Shown in pieces: positions 1 through 64,000 of a stretch of 64,000 nucleotides of DNA (its first letter is position 1; every line of letters starts with the position of its first letter). The position numbers were made by a program, and so were the translations under genes. The stretch comes from Gossypium raimondii (taxonomy: Eukaryota; Streptophyta; Magnoliopsida; Malvales; Malvaceae). The DNA lies in assembly GCF_025698545.1 (NCBI RefSeq), contig NC_068572.1, positions 744,001 to 808,000 on the forward strand, read 5' to 3'. The notes below the pieces were generated by a model. That model made no database searches. It was given only the letters and a program-made list of their open reading frames with translations, and was not told the DNA's origin.

Positions 1-158
1 CTAAAAAATAAAAATAAAAATAAAGGTCAAATTGACCAAATATTATTAAAGTTAAGGACTAAATTTAACATTATAACTTTATTTATTAATCTAATTTTAT
101 ATTTAACCATATATCATATGTGTGTGTGTATATATATATACTGATTTTAATTATACAG

Positions 159-1177
159 GTTTTTCGTGATGGCAATGGGCATGGTTTCTGGTTATCTTTT
201 CATTTCATTGCCTTTCTCCATAATTGGCATCATTCGTCCATTTGCAACAAAGCCAAGGCTCTTCCTTGTCATCTTTGATTCAGTAAATTCAACTCACACT
301 ATATATATATATATATATGAACTTTTTTAGAGTTATTTCAGTTAGAAATTTGATAATTTCGATCGATTTAACCGTTAGTTTAGATATCATGCGAGTATAT
401 TTAAAACACGTGTACATACTGCATGAATTTAATGTGGATCAATTTCTATAACATGTTGAATCCAACCACGTGTTTATAGTTTGATCCATGCGGAGACGAG
501 TACAAGGAAGTAGACAGGGGCTTTGGCCTTCAATGGAAACTGGCCTTTTAGTCTCTTTATAAATGATGAAATTAAAAGTTTTTTTGGTAAAATTTCATAT
601 TGGCTTCCTCAAAAAAATGAAAAGATTTCTATTTTATCCCTTCAAAATGATAAAACCATAAGTTGATATGGATAAAATTACACTTTAGTCTCTCAAAATT
701 TTCATAACTCAATTTCTATCCTTAAAAAATTTCTAAATTCACCTCTAGATCCCAGTATTTTAAATATGTTACTCATTAGATTCAAGCAGGTATTTAATGC
801 TTAAACTAATAGCTCGACTGACAAAAGAACTCGAAAACATTTTAAAATTAATCCCATCTCGAAACAAAATAGTATTAAATTAGTGGGTATAATGTATTTG
901 GTTGTTATGATGGTTATTTTATGGGTTTGAAGGATAATTATTAGTTGTTGGATTGTTGCAGATGATGGCAGCTTTAACCATAGCCGCAGGTTCAGCATCT
1001 GCATCGATGGTGTATTTGGCTCATAACGGGAACGATGACGTGAATTGGCTTCCTTTTTGTCAACAATTTGGTGATTTTTGCCAAAGTGCAAGTGGAGCAG
1101 TGATAGGTTCTCTATTAGCTGCTGCACTCCTCTTGGTTATAATTATCCTTTCAGCTTTTGCTCTTAAACGAAACTAA
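159..1177 (+). CDS. CASP-like membrane protein, copy 1 (3' part: exons 2 and 3)
   Basis: Casparian-strip membrane domain protein cut by the left window edge, so exon 1 is missing. Exon 2 is 159-282 (preceded by TTATACAG, followed by GTAAAT) and encodes the second helix, the RP loop and the start of helix 3, ending VIFDS. Exon 3 is 962-1177 and encodes the rest of helix 3, the extracellular loop 2 signature ([20 protein letters not shown] with the two conserved cysteines), helix 4 and the C-terminal SAFALKRN. Both exons join in frame. CASPs are four-helix plasma-membrane scaffolds of the root endodermis that localise lignin polymerisation; I assign this by family, not by expression evidence. 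The last exon differs by a single residue from that of the copy at 20498-21933, so the two are recent duplicates. No lesion is visible in the part present. Confidence 0.9.
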
Positions 1178-1439
1178 GAAAATCTCACCCCAAAAATTAA
1201 AAGAAAAAGCTTTTGTTGTTGTTGTTTTCATTATTGGAGGTTAGTTTTCATTGATTTACGAAGTGTGTGTGTGTTGTGGAACAAAGCATTTGAATGATTT
1301 CATTTGCTTTTTGGTGTGGAATTTTAATGTCAAATGTTATACACTTTTAACAATATGTAAAATCATTTTATACATGTAAATGTTTGATTCATTAGTGTTA
1401 CAACTTCCAATGGTTAAATATATATATATTATTTTCGAT

Positions 1440-1745
1440 TCAGTCTTAGCTCGATTGACATGTGTATTGTTGTCGGTATAGGAGGACGTGGGTTTGAATA
1501 TGCTGAAATACATTATCTTCCTATTTAAGAGTTGGGAAGGGCTATGGTAGTTCTAGATATTATATCAAAAAGAGCAGATATGATTAGAACCTATAATGAG
1601 GTTGTTAAAATATATATTATTACAAAGCCCAGAACTACCATAATTTTTCTTCAACCCTTAAATAGGAGGATAAAAATACCTCAGCACACTCGAATGCAGG
1701 TCCCCTTGCACGATGAACAATGCCAATGTCAATCGAATTAATGAA
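1440..1745. repeat. Head-to-head pair of SINE-like elements
   Basis: The + strand arm (about 1440-1560) reads like a tRNA-derived SINE head: an A-box-like TTAGCTCGATTGACATG, then a B-box-like GGTTTGAATATGC. The segment at about 1620-1741 is the reverse complement of the same unit (reverse strand: TTCGAGTGTGCTGA). Together they form a hairpin just downstream of the CASP copy. Related single units lie near 7190-7325, 15300-15420, 16400-16560, 18490-18640, 36000-36080 and 55120-55270. The assignment as SINE rests on the box A/box B resemblance only. Confidence 0.55.
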
Positions 1746-2510
1746 TATAATATATTTGTATAAAGGGAGAATATTCTTAAATTTGTATAAAGGAATATAA
1801 TAATTGCATTATTATAATTATTTTTAATTCTTCTCGATTATCTTGATTTCAAAATTTAAGAATTACTACTGAATCATAGCTTTTGCGTTTAAACCTAGCA
1901 CACACATCATCTTTTGACTTATAGATGCTTTAGTGAGTTGGTTAGGCTTAATAAATTAGAGTCCAATGTCCTCGTTGCTGAGGATTGCTGGCTAGTGAAT
2001 GAAAGCCCTTTGCCGCTCACTTTTCCTTTGTCGAATTCAGTCGTTTTCCAATTTAAAGGAGTTTTTTAGAATAATAAACCCCCATGAATTGGCAACAACT
2101 CAGGTTTTATCAAGTCCATGGTTACTCCTGGTGCTCGATTAGCTTAGGTTCACAATGACTCATGTTTGTATACACTTGACTCGAGATTAGTATCATTTTA
2201 TGTGGATTCACAAGTTTCACCAGGAGAGAGAGATGACCATTATTTTCAAATCCAACGCACTAACTCGTGAAGGTCTGGTGGCTAACACTCAATGATAAGA
2301 TTTGTGTCCAAGACATTCATTTTTCTTTCTAGCTTTCCCTTCGGAGAAATGGGCTCAAGTTAAAAAAAAATTTCTCGGTATGGTCTAAACTTCAGCCAAA
2401 CATTCATACCACTTTTTTTATATGCATTCCTTTCATTTTTATTTCCATGTTATTCTTCTTATTTATTCATTCGTAAGATCTGAAGTACCTTAAGAGATCA
2501 AAAAGAGAGA
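1746..2510. other. Intergenic, unclassified
   Basis: AT-rich sequence between the first two CASP copies. I see no coding potential. About 1900-2340 is of more even base composition than its surroundings and does not resemble the other repeats in the window; it could be an old transposon fragment, but I cannot name it. Confidence 0.4.
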
Positions 2511-2728
2511 GGGTAAACTACATTAGTTGTCACCTAACAATGTTTTTTTTTCCTCTTTTTTGACCACCCAATACTATTTAATTTTATCTTTTTTGGTCAC
2601 TAGTTAGCTAACATGAACATGAAAATACTCAAAAATCCAATATAGTTGGGTGACTAAAAAAGACAAAATCAAGTAATTGAGTGACCATTTTATAACTTTT
2701 CATAGTTGAATAACCAAAAAAAATAAAA
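2511..2728. repeat. Palindromic MITE (family C) abutting the CASP promoter module
   Basis: Begins GGGTAAACTACATTAG and contains the typical arms TTTTTGGTCACTAGTTAG and its complement GTGACTAAAAAAGACAAAAT, so it folds back on itself. Close relatives are at 13838-14395 (two in tandem), 48060-48450 and 55457-55970. It ends directly against the conserved module upstream of the CASP pseudogene. Confidence 0.6.
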
Positions 2729-2840
2729 ACTACTCCATCTTCCACAAAACTAATAAGAACTTTCATTTGCTTAAAACTCTTGCATGAATTTGTTGAAAAT
2801 GGTGCAAAAGTTAACATTAACATGGCAAGTAGCACCAAAT
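2729..2840 (+). promoter_or_regulatory. Conserved upstream module of CASP copy 2 (pseudogene)
   Basis: Starts ACTACTCCATCTTCCA and ends with a GGTGCAAAAGTTAACAT-like stretch. The same block stands upstream of the CASP genes at 5939 and 20498, and twice, inverted, at 10048-10526. It lies 200-310 bp before the ATG. Conservation between otherwise diverged upstream regions suggests a promoter element, though shared descent of the duplicated unit would give the same picture. Confidence 0.5.
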
Positions 2841-2955
2841 ACATATCAAAGATATCTCTTAATGATTCTTAGTCAACTATATATATATATATATTATATA
2901 CATACCATATTACTCATATTTAAGATTATCAACCACCGGTATTCAATTTCATCCC

Positions 2956-2964
2956 TATATAAAG
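2956..2964 (+). promoter_or_regulatory. TATA box, CASP copy 2 (pseudogene)
   Basis: TATATAAAG inside the string CATCCCTATATAAAGG, which recurs almost unchanged before the CASP copies at 5939 and 13524. It is about 80 bp upstream of the ATG at 3043. Confidence 0.7.
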
Positions 2965-3042
2965 GAAACATTATCCATTTTCAACAAACATATGTATCCC
3001 TTTCTCATTGTTGTTTATTTCCTACATACAATACCCTCTCTA

Positions 3043-3834
3043 ATGGCCACATACAAAAATGGTGAAACAGCAATAAACATGCCAGAGACAAAAGCCAGTG
3101 TCAAAGGAACAGCCCCATTGTGACGGGGTCTAGTAAAATTTTCAAAAAATTTAGAAATTTAATGAGATTTTTTTTAAAAAAATGGGGTCTAATTAAATTT
3201 TTTGTGAAACTAATGAGAATTTTCAAAAAACTTAAAAAAGTATAATGATAAGTTTCAAAAATTTGAAGAAGCCTAATTGAAATTGTCTAAAAAATTCAAG
3301 GAAAAAAATGAAAAAATTTCCAAAAATTTTAGCGGGGGTTAATTAAATTCTTTTAAAAATTCCAAGGGAAAAATCAAAATTTCCCCTTTTTTTTTCGCGG
3401 GGCCGCACCCCCTAGGCCCCCATAAGGATCCGTCATTGTTGTTAAACTCCTCGAAAGCTGTCACCGTTGCCGTCGAACACCCGAGCCGAGGAGAGAAAAA
3501 AGGGTTTGCCGTCGGCGATTTCATTTTGAGACTATGCACCCTTGGAGCCGCCCTCGGCGCCACCGTAGCAATGGGGAATGCCGAGCAACTTCTTCCTTTT
3601 TTCCACTCAGTTCCTCCAATTCGAAGTTCAGTATGATGATTTCAATATTTTCCTGTATGTTTTTATATTTAAGCATAATCCAAATTAAATAAACATTTGA
3701 TTATCTTATATAGATTATAATTATACTGGGCATAGTTTCTTCTTATCTTTTCCTTTCATTCCCATTCTCTATAATATGCATCATTCGTTCACTTGCAACA
3801 AAGCCAAGGCTCTTCTTTGTCATCTTTGATTCCG
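3043..3834 (+). pseudogene. CASP-like pseudogene, copy 2
   Basis: Broken member of the array. The ATG at 3043 opens a normal CASP N-terminus ending at TAPL. At 3121 a 312-bp insertion begins that brings an immediate TGA. The reading resumes at about 3442 (LNSSKAVTVAVEHP, then [20 protein letters not shown], the first helix). Near 3597-3603 an extra base, compared with the copy at 20498, shifts the frame in the PFFTQFLQF motif. The exon 2 remnant (3727-3834) has lost its acceptor and first codons: TTATAC runs straight into TGGGCATAG, where the intact copy has an extra AGGTTTTTCGTGATGGCAC. I find no exon 3 before the next gene. Four independent lesions make this a clear pseudogene of the subtype at 20498. 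Confidence 0.93.
3121..3432. mobile_element. Insertion in exon 1 of the CASP pseudogene
   Basis: About 312 bp starting TGACGGGGTCTAG and ending GGATCCGTCA, so the termini form a short inverted repeat (TGACGG/CCGTCA). TTG precedes it and follows it, a possible 3-bp target duplication. The GGGGCCGCACCCCCTAGGCC end resembles the repeat at 8650-8875. No coding capacity. Confidence 0.6.
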
Positions 3835-4092
3835 TAAATTCAACTCACACTAGATATATTTATGATTTTTTTTATAGTTAATTTCATTACCAATTACATC
3901 ATTTCTGTCCACTTAGGGTGGGTTTGGATGGGCGGTGCGGTGCGTTTAGCTTACTTTTTGTCTCACGCTACAGTATCACTGCAGTATCTAATCTCACCGC
4001 CACCGCTGTTTTTACACTAACCGCAGGTAAATGCACCGCCCATCCAAACTCACCCTTAATTTCAATTTGGATATCAATACTTAAAACACACG

Positions 4093-4471
4093 GAGGTAAA
4101 AGTATTATGAAGGTTTTTGTATGATAAGTCGAGTTGCATTTTATCCTCTGTATTTAAAAGATAAGTAAATTAGTCCTTATACATTAACCAAAAAGTAATC
4201 TCATTCTTCTGTTAAAAATTTCATCAATTTATATCATTAAAAGTTAGTCTTTGTATGTCAAAATGAGGTGCACGTGGTGTGCCATGTGTAACTATTTGGT
4301 TATTCTATCAGTCACGCCAATTTTCAACAGTAGAAATTGATGAATTTTTTAATAGAAATGACAAGTTTGCTCTTTAATCTAATGTACAGGGACTGATTTA
4401 CTCTTTTTTTTTAGTAAAAGGGGTTAAATACATTTTGACTCGTAGTACAAAAACAGCCATGATACTTCTAC
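4093..4471. mobile_element. MULE-type MITE (family A)
   Basis: Terminal inverted repeats begin GGTAAAAGTATTATGAAGG and end GATACTTCTAC. The flanks are AAACACACG (4084-4092) and AAACACACA (4472-4480), a 9-bp target duplication with one mismatch, as expected of Mutator-like elements. Other members are at 21957-22287, 25788-26144 and 30359-30732, and a partial one at 44285-44455. Confidence 0.8.
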
Positions 4472-5264
4472 AAACACACAAATCAAATTGTGTATAACTG
4501 CATTGAGTAGACATGGATATTTACCGAATGGACTTAAAGACATTGATGGTTTAATTATACACTTTCTTTAACTCAATTAGATATATTCCTGGGTTGGGCT
4601 ACTCACTCAAACTTAGAGTCTTGTTAAAAATTTAAGTGAGTTTGGGTAAAAATATCAAGCCCAAAAATTGAACTTAGACCAAAAAATTAGGCTCATTTAA
4701 AATATGAATCGGGTTTAAGATTGAACATTCAAGGCTCAACTCGTTTTTTATGTAATTTGCAAGACAAGAACTAAATCTATAGGAATATATAATATTATAA
4801 TGTAAACATGAAAAGAAAAATAGATAACCTCTCTATAAAATTTTAACAAATGAAAATATATAATTATTAAATATTAAATTAAAATAATATAGGTGAGCTT
4901 AAAATGAGTTTGGGTTAGTAATTTACAAATATGGGTGAGCTTAAATAAAATTTTAAGCTCATATTATGAGTCAGATTTGGACAAGTATAAATTGAGTTAA
5001 TATCATGCTTAAACTCGACCCGATCTGAACCCAGCCCAAAAACACCTTTAAACCCAATTATCAGGTAATAATACATCCGATTCTGAAATAATCATACAAC
5101 TTGGATTATATTATTCAAATAATTTAATAGAACCAATGTACCATTCATATCCGTTACGGTTTATGTAACGGACATGAATACTAATCTTTTAAGGTTTGTG
5201 ATTGTTTATCTTAATTATATCGTTTTTGAAATTTGAATTTAAATTCTAGAAATTCTAGAATGTT
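4472..5264. other. Intergenic where CASP exon 3 would be expected
   Basis: This stretch should contain the last exon of the CASP pseudogene but none of its landmarks ([20 protein letters not shown]) is present. About 4600-5050 is a degenerate repeat rich in GGTTTGGGC/GCCCAA-like words. Nothing else recognised. Confidence 0.5.
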
Positions 5265-5352
5265 GATAAAAAAGAGTTATAACCATATATTTTGCCATGT
5301 TGTCATGTTGATTTATTCATTTGTATGATCTTAGCTCGCAAAGAAAAAAAGA

Positions 5353-5461
5353 AACTACTCCATCTTCCATAAACTGAGATCTCTGAGAATAAAACCAATA
5401 TTTTCCTTAAAATTTTGGAAATGGTGCAAGCTAACATCAGCATGCCAACAACTCCAATCTC
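5353..5461 (+). promoter_or_regulatory. Conserved upstream module of CASP copy 3
   Basis: ACTACTCCATCTTCCATAAA, then CTGAGATCTCTGAG, and GGTGCAAGCTAACATCA further on. Preceded by GATTTATTCATTTGTATGAT, a second conserved word. This is the version closest to the orphan inverted repeat at 10048-10526. A MITE (5512-5808) now separates it from the TATA box. Confidence 0.55.
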
Positions 5462-5511
5462 CAAATACTAAAGTACTGAGAGTACCATATAGATATATAT
5501 AGGTTAAAATA

Positions 5512-5808
5512 TGTTGTTAGTCCTTATATTTTAATAAAAATTGAGATTTAACCCTTACGCTAAAAAAGTTAAAAATTAAATCCTCTATTTTTGGATTTAA
5601 AATTTCAGTTTGATCATTAAAATCATAAGTATTTTTGTCAAATTTTATCAATTTGAAATTTTGATTAAACTAGTTTCATGTGACGACATATGATTGGTAG
5701 AAAATAAACATGATAAATTTACCAACAATAGATTTTAAATTGAAAAGAGGAATAAATGACTAATTCTCAAATCCTATAAAAGTACAAGGACTAAAACATA
5801 TTTTAACC
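5512..5808. mobile_element. MITE (family E) inserted in the CASP copy 3 promoter
   Basis: Terminal inverted repeats GGTTAAAATATGTTGTTAGT and, at the other end, ACTAAAACATATTTTAACC. The flanks are AT-dinucleotide runs. It sits between the upstream module and the TATA box and moves the module about 300 bp away. The same family hosts the solo LTR at 44955. Confidence 0.7.
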
Positions 5809-5824
5809 ATATATATTTCATCCC

Positions 5825-5833
5825 TATATAAAG
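5825..5833 (+). promoter_or_regulatory. TATA box, CASP copy 3
   Basis: TATATAAAG in CATCCCTATATAAAGAC, 106 bp before the ATG at 5939, in the same context as in the neighbouring copies. Confidence 0.7.
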
Positions 5834-5938
5834 ACAACATTCTACTAGTGATTTCCACATCAAAATCCTATGCTCCTTTCATCTTTCAATAGCCATCTTT
5901 TCCATTGTTCTTTTTATTTCCTAAAAACCAAATCTCTA

Positions 5939-8342
5939 ATGGAGACCAATAAAACTATGAGGGAGACAACAATCAACTTGCCGGAGACAAAGGCCGAGGC
6001 TAAAGAAAAAGCCCCATTATTAAACACTTCGAAAGCTATCGCCATCCTCGAACCACCGAATCGAGGAACAAAAAAAGGAATCGCCATCGGCGACTTCGTT
6101 TTGAGACTGTGCACCATCGGAGCCACCCTCGGTGCCACCGTAACAATGGGGAATGCTGATGCTGTCGCTCCTTTTACCACTCGGTTCTTACGGTTTGAAG
6201 CTCAGTTCAATGATATTCCAACTTTCGTGTACGTCTTCTTCTTCTTTTTTTCATATGATAAATCTTTGGAATTCAAATAATTAAACATATATATGTATAT
6301 ATGTATGTATATGTATTGGCTTAATTTTACAGGTTTTTCATGGTGGCCAATGGCATAGTTACTGGCTATCTTTTCCTTTCATTGCCATTCTCTACAATTT
6401 GCATCGTTCGTCCACTTGCAAAAGCTCCGAGGATCCTCCTTGTCATCTTTGATACTGTAAATTCACCTCACTAACTATCTCTTAATAGAGTTGTTCATAA
6501 GAAGGGTGGTCTGTCCGACCTATAAGTCCGGTCTATTTTGGGTGACAAATGAAATGCCTTTTTAAAATATTCTTATTTAATTATAAAAATATATAAATAT
6601 TAGTATAAAAAGTATATATTTTATTATTTTTAAATAGCAATATGGATTTTTGGGCAAGCTGAACTTGATCTCGAATTTGAAAAAAAGTTTAAATTAAAGT
6701 TTTTGTTCAGCCCGACAACTATGGACATCTCTATCCCTGAATATCTTAATATATTTTTTTGATATAATGATAAATTTAGCCCTTAAAATTTGTATCTTTT
6801 GTCAATTTGGCTTTTATTTTTTTTAGCTAAATTTGATTCCCAACCTTTTGAAAATGGTCAAATTGTTGTTTTTAATGAAAATATTGACTAAAATATTAAT
6901 TCTTTTAGCATTGCAGCCCGTAATCCACATGTACTTCATGCTAACTTTTTTTAAATTATTTGTTGACTCGGCATATCAATATGAAGTACACATGGATTGC
7001 CACACAGGTTGTCACATCAACATTGTTAAAAAAATTATGTTTTAGTTAGCATTTCTGTTGAAGAAATGATTTGACTGTTTTTGAAAGGTTAATGGTTAAA
7101 TTTAGCTAAAAAAGAAATAGCCAAATTGACAAAAGATGTAAACGTTGAGGGCTAAATTTATCGTTATGCCTTATTTTAATATTTGTTATTAATATTCTTA
7201 TTCAATCATTAACCTCTTTCTACCCTTAAATAAGATGAAAGTACATGTTTTAGCATGCTCGAACTCACGTTTTCTTCGTTGTTGCAATAGCAACTGAACT
7301 AAAGCTCAACAAGCTAAACTATTAAAAGAGTCCTCCAACTAGTTTACTTTTATTAATTAAGCTCCTATATAGTTTGATTTGTATTTAAATTAGCCCTTAT
7401 TTCAAAATAAAATATTGATTCGTTTTAGGAGTGCTATTTAGGTATAAAGTAAAAGTTAGGGGCTCATTCACATACAAATTAAAAATTAAAGGCTTATCTT
7501 AGTAACAATTAAAGTTTACGGGTTATTTGAGTGTATAAACCGTTGAAAAAAATTAAATCAATTGAAAATTAATATTTTCAGTGATTTAATTTTTCACACA
7601 TGTTTGATAATCTAAAATAAGAACAATCTATATAAAAAAGTATAGAAAATTATAAGTAGACAAGAGCTACGTGAATCGGGTGAAATGTTTAAAAATATAA
7701 GATGTAGAGTATAATTTTTTTATAACTTAAAATTTATATTTATCAAATAATTTAATTATATTTCATAATTAATTTTAAGTAATAAATCAAATATATTTTA
7801 TAACTTAAATTCAATACTTATTTTTCCCGCACTTAATTTCTCGGTATATCAAGCTGACACTTGTCATGCCAAATTAACTGAATTTTGATTAACCTAAGAT
7901 TGTCAAGTAGTTTTGATTTTTCAACTTCTATGTTCGCACCCAAATCTTAATAACATTTAATTACTTGGTATAATATGGACGGAATTAAAGAGTAAAATTA
8001 CATTTTGACTCCTTCAATAATTTATAATTCATTTCTAATCCCTAAAATAATTTTCTGACTTCGTCCCTACGATATAATGTACACATTATGATGATTATTT
8101 TATGATTTCGAACTGAATTATTGCAGGCAATGACAGGTTTAACTCTAGCTTCAGCTTCAGCTGTTGCACCAATTGTGTATTTGGCTCATTATGGGAACCC
8201 AAACACCAATTGGCTTCCTTTTTGTCAACAATTTGGTGATTTTTGTTCAAGTACAAGTGGAGCAATGGTGGGTTCTCTCCTAGCTGGCACACTCTTGATG
8301 ACTATAATTATACTTTCAGCTTTTGCTCTTAAAAGAAATTGA
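5939..8342 (+). CDS. CASP-like membrane protein, copy 3 (intact, 209 aa)
   Basis: Exons 5939-6228, 6333-6456 and 8127-8342; introns are GT-AG and phases match the other copies. The protein has a cytosolic N-terminus with METNK and a PPNRGTKKG basic stretch, helix 1 with the conserved arginine (GDFVLRLC, about residues 51-72), helix 2 (about 98-122), helix 3 starting around the conserved aspartate of VIFDT (about 132-157), extracellular loop 2 with [13 protein letters not shown], helix 4 and SAFALKRN. It is predicted to sit in the plasma membrane and, by family, to scaffold the Casparian strip domain. Extracellular loop 1 is unusual: where the others read LPFFTQF it reads APFTTRF, a change in the signature that distinguishes true CASPs. 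Exon 3 starts GCAATGACAGG where the paralogs have ATGATGG. The long intron 2 holds a MITE and a SINE-like element. Confidence 0.92.
6763..7169. mobile_element. MITE (family B) in CASP copy 3 intron 2
   Basis: Ends are inverted repeats: ATAATGATAAATTTAGCCCT at the left and AGGGCTAAATTTATCGTTAT at the right, with TTTTGTCAATTTGGC and its complement inside. A second copy is at about 38285-38745. No coding capacity. Confidence 0.75.
7190..7325 (-). repeat. SINE-like element in CASP copy 3 intron 2
   Basis: On the reverse strand it reads TAGCTTGTTGAGCTTTAGTT near its 5' end, then GTGAGTTCGAGCATGC, an A-box/B-box arrangement. The same element, with the same following sequence (CTTCAACTAGTTTACTTTTA-like), is in intron 2 of copy 4 at about 15300-15420, so it was inserted before those two copies separated. 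Confidence 0.5.
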
Positions 8343-9589
8343 GAAATAAAAATTAAAAAATTCCTTGTTTTATTATTGAAGTGTGGAAAAAAAAGAAAGA
8401 AAAAAGGAAAGCATTTGAATGATTTCATTTGCTTTTGGTAAGTGATTTTATGTTGTAATTTTTTAATGTAAAATGTTGTGTTACTTTCATTGTATACATA
8501 TAAATGTGTTATTCAATGTTCCAACTTCCCATGGTTGATTGTATATTAATGTTTCAATGGATGGATTGAATTTGAGTGAATCGTAATACAAATCCTTAAA
8601 TTACGATTTTTATTTTAAATTAGTTTCTGAACTTCAAGACGTTATCAGGGGCGAAGTCAGAAAATCTTTTTAGAGGGGCTGAAATGAAATTTTAATTTTT
8701 AATAGTCTGTATATCTTTATAATTTTTAAAAGATTAAATTAAATTTTCATAATTTTAGGGGATCAAAGTGCAATTTTACCTTTACTAATTTAAAATTTTC
8801 CAAATGGTCAAAACAATAATTTTCCATTTTAGGGGGGGTCGTGCCCCTGCCAGCCCCCAGTTTCGCCTCTGGACATTATAATTACATCATTAAACTATCG
8901 ATGTTATATTAATCAGGTCATTTTATTATCTAAACTATTAATTCAATTGTTAAATGACATGTAACTAACGTTACTTTTAGAAAGAAAAACTAAGAATAAA
9001 GTTAAACTAAAAAGGGAAAGAATGAATAATAAAAATTTTGTAATAACTTCGAAAACGTCAAAATTAATATTTTTTAAATATCCCTTCATTTTTTTCTTAA
9101 AATTTTTATTTTAAATTATATCACGTAAGATCTGACGCGTTATTTATCAATTAAATTAATGATTTTAATAACAAAAGGACCTAATTGGCGTAATCTCGAT
9201 GGTTTAAGAATGTAATCAGAATAATTTAAATTTTAAAAATTTAGTGGATTGAATTTTTATTATTAGAGTCTGTACGGATTTATTTTAGACATATCTAATA
9301 GGTAGGGTTTTAACAAATAAGGAGCAGACTGTGGAAGCACAGTTGACAGCCACGTGTGCATATAATGTATAAAAAGGAATAATTTGATTTTAAAATCCAA
9401 TCCAAGCATTCAAAATTTGTTTCATTCGTCTTGCAATGTTTACATATGCAAAAAGAAAATTTCAGAGTTATGACACAAAAATATAAAGAAAAAAGAGTTA
9501 ATTAAATCGTAATAAAATTAAAATACAATCAAATAATGCTATTTAAAAGCCTTAATAAAATTATGAAATCAAATAAAACATTATTTTAG
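8343..9589. other. Intergenic after CASP copy 3
   Basis: The 3' flank of the gene comes first. About 8650-8875 is a repeat that starts AGGGGCGAAGTCAGAAAATC and ends CCCAGTTTCGCCTCTGG, with a related degenerate unit near 38950-39125. About 8880-9260 is AT-rich and low in information. No gene seen. Confidence 0.4.
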
Positions 9590-9935
9590 GGAAAATTTAT
9601 TTTATGTCCCTTCCAATACATCATCCATGGTCTAATTTCAATTGTTTAATGACATTTCAACAATTTTTTCCATGTCATTGACATATAATTTTGGTATTTT
9701 TTTTATATTGAACTCGGACTCGAACCCGAAATCCCAAACCTAAACCTTGAACCATGATTCGAGGTTTAAGATTTAGGGTTCAATATTCAAGGTTCGAGAT
9801 TCAGGGTCTGGGATAAAAAAAAACTACCAAAATTATGCGTCAATGACAAGAAAAATATTGTTGAAATGTCATTAAATAAATTAAAAAAGGACCATGGGTG
9901 ATGTGGTGGGAAGAGTCCATAAAATAAGTTATTGA
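9590..9935. mobile_element. Foldback MITE
   Basis: Two arms of about 125 bp face each other: the left carries TTTAATGACATTTCAACAAT and the right TTGTTGAAATGTCATTAAA. The middle is itself a smaller palindrome made of GGTTCGAG/CTCGAACC-like words (about 9715-9805). No coding capacity. Confidence 0.65.
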
Positions 9936-10047
9936 TTTTACGGAATGGATTGCTTTTAAAAAAAGGCGACTAGACTAAATTTTAGTATAAAGACTAAATC
10001 CGCAATTTTCATAAAATTTAGGGACTAATAGCAAAATAACATTTTCT

Positions 10048-10526
10048 ATTCCCATATTGCAACTTTTCTATGTATGTAGGAGTTGTTGCCATGGTGATGT
10101 TAGCTTGCACTATTTTCTAGCATACACATGCGAATATATATATAGCTCAAAGATCTGAGTTTATGGAAGATGGAGCAGGTGTGTTGTTGGTCCTATGTAG
10201 GCTGAGATACTACAAATGAATAAATCATTAGCATGACATGGGAAAATATATGTTTATAACTCTCTTTCTACACTTGATTGGTCTCTATCACTTACATGAA
10301 TATATTGTTGTATATTTGAGGACTGATAGAGACTAATCAAGTGTAGAATGAGTTATGCTTGTATTATCTCAGCCCACATAGGACCAAGAATACAACTGCT
10401 CCATCTTCCATAAACTGAGATCTTTGAGCAATATATATATATATATCTTCGCATGTGTATGCTAGAAAAGTAGTGCAAGTTAAGGCGACAACACTTAAAT
10501 ACATAGAAAAGTTGAAGTATGGGAAT
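10048..10526. repeat. Inverted repeat of the CASP upstream module, no gene attached
   Basis: Left arm 10048-10290 and right arm 10324-10526 are near-perfect reverse complements around a 33-bp spacer. The innermost 23 bp match with one mismatch. The right arm lacks about 40 bp that the left arm has. Reading the right arm forward gives CTGCTCCATCTTCCATAAAC, TGAGATCTTTGAG and GTGCAAGTTAAGGCGACAAC, the same block found upstream of the CASP copies at 5939 and 20498. The left arm, read on the reverse strand, also holds GATTTATTCATTTGTAG and CTAACATCACCATGGCAAC. No CASP exon follows either arm within 3 kb. Confidence 0.85.
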
Positions 10527-10559
10527 AAAATGATTAGTTCTACAACTTTTGTAAAATAT

Positions 10560-11612
10560 AGGGACTAATAATAGAATTTAACCAATAAAAAAAGAATGGG
10601 ATGAAAATCCCCTCCCCCACTTAATACCTCAATACCCCCAATAGAATTTAACCAATAGAAAAAGAGAATGGGATGGAAATCTGTCCTTTATATATATATA
10701 TATATATATATATTTACAATTCAAGTTCGTGATTGTCTTTCTCAATAATATAACATGATAGCATAATATATTTTTTTATTCTAAATGGTAAATAAATTAT
10801 CTTCTATGGCAAAAAAAGTGTTTTTAAAATTTAAAAGAAATGGGGGATTTCTAACGTTTTTTAAATTGAACTGGTGGTCAAATTGGTTAGGACATTGGTC
10901 TCATTGATTCGATTAAAATTTATTAAAAATTTAAAAATAAAAAATTTTGGTTCAATCACTTCAACCGGTTCGTATCAGTTCACTGTCTAATGGTTCAAGG
11001 CCATTCCTCGGGTCGATACCTCAATCAGTTCCTGATCCAACCAATTCAATCATCCTTAGGGATTTCTATAAAAAATTACATTACAATTTAAAATCATATT
11101 GAATAGGATAGCTAAATTGCTTGGACTGAGAATTTATGGTCTAACTGATCCAACACATTATATGAAACCATCCATTCGCATAGTTGGTAAATGCGGGTAA
11201 ATGAGTACCTAGGTTCGAGATCCATTGTGTGTAATTATATATGTGGATCTCCGAATCCTACAATGTTTTGTTGCCATGTGTGAGTTTTATTTCAATTAGA
11301 CAGTTTTAATTTGTTCTGGATTCTTAGTTTGTTTGTGTTGTATTAGTTTGATTTTACACTTTGTAGTTACTTAGACATGTACTCATATTTGTACTTTGAT
11401 TTTACCCACGACGTTAAAAATGTAGCAGTTATTGTTTCGTGAGGACTAAAATTTGAAAGTTTGAAAAATACAAAGACTAAAAATAACTAATTAAAGTATA
11501 AGGATTAAACTCATAAATTTTGTAAACTACAGGGACTAATAGAAGAATTTAACCAATAGAAAAAAAGAATGGGAAGGAAATCCCCTCCCCCAGTTAATGC
11601 CCCAATCCTTAC
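10560..11612. repeat. Direct repeats flanking an 0.8-kb segment
   Basis: A unit of about 40-90 bp with AGAATTTAACCAATAGAAAA and AATCCCCTCCCCCA occurs at about 10570-10620, again at 10640-10685 and again at 11520-11612. Between the second and third lies about 830 bp with a (TA)n tract (10689-10711), a degenerate hAT-type MITE (about 10866-11060) and a SINE-like unit with GGTTCGAGATCC (about 11160-11290). Confidence 0.5.
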
Positions 11613-12466
11613 CTCTTTAAAATAATAGCCTCACGTCCTTTTTTTAATATTAAAGAAAATTTCTTTTAAATATTAAATGACACTTTGGTTGAATGTTATA
11701 AAATATAAATGTTAAAATTATAAAAGTTTGAGTTCGAATTTAGGATAAATTTTAAAACTATACATGAATTTTGGTTTAATGTATAATCGTATACATGAAT
11801 TTTGATTTTGTGCAATTTTATACATGAAATTTCGATTTAATCAAATTCTCGTAAATTATTAACACAATTATTGATATAACATCATGTTATGTTTATATAT
11901 TACATATGTAATAATTATATTTATCCGATATAAAACAGATTGATGGATTTATTTCTTTAAACGCGTATAATTAAATCAAAATTAAAGTTTCAAGTATATG
12001 TTAAAACCACAATGAGAGTTTCACGTGTATAATCGCACCAAATCAAAGTCCATGTATATAATTACGTATTAAATTAAAGTTCATTTATAATTTTGAGATT
12101 TATCCCGAATCTTTTACTATTTTTATATAAAAATATATAATGATAAAATTACCCTCAAAACAATACCGTATATCTTATAAAGTAAAGGTATTTTTATCAT
12201 TAACTAAATGAATTGATGTTCGATTGAGTGGTGACACAAAACTTAGTAATAAATTTAATATTAGTATAAATAATGGGAAAAAGATTACAAAACCAATTTA
12301 ATATAATTTTTATTATTACATAAAAACAATATCACTAAATAAAAAAATCTCACATAAGTTCGATTCCATAAGAATATTTTAGTTTTATTTGGTAAACAAT
12401 ATCATAAAATAAGATACCCTAATTGCAAGCCCAATTTTTTAATCTTACTAAAGATTTAATAAGGGT
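11613..12466. other. Intergenic, repeat-derived
   Basis: About 11750-12120 is a palindromic AT-rich repeat with CATGAATTTTGGTTTAATG-like words; relatives lie near 17290-17610, 22590-22925 and 40240-40500. The rest shows nothing recognisable. Confidence 0.4.
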
Positions 12467-13407
12467 AAATTCTATAAACGGACACTGAACTATTAGTAAA
12501 TTTATTTTTTTATCACTCAACTTCAAAAACCTATAAAATAGTTACTAAACTATTCGAATGTTTTCATTTAAGTCATTGGGTCATTAAAATTGCCGTTATA
12601 TGGCCTTCTCCGTTCCCACCACTAGCACCAATAAAAAAATTCTTCTTCCCTTTCTTTTTTTACATTTTAGTTTTTCTTTCATAAAATAGCTTTAAACTCT
12701 ACGAATTTGCGAAGAAAAATTTGAATAGCTTTCTTTTCTAATATCTGATATTGGCCATCAGATCAACTCAAGGTTGTTTGAATTGGATTGGGTTGGCCGA
12801 TTGGATCGAGAATCGGTTGGGGTACCGGTTTGGAGAAGGGCATTGAACTAGTTGACTCGGGAACCAATACGAATCGGTTGAATTACACAAAAAAACTAGT
12901 TGACCCAAGAATACGTATGGACCAAGCAAAAAATTGGTTGACTCAAGAACTAATACGAACCAGTTGAACCAAGCAATAAACTAGTTAAACCGAGCAGTTG
13001 AACTGGTTGGACTGAATTTTTTAATATTTTTTATTTTTTATGAATTTTTTAATTATTTATTTAATCAAGTTGAATGGACCGGTTGAATTGATAGCCTGAC
13101 CGGTTCGACCATCGGTCTGATTTTGAAAACCTTGAATCAACTTGGATTTAAGGTATGTTTTTTTACTTGTAAATGGGTATTGTTTTACTGTATCAATAGT
13201 TGAATCGTCACTAGGAGCTCGTCTACCATGCTTTAAAAAAAACTTGATAGTCCAGTGACTTAAATGAAAACTTTCAAATAATCGGTGACTATTTTGTAAC
13301 TTTTTGAAGTTAAATATAATCTTAATTGATAGTTCAGTAACCTTCAATATAATTTAACTAAAATATAATCTTAATTGATAGTTCAGTAACCTTCAATATA
13401 ATTTACC
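12467..13407. mobile_element. Composite MITE (family G) upstream of CASP copy 4
   Basis: Starts GGGTAAATTCTATAAACGGA and ends CAATATAATTTACCC; the arms contain CTTCAAAAACCTATAAAATA and TGTAACTTTTTGAAGTTA. A second, uninterrupted copy is at about 56670-57135. It is interrupted at 12769-13134 by another element. It lies directly before the TATA box of CASP copy 4 and has replaced the upstream module found in the other copies. Confidence 0.65.
12769..13134. mobile_element. hAT-type MITE (family D), nested
   Basis: Termini CAAGGTT and AACCTTG. The flanks are GATCAACT (12761-12768) and AATCAACT (13135-13142), an 8-bp duplication with one mismatch, as expected of hAT transposons. The related element at 56670-57135 has the uninterrupted site (AAATCAACTTAG). 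The interior is made of CCGGTTCGACC/GGTTGAACTGG-like words. Confidence 0.8.
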
Positions 13408-13430
13408 CATTTAATAATCATCTTCATCCC

Positions 13431-13439
13431 TATATAAAG
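13431..13439 (+). promoter_or_regulatory. TATA box, CASP copy 4
   Basis: TATATAAAG in CATCCCTATATAAAGGC, 85 bp before the ATG at 13524. Only about 24 bp separate it from the end of the MITE. Confidence 0.7.
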
Positions 13440-13523
13440 GCAAACACTCCAAAAATCTTACACACTCCATTAAGTCATCTTTTTCTCATTGTGCTTTCTT
13501 TTTCCTTAAAATCAAAATCTCTA

Positions 13524-16500
13524 ATGGAGACGGACAAAAGTGTAAAAGAGACAGCCATCAACATGCCGGAGATAAAGTCCGATGATAAAGCAAAAGCCCC
13601 ATTATTAAACTCTTCGAAAGCTATCGCCGTCACCGTCGAACAACCGAACCGAGGATCGAAAAAAGGAATCGCCAGCGGCGACTTCGTTTTGAGACTGTTC
13701 GCCATGGGAGCCGCCCTCGGTGCCGCTGTAACAATGGGGAATAATCAACAAATCCTCCCTTTCTTCACTCAGTTCATTGAGTTCTTAGCTCAGTACAATG
13801 ATATTACCACTTTCGTGTATGTCTTTTCTTTTTGGTAAATTACAATAGTAGTCACTCAATTATATTTTTTTTCTTTTTTTATATAAAAAGTTATAAAATA
13901 GTCATTAACTATTTAATTTTATCTTTTTTAGTCACCCAATTATCTTAGATTTTTGGGTGTGTTCTTTTTTACATTAGGTAGGTAACCAAAAAAGATAAAA
14001 TTGAATAGTTGAGTGACCATTTTGTAACTTTTCATAGTTGGGTGACCAAACACAAAATCTATAGTTGGTGACCTCTACTATAGTGTACCCTTTCTTTTAA
14101 TTTTCTTTTGGTTAAACTATATTAATATTCACCCAACTATTAGTAAATTTCTTCTTTTTTTTTTGTCATCCAATTATAAAAAGTTATAAAATGATCACTC
14201 GACTATTTAATTCTGTCTTTTTTGGTCACCTGACTATTTTGGAATTTTTTGTGTTTACATTTTCATGTTAGTCGGCTGGTGACAAAAAAGACAAAATTGA
14301 ATAGTTGGGTGATCATTTTATAACTTTTCATAGTTGGGTAACCAAAAAAGAAATTTACTAACAGTTGAATGACCTCTACTATAATTTACCCTTTCTTTTA
14401 TTTTTATTTTTTTTCATATAATAAACCTTTGGGATTCAAATAATTTAGTATCGATTATCTAATATATAATATTTATTGACATAATTTTACAGGTATTTCG
14501 TGACTGCAAATGCCGCAGTTGCTGGTTATCTTTTCCTTTCGCTGCCATTCTCTGTGATCTGCATTAATCGTCCACTTGCAACGACGCCGAGGCTCGTCCT
14601 TGTTATCTTTGATACTGTAAAATCAACTCACTATTTATCTCCATATCTCTTGCTTTATTATTATTTTTTATATTGAATTGGGTTGGAATCATATTGGTTA
14701 GTCGGGTCGGTTGAATTCAGAATCAGTCAGGGTATTAGTCCGAAGAGAGGCGTTGGACTAGTTGACCCGCGAAATAATTGAACATGACTAAAAAATCTAG
14801 TTGAACCATTTTTAATTTTTTTTATTTTATGAATTTTAATAATTTATTTAATCAAACTGTACAAATAGTTCTGACCATCAAACCATTGGCCTGACTGGTT
14901 TGGTTCTATAACCTTGCTTGTAATCCCTAACTAAGGGTGTAATTGAACTGAGCCTGAATATTGGTAACCTCGAGCTTGATCGAACATCTTTTTTTTAGGC
15001 TCGAGCTCAACTTGAGTTATAATTAGGCTACTTGAGCTTGAGCTAGATTTAAGCTCATGTATTTTCGAACTCGAGCTTGGCTTGATAATTAAACTTGAGG
15101 TTAATAATATATTAAGGGCAAAAACATAATTTAATAATATGAAATATTTAAAATGTGTATTAAAAATGAAAAACTTGATAAAGCTTGTGAGTTGTTTGAG
15201 CCAAGTATTTACGAAGCTCGAATTTGGTGGACAAGTACTAAATCGAGTTGGATTTTTCTTTCGAGTCAAACTTGAGTAGCTTGCAAGTACTAACGTCTCA
15301 TTTACACTCTGTCAACCTTTAAATTAGAGAATAATACATGTTTAAGTATACTCGAACCTAAATGTCCTCTTAGTTGTTGCAATAGCAACCATACCAATCG
15401 AGTTAAGTTTGAATCAATGTTTTTTTCTTTAATATTTGAGATTAACATCCCTCTTCAATGCATATAATGACAAAAAAGTTCAAATTATTAAAAAAACCCT
15501 TCAACTAGTTTACTTTTATTCATTAAGCTCTTATTATTTTATTTGTATTTAAATTAGCCCTTATTTCAAATAAAATATTGATTTATATTAAGAGTGTTAT
15601 TTAGGTATAAACTAAAATTTAGGGGCTCATTCACATATAAATTAAAAATCAGAGGCTTATTTGATTATCAATTAAAGTTTATGGGTTATTCGAGTATACA
15701 AGAGTATAAAGGCTTATTTAAATAAAGTAACAAAGTGTAAGGGCTTATTTAGTATAAGCCATGAAAAACTTAGAAATGAACATAATTGAAATTTGAAGGT
15801 AAAATTCAAATTTTGGCCCTTTCCTATACTTTAATTTAGCATATTTTGATTCCTCATTTTATAATTTCATTAATTAGTCCAACTAATTAGTATGATTAAC
15901 TATTCTAGTTAAAATAATAAAGTGGATTTTAGAAAAGAAAAAGGAAAAGGGAAGTTTTAAGGAAAATTCCAAGTGAAAGTATTAATAATGTTAATTATTT
16001 GGACTAAATAATGACAATATAAAAGTATATGAATTAAATTATATCAAATTAAGTACAAAGATTAAATTCAAATTTGAGTAAAGGGACCAAAATCAGAATT
16101 TAACCGAAATTTGATTACTATCGAGTAGCTTTGGGACTTTTCAAATAGGAACAAAACAACATTTAGTTCTTGAACTTGGCAATTTTTCCCAACTTGGTCT
16201 TAGAACTTCTTTTTTCCAGCTTGGTCTAAGTTCGTAGATTAATCTAGACAAAAAAAAAAAGAGTTAAAAGGACCAAGTTCGAGGACTAAATGTTGTTTTA
16301 TCCCTTAAACACTAGCTATAAGATAAGTATGACAATGTTATTTTATGGTTTGAAACATTAATTAGCTCTTAGATTGTTGTAGGAAATGGTGCAATTAATT
16401 TTTTTTAATACAATGCCTACTCCTACCCATAGTCCCCTTATCTTGAAATAGAGAAAATGTGCTTAAGCACGTGTAAACCTACACCCTCTTTCTTGTTACA

Positions 16501-16907
16501 ATAACAATAATACCAATTAAACTAAGACTCAATTAACAACTTTTCTTTTAAATATACATGATTGATATCGAAATATGAATACGGAGATTTAATATTTACA
16601 CTCGAGTTTTAATAACATTTAGTTTACCTAGTATAATGTCCTTGTTATGATCGTTATTTTATAATTTCAAAGGGTACTTAGTTGTAGACTATTGCAGGTG
16701 ATGATGGGTATAACTATAACCGCAGCTTCAGCTTCAGCATCGATGGTGTATTTGGCTCATAACGGGAACCAAAACACGATGTGGCTTCCTTTTTGTCAAC
16801 AATTTGGTAATTTCTGTCAGACTGCAAGTGGAGCAGTGGTGGGTTCTCTCATAGCCGGCACATTCCTCATGTTTATAATTATCCTTTCAGCTTTTGCTCT
16901 GAAATGA
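13524..16907 (+). CDS. CASP-like membrane protein, copy 4 (208 aa)
   Basis: Exons 13524-13816, 14493-14616 and 16698-16907, all GT-AG. Same architecture as its neighbours: METDK N-terminus, helix 1 with GDFVLRLF, an extracellular loop 1 that keeps LPFFTQF, helix 2 ([14 protein letters not shown]), helix 3 from VIFDT, loop 2 with [11 protein letters not shown], helix 4, then SAFALK. The reading stops two residues early: the codon after ALK is TGA where the other copies have AGA, so the usual basic RN tail is lost. The second intron holds a SINE-like element also present in copy 3, which makes these two sister copies. No frame lesion, so I judge it functional, but its upstream region lacks the conserved module (see 10048-10526 and 12467-13407). 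Confidence 0.92.
13838..14395. repeat. Two palindromic MITEs (family C) in tandem, CASP copy 4 intron 1
   Basis: The first (about 13838-14095) and second (about 14113-14395) each contain a TTTTTGGTCACC arm and its complement (GTGACCAAAAA or GGTGACAAAAAAG) and end CTACTATAGTGTACCC and CTACTATAATTTACCC. They account for most of the intron's extra length compared with copies 3 and 5. Confidence 0.7.
14665..14917. repeat. Degenerate hAT-type MITE (family D), CASP copy 4 intron 2
   Basis: Reads GAATTGGGTTGGAATC near the left and GGTTCTATAACCTTG at the right, matching the interior and right terminus of the element at 12769-13134. The termini are worn and no target duplication is clear. Confidence 0.5.
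15300..15420 (-). repeat. SINE-like element, CASP copy 4 intron 2
   Basis: The reverse strand carries an A-box-like and a TAGGTTCGAGTATAC box-B-like word. Its position and following sequence match the element at 7190-7325 in copy 3. A second reverse unit is at about 16400-16560, and a foldback repeat with ACAACATTTAGTTCTTGAAC and its complement is at 16151-16305. Confidence 0.45.
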
Positions 16908-16916
16908 AATTGTTGG

Positions 16917-19900
16917 TTGGAGCAATAGTTAGAGCTTTTGTCTGATCCTCAAGTGGTACGAGTTTAAATTTGGTCATCTCTCTCTTTCGATATTGTATAA
17001 TAAAAAGAAAGAAATAAAAAGTTGAAAAAAAAAGGGAGATGAATTTGCAATTTCAATTGATTCTTAGAGGGGTGTTGGGGGAAAGCATTTTAATGATTTC
17101 ATTTGCTTTCTATGTTCAAAAGTAAAATGTTGTGTTATGTAAATATTTGTATAAATATAAATGTGTTATTCAATGTTACAACATTCCATGGTTGATTGTA
17201 CATCAATGTTTCAATAAATTTTATTATTTAGAGGAGCAATAACGAAACCCTAAATATACATTGTAAAAGCAGATGTGGAGGATAAAAAATACAAATGTGC
17301 AATTTGATACATGAACTTTGATTTGATGCAATTACATACACAAAACTTTGATTATGATTCAAATGTATATATGAAACTTTAATTTTAATTCAATTATACG
17401 CATTTAAATAAATGAACACATCAATTTATTTTTATATTAGATAAATATAATTATTTGTATATACAATATATAAATATAAAATTATACTATTTAATAATTT
17501 GTAAAATGGGAGCAATTCAAAATTTCATGTATAAAGTTACACAAAATCATATATAATTTTGAATTTTATTTCTTACTATAATGTTTAATACATCGTATTA
17601 AAGTAATTGTATAATATTAAAATATTGTATTTTTGTAATAGAGTTAATTACAGACTGCACTGAGTCAAGACCTGATTTTAAATTTTTTTTCAAGCTCGAG
17701 ATTGACTCACCAAGCCCACCTATTTCATTGTGTTTAAAATAATAAAAAAATAATTTTTTGTTTAAATTAAAATATATAAATATTAATGTAAAATTATTTT
17801 TATATCTTTTATTATTTTATAGGTTGATTTGAGGTTAAAAATATAGACACAAATTCTGAGTTGTAATTAGGAGCTTTATCTTCCTTAGTGATATGTGACC
17901 ATGGTGTTTCAAGTTTAGGAGTGCAGCTTCCATTGACTTTAGTAAGAAGTGGTACCTAATCTATTACTACTTTTATTGATACATTCTTGTAGATGTATTT
18001 TATAAAGACTACTAAAACAACATTTATTCTCTAAATTTTGATAATTCTTTTAATTTAGTTTTTAAACTTCTTTTCTACATTTGTCTTGAAATTTGATATT
18101 TTTTTTAATTTTGGTTATGTGATCACGTGTCATTCTGAAATTATGTCACGTCGCTACTTAAAAATCATAATTATTCTATTAAAAATTTTAAGTTATGACA
18201 TGGTACAATCTCATAGTATTACGACATCATATAGACAAAAACCAAAACTACAAAAATTGTCAAATTTCAAAATAAACGTAATAAAAGAAATTTTAAATAT
18301 CAAATTGAAAAGAATTGACAAGTCCTAAGACTAAATGTTGCGTTATCCCGAAATTCTAATGGCATTATGCTATTGATACTTCAACAATTTGAGGGTTGAA
18401 GAATATATGGGCCAAATGGAGATAAGAGGTGGTGAAAGTCATGTTGGACCAAATGAAGATGATTTGGGTGTTGACATTTTTATCATATCTGTTTTTTTTT
18501 TTGTAAAATATCTAGAATTATGCATAGTTTGTCTCCGAGGATAATGCACTTTAACATACTTAAATCTATGTCTTCCTGCGCTGACAATAATATCGATACC
18601 AATCGAACTAAAACTCAATCGACTATTAAAGATAATATTATTGAATCGACACAATTCGTTAAATAACATTAAAATAATTCAAATCCAACCCTAGAACAAA
18701 TGGCCTCGTATAGAGAGACCAATGAGGGTTCTATGTGCTACCCGTTGGTCAACCTATGAACATTCCTAAAAACAACCAAATCAAAATAAGATTTGACTCT
18801 ATAACGAAAATAGCCATAGTACAACTATTCAACTTAGCCACTAAAGCGTAATTGTCAGATTCAACGGTGATGCGTATAAAACCATGCTACTTAGCTAGAG
18901 TAAGTGGCAAAGGCCACATCAAAGGCTCCCTCCATGCTCTACGCACAGCCTAACTGGACCAGACCATTGTTGAAAATGGAACATTGCTAGTATTAAGGCT
19001 TTTAGAATCAGACCGGTAATTCAACCATCAAACCATTGATTATTAATTCGATTGATTCAATCAATCTAATCAATTTGATCAATTCAATTGAATAATTTAT
19101 TAAAAAAAGTAAAGAAATAAAGAAGATCAGTTCAATCGATTCAACCAATCTAATCGATCAATTCAATAAATTCAATTGGTTTAACCAGTACCCTAACTGG
19201 TTCGGTCCAGTTCTAAAAATAGTAGTAAATATTTTAAGGACATGTGATCTTCGTTTTTCTGTTTAATATAGGTGCGTATTGTGAAACAGTTGTGGATTTT
19301 AGCTTTAAATGCTCTTTCTATTTGGTTTCTTTTATTCCTTTTAGCCATCTCTGATTCAGGTTCTTCGTCGGTATAGTGTTTTATTTTGAGTTTGCTATTC
19401 AATATAATAATTTTTAAGTTTAATATGCAATTTGGTACTTAAGTTTAGCTTCAATATTTAATTCAGTATCTGTTTTTTAATTTTAATTTGGTACTTGAGT
19501 AATCGAGTTTGGTTTCCATGTTCAATTTGATGTTCAAATCAAATGACATCATGTGGTTCAATGAATATTTGACACATGTACTCTAGTAAAAAAGAAATAA
19601 GTACTTAATTGAGACAAAAAAAAAGAGGCACCAAAGTGAATATTAGAGCCAAACTTAGGTACTAGATAGTATATTAACCCAAAAGAAAAGGAAAAAATGG
19701 TTAACTATACAATTAGTTACCCAACTATTAGCATGTTTCTATTTTAGTTACCAAACCATAAAAGTTTTTATTTTTGTCACTAATGTTATCGATTTTGGGC
19801 ACCATCCATTAAATCAAAACGAAAATAATGACATGCCTTTTTAATTAATATAATTATACATTTAGTCCTCAATACTTACATATTCTATCAATTTAATCCT

Positions 19901-20211
19901 TATTCTAGATAATCCAACAAATATAACCCAAAGACAATAACCAAGCATTCCTATTAATAGTTGAAAATCATAAAATTATATATTGAAATGTAATGTGAAA
20001 ATTTTATATGTACTAGAATTGGAAATCTAGCTGCAATTCAACCAGTATTACGATTTTTAACTAGAATTGCAGCGATGTTTGTTTCGGTTTTAGAACTCTG
20101 GTACCAAATTGAATATTAAAATTGAAATAAAGTACGAGATAATATATTAACCCGAAAGAAAAAGGAAAAAGAAATTGAAACATATCTACTTAGTGAAGCT
20201 GTTACTAACAA
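16917..20211. other. Intergenic between CASP copies 4 and 5
   Basis: Repeat-derived. In order: a SINE-like unit (about 16920-17010), a palindromic AT-rich repeat (17290-17610), a foldback repeat (18008-18346, ACAACATTTATTCTCTAAAT and its complement), a reverse SINE-like unit (18490-18640), a worn hAT-type MITE (18990-19215, GGTTTAACCAGTACCCTAAC) and LTR-like or MITE-like sequence with TTTGGTACTTAAGTTTAG (19420-19690). No coding sequence recognised. Confidence 0.45.
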
Positions 20212-20330
20212 CTACTGACTACATCTTCCATGAATTGATATCCTTCAGCAAAATCTTCACATTTTCGCATGAAATTGTTGAAAATGGAGTAAGTTAAGAT
20301 CACCAAGCAACAACTCCAATCCATATGCAC
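20212..20330 (+). promoter_or_regulatory. Conserved upstream module of CASP copy 5
   Basis: ACTACATCTTCCATGAATTG, then TCTTCACATTTTCGCATG and a TTGTTGAAAATGGAG stretch that matches the module at 2729-2840. It ends about 170 bp before the ATG. Between it and the gene the TATA box has been replaced by a long TA run (20391-20411). Confidence 0.5.
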
Positions 20331-20497
20331 TAAAATGGTCGTACCAAAAAAAAAAATATATATATATATATATTATCAAAGATACCTCTAACTATATATA
20401 TATATATATATACACTACTAGATATCTTCATTCCATTCATCTTTACAACATATATCTCTCTCATTGTTCTTTATTTCCTTGCAATATCTTCTCTCTA

Positions 20498-21933
20498 ATG
20501 GCGACGGATAAAAGTGGTGAGATAGCAATCAACATGGCGGAGACAAAAGCCAGTGCTAAAGGAACAGCCCCATTGTTAAACTATTCGAAAGCTGTCGCCG
20601 CCGTAGAACCACCGAATCGAGGAGCGAAAAAAGGGCTCGCTATTGGCGACTTTGTATTAAGACTGTGCGCACTTGGAGCCGCCCTCGGCGCAACTGTAGC
20701 AATGGGGACTGCCGATCAACTTCTCCCTTTCTTCACTCAATTCCTCCAGTTCGAAGCTCAGTACGATGATTTCGATGCTTTCCGGTATGTATTTTATTTA
20801 TTTATTTATTTGTATATTGAAGTGTTAAAAGTAATGAGATTTTTGTACTAAAAGTGAATAAATAAATTCTTATATATTACATCAAAAAGTAAGTGTATTT
20901 TTTCTATTTAAAAATCGGTAGGCTGAAGAAATAACAAACAATAACACATTATGTGCATGTGTACCTTTATATGACATATAAAGACTAATTTTAAAAGTAA
21001 AATAGATGAATTTAAAAAAATGATAAATTTACCCTTTGATCTAACTTGCATAAACTATTTTGTTCTTTTTTTATTATAAAAGATAAAATATAAAACTAAC
21101 TCTTAGTACAAGATTCTCGATGATACTTTTATCATATCTAAAACATTGGATTATTTGATATATATATCTATTGACTATAATTATACAGGTTTTTCGTGAT
21201 GGCACTGGGCATAGTTTCTTGTTATCTTCTCCTTTCATTGCCACTCTCCATAATCTGCATCATTCGTCCACTTGCAACAACGCCAAGGCTCTCCCTTGTC
21301 ATCTTTGATTCCGTAATACCAACTCACTATATATTTTATATAGATACATTAATGATTTTCTCAGGGCTAAATTGTTATAAACTTCAAATGTTATAATACT
21401 ACGTCAATTATTCCATCAACTTAGCCGTCAATTAAGGTTTAATTTTTAATTTGAATATTTAAAACACGTGGATAACATTATAAACACGTGTATATTTATC
21501 GTATGAATTTGAGGTGAAATGATTTTTTTTATCGCATCAAATTCAATCACGTATTAGTGTTCCAAATATGTTCTAGGTAAGATTCGCTAAACATAAATAG
21601 GTAGATTTCCTTCGCACACGAATCAAAATAGTATTAAATTAGTGGGTATAATGTATTTGGTTGTTATGATGGTTATTTTATGGTTTTGAAGGATAATTAT
21701 TTGTTGGATTGCTGCAGATGATGGCGGCTTTAACCATAGCTGCAGGTTCAGCATCTGCATCGATGGTGTATTTGGCTCATAACGGGAACGATGACGTGAA
21801 TTGGCTTCCTTTTTGTCAACAATTTGGTGATTTTTGCCAAAGTGCAAGTGGAGCAGTGATAGGTTCTCTATTAGCTGCTGCACTCCTCTTGATTATAATT
21901 ATCCTTTCAGCTTTTGCTCTTAAAAGAAACTGA
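20498..21933 (+). CDS. CASP-like membrane protein, copy 5 (intact, 208 aa)
   Basis: Exons 20498-20784, 21189-21312 and 21718-21933 with clean GT-AG junctions and the shortest introns of the array. The N-terminus [10 protein letters not shown] is cytosolic; helix 1 (residues about 50-71) has R55; loop 1 is [13 protein letters not shown], a good match to the CASP signature; helix 2 is about 97-121; helix 3 (about 131-155) starts near D136; loop 2 has C170 and C177 in [11 protein letters not shown]; helix 4 is about 183-203; the tail is ALKRN. It is expected in the plasma membrane of endodermal cells as a scaffold for lignin deposition. Sequence outside the exons and the last exon itself are closest to copy 1 and to the pseudogene, so this copy and copies 1-2 form one subtype and copies 3-4 another. 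No lesion seen. Confidence 0.95.
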
Positions 21934-21956
21934 GAAACTCACACATATAAAGAAAA

Positions 21957-22287
21957 GGTAAAAGTAAGACGGAGCACAATTTATTAGGCGTCGAATTGCA
22001 TTTTACTCCTTTTACTAAAAATAATAAAATTAGTCTTTGTACATTAGATTACAGAGTAAACTGACCCTTTTGTTAAAAATTCCATCTATTTCTATTGTTA
22101 AAAATTGATCCCTATGCATCAGGTACACGTGACACAACACATATTATTACGTGGTTATTTCGTTAGTCTTGTTAGTTTTTAACAACACAAATAGATGGAT
22201 TTTTTAACTGAAAAGACCGATTTGTTCTTTAATCTAATGTACAATTACTAATTTACTCAATTTTTAGTAAAGGGTAATACTTCTATC
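21957..22287. mobile_element. MULE-type MITE (family A) 3' of CASP copy 5
   Basis: Starts GGTAAAAGTAAGACGGAGC and ends GGTAATACTTCTATC. Internal words (TACATTAGATTACAGAGTAA, TTTAATCTAATGTACAATTA) match the other family A members. It starts 24 bp after the stop codon and so probably lies in the 3' UTR. Flanks are A-rich and the duplication cannot be read with confidence. Confidence 0.65.
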
Positions 22288-23640
22288 AAAAAAAAAATTC
22301 TATTGTTACAACATTAAAATTTGATGTTAAAGAAAGGGAAGGTTGATGTTCAAATTGCATTGGTTTGTAAATAGTGTGTTGTTGAAAGTATTAGAATGAT
22401 TTCATTTGCTTTTTGGTGTGTAATTTTATGTTGCAACATTTTAAGGTGAAATCTTTACATTTGACATATCCACTCAACACACTGAAATGACTAAAGCGTA
22501 TCGAAATTTTGATTAGAATGATACATATCGACTAGTACAACCAGTTTCGGTACAATATTGACTACCATAGCTAAAACGCTTGACAAATTTTTAAAACTAC
22601 ACATTAACTTTAGTTTAACATGTAATGTTATACATAAAATTTTATTTTGTGCAATTTTAGACATGCAATTAAAATTTCTTAACGCAATTATTGATATAGC
22701 ATCATTTTACGTTTTATATATTTCATACATAAATAATTGTATTCATCTAATATAAATATAAATTGATGTGTTTGTTTAAATGTATATAGCTGAATCAAAA
22801 TCAAATTTTCATCTATACATTTGAACCACAATCAAAGTTTAATGCGTATAATTGCACCAAATTAAAATGTATATATCAAATTGAACATTAAATCAAACTT
22901 TATATATAATCTTGAGATTTATCCCAAATAAAAAAATGGTTGCTGGTAGGTAGAGCATTCAGTTTTTTCTGTTTGATATTATTATTATTAAATCAACTTA
23001 ACCGATCATAATTTACAAAAACCACCCGACCAAACTAGAGCTCAAGTATCGATGTGAGTGAATTGATTGATTAATTGACTTTAGTTATTGGACTTGAATA
23101 ATATATATTTATGTTATATATTATAAATTATAAATATATTTTAAAAAATTAAAAAATTAAATTAAGTCAAAGTTTTTGGTTGAGTTAGTTGAAAATTTAA
23201 AAACCAATAACCGACTGAAATAATCAATAAAATCAAACGCATAACCAAAAAGACTACCTAAATTGGAATTGACGAAACAAATTAGGTCCGTTTAACCAAT
23301 TTTCTTGATTTTAGCTAAAAACTGCTCACCCCTAATTATAAGTAGAGGTGTTCATGTACTAAGTACCGACCTACCTTGGTTGGCCTAACCTACTTTAAGC
23401 CAAATTTAGGTTTATATTTTCCAACCCTAAACTGACTTAACCTACCCTAGCTTATTCTATTGTTTATAAATAATAAATAATAAAAAATTAATTATATTAA
23501 TATTTAAATATTTTTATAATTAAATTTAAAAATAAATTTTTTAAATAATAAAATGCGGACCTAAATGGGCCGGACACACCCAAAATAATTTTAAATCGAG
23601 TCTCAACCCGACCCGACTGAACTCCATCCAATCGAACAGA
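22288..23640. other. Intergenic between the CASP array and DCP1
   Basis: Contains a palindromic AT-rich repeat (about 22590-22925) and a unit starting TAGAGGTGTTCATGTACTAA (about 23343-23640) that resembles the element at 53727-54237. No coding sequence recognised. From about 23640 the base composition changes to the C/T-rich leader of the next gene. Confidence 0.45.
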
Positions 23641-23886
23641 TAAACAAATAGCTTGCGTAAGAAGCTGAGTTTGGCTTTTACTATTCACATTTTGCCTTCC
23701 ATTTTCCCTTCTATCGTCGTTTATTCCCTCGTCCATTCTCTTTCTCTCTCCATTAAAAATAAAAATTTTAATACTAATTTTCGTTCCACATTTCAATTTC
23801 TCCCAATAAGGGCGAAAACGGCGTTCAAATCTAGCTAGGGTTTCTCAATTTAATTTCTTAAAAATCATTTTGGAAAAAGATCCAAA

Positions 23887-24748
23887 ATGTCGCAGCCGCA
23901 ATTCGGGAAATTAATGCCTAATCTTGATCAACAAAGCACGAAATTCCTCAATTTAACGGTTCTCCGTCGCATCGACCCTTTCGTCGAAGAAATTCTCATC
24001 ACCGCCGCTCATGTCGCCTTCTATGAGTTCAACATCGACCTTAGCCAATGGGTAATAGGCTAATTTCCAGTTTTTTTAAAGCCCTTTTTGTTAATTTAAA
24101 CACTAAATTTTGCGTCTCTTTTGTTGTTTCTGCAGAGTCGAAAAGATGTCGAAGGATCTCTTTTTGTTGTCAAGAGGTAACTTTGAAAGCGAATTTTTTT
24201 TTTATATATTTTAAATTTCTACTTTTTCAGTTTTTTTAATCTAAGATATTTATTTCGGTTTGCAATTCAGGAATACGCAGCCTAGGTTTCAGTTTATTGT
24301 GATGAATAGACGCAATACTGGTTAGTTCAATGCGATTCTTGATCTTCTTGTATCGGTGAACTTAAATCGTGAAAATTACTTGATTTGATTTTTACAAATT
24401 GCAATTACTGCCTTTTTTGGTTTCTTGATTTATTATATAATATGTTCGATAATCGATCTTTTTTTTGCAAATTTTGGTTAGAATGATGATTAAACTAAGA
24501 AAAATAGTCTCTTAAGAAAGTTTTTATAAACAGATAATTTGGTGGAAAACCTTTTGGGAGATTTCGAGTATGAAGTTCAGGATAAATATCTACTATACCG
24601 CAATGCTTCTCAGGAAATAAATGGTATTTGGTTCTATGATGCACATGAACTCGAGGAGGTTGCGAATCTTTTTAGCAGGTACTGATAATTTTTGTCATTT
24701 CTTTTGCTTTTTATGTTTTTGGTTGCCAAATTCGGGTCATTGGTTGTT

Positions 24749-24779
<31 letters not shown>

Positions 24780-27046
24780 TTGATGAAAAATTTATGATGT
24801 TTTTTATCACTTATTTGTGCCATTTTATGTGCTTTGACATCTTCAGGATTCTTACTGCATACTCAAAGGTGCCCCAGAAGTCAAAGGCAACATCAACAAA
24901 AGGGTAAGCATTATGGTAATATATTCCCCGCTTTTCTATTAGCATTTTGCTAAGTTATCAGTATATACATCATCGAGTTGAAATGTCTCTTGACTTTTAG
25001 TACCTTATAATTGTGATATTTCAGTTCTTCAATCAAAATTGCAATTTTCAAGCACTAGAAATTACTTCATTAGTTATATTCTGCCACTACTTAACTTATT
25101 TGATTCTCTTCTTTGACCATATCCATCACCATCCTTAAGAGATGTTAATGTTTTCTAAATTGCCTTACGTGAGTCTATTCTCGTAGTGGACTCTTCAACC
25201 CTTCGATTCTCTTCTACCAAATAGGTGCTGGATTATTGTATTTTTTTGTTATTCTCAGTGTTTGTTTTGGTTTTCTTTAGTATTTGAGTTTCTGCCCAAT
25301 TTTCAAGCTTTCTTTTTTTAACTGGTAAAATTTAAACTGTGATGAGTGGTAATTATTCCAATTGTTATGTTATCATATTTGCTTGTAAGCTTCCAATCTG
25401 ATCCAGGTTTCGTTCCTTTTTTGCCAATTTCCAAGTAACAATATTAATCACCAATGCAGTGGGTTTGAAGAACTGGAAGCTGTCTCAACAATGGCCATCA
25501 TGGATGGTCCCTTGGAGCCATCATCATCAACTGCACCCAGTGTCGCAGATGTCCCTGATGATCCTGCCTTTGTGAATTTCTTCAGTGTATGCATTTTTCT
25601 GTTCAACTTCTGCCCACTGATTACATGCAATACATTCCAGTACATGTAGAAAATTTCATGTGACCCTATCACTATAATGTTATCTTCTCCCTTGCTTTCA
25701 CTGCTAAGATATTCTGTAGTTAAGTATCGTAGGATAGCACATCAAATCTAACTGCTTAGTGAATCATGTTTATTATAAGGAGGTGATGGGTAAAAATATC
25801 ATGAAGGTCCCTGTACTAGATGAGAGATTGTTTTTTGCCCCTCTACTTAGAAAAGGGAAAAATTATTCCCTATACTTTAGATCAAAGAGGAAATTGGTTC
25901 TTTCTGTTAAACATTTCATCCATTTCTACTATTAAAAACTGGCATGGCTAACAGAATAACCAAATAGTGACATGTCGTTGACATACAAAAACCAGTTTTT
26001 AATAGTAAAATGGATAGAATTTTCAACAGAAGGACCAATTTACTCTTTGATCTAATGTATAGGGACTAATTTGCTCATTTTTTGAATAGAGAAGGCAAAA
26101 TGCAATCTGACTCCTAGTATAAGAGCCTCCATGGTACTTTTACCGGAGATGATGGCATCCTATCTCTTGAATTATGTTTAATATATTGTCAATTATTTTC
26201 CGTAGTCCATTCTCTGTTTCTGCATGTCTGAAGCTTATCCGCTTTATGCCCCTCTTATTTTATTAGATATCACAACTAAAAGAAAGAACAAGTCAACATG
26301 CATTAAGGGCTAAGCGGTATCATTATTAAATGGTTGATTTGATTAAATTGTTTTTGGTAGAGGTTCTGAAGTGTACACATATTGGGTATTGGTACAACAT
26401 TTATTTATCAGTGCTTATATCTTGGTCCTTTTGTTACATGTTGCAGACAGCTATGACCATTGGAAATGCTTCAAAGACGTCGAATTTTGGACAACCATAC
26501 CAATGTTCTGCTGCAATGCCTGCCCCTTCTAACCCACCCATTGTTGCGTCCCCTACAGTGCCAGCTTTGCATTTGCCATATCCTCTATCGTCTTCTACTC
26601 CATTGATGCCACTACTTGATACCCCTGAATCCGGAAGCAATCATACTAATCTCGTAAAGCCCTCGACGTTCTTTTTGCATCCTTCCTCTTCTTCACAGAT
26701 ATTGCCACCTGTCTCTACATCTTCACCGACTGCTCCTCTACTTAACCCTCCTCTGAGTCTACAACGCCCACATGGTGCTCCACTGCTTCAACCTTTTCCA
26801 CCGCCTGCTCCCTCACCATCACTCACGCCTGCTCCGGTTCCCACGCACAACTATGGTTTAACTATCAGTAGAGAAAAAGTTCGAGATGCACTTTTGACTC
26901 TCATTCAGGTAAGTTTACCATCCATCAGCAATGTACCATCATTTACTCGTTTTTCCTGTGCATCTAACCAAACTTTGCATGTTTTTCAGGACAACCAATT
27001 CATCGACATGGTCCACCGAGCACTGCTAAATGCTCATAATTCTTGA
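23887..27046 (+). CDS. DCP1: mRNA-decapping enzyme-like protein DCP1 (367 aa)
   Basis: Eight exons: 23887-24051, 24136-24176, 24271-24320, 24534-24678, 24847-24903, 25460-25586, 26447-26908 and 26990-27046. They give 367 residues, the usual length of plant DCP1. DCP1 is the co-activator of the decapping enzyme DCP2 in cytoplasmic P-bodies. The EVH1-like N-terminal domain fills about residues 10-135: LNLTVLRRIDPFVEEIL, AHVAFYEF, GSLFVVKR, RFQFIVMNRRN and NGIWFYDAHELEEVANLF (the aromatic IWFYD patch is the family hallmark). A linker with FEELEAVSTMAIMDGPLEPS follows, then a long Pro/Ser-rich region (about 195-345) and a C-terminal helix, SREKVRDALLTLIQDNQF to NAHNS, the trimerisation-type motif. 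The ATG is the first after a C/T-rich leader and begins MSQPQFGKLMPNLDQQST. Intron 6 carries a MITE; no exon is damaged. Confidence 0.96.
24752..24779 (+). repeat. (TG)n microsatellite in DCP1 intron 4
   Basis: About 14 TG units between exons 4 and 5, close upstream of the exon 5 acceptor. Length is likely to vary between accessions. Confidence 0.85.
25788..26144. mobile_element. MULE-type MITE (family A) in DCP1 intron 6
   Basis: Starts GGGTAAAAATATCATGAAGG and ends CCATGGTACTTTTACC. Flanks GGAGGTGAT (25779-25787) and GGAGATGAT (26145-26153) are a 9-bp duplication with one mismatch. Inside, GACATGTCGTTGACATAC and related words form arms. Confidence 0.85.
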
Positions 27047-28315
27047 CCACCAAATAAAAAATGCTGGTATTATACTTTTTTTTTTGGCTATAGTTTTGTT
27101 TTTGGGGTCTATTGTTTTAGGTGGTTTTGGTTGGTCCTCCTTTAGTCACACCCTTTACTAGAAGTTAAAAACACAAAACTATCAAATTGTCTTCCTCAAT
27201 GGATTTGGTTGGTGCTGGTGTTATTATTCATTATAGTATATACACATATAATATGATTCTGATTTTTACCTGGTTAGTGTAAATCAACTGTATCTATCTA
27301 TATCTTATACTATCTAAGCTACTAATTGAACTGGTATCATGAGTCAATCGGTATTCAGTTGAGAAATTATTAAAATGCTTTTTATATATAAAATAAGTTA
27401 TATGATTATGAGAGTATTTTTATCTTTTATATAAAATCAATAAAATGTACACATGGTGATACAACAATTTTAAATTTTAATTTTACCATTTCAATTGAAG
27501 TTTCATTTAATTTTTCTATGAACTTGTAATACATAATTTTTTACTGTTTTGTTTTTAAAATAAATTTTAATTATAACTTTTTAAAGTTATTTTCATTAAT
27601 TTAGATCTGAAATATTTTATATTTTAGATTATAAAAATTATAAATTAAATAAAAAATAAATTTAAGTAATGATTAACTTAAAATCGAGCTGAAATCGAAT
27701 GGTGTTCAATTTTCTTGGTTATTTTCCTCGGCCATAGTGAGGACATACTGGTGATAGCCCAAATCTTTGATTGGGTTAATTAAAACAAGTCTAAATCGTA
27801 GATTTTGAATTTGGTGTGGATGCCATTTAAAAAGAAAAAAAATTATTATCATAATTACCAATACATTTTATGTCCCTTAAAGGAGGGTGGCATTGAAATA
27901 AGCTGATCTAATTATAATATTAGTTCTTTAGCAATTGAAATTTAATCCCTTAACTTCTATAATATTATTAAGTAGGTCTTAAACAATTAGTTTTTACAAA
28001 GATTAAATGAAAATTTTATTATTAAGGTCATGAAAATCCAATCAAACCATGTTTAACAAATGTTAAATTTACATTTTAACCCGATGCCCAAGGTTATTTA
28101 AAAAAATCACGTCAATCTAAAACTATGAGATTAAATTCAAATATTATTATACTAGAGGGACTAAAAATCAAAATTAAACCAATACTTTTATCTAAGGAGC
28201 CCGACCTGACTCGACCGAACCAGTTCCTTTGGCCCATGCAGAATCTGCTTTGATGCTCTAAAACAAAAACCAGTGCCCTGTTATTGCCGCCAAAAGAACT
28301 AGGGTTGCATCCGCC
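27047..28315. other. DCP1 3' flank and intergenic to the LRR gene
   Basis: The first 200 bp are T-rich and probably the 3' UTR. About 27310-27480 holds a repeat with AACTGGTATCATGAGTCAAT, also seen at about 35890-35950. About 27850-28190 is a worn repeat. A short leader precedes the next ATG. Confidence 0.4.
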
Positions 28316-31300
28316 ATGGCTCGCTTGACCAAAGAACATGTCTTGAAAGACGAGAACACACATGATCCCGCCACCATCACTTCCCTCTCTCTTTCCCACA
28401 AAGCTCTCTCCGATGTACGCCTCCGCCGCCGTTCCTCTTTCTCTCATCGCCTTCCGGTTCCTCTTTCTCTAATCTCTACTCTATTTTTTTCTATCTTCTT
28501 TTTAACAGGTTTCTTGCTTGGCTGAATTCGAAAACTTGGAAAGACTCGACCTTGCTTTTAACAATCTCACTTCGCTCCAGGTTTTTTTTTCATTTCCGGC
28601 TTCCGTACACTTATTTAAGTAATTTAAAAAAAAATGAAATGTGATTTCAATTTTAAATTTCAATTTTATAGGGATTGAAGTCTTGTGTTAACTTGAAATG
28701 GTTATCGGTCGTTCAAAACAAATTACAAACATTGGAAGGAATCGAAGGACTCACTAAACTCACTGTAAGTTTTTAAAGCTCACTTGTGTGTTTTTTCTTA
28801 AATTCCTAATTAAATTGAATCAAATTTATGATTCGATTTTGGTTTTTAAATTAGGTGTTGAATGCTGGCAAAAATAAGCTTAGATCAATGGAAGAGGTTA
28901 AGCCTCTTGTTAATTTACGCGCATTAATTCTGAATGGTAAGATTTTCTTATAAAAAAATTGCATCACTTTGCATTTATTCTTTACTTTTTTGTACTTGTT
29001 AATCTCATTGTTTCTTGCGCCGTGTAGATAACGAGATTGTTTCCATACGTGGACTCGATGATATGAAAGATTTGAACACTCTTGGTATGAATTCGTAATC
29101 TTAAATGATCATGTTTCGAAAGTTAACTTAGTTTGCATTTTGTGTTTGAAATTGAAGTTTGAGATCGAAGTTGGTAAGAATATGGTTCTGTATATTTGGG
29201 AGCTGAGTGTTGAGATGGGAAGTACTTCCCGATTGGTATGAATTCGTAATCTTAAACCATCACGTTTCGAAAGTTAACTTGGTTTGCATTGTGTGTTCGA
29301 AATCGAAGTTTGAGATCAAAGTTGTTAAGAATACAGTTCTGTTTATTTGGGAGTGGAGTGTTGGGATGGGAAGTACTTCCCGATTGGTATGAATTCGTAA
29401 TTATAAATGATCGTGTTTCGAATGTTAACTAGGTTTGCATTTTGTGTTCGAAACTGAAGTTTGAGTTTGAAGTTGTTAAGAATATCGGGAGCGGAGTGTT
29501 GGAATGGGAAGTACTTCCTGATTGGTATGAATTTGTAATCATAAATGATTATGTTTCAAATGTTAACTTGGTTTGCATTTTGTGTTTGAAATTGAAGTTA
29601 AGAATCCGGTTCTGTTTATTCGGGAGCGTAGTGTTGGGATGGGAAGTACTTCCCGATGAACACCTCTAAGTATGCTTATAGTCATCCCATTATCTGACCT
29701 CGTTTCTCTATTCTTTGCACTACTCGATCTCACAACCTCTAAGCTGGTGCTTTTTGAAATCATTTACATGATTTTAACTCGGACTAGAGCTCTGTCTGAA
29801 ATTTTCCTTCAGTACTTTCTAGGAATCCCATCACCGAAATTGGCAATTCTCTTGTCAAGCTGAAATCTATCACAAAGGTATTGAATCCTTCTGTTATTCA
29901 TATGTATCTTATACGATTTAACTTGATTATTACTCCTAAAGCTTTTTTGATGTCTCTTGGTTCTAGTTCTCTGCCTCTAATTGCCAAATTCAAGCTATCG
30001 AGTCGTCACTCAAGTGCTGCGTTGAATTAAAAGAGCTTCGACTCTCTCACAATGATATCAAGGTAAGTTCTTTTACACAATGACTATCCGAGTAAAGCAT
30101 GTTCTGTTACTCATTTCAGCCCCCCTGATGTATTGATTAGATGCTTTTGTTATTATTTCCTATATACGTACCTACTTGTTCACGTGCGTGAACTGTCCAG
30201 AGTCTCCCGTCGGAGCTGTCTTGTAATAAAAAGCTTCAAAATCTGGACTTGGGAAATAACTTAATCTCTCAATGGTCGGAATTGAAGGTTTGTAGCAACC
30301 TAAAATAATTTATTTTTCCCCGATTCTATGATTTTTTTTTCATGGAAATGCATTTTCTAGGTAAAAGTATCATGGAGGCTCCTATACTAGGAGTTGGATT
30401 GCATTTTGCCCTCTATACTCAAAAAATGGGTAAATTAGTCCCTGTACATTAGATCAAAGAGCAAACTGGTCATTCTTTTAAAATTTTATCTATTTCTATT
30501 GTTAAAATTTGGTCATTGTATATTAGCATAAGGCATGTGTGCCACGCCATGTGTCATTGTCTAATTATCCTGATAGTCACACCAGTTTTTAACAGTACAA
30601 GTGGATGAATTTAACAAAATAACCAGTTTGCTCTCTAATTTAATGTACAGTGACTAATTTGCCTATTTTTTGAGTGGAGGGATCAAAATGCAATCTGACT
30701 CCTAGTATAGGGATCTCTATGGTACTTTTACCGCGTTTTCTGCTTTGTTTGTTGACTACCAACTGAAAAACAGGCACTGGATTCATTAGTCCATCTGAAG
30801 AATCTCAACCTACAAGGAAATCCCATAGCCGAAAAAGATAAATTGGCTAAGAAGGTAAGCATGTTTTGGCTCGTACAATTTTTTTTCTTGTTTTATTTGA
30901 ATATGTGTTTGTTTAGGTTTTTCTCGTCTTAGTCTCTTGATATGATTTCCGGAACAACAATGCTGCAGGTTAAAAGGTTACTGCCTAACTTACACATATT
31001 CAATGCAAGACCAATTGATAAAAGCATAAAAAACAAAGAGGGTGAGATCGTCAACATTGCTTCGTATAGTTCAGATATTCACATGGAGGAGAAAAAAGGT
31101 CAGAAAAGAAAAAAGAATCCCGAATTTCTAGTGTCGGTTGAGAAACAAGACGTTAATCATGATAATAATGCCACTGCTTTTGATACCGAGAAAGAATTGA
31201 AGAGGAAAAAGAAGAAAGGAAACGACAAGCTGTCGACAGAAGTTCCCATTGCTGAGGATGACGTCGTCGTTGAGAAGGAAGAAAAGAAGAAAAAAACGAA

Positions 31301-31661
31301 GGTCGAACAAAAAGGAAGGAAAACAAATGATAAGTTCTCAACTTCAATGCACGAGGATGGTACCACGGGTGAAGAGAAACCGAAGAGGAAGAAGAAACTA
31401 GAGAAACGGGCTGAACTAGACATTATCGACGATGCAGGTGCCTCGTTCTCAGAGCTGTTCGCAATTGATGTTGCTGATCCGATACAGGATGGTAAAAGGA
31501 AGATAGTCGATAGAGCCAGTCAAGATACAAAATCGTCTGATAGCTTAGTTACCTACCCTGTAAAAAAGAAAAAAAGTAAACATGCTGTGCTTGCCGAACT
31601 TGAGTTGACCTCAGCAATTGAAGTCGGAATGGGTGGCGCGTCAACTTGGGGTGACGAGTGA
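28316..31661 (+). CDS. Leucine-rich-repeat protein with lysine-rich C-terminal tail (474 aa)
   Basis: Ten exons: 28316-28414, 28509-28580, 28672-28764, 28855-28936, 29028-29084, 29813-29877, 29967-30062, 30201-30287, 30774-30854 and 30969-31661. The first about 260 residues are SDS22/U2A'-type leucine-rich repeats of about 22 residues, for example NLERLDLAFNNLTSLQGL, KLTVLNAGKNKLRSMEEV, NLRALILNDNEIVSIRGL and ELKELRLSHNDIKSLPSEL, closing with an LRR cap (KKVKRLLPNLHIFNARP). The last about 210 residues are charged and rich in KKKK/KRKK runs, which look like nuclear or nucleolar localisation signals. It resembles a small plant family of intracellular LRR proteins without kinase or membrane segments; I recall Arabidopsis At5g22320 as a likely relative. 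Its biochemical role is not established. Repeats in introns 5 and 8 do not disturb the exons. Confidence 0.9.
29085..29655 (+). repeat. Four-copy tandem repeat filling LRR gene intron 5
   Basis: Units start at 29085, 29236, 29387 and 29525, with a period of 151, 151 and then 138 bp; the last is cut short. Each unit begins GTATGAATT, which is the intron's own splice donor, preceded by TTG in every case. Each ends in GGGAAGTACTTCC, a short palindrome. Confidence 0.9.
30359..30732. mobile_element. MULE-type MITE (family A) in LRR gene intron 8
   Basis: Starts AGGTAAAAGTATCATGGAGG and ends CTATGGTACTTTTACC. Flanks GCATTTTCT (30350-30358) and GCGTTTTCT (30733-30741) are a 9-bp duplication with one mismatch. 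The best preserved member of the family here: both ends also carry CCTATACTAGGAG/CTCCTAGTATAGG. Confidence 0.88.
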
Positions 31662-33026
31662 AGCCGGAATCAAGTTATTTGAGGTCGCTTTGGGTGAATT
31701 TTGGTTTAACTTTTATCTTTGCCATTTATGTACTAGTTTTTCTTTTACGAAAATAGAAAAGGTATTTTCAGCCAGTTCAAAAATTTCTTCAAAAATGTAT
31801 TATTATTATAGATGAGGTATGCTTATTAGTAGAGTTGTTCATAGCTGAGTCGAGTCAGGTTCGGGCTAAGTTTATGGATGATATAAACATACTTTATTTG
31901 ATATAAATTACACTATATTTCGTCTAAGCTCATTCATATTTTTAAACGATTAACTTAAACATGTTTTAGACTCGTCCATATTTTTTAAAAATGTTATTTT
32001 TAATTTAACTTTTCATATTTCATATAGTTTTTTATTAATATTGTTAAATTTAGACATCTGTATTGTATTATTATACATTTAGTTTTATTTGATATAAATT
32101 ACGTAATATATATAAAAATATAAAACAGGAAGTGCTCAAGCATAGCACGAATTTCAGACAATCTTATATTTTTAATCAAGTTCATTTTTCAATTATAACT
32201 CAATCCTCCCCATTCAATTCATTGATCATAATTTGTAGGTTAAATTCTGGTATTAATCCTTGTACTTCATAGAAGTTATGAAAATAGTCCTTATATTTTA
32301 ATTTGATCAATTTTAATCTCGTGCTTTTTAAACTTTAAATTTTGAGTTCCCATCAAACGTTAATTATTATATATCAAGTTATGCTATTTTTAAAATTTGA
32401 TGTGTCAAACATATTATTATATGTGTAATGTTATATCAACTTATTATTTTCATATATTACTTATTACAAATCAAGTTAATAGATTAACGATTGTCATTTG
32501 AAAAATACGAGGACTTAGAATAATCCAATTGAAGAGTATGAACTAACTCTACAATTTTTCATATGGTACATGATTAGTAATTGAATTTAACTAACAAATT
32601 TAATCGTTTTTGTTTGGTTAGGACTAAAATTTTAAAAATTAAAAAGTACATAGATTAAAATTAATCAAATAAAGTATAATGACTAAATTCAAAATTTCTA
32701 CATGGTAAATTTAACCTAATTTGAAACCATCGTCAAATAGATCCAATCGAAGTATCTAACCTACACTAAAACCTTGTTATGATGCATGATAAAAGACTCT
32801 CGATTTGTAAATTGAATAAGCAAAATCCAATACCAATAACACCCATCCAGGGACCAATTACAATAGCCATTTTTGTACCTAATCATAAAATTATAAATTT
32901 TAGAGAATCATTTTTAGAAAAATATTTTTGACGAGTTGTGAGATCTCAAAAGGCAAGATTTTGCGTCTTTTGGTCACAAAACACATTCCTAATACATAAA
33001 TTAATTACTACGATAAAAATTTTAAC
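31662..33026. other. LRR gene 3' flank and intergenic repeats
   Basis: After the 3' UTR, about 31830-32000 is a degenerate repeat (GTTGTTCATAGCTGAGTCGA). About 32237-32711 is a palindromic MITE-like unit, starting TAGGTTAAATTCTGGTATTA and ending TGGTAAATTTAACCTAA. Otherwise AT-rich and featureless. Confidence 0.45.
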
Positions 33027-34762
33027 TTTTAACACCCCCGATCCGGTTTAAAAGTTTTGACTAAGTCTAAGGCGTTACATTGATCACTGAAGTGATCCAG
33101 TAAAACTGCTCTTTTGCTTGAGTTGGTTTGTATGAAAACCGCTCTTTTGTTTTTAATAAAACATTCATTAGTTAAACTGTTTTTACTTATTAAATGAATT
33201 ACAAAATTTATTAATGTGAAGTTTTGGGAAAATCGGTTAAGGCTAAAAATACTTATCAAAACTTACCAAGAATAATAGTTTTCTAAACCAAATAGCATGT
33301 AATTATTACAGTATTAACTAAGTAACATGCTTAAAATTAATAAGCTAAACAATCTCAAACCTAAGTTATAAAAGAAAGAAATAATTAATAATTACAAACC
33401 CAAAACAATTAAGGTAAATTTTAATGAAAACTTTAAAATAATAATAAAAGAAAAACGAGCTGTTAGTTCGAGGTTCCTCTGATGCCATTCTGGGTCCTAG
33501 TTCTCTGCGTTACTTGAAATGTAAGAAAAAGGGGAGTAAGTTTATGACAACTCAATGTGAGTCTAATTTTCAAATCACTACTTATAATCATACAAAGAGT
33601 GAATCATTCACTTTATAGCAACATAGCAATTAAGCATAATGTAGGGAACAATCAATAAATCAATGCATGAACAGATTATACTAATGATGCAATGTAATTA
33701 TGATTTCAAGTTCCCACCAATCCATCGTATTCGCCCTTGAGCATTGCTCGACACACCAAAACACATGTTAAAAACTGACTATCCTGGATTTCCCTGTGAC
33801 AATGGGTGTTCACTTGTCATCTGTGATGATGACTTTTACTACAATAACTTACCATCCCGATTTTGACGGCTTTTTAACCTGTCATCCCGGTTTATCCAAT
33901 TTTGATGACATTGCCACCTACTTCATGCAGTATTGACTTTCGGTGTGGACTTAATTTGCCATTTTCTCTTACGGAACTCCTTCGTCCTCCAAACCCAATT
34001 TCATTTAATTATACACATATACTTAGCATATCATGCTATTTATCATCAATTGATGCTATGTTTGTCCAACATATTCAATATTTCATACTATCATTTAATG
34101 GCATGTATTCATGCAATCATTCATATTCAATTTCATATATATATACAATTTCTTCATTCAAACTAAAAACTTGTAACGGTATATTGATATTAGATTGTTT
34201 ATCATGCTTGTTTGACTAACACATACATAACAATTTCTCATAGAGGGTTCGCACGTATAGGGTTTGCCCATCTAGGGTTCGCATGTTTAGGGGGTCTATA
34301 CATCTAAGGTTCACATGTATAGGGTTTGCACGTCTAGGATTCGCACATAAAGAGTTCGCACTTAAGGGTTTGCACAAGTAAGCATACAGGGTTCGCATAG
34401 TAAACCAAGTAGGGTTCGCATGTTTAGACATGTAAGGTTCACATATTAAAACAAGTAGGGTTCACATATCAAAACAAATAGGGTTAGCATGTTAAACATG
34501 TAAGGTTTCGCGAAAATATATACTAAGAGATAGCATGTTAAATCCTACATGGTTTTGCATATGGGTTCTCATACATGTGTTCGCACATATCAACTACAGT
34601 TTGCCTAAAGGGGTTTGCATACGGGGGGGTTTTCCTATACAAATTACTTACTTTCTAATATTTCAATTAATTAAACACAATGATTTAAGTTTAGATCCCA
34701 CATCTAATTTGAAGACACAAATTTATCCCTATTTCTTTTAGCCCTATTTTTAGGGTGTGACA
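33027..34762. mobile_element. Diverged solo LTR
   Basis: About 1.7 kb that begins near TTAACACCCCCGATCCGG and ends AGGGTGTGACA, matching the TGTAACACCCC...GTTACA style of the better preserved LTR at 49690. No gag or pol reading frame and no second LTR nearby. The expected 5-bp duplication is not readable, so both boundaries are approximate. The last 500 bp contain a tandem array. Confidence 0.55.
34237..34625 (+). repeat. Degenerate tandem repeat with AGGGTTCGCA core
   Basis: At least fourteen spaced occurrences of AGGGTTCGCA or close variants (AGGGTTTGCA, AAGGTTCACA), about 12-28 bp apart, inside the LTR at 33027-34762. Spacing is irregular. Confidence 0.7.
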
Positions 34763-36897
34763 ACCAATAAAAATCATAAAAATTACAAGGTCTTCAATGT
34801 AAGAAAGAATTTATTTTGCTCTATATCAAATTTCCCGACACTTGAGTCTTTATTTACACTCAAGTACACAAACAAGTCAACAAGAAATGTATATACAAAG
34901 ACGGCACTTGAGCAAGAATAATAAAAGTAATCAGCCAAGAACTAAAACTTGTGTACAATACATGTATAGCTTGGTGGATGAATTATTTAATGCATTGATA
35001 ATAACTGGTAGGACCCTATACATCAATTACATATATATATATAAGTAGTTGTACTATCTACTAATAAATGCAAAATATGTAGAAATATATTTTTATCCTA
35101 TATACTATATAAAATATATAATAAAATATTTATAATATAAAAGGGTAAACTGCACAGATAGTCATTCACCTGTTAAATATTTTTATTTTAGGTACTTAAA
35201 ATAATAAATTTACAATTTAGGCACTCACGTTACATAGTTTGCTCATTTTGATCACTCTTGTTAAGATCACAAACAGTAAGCTGATGTAGCAGTTAAATAA
35301 ATCTATGTAATAATAAATTTAGCCCTCCAATTTTACATATTGTATCAATTTAATCATAATTTTAAAAATGAACCCTCAAAGTATACAAATGGACTCAATT
35401 TACATAATTATTTTCAAAAATATAATAATAAATTTGAATTTAAATTAATATTAATATGAAATTGTAAACTTTTATTTTGAGTACCTAAAATAAAAAAATT
35501 TATAGTTGGATGATTATCGTGTAGTTTACCCTATAAAAGAATAATGAAAAGAGTGAAATAACTTAATATAAATGTGTGAAAATGTGGGTAAAATGGGAGT
35601 CTGGAAAAATATTATTAATATAACATTAATAATATATATTATTTATTAATAATTTGATTTTTATGTACTTCCACTGTTGAATTAGTATCAAACTCAATAA
35701 AAGACTTAAAAATAGTTAGATATAAATAGATTTATATATTATATCTAATATTCTAAAGATATTATATATAAATAATGAAATATTTATATAAAATGTTTTT
35801 AAGATAATTTTATTTAAAGGAATGATAATTATTAATATAACCTTAATTGAGCTAAAATTCACCAAATTGGACCATATATAAGTTGACTAATTGAGTTGGT
35901 GTCACGAGTTAACTTGACACTAGCTCAGTTGAGAAATTACTAAAATGTCTTTACTTTAAAAGAGGTAATTAATATATTTATAAATATGCATGGGCATTGT
36001 GGCCAATATAGGAGGACACAGGTTCGAGTGTATTGAAGCGCATTATCCTCCTATTTATGGGTTGAGAGAGAGACTATTATTTAAGAATCAGACACAAGAC
36101 CAACAAATTCATATAGAAATCTCTTAGTGTGCCCTTGCCCCTCAATATGGTAAATTTATCTTTTTATGCCCCTCAATAAGTCTTCACTTTTAGAAGTTTT
36201 TATCTGCTCTTGTAGCATATTTTTTAGTCTTTCTTATGCATGTAGTCTTGATTTTGCAAGCGATTTTAGGGACAATTTTATCACCGTCCTCTCTAGTTTG
36301 GTGGATACTCAATATTTTTTCTGTTTTTCCCACCACTTTGGTGGAGACTTAGTTCTTTTGCTGATTTTTACCCACTGCTTTGAACTATCCAGCGATGAGT
36401 TCCTTATCATATTAAGTGCTTTGAACTAATATTTTTAAATCCGAAAAATAAAGGGTAGAAATTTCTTAAAATAAAAATAAGGGACTAAATTGTAAATGTA
36501 TAAAGAGTACGAAGACTTAAGCATATTTTAACCTAAATTTTTAATGGTTTTTTAAATTATGAATGTAATGGTTTTTAAAAGATAAAATGAATGATAAAAA
36601 TAAAACTTATTAATGGGGACGAAAATAAGGTGCAATTTCTGAATTGAATTTATCTTATATATGAACGTGCAAATTTATAGTAGGGACTTGAGACTTGACA
36701 GTTTAAACCTTACAGTTTACACTTAAATGTGCTACCTATTATTATTTTTCTTTTTCTTTTTTGGTACGTAAATGTGGTAAATATTAAAGTCACGAAAAGT
36801 TAAAATTTTAAAATAATTATTGTAAGATCACATTAGAAATTTTATCACACTTGTATGTGCGTGGAAACTATAACTTTTTTTATATAAAATAAAACAA
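34763..36897. other. Intergenic, repeat-derived
   Basis: About 35143-35533 is a palindromic MITE (GGGTAAACTGCACAGATAGT and GTGTAGTTTACCC at its ends). About 36000-36080 is a SINE-like unit (TAGGAGGACACAGGTTCGAG). About 36120-36430 is T-rich with no convincing coding signal. No gene called. Confidence 0.45.
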
Positions 36898-37240
36898 TTA
36901 CACATTAACCATCGTATCTAAATATCTGGATGCAGAGTTCTCTCTTTGTAATTGATTTGCTACCATTAAAGGAATATTCTGAAAAACATGTAGACCAACA
37001 GGAAATTGCTTCATCAAGCAGGCAAGAGTATGTGCAGTCGTATTAGCCTCCCTCGAGATATATTGGATCTCTACCTTCCGTTGTCTTCCACACAATTCAA
37101 TAATTATTGTAGTTAAGTCTCTATTCAGTTGAACTTGAAATCTACCTTGAATAGATTCAATAGCAAGAACACAATCTATTTCTACGATGATGTTTTTCCA
37201 TTTTGCCTTCTATGCATATTAGAGACCATCATAAATAACC
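36898..37240 (-). pseudogene. LINE remnant, RNase H-like domain
   Basis: The reverse strand reads through an RVT_3/RNase H-like segment: WKNIIVEIDCVLAIESI, then LCGRQRKVEIQYISREANTT and AHTLACL. The pattern of an acidic residue in the middle strand followed by VEIQYISREANTTAHTLA is typical of the RNase H domain at the 3' end of plant non-LTR retrotransposons. Only about 110 codons survive; reverse transcriptase and endonuclease are absent. Confidence 0.7.
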
Positions 37241-37304
37241 CATAACTCGACTTACTCAATGTTACATCTCCCAATATTTCTTCCAACTCTCAACTCCAAA
37301 TCCT

Positions 37305-37314
37305 CATATATAAA
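37305..37314 (+). promoter_or_regulatory. Probable TATA box of the GIR1-like gene
   Basis: TATATAAATA, about 200 bp before the start of the coding segment at 37498. Transcription from it would begin near 37340; the next likely donor is AAG/GTGAAT at 37402 and the acceptor AACAG at 37497, giving a 5' UTR intron of about 95 bp. Inference from motifs only. Confidence 0.4.
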
Positions 37315-37497
37315 TATCTTCTTAGAAACATCTTATTATTATCTTATTTCCCACTTTGTACACCTTGAAATTGGGTGCTTTGAAGGCTTGTTTAGCCCAA
37401 AGGTGAATTTATTTTTATTCATTATTTTCTCTCCCTTTTTTGTTTGTTTGTTTATTTTAATTATGATTGTTTCATCACCTATGTCTATAAAAAACAG

Positions 37498-37833
37498 GTG
37501 AAAAAAACAACGAGTCGAAGTCCAAACCAAGGTTTGAAGCTCAACTCAACAAGTACAACACCAGCTAGAGGGTCACAGAGCATGTCGGTTTCTCCCCCGG
37601 AAATATCGCCAGAAAACTCGTGCTTGTCTTCGGAACCCGGAGATGAAAAGGAGGCGGCGTCGGTGGTGACGATGCGGAACCGTCCTGAAGTAACGACGAT
37701 GCTGCTAGTGGGATGTCCTCGTTGTCTCATATATGTTATGTTATCCAAAGTTGAACCTAAATGCCCTCAATGTAAGAGCACTGTCTTGCTTGATTTTCTT
37801 GATGAAGAGACTGCTAAATGGGCAAGCACTTGA
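37498..37833 (+). CDS. GIR1-like small zinc-ribbon protein, 5' end uncertain
   Basis: The sequence matches the plant GLABRA2-interacting repressor family: a Pro/Ser-rich N-terminal half (VSPPEISPENSCLSSE), then the conserved block EVTTMLLVGCPRCLIYVMLS and EPKCPQCKSTVLLDFLDEE with a CPRC...CPQC zinc-ribbon pair. In Arabidopsis such proteins bind the homeodomain factor GL2 and the co-repressor TOPLESS, and affect root-hair and trichome fate. Family members usually start MSRR and carry LxLKLNL, an EAR-type repression motif. Here the aligned position reads ACG-AGT-CGA (ACG at 37510-37512), and the EAR-like part is reduced to LKLNS. The first in-frame ATG is at 37582 and would give an 84-residue product without the motif. 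Expression is unproven; it could be a decaying copy or use a near-cognate start. Confidence 0.75.
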   Translation: MKKTTSRSPNQGLKLNSTSTTPARGSQSMSVSPPEISPENSCLSSEPGDEKEAASVVTMRNRPEVTTMLLVGCPRCLIYVMLSKVEPKCPQCKSTVLLDFLDEETAKWAST

Positions 37834-40800
37834 ATGAAGGGAACTTCCTGGGGTTTTCGTTTTTTTCCGGGAATGCGGTACTGTAAGGGTTGCAGATATC
37901 GAAGGTCAAACTTAGTGATTTTATGGAATGTGAAGTTGTTTAGTATGATTACGTGAACTAATTGAAATAAATCCCGGAATCTATATTAATCTATATTAAT
38001 CTATATTACTGTAAGGGTTTTCGTTTTTTTTGTTTGTTTGAAGTTCTATGTTAATCTTATATTTTTATTGGTCAAATTATAGTTATAGTCCCTATAGCTT
38101 TAATTCCACATAATTTAATTTCTGTTCTTTATAATCTTATTACTGTTTTTAATTAATTTAAGTAAACATAAATTTTAAAATATATATATATATATTTACG
38201 AATAATGTTACTTGTTAATCATGTGATTTTTGAATGTGATAAATTTAATATAAATATAAATAAATACAAATAGTATATAGGGATAATGATAAATATAGCT
38301 TCTAACGTTTACATTTTTTTATCAATTTGACCATTACCCTTTTAAAAAGAGTCAAATCACTTTTCTTTAAATTGAAATGTCGAGTAAAACAAATCTATTT
38401 TAACAATGTTGGTCTGGTAAACCGCGTGGTAGTCCATGTATACTTCATGTTGACATGACACTATTTATTTTATATGTCACATTAACAAATAATTTAAAAT
38501 TTTTAAAAAAAATTTAAAAATAACATGGAGTACACGTGAATTACTATGCGAGTATGCGTAACTTTAACATTTAAGCCAGAAATTTCATTAAAAAACAGTA
38601 ATTCAACTCTTTTTGAAAGATTGATGGTCAAATTCGCCTTCTTTTAAAAGGTTGAGAGTGAAATTTAGTAAAAAAAAAGAGAAAAAAATTATTGAAAATT
38701 TTGACAAAAGATATAAATGTTAAGAATTACATTTATTGCGTAGTATATATAATTCGATTGTTTTACCGGCAAATTTTTGTTCCGCTTGATAATATGGATG
38801 AAAGTTCGTAACATGTCCCTTTATTTTAGGGATTGATTCAAATTAATCCCTATACTATTAAATGGATTAATATATTTCATGCACTAATAAGGCTAAATCT
38901 TAACAGAATGAAGATTTACTGTTTTAAAAAACTACCGTCTATTGCGGAGATGAAGGCAGGAAAAAATTTTAGAGTGACCAGAATGGAATGTTAAAATTTG
39001 AAGGTCCAAAATAAAATTTTATCATTACATTAATGTATACTTTTATAATTGCTAGAGGAGTTTAAACACAATTCACTGTTTTTTGGGGGGTCAAGGCCAC
39101 TACGTAACCCCAATTGGATTCGCCTATGAGCTACTGTTTAACAAAATTAATATTTTTAAAACTTTTATGGTTCTACAAATGAATTTTTTGTTCGGAGTTG
39201 AATTGTAAATTGAAACTAATAATTTTTTATGTCATATTTTAAACAATAAATGTTAACTCTATTAAAATTTAGCGTTATTTGAATATATTTTTTAATTATA
39301 CAATGACTAAAATGATTCATTTGATAGTATATCTATTTAAACTAGTCCCTATAATAAGGGACCTAATAAGTAATTTCACCGATAATATGAGGAATTTGAT
39401 ATGCCAAATTGTTGGTTGAACCTAATTAGATATATAGTAAAAATTAAATATAATATATATATGAGATTTTAATTAAGATTTTAAAATTGAACTTTGAATG
39501 AGTAATTACAATTAATCCTTAGAACTTTTAACCATGCTTTGAAATTTGGATTCAAAAATAAATCAATATTTTTCAATCTATTACTATACTATACTATATA
39601 ATTAATATTATTTAATAATTAAGATAATATTTAATTATAAATATAAATAATATTAGGTTTAATCTATCATTTGGTACTCGAGTTTGATATTTTGTTCTAA
39701 TAGGATACTTATGTTCAGTGTGGCACTTCTATTCGACAAAAGTTATATATTATGGTATCTGAAGGTAACTATGTTAACTTTTTAGCATTTAATTTGGGTT
39801 TTAGGGTTGATCTAATGAACGTTAATTGCTAATACCATTATGAATTTTTCATGATACTTGTTAATAGAATAAAATTAGTGTTAACTGTGAATTTGTTTAA
39901 TTTGTCAAATACAGTCCCATGAAAGTGTTGTAATTCGAGTTTTAGGATCGATTTGATGAAAGTTAATTGCTAATTTTATTAGGTAATTATGATTTTTTAT
40001 CAAATCAACTCTAAAACCCTAATTAAACACTAAAACTAACATTGTTAGCTCCAAGTACCAAAATGTATAATTTTGTCAAATACTGGTACCACATTGGATC
40101 AAAACGTAATACAAGTACTACATTAGAGAAAAGTACCAAATTATGTATTAAGCCATAATATTATATAAAAATCTTTAATTTTCTAAATAATGAAAATGAA
40201 TCATCAAATTCAAATTCAAACTCAATCTCAAAATTATCGTGAACTTTGATCCAATGTGCAATTTGATACATGAAAATTGATTTAGTGCAATTATACACAT
40301 GAAACTTTAATTGTGATTCAAATATATATATATATATATGAAACTTTTATTTTGATTACATCAAATTATTTTATATAAATGATGATATATCAATAATTGT
40401 GATAATAATTTGTGCAAATAAGATCAAATTAATTTTATGTATAAAACTACACATTAAATTAAAATTAATGTATAATTTTAAAATTAATCCCTAAATAAAA
40501 ATATTTAAAGGCTGACAAGTTTACACTAGGAAAAGAACCCAAAAAAAATCCATATAGATACAAAAGAATTTGAGATACATATCTATTGCAGGCAACTTGT
40601 TAATTTGACCAATCGAAGCTTGGATCATTGTCTCGAGGGATAGAAATATAGTTACCATAATAGGCAACTTGTTAACCAATACAAGCTTGGGTCATTGTCT
40701 CGAGGGATAGAAATCTAGTTACCATCGATATTAATGCACCCAATACATAGCAAAGTAGTTGAATAACTTTAATGGGCATTTATTTTATGGTAAATATTAA

Positions 40801-41289
40801 AATTATATATGAATATACAAATTTATTTTCATATTGGATTAATATAATTGTTTGCATATGTAATATATCAATGTAAAATTGTGCTAATTTGATAATGGTG
40901 TCGTGATTTATGAAAATTGAATCAAATAAGAATTTCATGTATAAAATCGCACAAAATCAAAGTTCATGTATGATATTGCATATTGGACCAAAGTTTATGC
41001 ATAGTTTTAGTATTTATCCCTTTAATTTGATAATTTGTGTATTTATGTCATATTCATACATTTTATATTCATTTTACAATCTATGAAGATTAATCATTTT
41101 TAGATTCGTGTTTGTTTCCTTGAAACTGCATTGTGTTTTAACCATTGCACCCAACACTTGGTGGTAAATATTTTATATGGGAAAAATATACATTTTGGTA
41201 CCTGAGCTTGGCTTTGGGGTTCAAATTGGTACTTAAGGTTTTTTCTGGTCCCATTAGATACTTGAACCTGGCTTTAAGGTTTTTTTCTA
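37834..41289. other. Intergenic, repeat-derived
   Basis: In order: 3' flank of the GIR1-like gene; a MITE of family B (about 38285-38745, ATAATGATAAATATAGCTTC at its left end); a worn repeat near 38950-39125; a repeat with TTTGGTACTCGAGTTTGATA and its complement (about 39655-40155); a palindromic AT-rich repeat (40240-40500); two direct copies of a 50-bp unit, GGCAACTTGTTAA to ATAGAAAT, at about 40590-40650 and 40662-40714. No gene called. Confidence 0.45.
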
Positions 41290-41513
41290 TTGCATAGGAA
41301 TTGGAAGGTTCGTATTCGTTACACTGCCAAAGCTCATAATGAAGTTGCAGATTTTATGGCCAAACACGCTACTACAGGATTCACAAGTATCCAAGTGTTC
41401 TCCATACCTCCTCAAGCTGTACGGGGTTTAATTCAAAAAGATATTTTGGACATTTGATTTTTGATTTTATTGTAATCGCCTAGTGTTGTTCTTGTTTACC
41501 AAAAAAAGAGAAG
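41290..41513 (+). pseudogene. LINE 3' end, RNase H-like remnant
   Basis: Open frame NWKVRIRYTAKAHNEVADFM, then AKHATTGFTSIQVFSIPPQA and IQKDILDI, ending TGA at 41457. This is the C-terminal tail of a LINE RNase H domain (the EVADFMAKHA helix followed by a PP..V turn). It is followed by about 55 bp and an A-rich end (TTTACCAAAAAAAG), as at a LINE 3' terminus. 5' truncated. Confidence 0.7.
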
Positions 41514-41863
41514 GAAAATAACCGAATCAAACATACACGGACATAACAAATACTTAATTGAAATAAAAAAATTTAAAATCAAATTGAATGATGATGCCAA
41601 ACTTAAATACTAAATTGAAGAAAAATCTAAGCCTTATTATATTTTAACTTTTTGAACACATTTAATATTTGCATGTTTAGCTTCCTTATCAAGTATAGGG
41701 AAAAACATTTAGTATTTGCATTCGATAATTTTTTTCTTAATTTGGTCTCTAAACTTTATTTTGGTTCATATTAATTTCGAATCGGGATTGTCAAACAATT
41801 TAGTCATTCCTTTAAGAAATGATGATGTGTCACTCTAATATATATATATATATATATATATAG

Positions 41864-43070
41864 GGTGAGCATTTGATCGAATCGAAAATTTTCGAGTTAA
41901 TCGAGTTTTCGAATCTTATTTTATCGTCCTAACTTTATTTGAAGTTTTCTCGAATCGAGTCGAGTGAGATGGAATTTGAATCGAATCGAATCGAATATAT
42001 TTGTTCGAGTTAAATTTTAAAAAATAATTTTGGGTCCTAGTAACAATTGTCACCCATCGTAATAAAATTTGTCCACCTTAATCAAATTTTTTATTAACTT
42101 TCAACACTTCATAATTTATTTATTAATTTTTTATATATTGGTTAGCTTCTTTGCTTGCTTAGTTGTTTCAATTATCTTCAGATTCTTGTCACTATGTATT
42201 TTAGAATTAAAAAATGTATTAAATGTAAAAATATGATTTTTTAATAAAAGTTATTTTAAAAATAAAATGTGAAATTGATACTAATATAAAATTTTAACAC
42301 GAATATTTTATGGCATAATTAATAATTCAATTTTAATATAAATATTCAATAAGACTAAACAATTCAATAATATAAATAATATAAAATGTGAAATTTAATT
42401 TAATAATATAAATAGTAAATATAAATAAAATTATTACTATTTATGTTTAGTGATTTTCTTTTTGGATAATTTTGATTTTTTATTTGAGAGTAAAGGGTGA
42501 GAAGTAAAAGTTTAGGGGAAAAATAAAAAATTTTGGGGAATAAAAGTTTGAGGGAAAGTAAATAGGGGGGAGTAAAATTTTGGAGGGAAAATATTAAAAA
42601 AAAATTTGAGGGGGAAGGGTTTGGGATAGATGGGAGGTGGGATGGGAAGGGAATAAAAGTTTTAGGGGAAAAGTGGGAGGGAGTAAAAATTTTGGGGGAA
42701 AATAAAAGGTTTTGAGGGTTTTTGGGAGTAAAATTTTGGTGGGAAATAGATTTTGGGTAGATTGGGGGGTTGGGAGGGGAGGGGAGTAAAAGTTTGGGGG
42801 GGAAGTGGGAAGGAGTAAAAGTTTTGAGGGAAAAGTAAAAAGGTTTGGGAGTTTGGGGTAAAAATGTAAAATATTATAGTTTGATATTCGAATTATTCGA
42901 GTTATTCGAATTCGAAAACTCAACTCGATTCGAACTCGAAATTCGAAAAAAATATTAGTGTTGATTCGAATAACTCGATTAACTCGAATAACTCGATTCG
43001 TTTAACTCGAAATTCGATTTTTTTCGATTTTTTCGAGTCGAATCGAGTTTTACTCACCTATATATATATA
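41864..43070. mobile_element. 1.2-kb non-autonomous inverted-repeat element
   Basis: Left end TAGGGTGAGCATTTGATCGA and right end CGAGTTTTACTCACCTA, set between long (TA)n runs. The first about 150 bp and the last about 190 bp are made of CGAATTCGA/TCGAGTTATTCGA-like words that pair with each other. The (TA)n flanks hide any target duplication. I would expect a hAT-type non-autonomous element, but this is only a guess from the termini. No coding capacity. Confidence 0.6.
42459..42888 (+). repeat. 430-bp cytosine-free, G-run-rich tract
   Basis: No C occurs on the + strand from 42459 to 42888. The tract is A, T and G, with many GGGG and longer runs spaced 10-25 bp apart, and a loose repeat of GGGAGTAAAATTTTGG. 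It fills the core of the 1.2-kb element. Confidence 0.9.
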
Positions 43071-43376
43071 TATATATATATATAACCTAAAGTATATTTA
43101 AAAAAAGAATCCAAAATAAATTCTCAATTTCTTTATTTATTTATTTATTTTGGAATTTTGATGGGATGAACCTTAACATGCAATTATCCAAGTTCATTCA
43201 AACATGCATTTAAGATAAAAAAAATTTAAAAAATCACATCTAGAATGAATCTGGACAAGTGGATATCTAGATTCAAATAAATTTGGACAGCCATTTATTT
43301 AGATTAATTATGGATATGCATTTTTAGTAAAACATTGTATAATTTTTAGGTTTTTTTACTAATTTTCTTAAAAAAA

Positions 43377-43727
43377 ATCAAGGGATGATGTGGTCACTTA
43401 TGTTTGAAATGTTACGTTTTAATCACTTATGTTATCATTTTGTTACGAAGCGGTCACTCTACCATTAAACTTCATTACCTCCATAACGGAAGTTCTATGT
43501 GGCAATCTAAATAGATTTTAAATGCCAACTTGAATATCCAGTTGCTGGGATGAAAATAAGTTTTGAATTAAATAAATTTAATTTGGACTGCAACGTAGGA
43601 CCACCGTTAGGGAGGTCACGGAGCTTAACGGTAAAATGACTACTTCGTAACAGAACAATAATGTAGATGACTAAAACGTAACATTTTAAACATAAGTGGA
43701 TTATTTTAATAGTTTACCGTTGAAAAT
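43377..43727. mobile_element. Foldback MITE
   Basis: Left arm CACTTATGTTTGAAATGTTA and right arm TAACATTTTAAACATAAGTG are complementary, followed inward by GTTACGAAGCGGTCACT and its degenerate complement. No coding capacity. Confidence 0.65.
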
Positions 43728-44928
43728 ATAACTCCCGTTGCAGAGTGTTGAATATACATTAATGTGTAATAACCTCGCATGGCCAGTTGCATGGCCAGTT
43801 GCAGCGATGACTACGGATATGGCCATTTATAATTGATGATACGATGATTATGAACACAGTCCACGGCAATGATCAGAATCTTAGCGACATTTCAATTAAC
43901 ATGACAGAACGTGCTATGAAAATAGTTAATAATTTTTTTGTACCTAGAGTATTTCTTTTCTATTAATATTAAGAAAAACACATTATATCGGATTCATGTA
44001 TCAAATTAAATATTAAAATTAAACTCAAGTACTAAGTAATATATAAGGTGAAAGTCTTAGGCAGATCCTCTAATGATCATATCAAATTAGTCCTTTTATT
44101 ATTAAGGGTAAATTATTTAGTTGGTCACTCAATTTTTAGAATGTTTTCATTTTTATCACTCATCCGTTAAATCTCTATCGGCGGTTAAACTGTACATGCT
44201 ATATCATCAAAATAAAAACACTTTATTTTATGTTTCCAAATGAAAATCAACTCAAATAACTCATCCTTAATAATTGTCTATGAAAACCATATTGTAACTA
44301 TCTGGTTATTTTGTTAGTCATGCCAGTTTTTAACAGTATAAATGAAGAGAATTTTAACAGAAATGACTAATTTACTCTTTCATCTAATGTACAATAATTA
44401 GTTTGTCCATCTTTTTAGTAAACGAAACAAAATGTAACTTGACTCAATCCATAATTGCAAGATATAAATCTCCAATCCCATCATACAATACGTACATATC
44501 ATATGTAGAATTTTGTCCATGACATTCAATATATACATTTTACTATTTATAAAAACTAATCATTTTGAAGTTCATAATTATTACTCTTCACGACAATCAT
44601 CACCAAAATTCTCAACCTAAATTCTCTTGTTAACATACCTCATGACAAAATTAACGTGCAGTACCTTGGTTCCCCACTCCTCTTTTGCTAGCTGTCTGCA
44701 CACCCTTTTCTCCACCAGTGAAAGTTCAATCCAGTTCATTGTGCTTATCTACAGAGAGAGTGTACATACATACATCACTTAAAGTGCAGGTGCTGCAAGA
44801 ACAGCAGCTTTTGCCCTTTTGCATGTAATGACTATTGTGTCGGCCAAAATGGTTAGTATAGCAGTGAACGAAGAACAGCTTATATTCAAAGTATATCTCT
44901 TGTTGTATATATATATATATATATATAT
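43728..44928. other. Intergenic; partial MITE and an unclassified low-copy-looking stretch
   Basis: About 44285-44455 matches the right half of family A MITEs (TGCCAGTTTTTAACAGTATA, CATCTAATGTACAATAATTA). About 44600-44880 differs from all other sequence here in being of mixed composition (GCAGGTGCTGCAAGAACAGC) and may be single-copy, but it has no convincing reading frame. Confidence 0.4.
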
Positions 44929-46353
44929 GGTTAAAATGTGCTATTAGTCCATGTTGTTGACACCATTTTTTTGTAAAAGGGTGTCAACTTAGATTTTGAA
45001 AACGAAAACGAAAACGGGAGTCGCCACCAATCTTTTTTGATAATGTGTGATCGGACCACCTTGAAAAGTGGTTGTTTTTAATAAACGATTTGATTTTATT
45101 AAAACAACGATTTTGGTCCACGAAATTCAGAAAAAACAGGTTCGGGAGTCGGTTACGTACGAGGAAGGATTAGCACCCTCGTAACCCCCAATATTGGTAC
45201 CTAGTTGATTAATTAATGTCTTAGTGTCGAAGATTGAAAACTTTGAAGAGATTTAAAATACGATCATTTACTGAAATATTGAAAATTTTCGAAAAAAGGG
45301 CATATTTCACGTTAATCGAAAAAGAGAATTATATTCAGTAAGTTAGGACACAATGTCTTGAATTCCCGATGCGCGAATGAATGCCCAAAATTTACTTATT
45401 TAAAAGATATTTAGCCATCTCGGATTAAAAAAGGGGATCATGCCCAGTAAGTTAGGACACAATATTTTCTTAATTCCCGAGATCGTTTAAAACTTGAGAA
45501 AAAAAGGATCATGCCCAATAAGTTAGGACACGATCTCCTCTAGGACACGATCTCCTCTTAATTCCCTAGATCGTTTAAAACTTGAGTTTGAAAGGATTCG
45601 TATATTTAGATTTATTGTGAAAATCGAAACCCAGTAAGTTAGGGTACGACCTTCTTGAATCTAAATACGAGATTTTGCTTATTCAAAAGTCGTAATTTAT
45701 GCATTGAAATAAATTAATCTAACACAAAATAGTAGAAATGAATCACGGTATCAATATGTGTAACAAAATAAAAATGAATACGGTGATGTACACATAAATA
45801 ATCTGAGCAATAACAACAACCAAAAAAAGATAAATAAAAGGACAAATTAATTATACAAAATAACAGGTATATAAGCAAATAAAAGTAACATTCTCTTAAA
45901 ATAATAACAAAAACGTAAATAAAGAACATGAATAAAATGTAAAAGATATATGTATATACACATATACATAAATTATAAGATATAATAGAAAGCATATATA
46001 AGTGTATATATATATATATATGTAAATTTATGAAAATTTTTAAAGGAAAAAAATAGGTATATAGATAGAAATAGATATGTGTATAAATTTTAAAATAAAC
46101 ATAAAAAATACATACAAGTATGTATATATATATATATATGTATGTATATAAAATATGAAAATAAAATAATAAAATATATATATATATATAAAAGTAGGTG
46201 TATATGTATATATTTACAAAAGTTAAAATATGTACATATATATATTATAAAAAGTATGCGTGTATATATGTATATTTTTGAAGTCATAAAATATGTAAAA
46301 GAAACATATGTATGTATATATATATAATGAAATTTGGAATTAAAAGGTATACA

Positions 46354-46361
46354 TAATAATG

Positions 46362-46407
<46 letters not shown>

Positions 46408-46408
46408 G
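46354..46408 (+). repeat. (TAA)n microsatellite inside the solo LTR
   Basis: About 17 uninterrupted TAA/AAT units after a shorter AATGATAAT run. Confidence 0.9.
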
Positions 46409-46737
46409 AGTACAAAAATGACAGAAGGACTAGTTTGAAATCCAGGCAGAAATTTAAGAGCAAATTCGAAATAAACACAAATATGCGAACTCCATTGAAC
46501 ACGCACATAACAGGAGATGGGTCAAAAAGGAAATTAATCCATGCCCTCCAAAACGTAGTGTTCCAATAAGGATCGAAGTGAAACATGCGAGAAACTATGC
46601 GGCCTAATTGGAAAAACGCAGGGGGACCACATTGCACAACGAAGAAAACACGGGGGACCTTACGCGCAAATATCCCCCCAAACGAAAACATGCGGATCCT
46701 TCCCCTGGGTCGGGTCACCGCACGGGTCAGATGGCAC

Positions 46738-46803
46738 AAAACGGCGCCGTTTTAGGTATCTGGGGTAACATCAAAACGGTACCGTTTTGGTACCCTATAA
46801 AAG
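46738..46803 (+). promoter_or_regulatory. LTR promoter: two 16-bp palindromes and a TATA box
   Basis: AAAACGGCGCCGTTTT (46738-46753) and AAAACGGTACCGTTTT (46773-46788) are perfect palindromes with centres 35 bp apart. TATAAAAG follows at 46796-46803. The arrangement suggests dimer-binding sites in the LTR U3 promoter. Confidence 0.6.
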
Positions 46804-49689
46804 CCCCCAAAATTCCAAAAAAAAAATTCATTTTAACCCTTTATAAAAAAAAAAGAAGAATCCCTCAACAGAATTCTCTCCCCAGCCCCTCAGTCCAGCT
46901 TTGGTCCGGCCACAACTCCGGTCACCGGCCACCGCGTCGGCCATTGGCCTTCGACGACGGCGCCGCCGTGTGCAGTGGCCAAAAAAGGGTAAAATTTCCA
47001 GTCCGATCCTTTTTGAGCCCTTAAACCCAAATCTAACCCCAGAATCTCCAAAATATTGACAAAAAGCCCCAAATCTCAAGAAACCTTTCGGTTTTCGCCC
47101 ACCTATCATCGGAGGTGGCTCCCTCGGCCGTCTTCGGCGGCGTAGACTCGAATACATGTCATTTTTTATCCCCATTTCCTTGTTTGTTTTATTTCCGTGT
47201 GCAAATAAAAATAATAATAACAGTAGATTAAAGCGAAAATAATAACTGTAAATATCAACCTTTTGAACTGATCTCTGTTCTCTTAATATTGGATTCTCCG
47301 TGTGTAAAAATTACATGGCTTTTTCGTGGCTTTTATAGCCACGATTACATTGCTATATCACTGTTCTTTTTCTTTTTGCTTTCGTTCTGCTATTATTTCT
47401 ATTGTTGTTCCTGTGTTTGTCGCCCTTTTGGCTTTGTTTGCAGGTCTGTGGCAAAGTCAATTTGCCGTTTTGGTGCAAATGGAGGCTACCTTGGGCGACA
47501 AGTGCGCTACGGAGGCACATGGGCAGCAACGGTGCATTAGGGCACTAGGGTTTCTGCCTTACCGAAATCAATTAAGGTTTTGGGCCTGTCGGGCTTTGGG
47601 TCTTTGGGTTTCGATTTGGGCCATGTGGTTTGGGCTGGCATTGTAATGGACTTTATTTTTATTGGTTTTCGGTTTTTAGACCCAGGTCAAAATTGACCTG
47701 TTACACATGTATTTGTATAGAATCTAGATTTGATCTCTGTAAAAGTTAAAAATTCATCATCTTTTTTTTTTTTCAATTTAAAAATCCTAGCATAATCATT
47801 ATAGTTATTGGAAATTTTTGTCAAAATTTATCAATTTAACAAGTTCATTTTCTATCTATCATATGTCATGTCATATGAAGACACCTAATCAAAATTTCAA
47901 GTTGACAAATTTTCACGAAAATATTTACAATTTTAATGTTTAGAATGAGATTTTTAAATGAAAAAGCTAGAGACTTAATTTTTAACTTTTTAAGCAAAGG
48001 GACTAAATCTTAATTTTCTTTTTCAAATTACAAAAGACTAATGACATATTTTAACCTATTTATATAAGGGTAAACTATACCAATAGTCACCTAACTATTA
48101 CTATTTTTTTGGTCACTCAACTATTCAACTTTTTCTTTCCAATTATTTGATTTTTTTTCTTTTTTAGTCACGAGCCATTAAATTATTAATGAAAAAATAA
48201 CTTGGCAGATTTTAAAATTGGCATAATAGTAACTTTAATTCTCAACATGTATACGTTGTGTCAATTTAATCTTGATTCCGAAAAATGAACCCTCAATATT
48301 TACACATTGTGTAATTTGATCTCTCTCTCTCTCTCTTTTTTTTGCAGTTTTACTTTTATTTGTGATATTGAGGGTTAATTTTAAAAGAATTAGAAAAGAT
48401 GAAGATTATTAACTCAAATTTTCAAGTATTTCCATTTTTGTTATGTTTTTTTTTATCAAATTTAGTTGATAGTGTAACAACTTGATTTTCGGTAGTGCCG
48501 AAAAATGCGGTTTTAGAACCTCATATCCGTAAATCAGGTCTGTAAGTATTAGATTGAAATATTTAGAAAGTTGGTATAATAGAATTCTAAAGTTTAGTTC
48601 TTCAATTTGTCCTATTAATTGCTTAATTAAGGTACAAGGGTTAAATTGTAAAAGTTTTATCACTATAGATTTTAAATAGTTAAAGGTTCCAAATGGTAAA
48701 TAAATTATTTTGTAGCATTCACTAGTGGAAATTGACGTCATCCAATAATTTTGGTTAATTAAGGTTAAGGTTAATTAATTTAATTAATTAATTAAGGTTA
48801 ATTAAGGTTTAATCTAACTATATAAGTTAACATAAGATAAAAAATGTTATTTTTCATTCATCTTTTACCTATTGCCATGAGAAGAAGAAAGAAAACCCTT
48901 TTTGAAGCTCAAACTTTCAATCCCTAATTGGTGAGTTTAATTACGTCATTTTCTTGTAATTTTTATGTTTTAAGGTCATGAGAGCTTGATCTAGCTAGCC
49001 CATGTACCAATTTGCAAAACTGTTAAAGTTTTTTAAAGTTGTCATTTTTTATTTCTTGAAGAAATTGGTCTTAAATTGATAGATTTTTAAGCGTAGGTGT
49101 GAAAAAGGATTAGATTGTAAAGTTTAATTGTTAGTTTTGTTCATAAGGACTAAAGTGAATAAAATGTAAATTTGATGTGAAATTTCTATATTAATATATA
49201 GTATAGGGTCCCTAAAGGATGTATTTAAGACCCATTTTTAAAATTGAGGCTCAAAATTGAAAGATATAGTTATTTTATTTTAGGCACTAAATTGAATAAA
49301 ATGTAAAACTTTAGGAGTATTGAAAAATAAAATTTCATAGGTTCATTCATGTCATGGGATAGTGTATAAATGTTTGGTATTGATAAACTGAATGGAATAA
49401 TTGTATAGATCGAGAATTGGGTCAAACTAAAGATGATCGGGAAAAAGCAAAAATTGTAGATTAGTCCCTGAAGTTTCAACTTGTTTGTTGTTTTTTCCAG
49501 GTAAGTTCAAATTGGATGTTATGTTGAATTGTGTTTATTTCATTTGTATGTTTGGATTAAAGTGAAATTCGTGAAATTGACATATTTGTCTTTAATCAGA
49601 TTGAATTGTAAATCATGAAAATATTGGCTATTACAAAATGGTACGAAATACCAATATGAATATTGAATATTTATAGGACTCGTATGAAA

Positions 49690-52600
49690 TGTAACACCCC
49701 TAACCCATATCCGTCACTGAAACAGGGTTACGGAGCATTATCGAAGTTTACAGATCAATTATAATTATTTCATACCATTTACTATTCATATCTGAAATCA
49801 AACATATTCAATCATAATGTCCATTATATGGGCCCCTGAGACCCAATTTATGCATTAGAAACAAGTTGGGACTAAATCGGAAACTCAAGAAATTTTTCGC
49901 GAAATTTCAAAAAAAAATTTCTTGGGTGCAGGGGACACACGTCCATGTGGCTAGGCCATATGGCTTACACGGCCAAGTGACACGCCCGTGTCGTAGGCCG
50001 TGTGGGCATTCGATGTGAGGCACACGACTGTGTCCCAACCCATGCCCATACCCGTGTAACTCACTGACTTGGGTCACACAGTCAACCACACACCCGTGTG
50101 CTAGGTCGTGTGAACAATTTAATTTTCAAAAATTAGGTGTAGGGGACACACAGCCAAACCACATGCCTGTGCCCGTGCGCATGGCCATGTGTCACACACG
50201 GCTAAGACACACGCCCGTGTCTCTACCCGTGTGGACCAAAAATAGGCCATTTTCAGGCCACTTTTCTCATCCAATTTGCCTTTCACCTACAACATCATCC
50301 AAGCACATTCACAAGCCAATTTATAACCTTCGAATCAATGCCAATACGAAGTTTTATGCATGACATATTATCTCATATGTTCAAGTGTTTAAACTTGCCA
50401 AAGACACATTTATGCTCCTAGGCATGCTTTATCAATTATGCTAATTCAAAACCATTCATCAATAGGTTTGTATACTTCCCATCATATCACCATTTTATCA
50501 TACATCAAACTTAATAAGGCTTATATAATTACCTCAAAAATATGTCTTACACTAGCCATTCCAATGGCTAGTTACAACCAAAATATTTCATCATTATGCC
50601 TTACTTAGCTTATACATGCCATTATACCAAAAGTTAGCTTGTTTTATATACCGAGAAGTCCAAGGGATAGTGTGATGTGTTTTCGACCAAGTTCCAACCT
50701 TCACAAGCTTCCGAGTACTATAAAACAAAGAAAAGAAAACAAAGTAAGCATTTAATGCTTAGTAAGTTCGTATAACTGGAATTAACTTACCATTTATTTT
50801 CATTAAAATAAACATATAATTGGCATCCAAGCAATTTGGCTTAAAGCCTAAAACACACATTTTCACTAATCATGTTAGTTAAGTAATTCACACAAACACC
50901 AAGAACATGAATGAGCTCATCATGTAATAACTTTCATATACATATGCTTTCCATGTCATTTTTCCGCATAACATATACATTTCCATGACAAATCATCTCA
51001 AATACAATTTAACCATGTCATAACTTTGCCCGTTGAATTTTTTTGAAATACCGATGAATACATATGTAGTACACTCGAAGTGTACAAAACTGTAATCCGT
51101 CAATTCATATTCAGGGGTACTCATTAGAGTACATAATCAGGAAACACTCTCTCGAGCCATGTAACAGGAAGCTCATGTGAGCCATGTAACAGGAAGCTTA
51201 TCCGGGCTATAACAGGAAACTCATAAGAGTTTGAAATAGAAATCTCATGTGAGTTTAACAGGTAACTCTGAAGAGCTATTATCAGGAAGCTCTGGATAGC
51301 CATATATCAAGAAGCTCAAGCGGGCCATATCAGGAAGCTCATTAAGAGCCTTATATCGGGATGCTCATAAAGAGCTGTGATATGTCTGCAATATATGCAA
51401 GATCAATACTGATCATATAACAGGACGCTCACAAAGAGTTGCGGTATGTCCGAAACACATGCAAGATCAATACCGATCAAGATGCTCGCAGGAACAATAT
51501 AACAGGAAGCTCGAGAGGGCTTATAACAGGACGCTCTTCCGAGCTATGGTGTGTCTACAACATATGTAGGACCACAACCAATACGAGAAATCTTGGATCC
51601 ATCGAATTTCATTTATTCAAACAGGGCTCATTATTTATCGGGCATAATCGGACATGTGATCAATTTCATACATAAGCATTTATAAAATTCATATACAACA
51701 TTCAATTCAAGCATATAAATATATGCAATTTAGTTACACGAACTTACCTCGACACTTGCTCGTATATAGAAATCTACTAATCCAACACTTTTTCTTTTCC
51801 TCGATCTGGCTCCTTATTTGATCTTTCTGGATCTATATAAATGAATTTAACATCAATTTAACACATTTCATATCCAATTCAATTCAATTTAAATCTTAGG
51901 AAAAAGTATCATTTTTGCTCCTATACTTTTGATTAATTCCAATTTCATCCCTAGGCTCGAAAAATGAAATTCATGCAATTTAAACATTATTCCAAGCCTA
52001 GCTAAATTTTTCATATAACAATAACAGTCCATGTATTTCACAAAATTATAAATTTTCCATGAATTTTACATCTTTTCAATTTAATCCCTAAATCACAATT
52101 TCATGAAAATTTCCTTTACAAAAGTTGTTTATCCATCAACAACCTTTCATTTTTTACCATAAATGTCAAAATTTCAACATACTCATCCATGGAAAAATTT
52201 TAATACTTTGATAACTTTGCAAATTAATCCCCAAATATAGGTTATTACGATCTCAAAAATATAAAAATTTCGAAAACAAGACATGATTACTTACCCAATT
52301 AAGCTTGCTTGAATTTCTCTCTCTTAGTTAGGGTTTCCATAGAAAATTTGGGAAGATGATGAAATAAGATGATATTTTTATCTTTACTTAATTACCATCT
52401 TTTATTTTTCCCTTTCCAAATTAGTCCTTTTCTTTTCTTAAATTTCCATGGATGAATCATCATAAATATCTACTAACTTCTCTTAATGGTCTATTTTCCT
52501 TATAAGGACCTCAAACTTTGAATTCCATAGCTATTTAATCCCTCTAGCTACTAGAATTCAACTTTTACACTTTATGCAATTTGGTCCTTACTAACAATTA

Positions 52601-52755
52601 AATATGAAATCGATAAAATTTTCTTATCGAAATTTTTATATGTATTTCCTATCATAATGCAAACCATGCAATAATATTAAAATAAATTTTCTTTCTGACT
52701 CAGATTTGTGGTCCCGAAACCATTATTCCGATTTCACTAAAAACGGGCTGTTACA
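49690..52755. mobile_element. Solo LTR, 3066 bp
   Basis: Starts TGTAACACCCCTAACCC and ends AAAACGGGCTGTTACA. Flanked by TGAAA on both sides (49685-49689 and 52756-52760), a perfect 5-bp duplication. No internal retrotransposon genes. About 49925-50235 is dense in ACACGCCCGTGT-like palindromic words. Gypsy-type by its termini and length. Confidence 0.9.
51110..51545 (+). repeat. Tandem repeat with CAGGAAGCTCA core inside the solo LTR
   Basis: More than ten copies of a unit of about 25-35 bp built on AACAGGAAGCTC and GAGCCATGTAA or variants. Some longer units also include ATGTCTGCAATATATGCAAG. Confidence 0.75.
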
Positions 52756-53726
52756 TGAAACATGTAAATTTATACAAGGTTTGTAACGATACAAATACAA
52801 AAATGGTACTCGTGAACTTAGTAAAATATGATGATTTAGCATAGAATTAGAGCTTTAAATTGTTCATATGCTGATTTTATTGAAAGAATTGAATAGAAAG
52901 TGAATGTTTGGGACCTAATAGTAAAAGAGTTTGAAGATAGAGTTATATGTGGAAATTCTGAATTTCAATAGTTGTGTAACAACTTATAATGTCTAGGTAA
53001 AGTATTAATTGAGAACATTAGATTAATTGAGGGGTTAATTGAGAAAGGACCGAATTGTATAAACTGTGAAATTTGGGGAAAAATGGAAACCAACATTTTG
53101 CACTAAAGCAGTTTTGGACAGCAGCAGTAGTCTAACTTTGAAAAATCACCAAAAATTGTGGGAATTTAATTAGAGGATGAATAAAATATGAAATTAAAGC
53201 TTGTTGAGTCTAGTTTCTCATAGAAGAAACGGTGTAAGTAATGAAATTGTAAATTTTGGGATATTTGAAGTTATGTTAGACCAAGTCAGAATGAGTTCGG
53301 AATCCCCTGTTCTGACTTTGGAAAATTGTTAAAAATTGTACAAAAATAATTATGAGTTATAGTTTATATGCTTAGAATCCCTAATGAGTATATTTTAAAA
53401 AGAAATAAATGGAAACATCATCCGAATTCTTTACAATGATATAATTAATTTTTAGTGAAGAGAGGTCAGAACTGTCAGACAGCGAAATAGGGGAAACTTT
53501 AAAGAATAAACTGTACTATTGGGCTAAACCAAAAATTCTGAAATTTCTTCAATAATTTTCATTTTCTAACTTACCACTAAATCGGCAAAATTTTTCTATC
53601 TATATTTTCATACGATTTTCCTACCATATCAATATTCATGCAAAAATATTAAAATAAATTTATTTTTAAATCAGATTTATGGCTACGAAACCACTGTTCC
53701 GATAACCTTGAATTTAGGCCATTACA

Positions 53727-56700
53727 GGTCGGACCTCGGGTAAGACATTTTTGGCCCGAGCTTGGCCCGAATTCACAAAAGGACAAAAAATTCTGTTGTT
53801 TTTTTTACTATTTTAATGCTATTTTCTTGTTGTTTTCTCCCTATTTTGCTACCATTTCACTATTATGTTGCTACTATTTTATTGTTATTGTTTGGATATT
53901 GTATAACACTTGTTTTATTGTTGATTTTGTTATTATTTTAGAGGCATTTTCTTGTTAAGTTGCATCTATTTTAGTGTTTTTTAAGTATAAATATTTTTTA
54001 AAATTTATTTTCAATTTGTTGAGAAATATTTTTTTAATGTTTTTAGTATTTTTTATGTATTATATACATATTTAAAACTTATATTAAAAAATTAATATGG
54101 ATAGGTCGGGCCGGGCTCGGGTTTTAGTATTTTTATCGAGGTCAAACTTGGGCAAAATTTTAAGCCCATTTTTTTGCCTGATCCTATCAAACGGGCCTAA
54201 GATTTTGGTTGGGCCCAGCCCATGAACACCTCTACTTACAAACTCAAACTTAATTTTTGAGGTCTAAAATGAAAGGCAAATATGTTGATATGTTGATTTC
54301 TAACCACTCTTTTTTTCTTTCTCGATTTCTTAAACCAATTTTTTCTCTCTCGTATTGCTAAACAATTTCTTAGCTCTTTTTCTTTTTTTTGTTCTCCTCT
54401 TCTACTAAACATAAATCTTTTTCTTTTCTTTTCTTTTCTTCAACAGAAACAGATTGTTAGCCGGGGGAGAGGGGTTTATAAAGCGGGTGGTGTGCCTGAT
54501 AGTGTCACGAGACCGGATTTTTAAACTGGTGCAGCCTAACATGTTAACGAGACCAAAAATTATTTAACTTTTATATTATTTTTATTAAAAAAAAAAGACA
54601 TGCATTATCTTAGAAATCTCTTTCATTTTTTTTTTGAGGGTTGGGTTATTCTTTATAAAGATTTAGAAGTTTCCCTAAACATCTTTTTACTTTTGTTCAT
54701 GAGTTTCCCTAAAAGATATTTTATCAATGCCTTACCTTTGAAATGCAAACTGATTTAATATTTTATAAAAAATTAAACTTTTATTTATTTATATTTTTTA
54801 TTAAGATTTAAAGTTTGAAAGTCAACAAGAAGAACAAGTCCAAGAGAAACAGAATCAAATTAATTATTAGAAGAGTGAGCTTTTGAGTACTTATTAAGTA
54901 AATTAATAGAATTTGGAGGTTGTTATTTATCCATAAATAAATAAAATAGTCTAATTTTAGTTTCGAATTTTGTATATAAAGAAAAAATATTTTATATTTA
55001 TAAATTTAATTCAACTCACTTTTCGAATTCAATCGAGATACAGTCAAATGATCGAATATTTGGTTTTTTTTATATTAATATCATTATAGGTTCTTATAAT
55101 ATCTACTCTTTTTTATACAATGCTTAAAATTATCTATAACCTCTTTCCAATCATTAAATAAGAAGATAATACGCTTTAATGTACTTCGAACCTACAACCT
55201 CCTACACTAACAACAGTGTCGATGGCAATAAAACTAAAACTCAATCGAATTTTTTATTTTTTTTAAATATTAAATAAAAGAGTTTTGCAAATTAATGGGC
55301 AAACCTCAGCTTCCAACAATTTTTCATACTTTTCAAACTGACACTTATTTAATTATGTTATATTAGCTCAGTTTCCACGTGCTTTTCTAGCTGTCACGCC
55401 GACGTTATTTTATTCATGAATGCTAAAACCAATTTTATATTATTCTATTAAAAATTTTAGGGTAAATTACACTATTAATAATTTTTTTAGTCACCTAATT
55501 ATGAAAGTTACAAAATGGTCATTTAACTATTTAATTTTGTTTTTTTTTTGTCATCAGCTAGCTAACGGTGGCAGCTTTTAAAATTGGTATAATAGTAACT
55601 TTAACCCTCAACATTTATGTATTGTGCCAATTTAATCTTGATTCTAGAAAATTTAACTCTCAACACATTGTGTAATTTAGACTTTTTGTAATTTTATTTT
55701 GCTTTATGACCCTTTCACCTAAAAAGTTAAAAAAAGAAATTTATCATCTAATTTTGATTGAAAATATACAAAAATAAAATCTAATATAATAATTTTCATT
55801 TTTTCTCATTCTTTTAAAATTAACCGAAAGAAAAAAAGAAGAACAAAATTATGGTGTAAATGTTGAGGATCAACTTTTCTAGATTCAAGGTTAAATTAAC
55901 ATGATTTATAAATGTTGATAGTTAAAATTACTATTATGCCAGTTTAAAAAGTTGTCACTATTAATCCACCGGTGGTGACCGGAAATTGTTATAAAAGTTG
56001 TTATTATACTTTTTCTTTTTTTCTCTTGACTTCTTAACCTCTTCCACGGTGAGTGATTTTTTTAGTAAACAAGTTTTGTTAGGTGCTACTGACCTATTTC
56101 TTGCAAAAGCAGTGGCGATGAGAATAGTCCGCTCCTCGTAAAAGGGTAGTGATACCAATCGTTGCAGGTTTTAGTGTTTTTCTTAGTTGTTTCTTTTAGT
56201 TCTATTTTTGAGAAGTTTCAAAAGAAGTTGAGTCAATCTTATATCTGTCGATTTAGTTTTAGGGACTGATTTTATGCATCACCAATATTGAAGAGTATTT
56301 TGGTTACCTTTGGTATTGTCATTGTTAACCCAACTTTATAGTTGGCGTAATTTGACGATAACAAGACTATGATGCTATTATTAGTGGTTGATCCCGTTGA
56401 TGCATCTTTGATAGTTTTTTGATATTACCAATTTAATGGTCATTGTTGTGTATATCTCTCTTCCATTAGATTTTTCTAACGAACACGGTATGCAACTCTA
56501 AGAATGATGAGAATGGGTGGTTTTAAATGTTATTTTTTTTTATTTGGTTTCTTTGATTCAATATTTTTCCTATTTGTCCTTAACTATTGTTATGAATTCC
56601 GTTGTCACTCTAATTTGTTACCCCTACTAACTTTTACGTAGCCATTGGAATCACTATTTCTTTAAAAAAAAGGTTAAACTATTAGTGAGTTTACGTTTTA

Positions 56701-57443
56701 GTCACTCTAAAATGATCGCTGAACTATTTGAAAGTTTTTATTTAAGTCATTGAACTATTAAAATCATCCTTGTATAACCTTTTAAGTTCGCACCTCCTGC
56801 ACCAACCAAAAACTCTTTCTCCTCTTCTCTTCTACAACTCAATTTTTATATTATAAAACGGCTTTGAACATCACAATTTATGAAGCAAAATCTAATAACT
56901 TTCTTCTCCAATTTTCAATATTGATTGTCAAATCAACTTAGATCTAAAAAATGTTCTTTTACTCGTTAATGAGTATTAACCTACCGTTCTGATCATCAAA
57001 TCATCGCTTGAATTGTTTTTGGGTATTAACCCATAGCCTAGTGACTTGAACAAAAAATTTCGAATGTTTTAATAATTAGTTTGTAACTTTTTAAAATTGA
57101 GTGACCAAAACATAAACGATTGTGTTCCACTAACCGAGTATTTATTAAAAATATATGTTGCCCACTTGACATTAAACAAAAACAAATTTGCTAATTAAAA
57201 AAGAAAAAGAAAATTAAAAACATGAGTCAATAAGGATTAAGATCAAGTCCCTATACGTTGTTTCTGTCCCCTTGCCCTACTCTTTTAGTCAAAACGATAG
57301 AACCCCAAAACGCGTCGAAAATTGAAAAACCCCTCTGTTTTTATTTGCTTCAATGGCGGCAACCACACTCCAGCTCTCTTTCTCTCTAACTTTCACCGCC
57401 TTCCAAGCAACATCTTCATATGCTTTCCATAGCTAAATGTACG
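53727..57443. other. Intergenic upstream of CAF1
   Basis: About 53727-54237 is a repeat that on the reverse strand starts TAGAGGTGTTCATGGGCTGG and is rich in GCCCGA/TCGGGC words. About 55120-55270 is a reverse SINE-like unit. About 55457-55970 is a family C MITE. About 56670-57135 is a family G MITE with an uninterrupted AATCAACT site. 54240-55100 and 56000-56650 are AT-rich without recognisable content. Confidence 0.45.
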
Positions 57444-57452
57444 TATATATAA
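57444..57452 (+). promoter_or_regulatory. TATA box of CAF1
   Basis: TATATATAA about 100 bp before the ATG at 57551, followed by a CA/CT-rich leader (ACACCCTCACTCTCTTC). Confidence 0.6.
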
Positions 57453-57550
57453 CCAACACACCCTCACTCTCTTCAATCACCAAAAATCAATTTTAAAAAT
57501 CAAAGAAAAAAATCTCTTTTCTTTTGTTGTAATTTCTTGAATTTTCCGAT

Positions 57551-58393
57551 ATGGGTTTTGAAGATTCAGATAGGGTATCGAAACCAGTAATGATAAGGGA
57601 AGTTTGGTCAGATAATTTGGAATCCGAGTTCGAGTTGATCAGCCAAGTGATCGACGAATACCCATTTATTTCAATGGATACTGAGTTCCCGGGTATAATT
57701 TTCCGGCCAAAAGTGGACCCCGTAAGGCCGTACAACGGTCAGTTCCGACCGGCCGATCATTACAAGGTACTCAAATCTAACGTCGATGCTTTGAATTTGA
57801 TCCAAGTGGGTCTAACCCTTACCGATTCTTCGGGTAATCTGCCCGGATCCGAAAACGGAACCCGGTTCATCTGGGAATTCAATTTCCGTGATTTTGACGT
57901 GGAGCGAGATCCTCACGCGCCGGATTCCATCGAGCTTTTGAGGAGGCAAGGGATTGATTTTGACAAGAATAAGGAAAAGGGGATCGACTCGGTTCGGTTC
58001 GCTGAGTTGATGATGTCGTCTGGACTCGTGTGTAACGACTCAGTGAGTTGGGTGACGTTTCATAGCGCCTATGATTTTGGGTATTTGGTTAAGATCCTGA
58101 CCCGACGAGATTTGCCCGAGAAATTAGACGAGTTTTTGACGATTCTTAAAGTGTTCTTCGGTGACCGAGTTTATGATTTGAAACACATGATGAAGTTCTG
58201 TAATAGCTTGTACGGTGGGTTGGACGTAGTTGCTCGGACTTTAGATGTGAACCGGGCGGTTGGGAAATGTCATCAAGCCGGGTCCGATTCTTTGCTGACG
58301 TGGCACGCGTTTCAAAAAATGAGAGACTTGTATTTTGTTAACGATGGACCGGAAAAGCATGCCGGAGTATTATATGGATTAGAGGTTTATTAA
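57551..58393 (+). CDS. CAF1: CCR4-associated factor 1 homolog, poly(A) deadenylase (280 aa)
   Basis: Single exon, as in plant CAF1 genes. CAF1 is a 3'-5' exoribonuclease of the DEDD family that shortens mRNA poly(A) tails in the CCR4-NOT complex, acting in the cytoplasm. All catalytic residues are present: D43 and E45 in [11 protein letters not shown]175 in [13 protein letters not shown], and H241 and D246 in [12 protein letters not shown]. The family motifs [39 protein letters not shown] and [16 protein letters not shown] are intact. The C-terminus stops at [11 protein letters not shown] without the extra tail of some homologs. By [15 protein letters not shown] and GLEVY it belongs to the stress- and wound-induced subgroup (Arabidopsis CAF1-9/CAF1-11 type) rather than the constitutive one. 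The start is the first ATG, followed by [11 protein letters not shown]. Confidence 0.96.
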
Positions 58394-59692
58394 TTAAATA
58401 TTTTTGTTAATTACAATGTAAAATTATTCGAAGTATAATTAATTCTATTCAATTTATTGATTTAATTGCAGTCCATTTATGAATTTCTTTTTTAACAGAT
58501 GTTTAGAAATTGGTAATTTTATTTTAATTTACCACATTTAATTATAATATTTTACAACAAATTAAAATTAACTTAAATAAGTACATTTCTTTCGGAAAGC
58601 TTAGGTTTGCCCTTAAAAGCCAAACATTTAAAAATTATTCAAAATATCATAAATTATGGGAAATTTTAATTTATGGACAGTCCCTCTCAATTAAAATAAA
58701 ACACTTCATCTTTAATTTAAAATTTAACTCAAATATATATATGTTTTAAAAAAATGATGGAACCATATATGATTCGATAAGAAAAGTTCATAAAATAATT
58801 TGCCAATAATGGGATTACAAAAATGTATGTAAATCCAAACAACCTGAGTGTACGGATCATATTTGAGTTTAAACTTTAAAAACGAAATTTAAAATTTGTT
58901 TAAAACAATGTCAGTTAAGTGGTTTATGAAAATGTAAGTCAAGGTCAAAACCACCTGAGTCCATGGACCATATGTTTAGTCATGGCGAGCAAATTCGAGG
59001 CTCACTCTGGACATATCTACACCAGAAAAGCAGGCTGCAAGGTGGTTCATTGTAACCAAACCAGAAATTTTTGTAGACCAAAAGTAAATTATAAATGTTT
59101 GAAGGGATCAAAATGCAATTATACCAATGTACTACTAACTTATAATCTTATAAGTTTCTAGAGACTTTAGAGTAATTGTACCATTTTTGGGGCTCATGTT
59201 ACGAGAAAAAGTTTCTTTTCACACAAATATTACATTGTACAAAAGCTGAAATAAATGAAAATTACACCAAACAAAACCTCTCTTATGATACAAAGGACGC
59301 CCCACAATGATTTTTAAATATCATCACTCAAAAACATCATTACACCTAAAACAAGTATACATACATATTTATATTGTATATTGAAAATAAATGTAAATAA
59401 TAATACTCAACATTGCCAACACATTTGAAGAAACCACCCAACTGCTTTTACCTGCCTGTGTCTCAATATACAGGGGGAGAAGAAGCCCAAAATCGAAAGT
59501 TCAGCCGCTCGTAACCAACGTAAAGCTACGGCGCAAGTAATCTGATTCCCAAACTAGCGTATTTCATATATGGAGAGACAGATTTGGGAACACCTGTATG
59601 TGGCTGTATGGTCTATACAGAACACCGAGATCGTCTCCTCCAGGTGGATGCATGAACCCAAATGAGTAAAGAAACAATTTGGGAAGGGTATA
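58394..59692. other. Convergent intergenic between CAF1 and the BSL gene
   Basis: The two genes face each other, so this holds both 3' UTRs. The 3' UTR of the - strand gene probably covers about 59200-59692. About 58900-59170 has short internal repetitions (ACCTGAGTGTACGGA and ACCTGAGTCCATGGA). No gene seen. Confidence 0.5.
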
Positions 59693-62600
59693 CTACACCC
59701 AAGCGAGAGAGCCTCGATCATTTGTTACTTGGGGACGACCTCTAGTTGGTGTAGGAGGTCTGTTAGCATTCAGCTCCTGACTCGTAAAAAACAGAGATTA
59801 ACATGAGTATTAGAAGCAATGCTTGTAATACAATTAGCAAGGTTTTCAGAAATGGACTGGTAATCAAACTGGTCAGGCCACCGGTCCAACCAGTTCAATT
59901 AAATAAATCATTAAAAATTCATAAAAATTAAAAATTAAAAATCCAATTCAACCAGCTTAACAGGTTTTTTGCCCGGTTCAACTGGTCTGTACCAGTTCCT
60001 AGGTCAACCAGTCCAAAGCCCTTCTCCAGACCGGGACCCTGGCCAGTTTCTGGTCCAACCGGCCAGTCCGATCCAGTTCAAACAACCTTGACAATTAGAC
60101 CTTGCCAACAAAGAAAGAGGGTGGCACCTGCATCCATGTATCCTCTATATGACGTTCCGATGATGCTTCTGGGGATGACATTGCAGGGGGTAAAGGATGA
60201 ATGAGTTTCGGAACTACCACTAGATCTCTACCCAAAACTAAGATTGCACCAGCATTATTAGCGGTACCTGAAAAAGGCAAGTGTGAAGCAGAATTTAAAG
60301 GTTTAAAATTGCCTATCGAACTGAAACAGGATATGCATATTAAAGCAGGGTCAGGGACACACCACAATAATTAGTTGCTGAGAAAAGGGTGATTAAATGT
60401 CCCTGAGCAAAGCGCTCAAAGCCATCCATAACACACTCATGAGCTCGAACGATCAACTGAAGATCATTGTTATTGCAGAACTCCATGACACGATCAGGCT
60501 GCAACAGGAAAAACCATTTTCGTAAGATCAACCAGCCACAATTTATGGGTCAACTGCCCATGAAACATGCCGCTACAGAAGACTTCAAACGCTGCAGCTT
60601 CAAAGTAACACACTCACCCCGAAAGTAACCAACCCAGGACCTCGAGCATTCGGTCGCAACCCTTCCACACTATCATTTTCTGTTGGATCAGACCTAGAAT
60701 AGAAATGGCAGTAAAAAGTAATTGGTAAAACAAAGCAAAGAATCGTATATTTGATGACCAGAACAAAACAGAAACACGAATCAGACCATAATAAATCCAT
60801 TAGAACAATCGAGCCTGCTTCCATTGTAATAGGACGCTGTAGGTTCTCAATCTGTTCCACATGATTTATAGATCGACCAATGCCACCATGCATACAAATG
60901 ATTTTCTTTTCAATTAGAGCTGCCAGAGGAAGCCAGTTGAATAAACGGTTTATGCGATGCCAAGCCCATATTCCATCTCTCTCACCCTGTTACATAGGCC
61001 AATCATATTTGTGAATAAATGTTATAGACAGAATGCAGAACAATTTTCTATCACATCTGAGAGAATACCATGCGCTCGATACACTCAATCCGGAAGCCAA
61101 AAAGTGCATTGATATCTGCAGCCTCATGATTCCCCCTGATTAAATGTACATTATTGGGATACTCAATCTGTAATGTAGAACAAAATAAAATGAAAATTTG
61201 ATTCATAACAACTACAATGGGAAATAAAAGTAAGCACGAGAAGATTATCAAAGTATCAAAATTCTAAATTTACCTTCAAAGCAAGCAGAAGACTAATGGT
61301 TTCCAAGCTGTGCTGGCCCCGGTCCACATAATCTCCTAAGAAGAGATAATCTATATATCTGATAGTATTTTATATAAAATCAGTATCAAGTAAATAAAAT
61401 GTTGAGATTGAGAAAGAAGATGCCATAGAAGCAGATTACACATGAGAAAACAGTAATTATAGATATTAAAAAAATGTTAGTTGAAACCCTTTGCCATGTT
61501 GTTGATGCACCACCAGCAAAATACTTACGCGATGTCTCCAGCTGTAGAAGGTGACCCATATTCATCAAAAAGGCGCATAAGATCTCCAAACTGTCCATGT
61601 AGATCACCAAAAATCTTAATAGGAGCCTTTAGCTGTAAAACAGTTGGTTCAGCTGCAAATATTCTTTCAGCACTTTCACAAAGATCTGCTATTTCATTAC
61701 AATCTAGGAAGAACTGTCTACGAACTGGAGGTTTCCAGCCACGGGGCTTCAAAAGGTGTGCAATAACCTGGCATCGACACAATTATGAATTAATGAATTA
61801 ATTGTTTCAAGATTCTGAAATATCTAACAGGAGCATCAATGCAAAACCAATTCTTAGGAGGAACTTCTATCAGCCATAACTTCATCACCATCTCGGTGAC
61901 CAATTGAAAAACAAAACTAAGGTTCAACCAATAAGAACTTTTACAACTAGACAATCCGTTGCTTTTCGAACTGCTTCCCCCCCCCCCAAAACACTTCATG
62001 AAATTAGGTTGATGATTAAGAAGCTTAAGGTTGGTATTTTGAGGACAAGGAAGGGGCGTGAAGGTCCTGAATTTACCATTCTAGCTTTTCGTTTTTTTGC
62101 TTGAGAGATACATTCAATAATTATCCAAAAACACACATTGCTTTATCATGCAAAAAGTTAGGGCTATTATTACCTTTTTTGGGACACTACTGATTGACAT
62201 CTGCCTATCTAATAGTTTCCTTGCAGCAGTTGCATTTTCTGGAGTCCCATAGCTAACCCGTCTGCCTTCATTTTCAAATTGGTCAATAGAAAGCTGTCTG
62301 ACCATTCCACCTAAAGCTCCACCAGTCTCAGCAGCTACAACAACCTGTTGACATGATGAAACATTGGACACACAGTTATAGGTAACAGAAATGCCAATTT
62401 TGACTTGAGACCGGTATTGTGTAGATCAAAATTTCTGATACTAACAGCTCTATGATGAAGCCGAACTCCAGGTGGAGCAACATCATTTGATCCAGAAGAA
62501 TCAGGCATCTTAATCAAGGTAGATGTCTGTTTTCCACTAGGTGTAGCCTCTGCCCCTCGATCCCTATCAGGAAGTTCAACTTCTCCATTAACTTGCCGTG

Positions 62601-63755
62601 CCTTGGCAGCAGCCAGTGTGGCACTAATAGCCTCAGCTTCAGCAGCTGATGCTTCAACCAAATATTCAACACCTTTGCTCATTCTCCTGCATCGTAAACC
62701 ACATTGTAGCAGCTACTAGGATTGATTGATGAAGCTTAACCATTCAATAACCATATAACACAACAAACATAAGTGGTAGTTTACCGGGATCCTTGAACCA
62801 TGGCATTCTCAGTGCTTATGTCAGTATGCATATCCCCGTTTACAGGGGGAGCAACTGGATTTCCCAGCACAACTGCTCCGTCAGGAGCTGCTTCTGGCAT
62901 TGTTTCCCTTGTCCTTTCATCAACAAAACCATACCTTCCAGGTAAACGCCCTGGATGCACATCAGTGGCTGCAGCTGCAGCAGCAGCATGAGAAGCTGCT
63001 GTCGTTGTCTCAGCAGCAGCTAGGTCTTCAGCAACAAGCAAGTCATCAAGCAACACCCCTACAGCATAAATACAAGATATTGTTACACTTAAGATTATCA
63101 AGTATCGATTCTCATGATTAGCACAAATACAACAGTGCCTTATCATTAGGCTTCCTCAAAAATGAGTTTGTTCCTTCTACCTTACCAATCTACACCACCA
63201 GCCAGAATAATTCACTAACTCAGAAAATAAAAGCAAATGAACTAGGAATATCATTTTATAAAACAAATGAAGTGAGCCATCCTAAAGGACCAAGTCCAAA
63301 TCCTATAATGCATCAATCAAATATCACAAATACAATAAGTAATCAAAGATATTAAAGATTAAATTATGCATGAGGAAAAACATCTATATTTTTCAAAATA
63401 TAAACATCAATGAGCCGTAGTCCTTCTAGATTAATCACATAATGAAGTTCTAAAGTGAAACTGTAATTACGTATAACAATAAATAGTGGCATATGCATCT
63501 AATTGATAAGTAAAACCTCTGTGCTGAGGCTAAAAAATTTGATTATACATATAGTAGAATAAAAGGCTATCTTACCACCACGTAAACCACCATAAATAAA
63601 TATCAAGTCACCAATAGCTGCAGCAGCATGTCTGCAACGCCTTGTCAACTCAACTGAAGCATCTCCACCAGCAGCGTCAGCACTGTATCTTCCCGTTCTT
63701 GGACTTGTAACAACAGATTTTGTATCACACCAAACCCCCGCAGCAGTATCCAACA
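59693..63755 (-). CDS. BSU1-like Kelch/Ser-Thr protein phosphatase (BSL2/BSL3 type), 3' part
   Basis: Twelve exons in order of translation: 63755-63576, 63058-62785, 62686-62446, 62344-62174, 61767-61529, 61358-61274, 61167-61069, 60986-60787, 60693-60618, 60498-60363, 60267-60128 and 59776-59693. They encode the last about 640 residues; the N-terminal Kelch repeats lie beyond the window. The end of the Kelch domain ([23 protein letters not shown]) is followed by an Ala-rich linker ([14 protein letters not shown]) and a PPP phosphatase domain with every metal-binding motif: [42 protein letters not shown] and [24 protein letters not shown] phosphatases act in brassinosteroid signalling, dephosphorylating GSK3-like kinases such as BIN2. 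The tail [12 protein letters not shown] to SLAWV marks the BSL2/BSL3 branch. No lesion. The intron 60694-60786 is flanked by a direct repeat. Confidence 0.95.
59838..60090. mobile_element. hAT-type MITE (family D) in the last BSL intron
   Basis: 253 bp with termini CAAGGTTTTC and AACAACCTTG. Flanked by ACAATTAG on both sides (59830-59837 and 60091-60098), a perfect 8-bp duplication as made by hAT transposases. The interior is rich in GGTCCAACCGG/CCAACCAGTTC words. The perfect duplication makes it the youngest-looking copy of its family here. Confidence 0.9.
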
Positions 63756-64000
63756 CTACCAACAAGGGAGACAAGTTAGGAAGTTGTAGATATCTATAGT
63801 GTTATCTTTGACAACAAATGGCTGAATGCTCCACGTAATAACAATATCAGTTAACATGAATAAACAAATGTAACAAAAAGTTCCTGCTTTTTTAGAGAAA
63901 TTTATACTGCCTAAGTTAAGGTACTTGAACCATCAAGCAAAAGATGGGTCTTGCAACTTTCTGATAAAGATTATTCAGATAACAAACAACAATGATAATG
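63756..64000 (-). other. BSL intron running off the window
   Basis: AT-rich sequence upstream of the 63755-63576 exon with no recognisable Kelch exon. The acceptor TTGGTAG sits directly before 63755. Confidence 0.6.

Follow-up and report, generated by a model that had tools for sequence, protein, structure and literature searches.

The CASP array and its palindrome

CASPs are membrane proteins of the root barrier in plants, and chromosome C8 of Gossypium raimondii carries an array of six CASP copies, every one of them on the + strand (Table 1). Upstream of copy 4 lies a long inverted repeat made of sequence that is otherwise found in front of the CASP copies, and the question is whether this palindrome serves as a self-made trigger of silencing within the array or is a displaced and duplicated piece of promoter. 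Both possibilities were raised in a preliminary description of the locus, the latter as the simpler reading. The window, i.e., the whole stretch of 64,000 nucleotides under study (C8:744001-808000), was analyzed within a neighbourhood of 93 kb, in which negative positions lie to the left of the window, and searches were extended to the 750.8-Mb genome (281 contigs, of which C1-C13 are chromosome-sized).

Table 1. Features of the CASP array and of the palindrome (positions are those of the window)
Feature	Position	Strand	Remarks
CASP copy 0	exon 1 from -8263	+	starts left of the window; three exons read open, no joined frame from the script
CASP copy 1	from -760	+	starts left of the window; frame of 208-209 aa
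Homologous upstream block of CASP copy 2	2729-2840	+	
CASP copy 2	3043-3836	+	pseudogene
Upstream region of CASP copy 3	5269-5455	+	sole other genome-search match of the inverted repeat
CASP copy 3	5939-8341	+	209-aa reading frame, Pfam PF04535
Neighbouring inverted repeat	9594-9930		dispersed MITE-like family; control, outside the palindrome, 114 bp to its left
Left arm	10044-10290 (10048-10290, 243 bp)	-	inverted copy of CASP upstream region; block at 10156-10175 on the - strand
Spacer (loop)	10291-10323		33 bp
Right arm	10324-10530 (10324-10526, 203 bp)	+	CASP upstream region in the orientation of copy 4; block at 10399-10418
DNA between the right arm and the copy 4 proximal promoter	10531-13394		2864 bp
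Proximal promoter and 5′ leader of CASP copy 4	13395-13523	+	aligns with its counterparts in copies 2, 3 and 5
CASP copy 4	13524-16907	+	three exons, 208-aa reading frame, Pfam PF04535
Homologous upstream block of CASP copy 5	20212-20330	+	
CASP copy 5	20498-21932	+	frame of 208-209 aa

A genome-wide search with exon 1 of copy 3 returned nine matches, six of which were the array copies and three lay elsewhere (40-50% identity). Open frames of 208-209 aa are present in copies 1, 3, 4 and 5, and the two of the six copies that were scanned for protein domains, copies 3 and 4, matched CASP_dom (PF04535) with E-values of 8.2e-41 and 2.9e-42, respectively. Exon 1 of the copy 2 pseudogene is broken by inserted sequence, and a search for exon 3 of this copy found none. 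Consecutive CASP genes on cotton chromosome 8 have been published (PMC7199351); according to that paper, five such genes of G. arboreum are all highly expressed in roots, and these probably represent the orthologous array. It also reports no tandem duplicated CASP pairs for G. raimondii, yet five Gorai.004G CASP genes in its list bear consecutive numbers; in contrast to that report, the array studied here is plainly tandem.

The inverted repeat had been placed at 10048-10526, with arms of 243 and 203 bp and a spacer of 33 bp, and our coordinates agree. Aligned with its own reverse complement, the segment 10044-10530 gave an E-value of 2.1e-75 in the 93-kb neighbourhood and of 2.6e-71 in the genome search. 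Of 198 aligned positions, the two arms are identical at 182 and differ by substitution at 16 (8 transitions and 8 transversions), and their alignment has 58 gap columns; identical stretches of 22 and 21 bp are shared between them, and ca. 40 bp that are kept in the left arm and are also present upstream of copy 3 are absent from the right arm. Artefactual palindromes occur in long-read assemblies. An artefact of assembly or of a fold-back read would, however, give nearly identical arms, and with 16 substitutions per 198 positions and several indels, such an origin is extremely unlikely.

No target-site duplication was seen by eye at the ends of 10044-10530. Similar ends of a dispersed repeat family, 73% identical and in the same orientation, flank the palindrome at 9986-10037 and 10526-10577, and they are possibly linked to the rearrangement that formed it, as a breakpoint inside a dispersed repeat. 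There is also a direct duplication of 141 columns (10497-10633 and 11466-11606, 77% identical) whose start falls within the right arm's outer end, and the outermost arm bases of the palindrome may be repeat-derived. A search of literature titles revealed no description of this palindrome, which does not prove that none exists.

Search for further copies in the genome

We searched the genome with the segment 10030-10545. Two candidates were scored, and four matches, all of them inside the CASP array, were retrieved: the query itself on both strands and two pieces upstream of copy 3. Since the search may skip very common words, the absence of other matches is not absolute. When the copy 3 block was used as the genome query, it retrieved itself, the two arms and copy 5, and nothing else. 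The same search was performed with two other inverted repeats as controls. The neighbouring repeat at 9594-9930 gave at least 103 matches, with the best 40 of 708 candidates scored, and a 1.16-kb inverted repeat upstream of copy 0 gave at least 151, with the best 40 of 468 candidates scored. The latter repeat (L010:238-1401, i.e., C8:734238-735401, to the left of the window) is 71% identical to its own reverse complement and belongs to a dispersed family. It stops ca. 17 bp short of the copy 0 upstream block, so that a repeat element stands directly against that promoter.

Inverted repeats are common locally (59 in 93 kb, counted after rows with less than 12% GC had been removed), and 10044-10530 ranks second among them by score. 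It is set apart from the others by having been found once in the genome and by being made of gene-flanking DNA. In its palindromic form and its length it resembles MITE or foldback elements, from which the same two properties distinguish it. A transposable element of this kind that captured CASP upstream sequence might well be looked for in a MITE-rich region, where both 9594-9930 and the repeat to the left of copy 0 represent such families. Yet the dispersed multiple copies typical of MITEs and foldback elements were not found for 10044-10530 in the genome search, and with two candidates and four array matches, against the 708 and 468 candidates of the controls, capture by an element is very improbable.

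The upstream block in the six copies

The sequence that the arms share with the CASP upstream regions had been described as a promoter module. Its 20-bp block, CTCCATCTTCCATAAACTGA, occurs at positions 10399 (+ strand, exact), 10156 (- strand, one mismatch), 5358 (+ strand, exact) and 20219 (+ strand, three mismatches), and shuffled sequence yields 0.03 matches on average. The block of the right arm is thus the same as that of copy 3, and that of the left arm has one change. Each of the six CASP copies on C8 has an alignable, homologous 5′ flank block upstream, those of copies 0 and 1 being located near -8582 and -1046. The distance between the block and the start codon is ca. 280-320 bp in copies 0, 1, 2 and 5; it is 581 bp in copy 3, which contains extra DNA between the two. 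The block core and the GTGCAAG part are, by eye, the portions most alike over the six copies. The "module" is thus the ordinary homologous 5′ flank of the six genes and not a separate movable unit.

We also considered the block as a general motif and rejected this possibility. Genome-wide 20-mer matches with up to three mismatches (49 + 35) were about as numerous as those of a reversed control (40 + 37), and at five of the six sites with two mismatches (L004-L008) no more than 43 bases could be aligned with the repeat.

The probably displaced flank of copy 4

For this and the following comparisons, 420 21-mers of the repeat with at least five G or C, and 447 24-mers, were matched against the 1.5-kb upstream regions of the copies. 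Copy 4 retains near the gene merely the last ca. 130 bp of the homologous flank. None of the 420 21-mers was found with up to four mismatches within 1.5 kb upstream of it, in agreement with the description of this copy as lacking the distal block. Oriented like copy 4, the right arm is located ca. 3.1 kb further upstream, its block being 3125 bp before the start codon. The palindrome had been presented as having no gene attached; it is better read as having copy 4, 3.1 kb downstream, as its gene.

The DNA that separates the right arm from the proximal promoter was compared with other parts of the genome. Matches to a sample of 18 loci (180 kb) covered 1123 of the 2864 bases; once genome hits were added, matches outside the neighbourhood covered 1692, and together with the rest of the 93-kb neighbourhood they covered 2051 (59-72%). 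The bases with no match at all number 813, or 1172 if neighbourhood matches are excluded, and with so many bases unmatched the view that the gap would be insertion throughout is not supported. The proposal that a MITE fills the region upstream of copy 4 fits an inverted pair of segments located there, at 12466-12579 and 13252-13356.

The orientation of the left arm would suit the promoter of a leftward gene, and one may thus ask whether the palindrome is the remnant of a CASP gene that once stood head-to-head with copy 4; deletion of its coding part would leave a promoter palindrome. No CASP exon match was found on the - strand, either with the whole protein in 93 kb or with exon 1 genome-wide. 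Furthermore, the arms are alike to their outer ends, whereas the blastn homology with copy 3 ends 18-35 bp short of them (a looser alignment of the arms with copy 3 continues past this point). Likeness of the arms beyond the copy 3 homology would suit a local duplication over a lost CASP gene, though not to the exclusion of the latter. Taken with the exon searches, it makes the lost gene an improbable source of the palindrome.

Relative age of the inverted duplication

The K2P distance between the two arms is 0.086. The arms are separated from copy 3 by distances of 0.203 and 0.210 (for the left arm, 40 substitutions in 225 aligned bases) and from the other copies by 0.181-0.254; the sister blocks differ among themselves by 0.111-0.205. 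Since the arm-arm distance is far smaller than the distances between the arms and the sister blocks, the inversion took place after the copies had separated. The possibility that the palindrome is a recent copy of the copy 3 promoter was rejected, as the distance of 0.20-0.21 is far above that between the arms.

Copy 3 is no nearer to the arms than copy 5 (0.185 and 0.181) or, where the left arm is concerned, copy 1 (0.198). Copy 3 stands out merely by the length of its alignments (225 and 164 bases, against 110-172) and by coding dS, the value for copies 3 and 4 (0.288) being the minimum for either copy among copies 1, 3, 4 and 5. Unlike dS, neither dN nor protein identity sets this pair apart: the dN of copy 4 is 0.204 to copy 3, against 0.192 to copy 1 and 0.199 to copy 5, and the corresponding protein identities are 0.671, 0.681 and 0.671. 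The proximal segment of copy 4 is closer to copy 3 (K2P 0.132 over 116 bases) than the arms are.

With copy 3 as the reference, 8 changes since the duplication fall to the left arm and 10 to the right arm, with 4 assigned to neither; this three-way alignment contains 22 differences between the arms, against 16 in the pairwise alignment. Such nearly equal change in both arms is not what a retained distal regulatory element would lead one to expect, and repeat DNA lies between the arms and copy 4. An element of this type would be an enhancer that still works over 3.1 kb, either for copy 4 alone or for copies 3 and 4 together, and it could account for the core and the GTGCAAG part looking most alike over the six copies and for a 20-bp block that is unchanged from copy 3 in the right arm and carries one change in the left. 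On balance, we consider enhancer function unlikely.

A- and D-genome cottons differ at silent sites by ca. 0.03-0.04. If this value holds, the palindrome should predate the split of the two genomes and occur in both. In the part of PMC7203013 that is available, no value for this divergence is given.

Capacity for a hairpin and predicted reach of small RNAs

The palindrome had been predicted to fold into a long hairpin if transcribed, and the calculated folds are strong. The + strand RNA folds with -283.3 kcal/mol (z = -30.6), while shuffled sequences have a mean of -110.4 (sd 5.7) and none of 100 was as stable; the fold of the - strand RNA is -254.7 kcal/mol. As in the PAI genes of Arabidopsis, the arms are near-complementary and able to fold as one RNA, as judged by the fold energy and by the 182 identities in 198 positions. 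By this modelling, the hairpin is to be regarded as a capacity of the sequence and not as a demonstrated product. A microRNA gene was considered and rejected: 16 Rfam matches up to an E-value of 10 (five up to 1) were all under the gathering score, the best scoring 46.8 bits against the 144 needed, and nominal E-values as low as 3.6e-8 are ascribed to the long hairpin. The asymmetry of G:U wobbles between the arms (6 on the + RNA and 2 on the - RNA) is too small to use.

Small RNAs from the palindrome were expected to match the upstream regions of the sister genes. Upstream of copy 3, 5 of the 420 21-mers match exactly and 56 match with up to two mismatches. The predicted reach is narrower than had been proposed: the upstream region of the copy 2 pseudogene is matched by a single 21-mer at up to two mismatches, and those of copies 0, 1 and 5 and the proximal region of copy 4 by none. 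The 24-mers gave the same picture (at copy 3, 2 of 447 exact and 42 with up to two mismatches; at the other copies, 0), and 20 shuffles per region produced no matches at these levels. Since the matches are concentrated at copy 3, such RNAs would reach copy 3 and their own source, the palindrome, and not the whole array.

Three TATAAA words of the + strand (9368, 9482 and 9986) lie to the left of the palindrome; the - strand has one at 9702 and another, at 10253, that falls within the left arm. Their density (5 in 1.3 kb) equals that of the neighbourhood (357 in 93 kb, both strands), and the words therefore neither show nor exclude a promoter. By its orientation, each arm would be expected to drive transcription away from the loop; a hairpin RNA would thus need an outside promoter.

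These observations bear on the proposal of a self-made silencing trigger, in which a hairpin transcript would be cut by Dicer-like enzymes and the resulting small RNAs would methylate the copy 3 upstream region and the palindrome, i.e., the displaced promoter of copy 4. The fold of -283.3 kcal/mol, the identical arm stretches of 22 and 21 bp, the exact 21-mer (5/420) and 24-mer (2/447) matches at copy 3 and, at chance density, the TATAAA words on the + strand to the left all suit it. So does a published case: the head-to-head VIM4-VIM2 inverted repeat of Arabidopsis Cvi-0 makes small RNAs, and PMC13213937 describes alternative transcripts that cross its centre, siRNAs, and arms that are 100% identical over the first exon and intron. 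With this case also being head-to-head, orientation alone does not exclude a trigger. On the other hand, the arms of the cotton palindrome would direct transcription outward from the loop, they differ by 16 substitutions and 58 gap columns against the 100% identity of the Cvi-0 arms, and the reach is essentially copy 3. In addition, the members of the probably orthologous G. arboreum array are all reported in PMC7199351 to be highly expressed in roots, so that none is plainly silenced there. We regard the silencing trigger as improbable.

Comparison with known systems

The parallel drawn in the preliminary description, Arabidopsis PAI1-PAI4 (Ws, Cvi), is likewise an inverted duplication within a small gene family, with potential fold-back RNA matching its relatives. 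PAI1-PAI4 is transcribed from a heterologous promoter ca. 500 bp upstream, according to PMC3203196; unlike PAI with its outside promoter, the palindrome described here is known from sequence alone. Furthermore, PAI duplicates genes tail to tail, whereas here solely the 5′ flank is duplicated, and the aligned arm bases have diverged by ca. 8%. With VIM4-VIM2 of Cvi-0, the palindrome shares the head-to-head layout with 5′ parts near the centre; unlike the Cvi-0 arms, which are identical over exon 1 and intron 1, its arms are without coding sequence.

A further likeness is to SMI of Brassica, where a local inverted stretch is similar to a related gene's promoter region, and to the precursors acting in S-locus dominance. 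Related small-RNA precursors of the Arabidopsis S-locus are the subject of PMC13128112. In those systems, function was shown by genetics, whereas the cotton palindrome is a purely sequence-based candidate and lacks a setting of allelic dominance.

Probable origin and implications

We conclude that the palindrome is probably copy 4's own distal upstream region, displaced from the gene and then duplicated in inverted orientation after the copies had split. The simpler of the two original readings is thus the one favoured by the evidence: the right arm is oriented and placed as the upstream flank of copy 4 should be, copy 4 still has the proximal end of that flank beside it, DNA elsewhere matches 59-72% of the 2.9-kb gap, the repeat is single in the genome search, and the arms are much closer to each other than to any sister block. 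Repeats would have been inserted between the distal and the proximal parts of the copy 4 promoter, and a local rearrangement, by fold-back or template-switch repair, would then have put an inverted copy beside the displaced part.

If the palindrome is the displaced flank of copy 4, we are inclined to think that it now does nothing gene-specific. It would be a decaying relic, perhaps methylated along with the surrounding repeats, and copy 4 would be driven by its remaining proximal promoter. There is a slim chance that this promoter-only inverted duplication is an old, standing source of small RNAs, which would methylate the copy 3 upstream region in trans and the displaced upstream region of copy 4 in cis. 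If that is true, the lost promoter part of one member of the array regulates a sister, and the array itself gave rise to a promoter-targeting hairpin.

Small-RNA loci, and epigenetic differences between duplicated genes, are known to arise, among other routes, by inverted duplication close to genes. The palindrome of the G. raimondii CASP array is an example of which the genome search found a single copy, and it has a partly datable history, in which the copies split, the flank was displaced and the inverted copy was added. With a well-defined possible target, the region upstream of copy 3, it is an easily tested candidate for such a locus and not a new kind of system.
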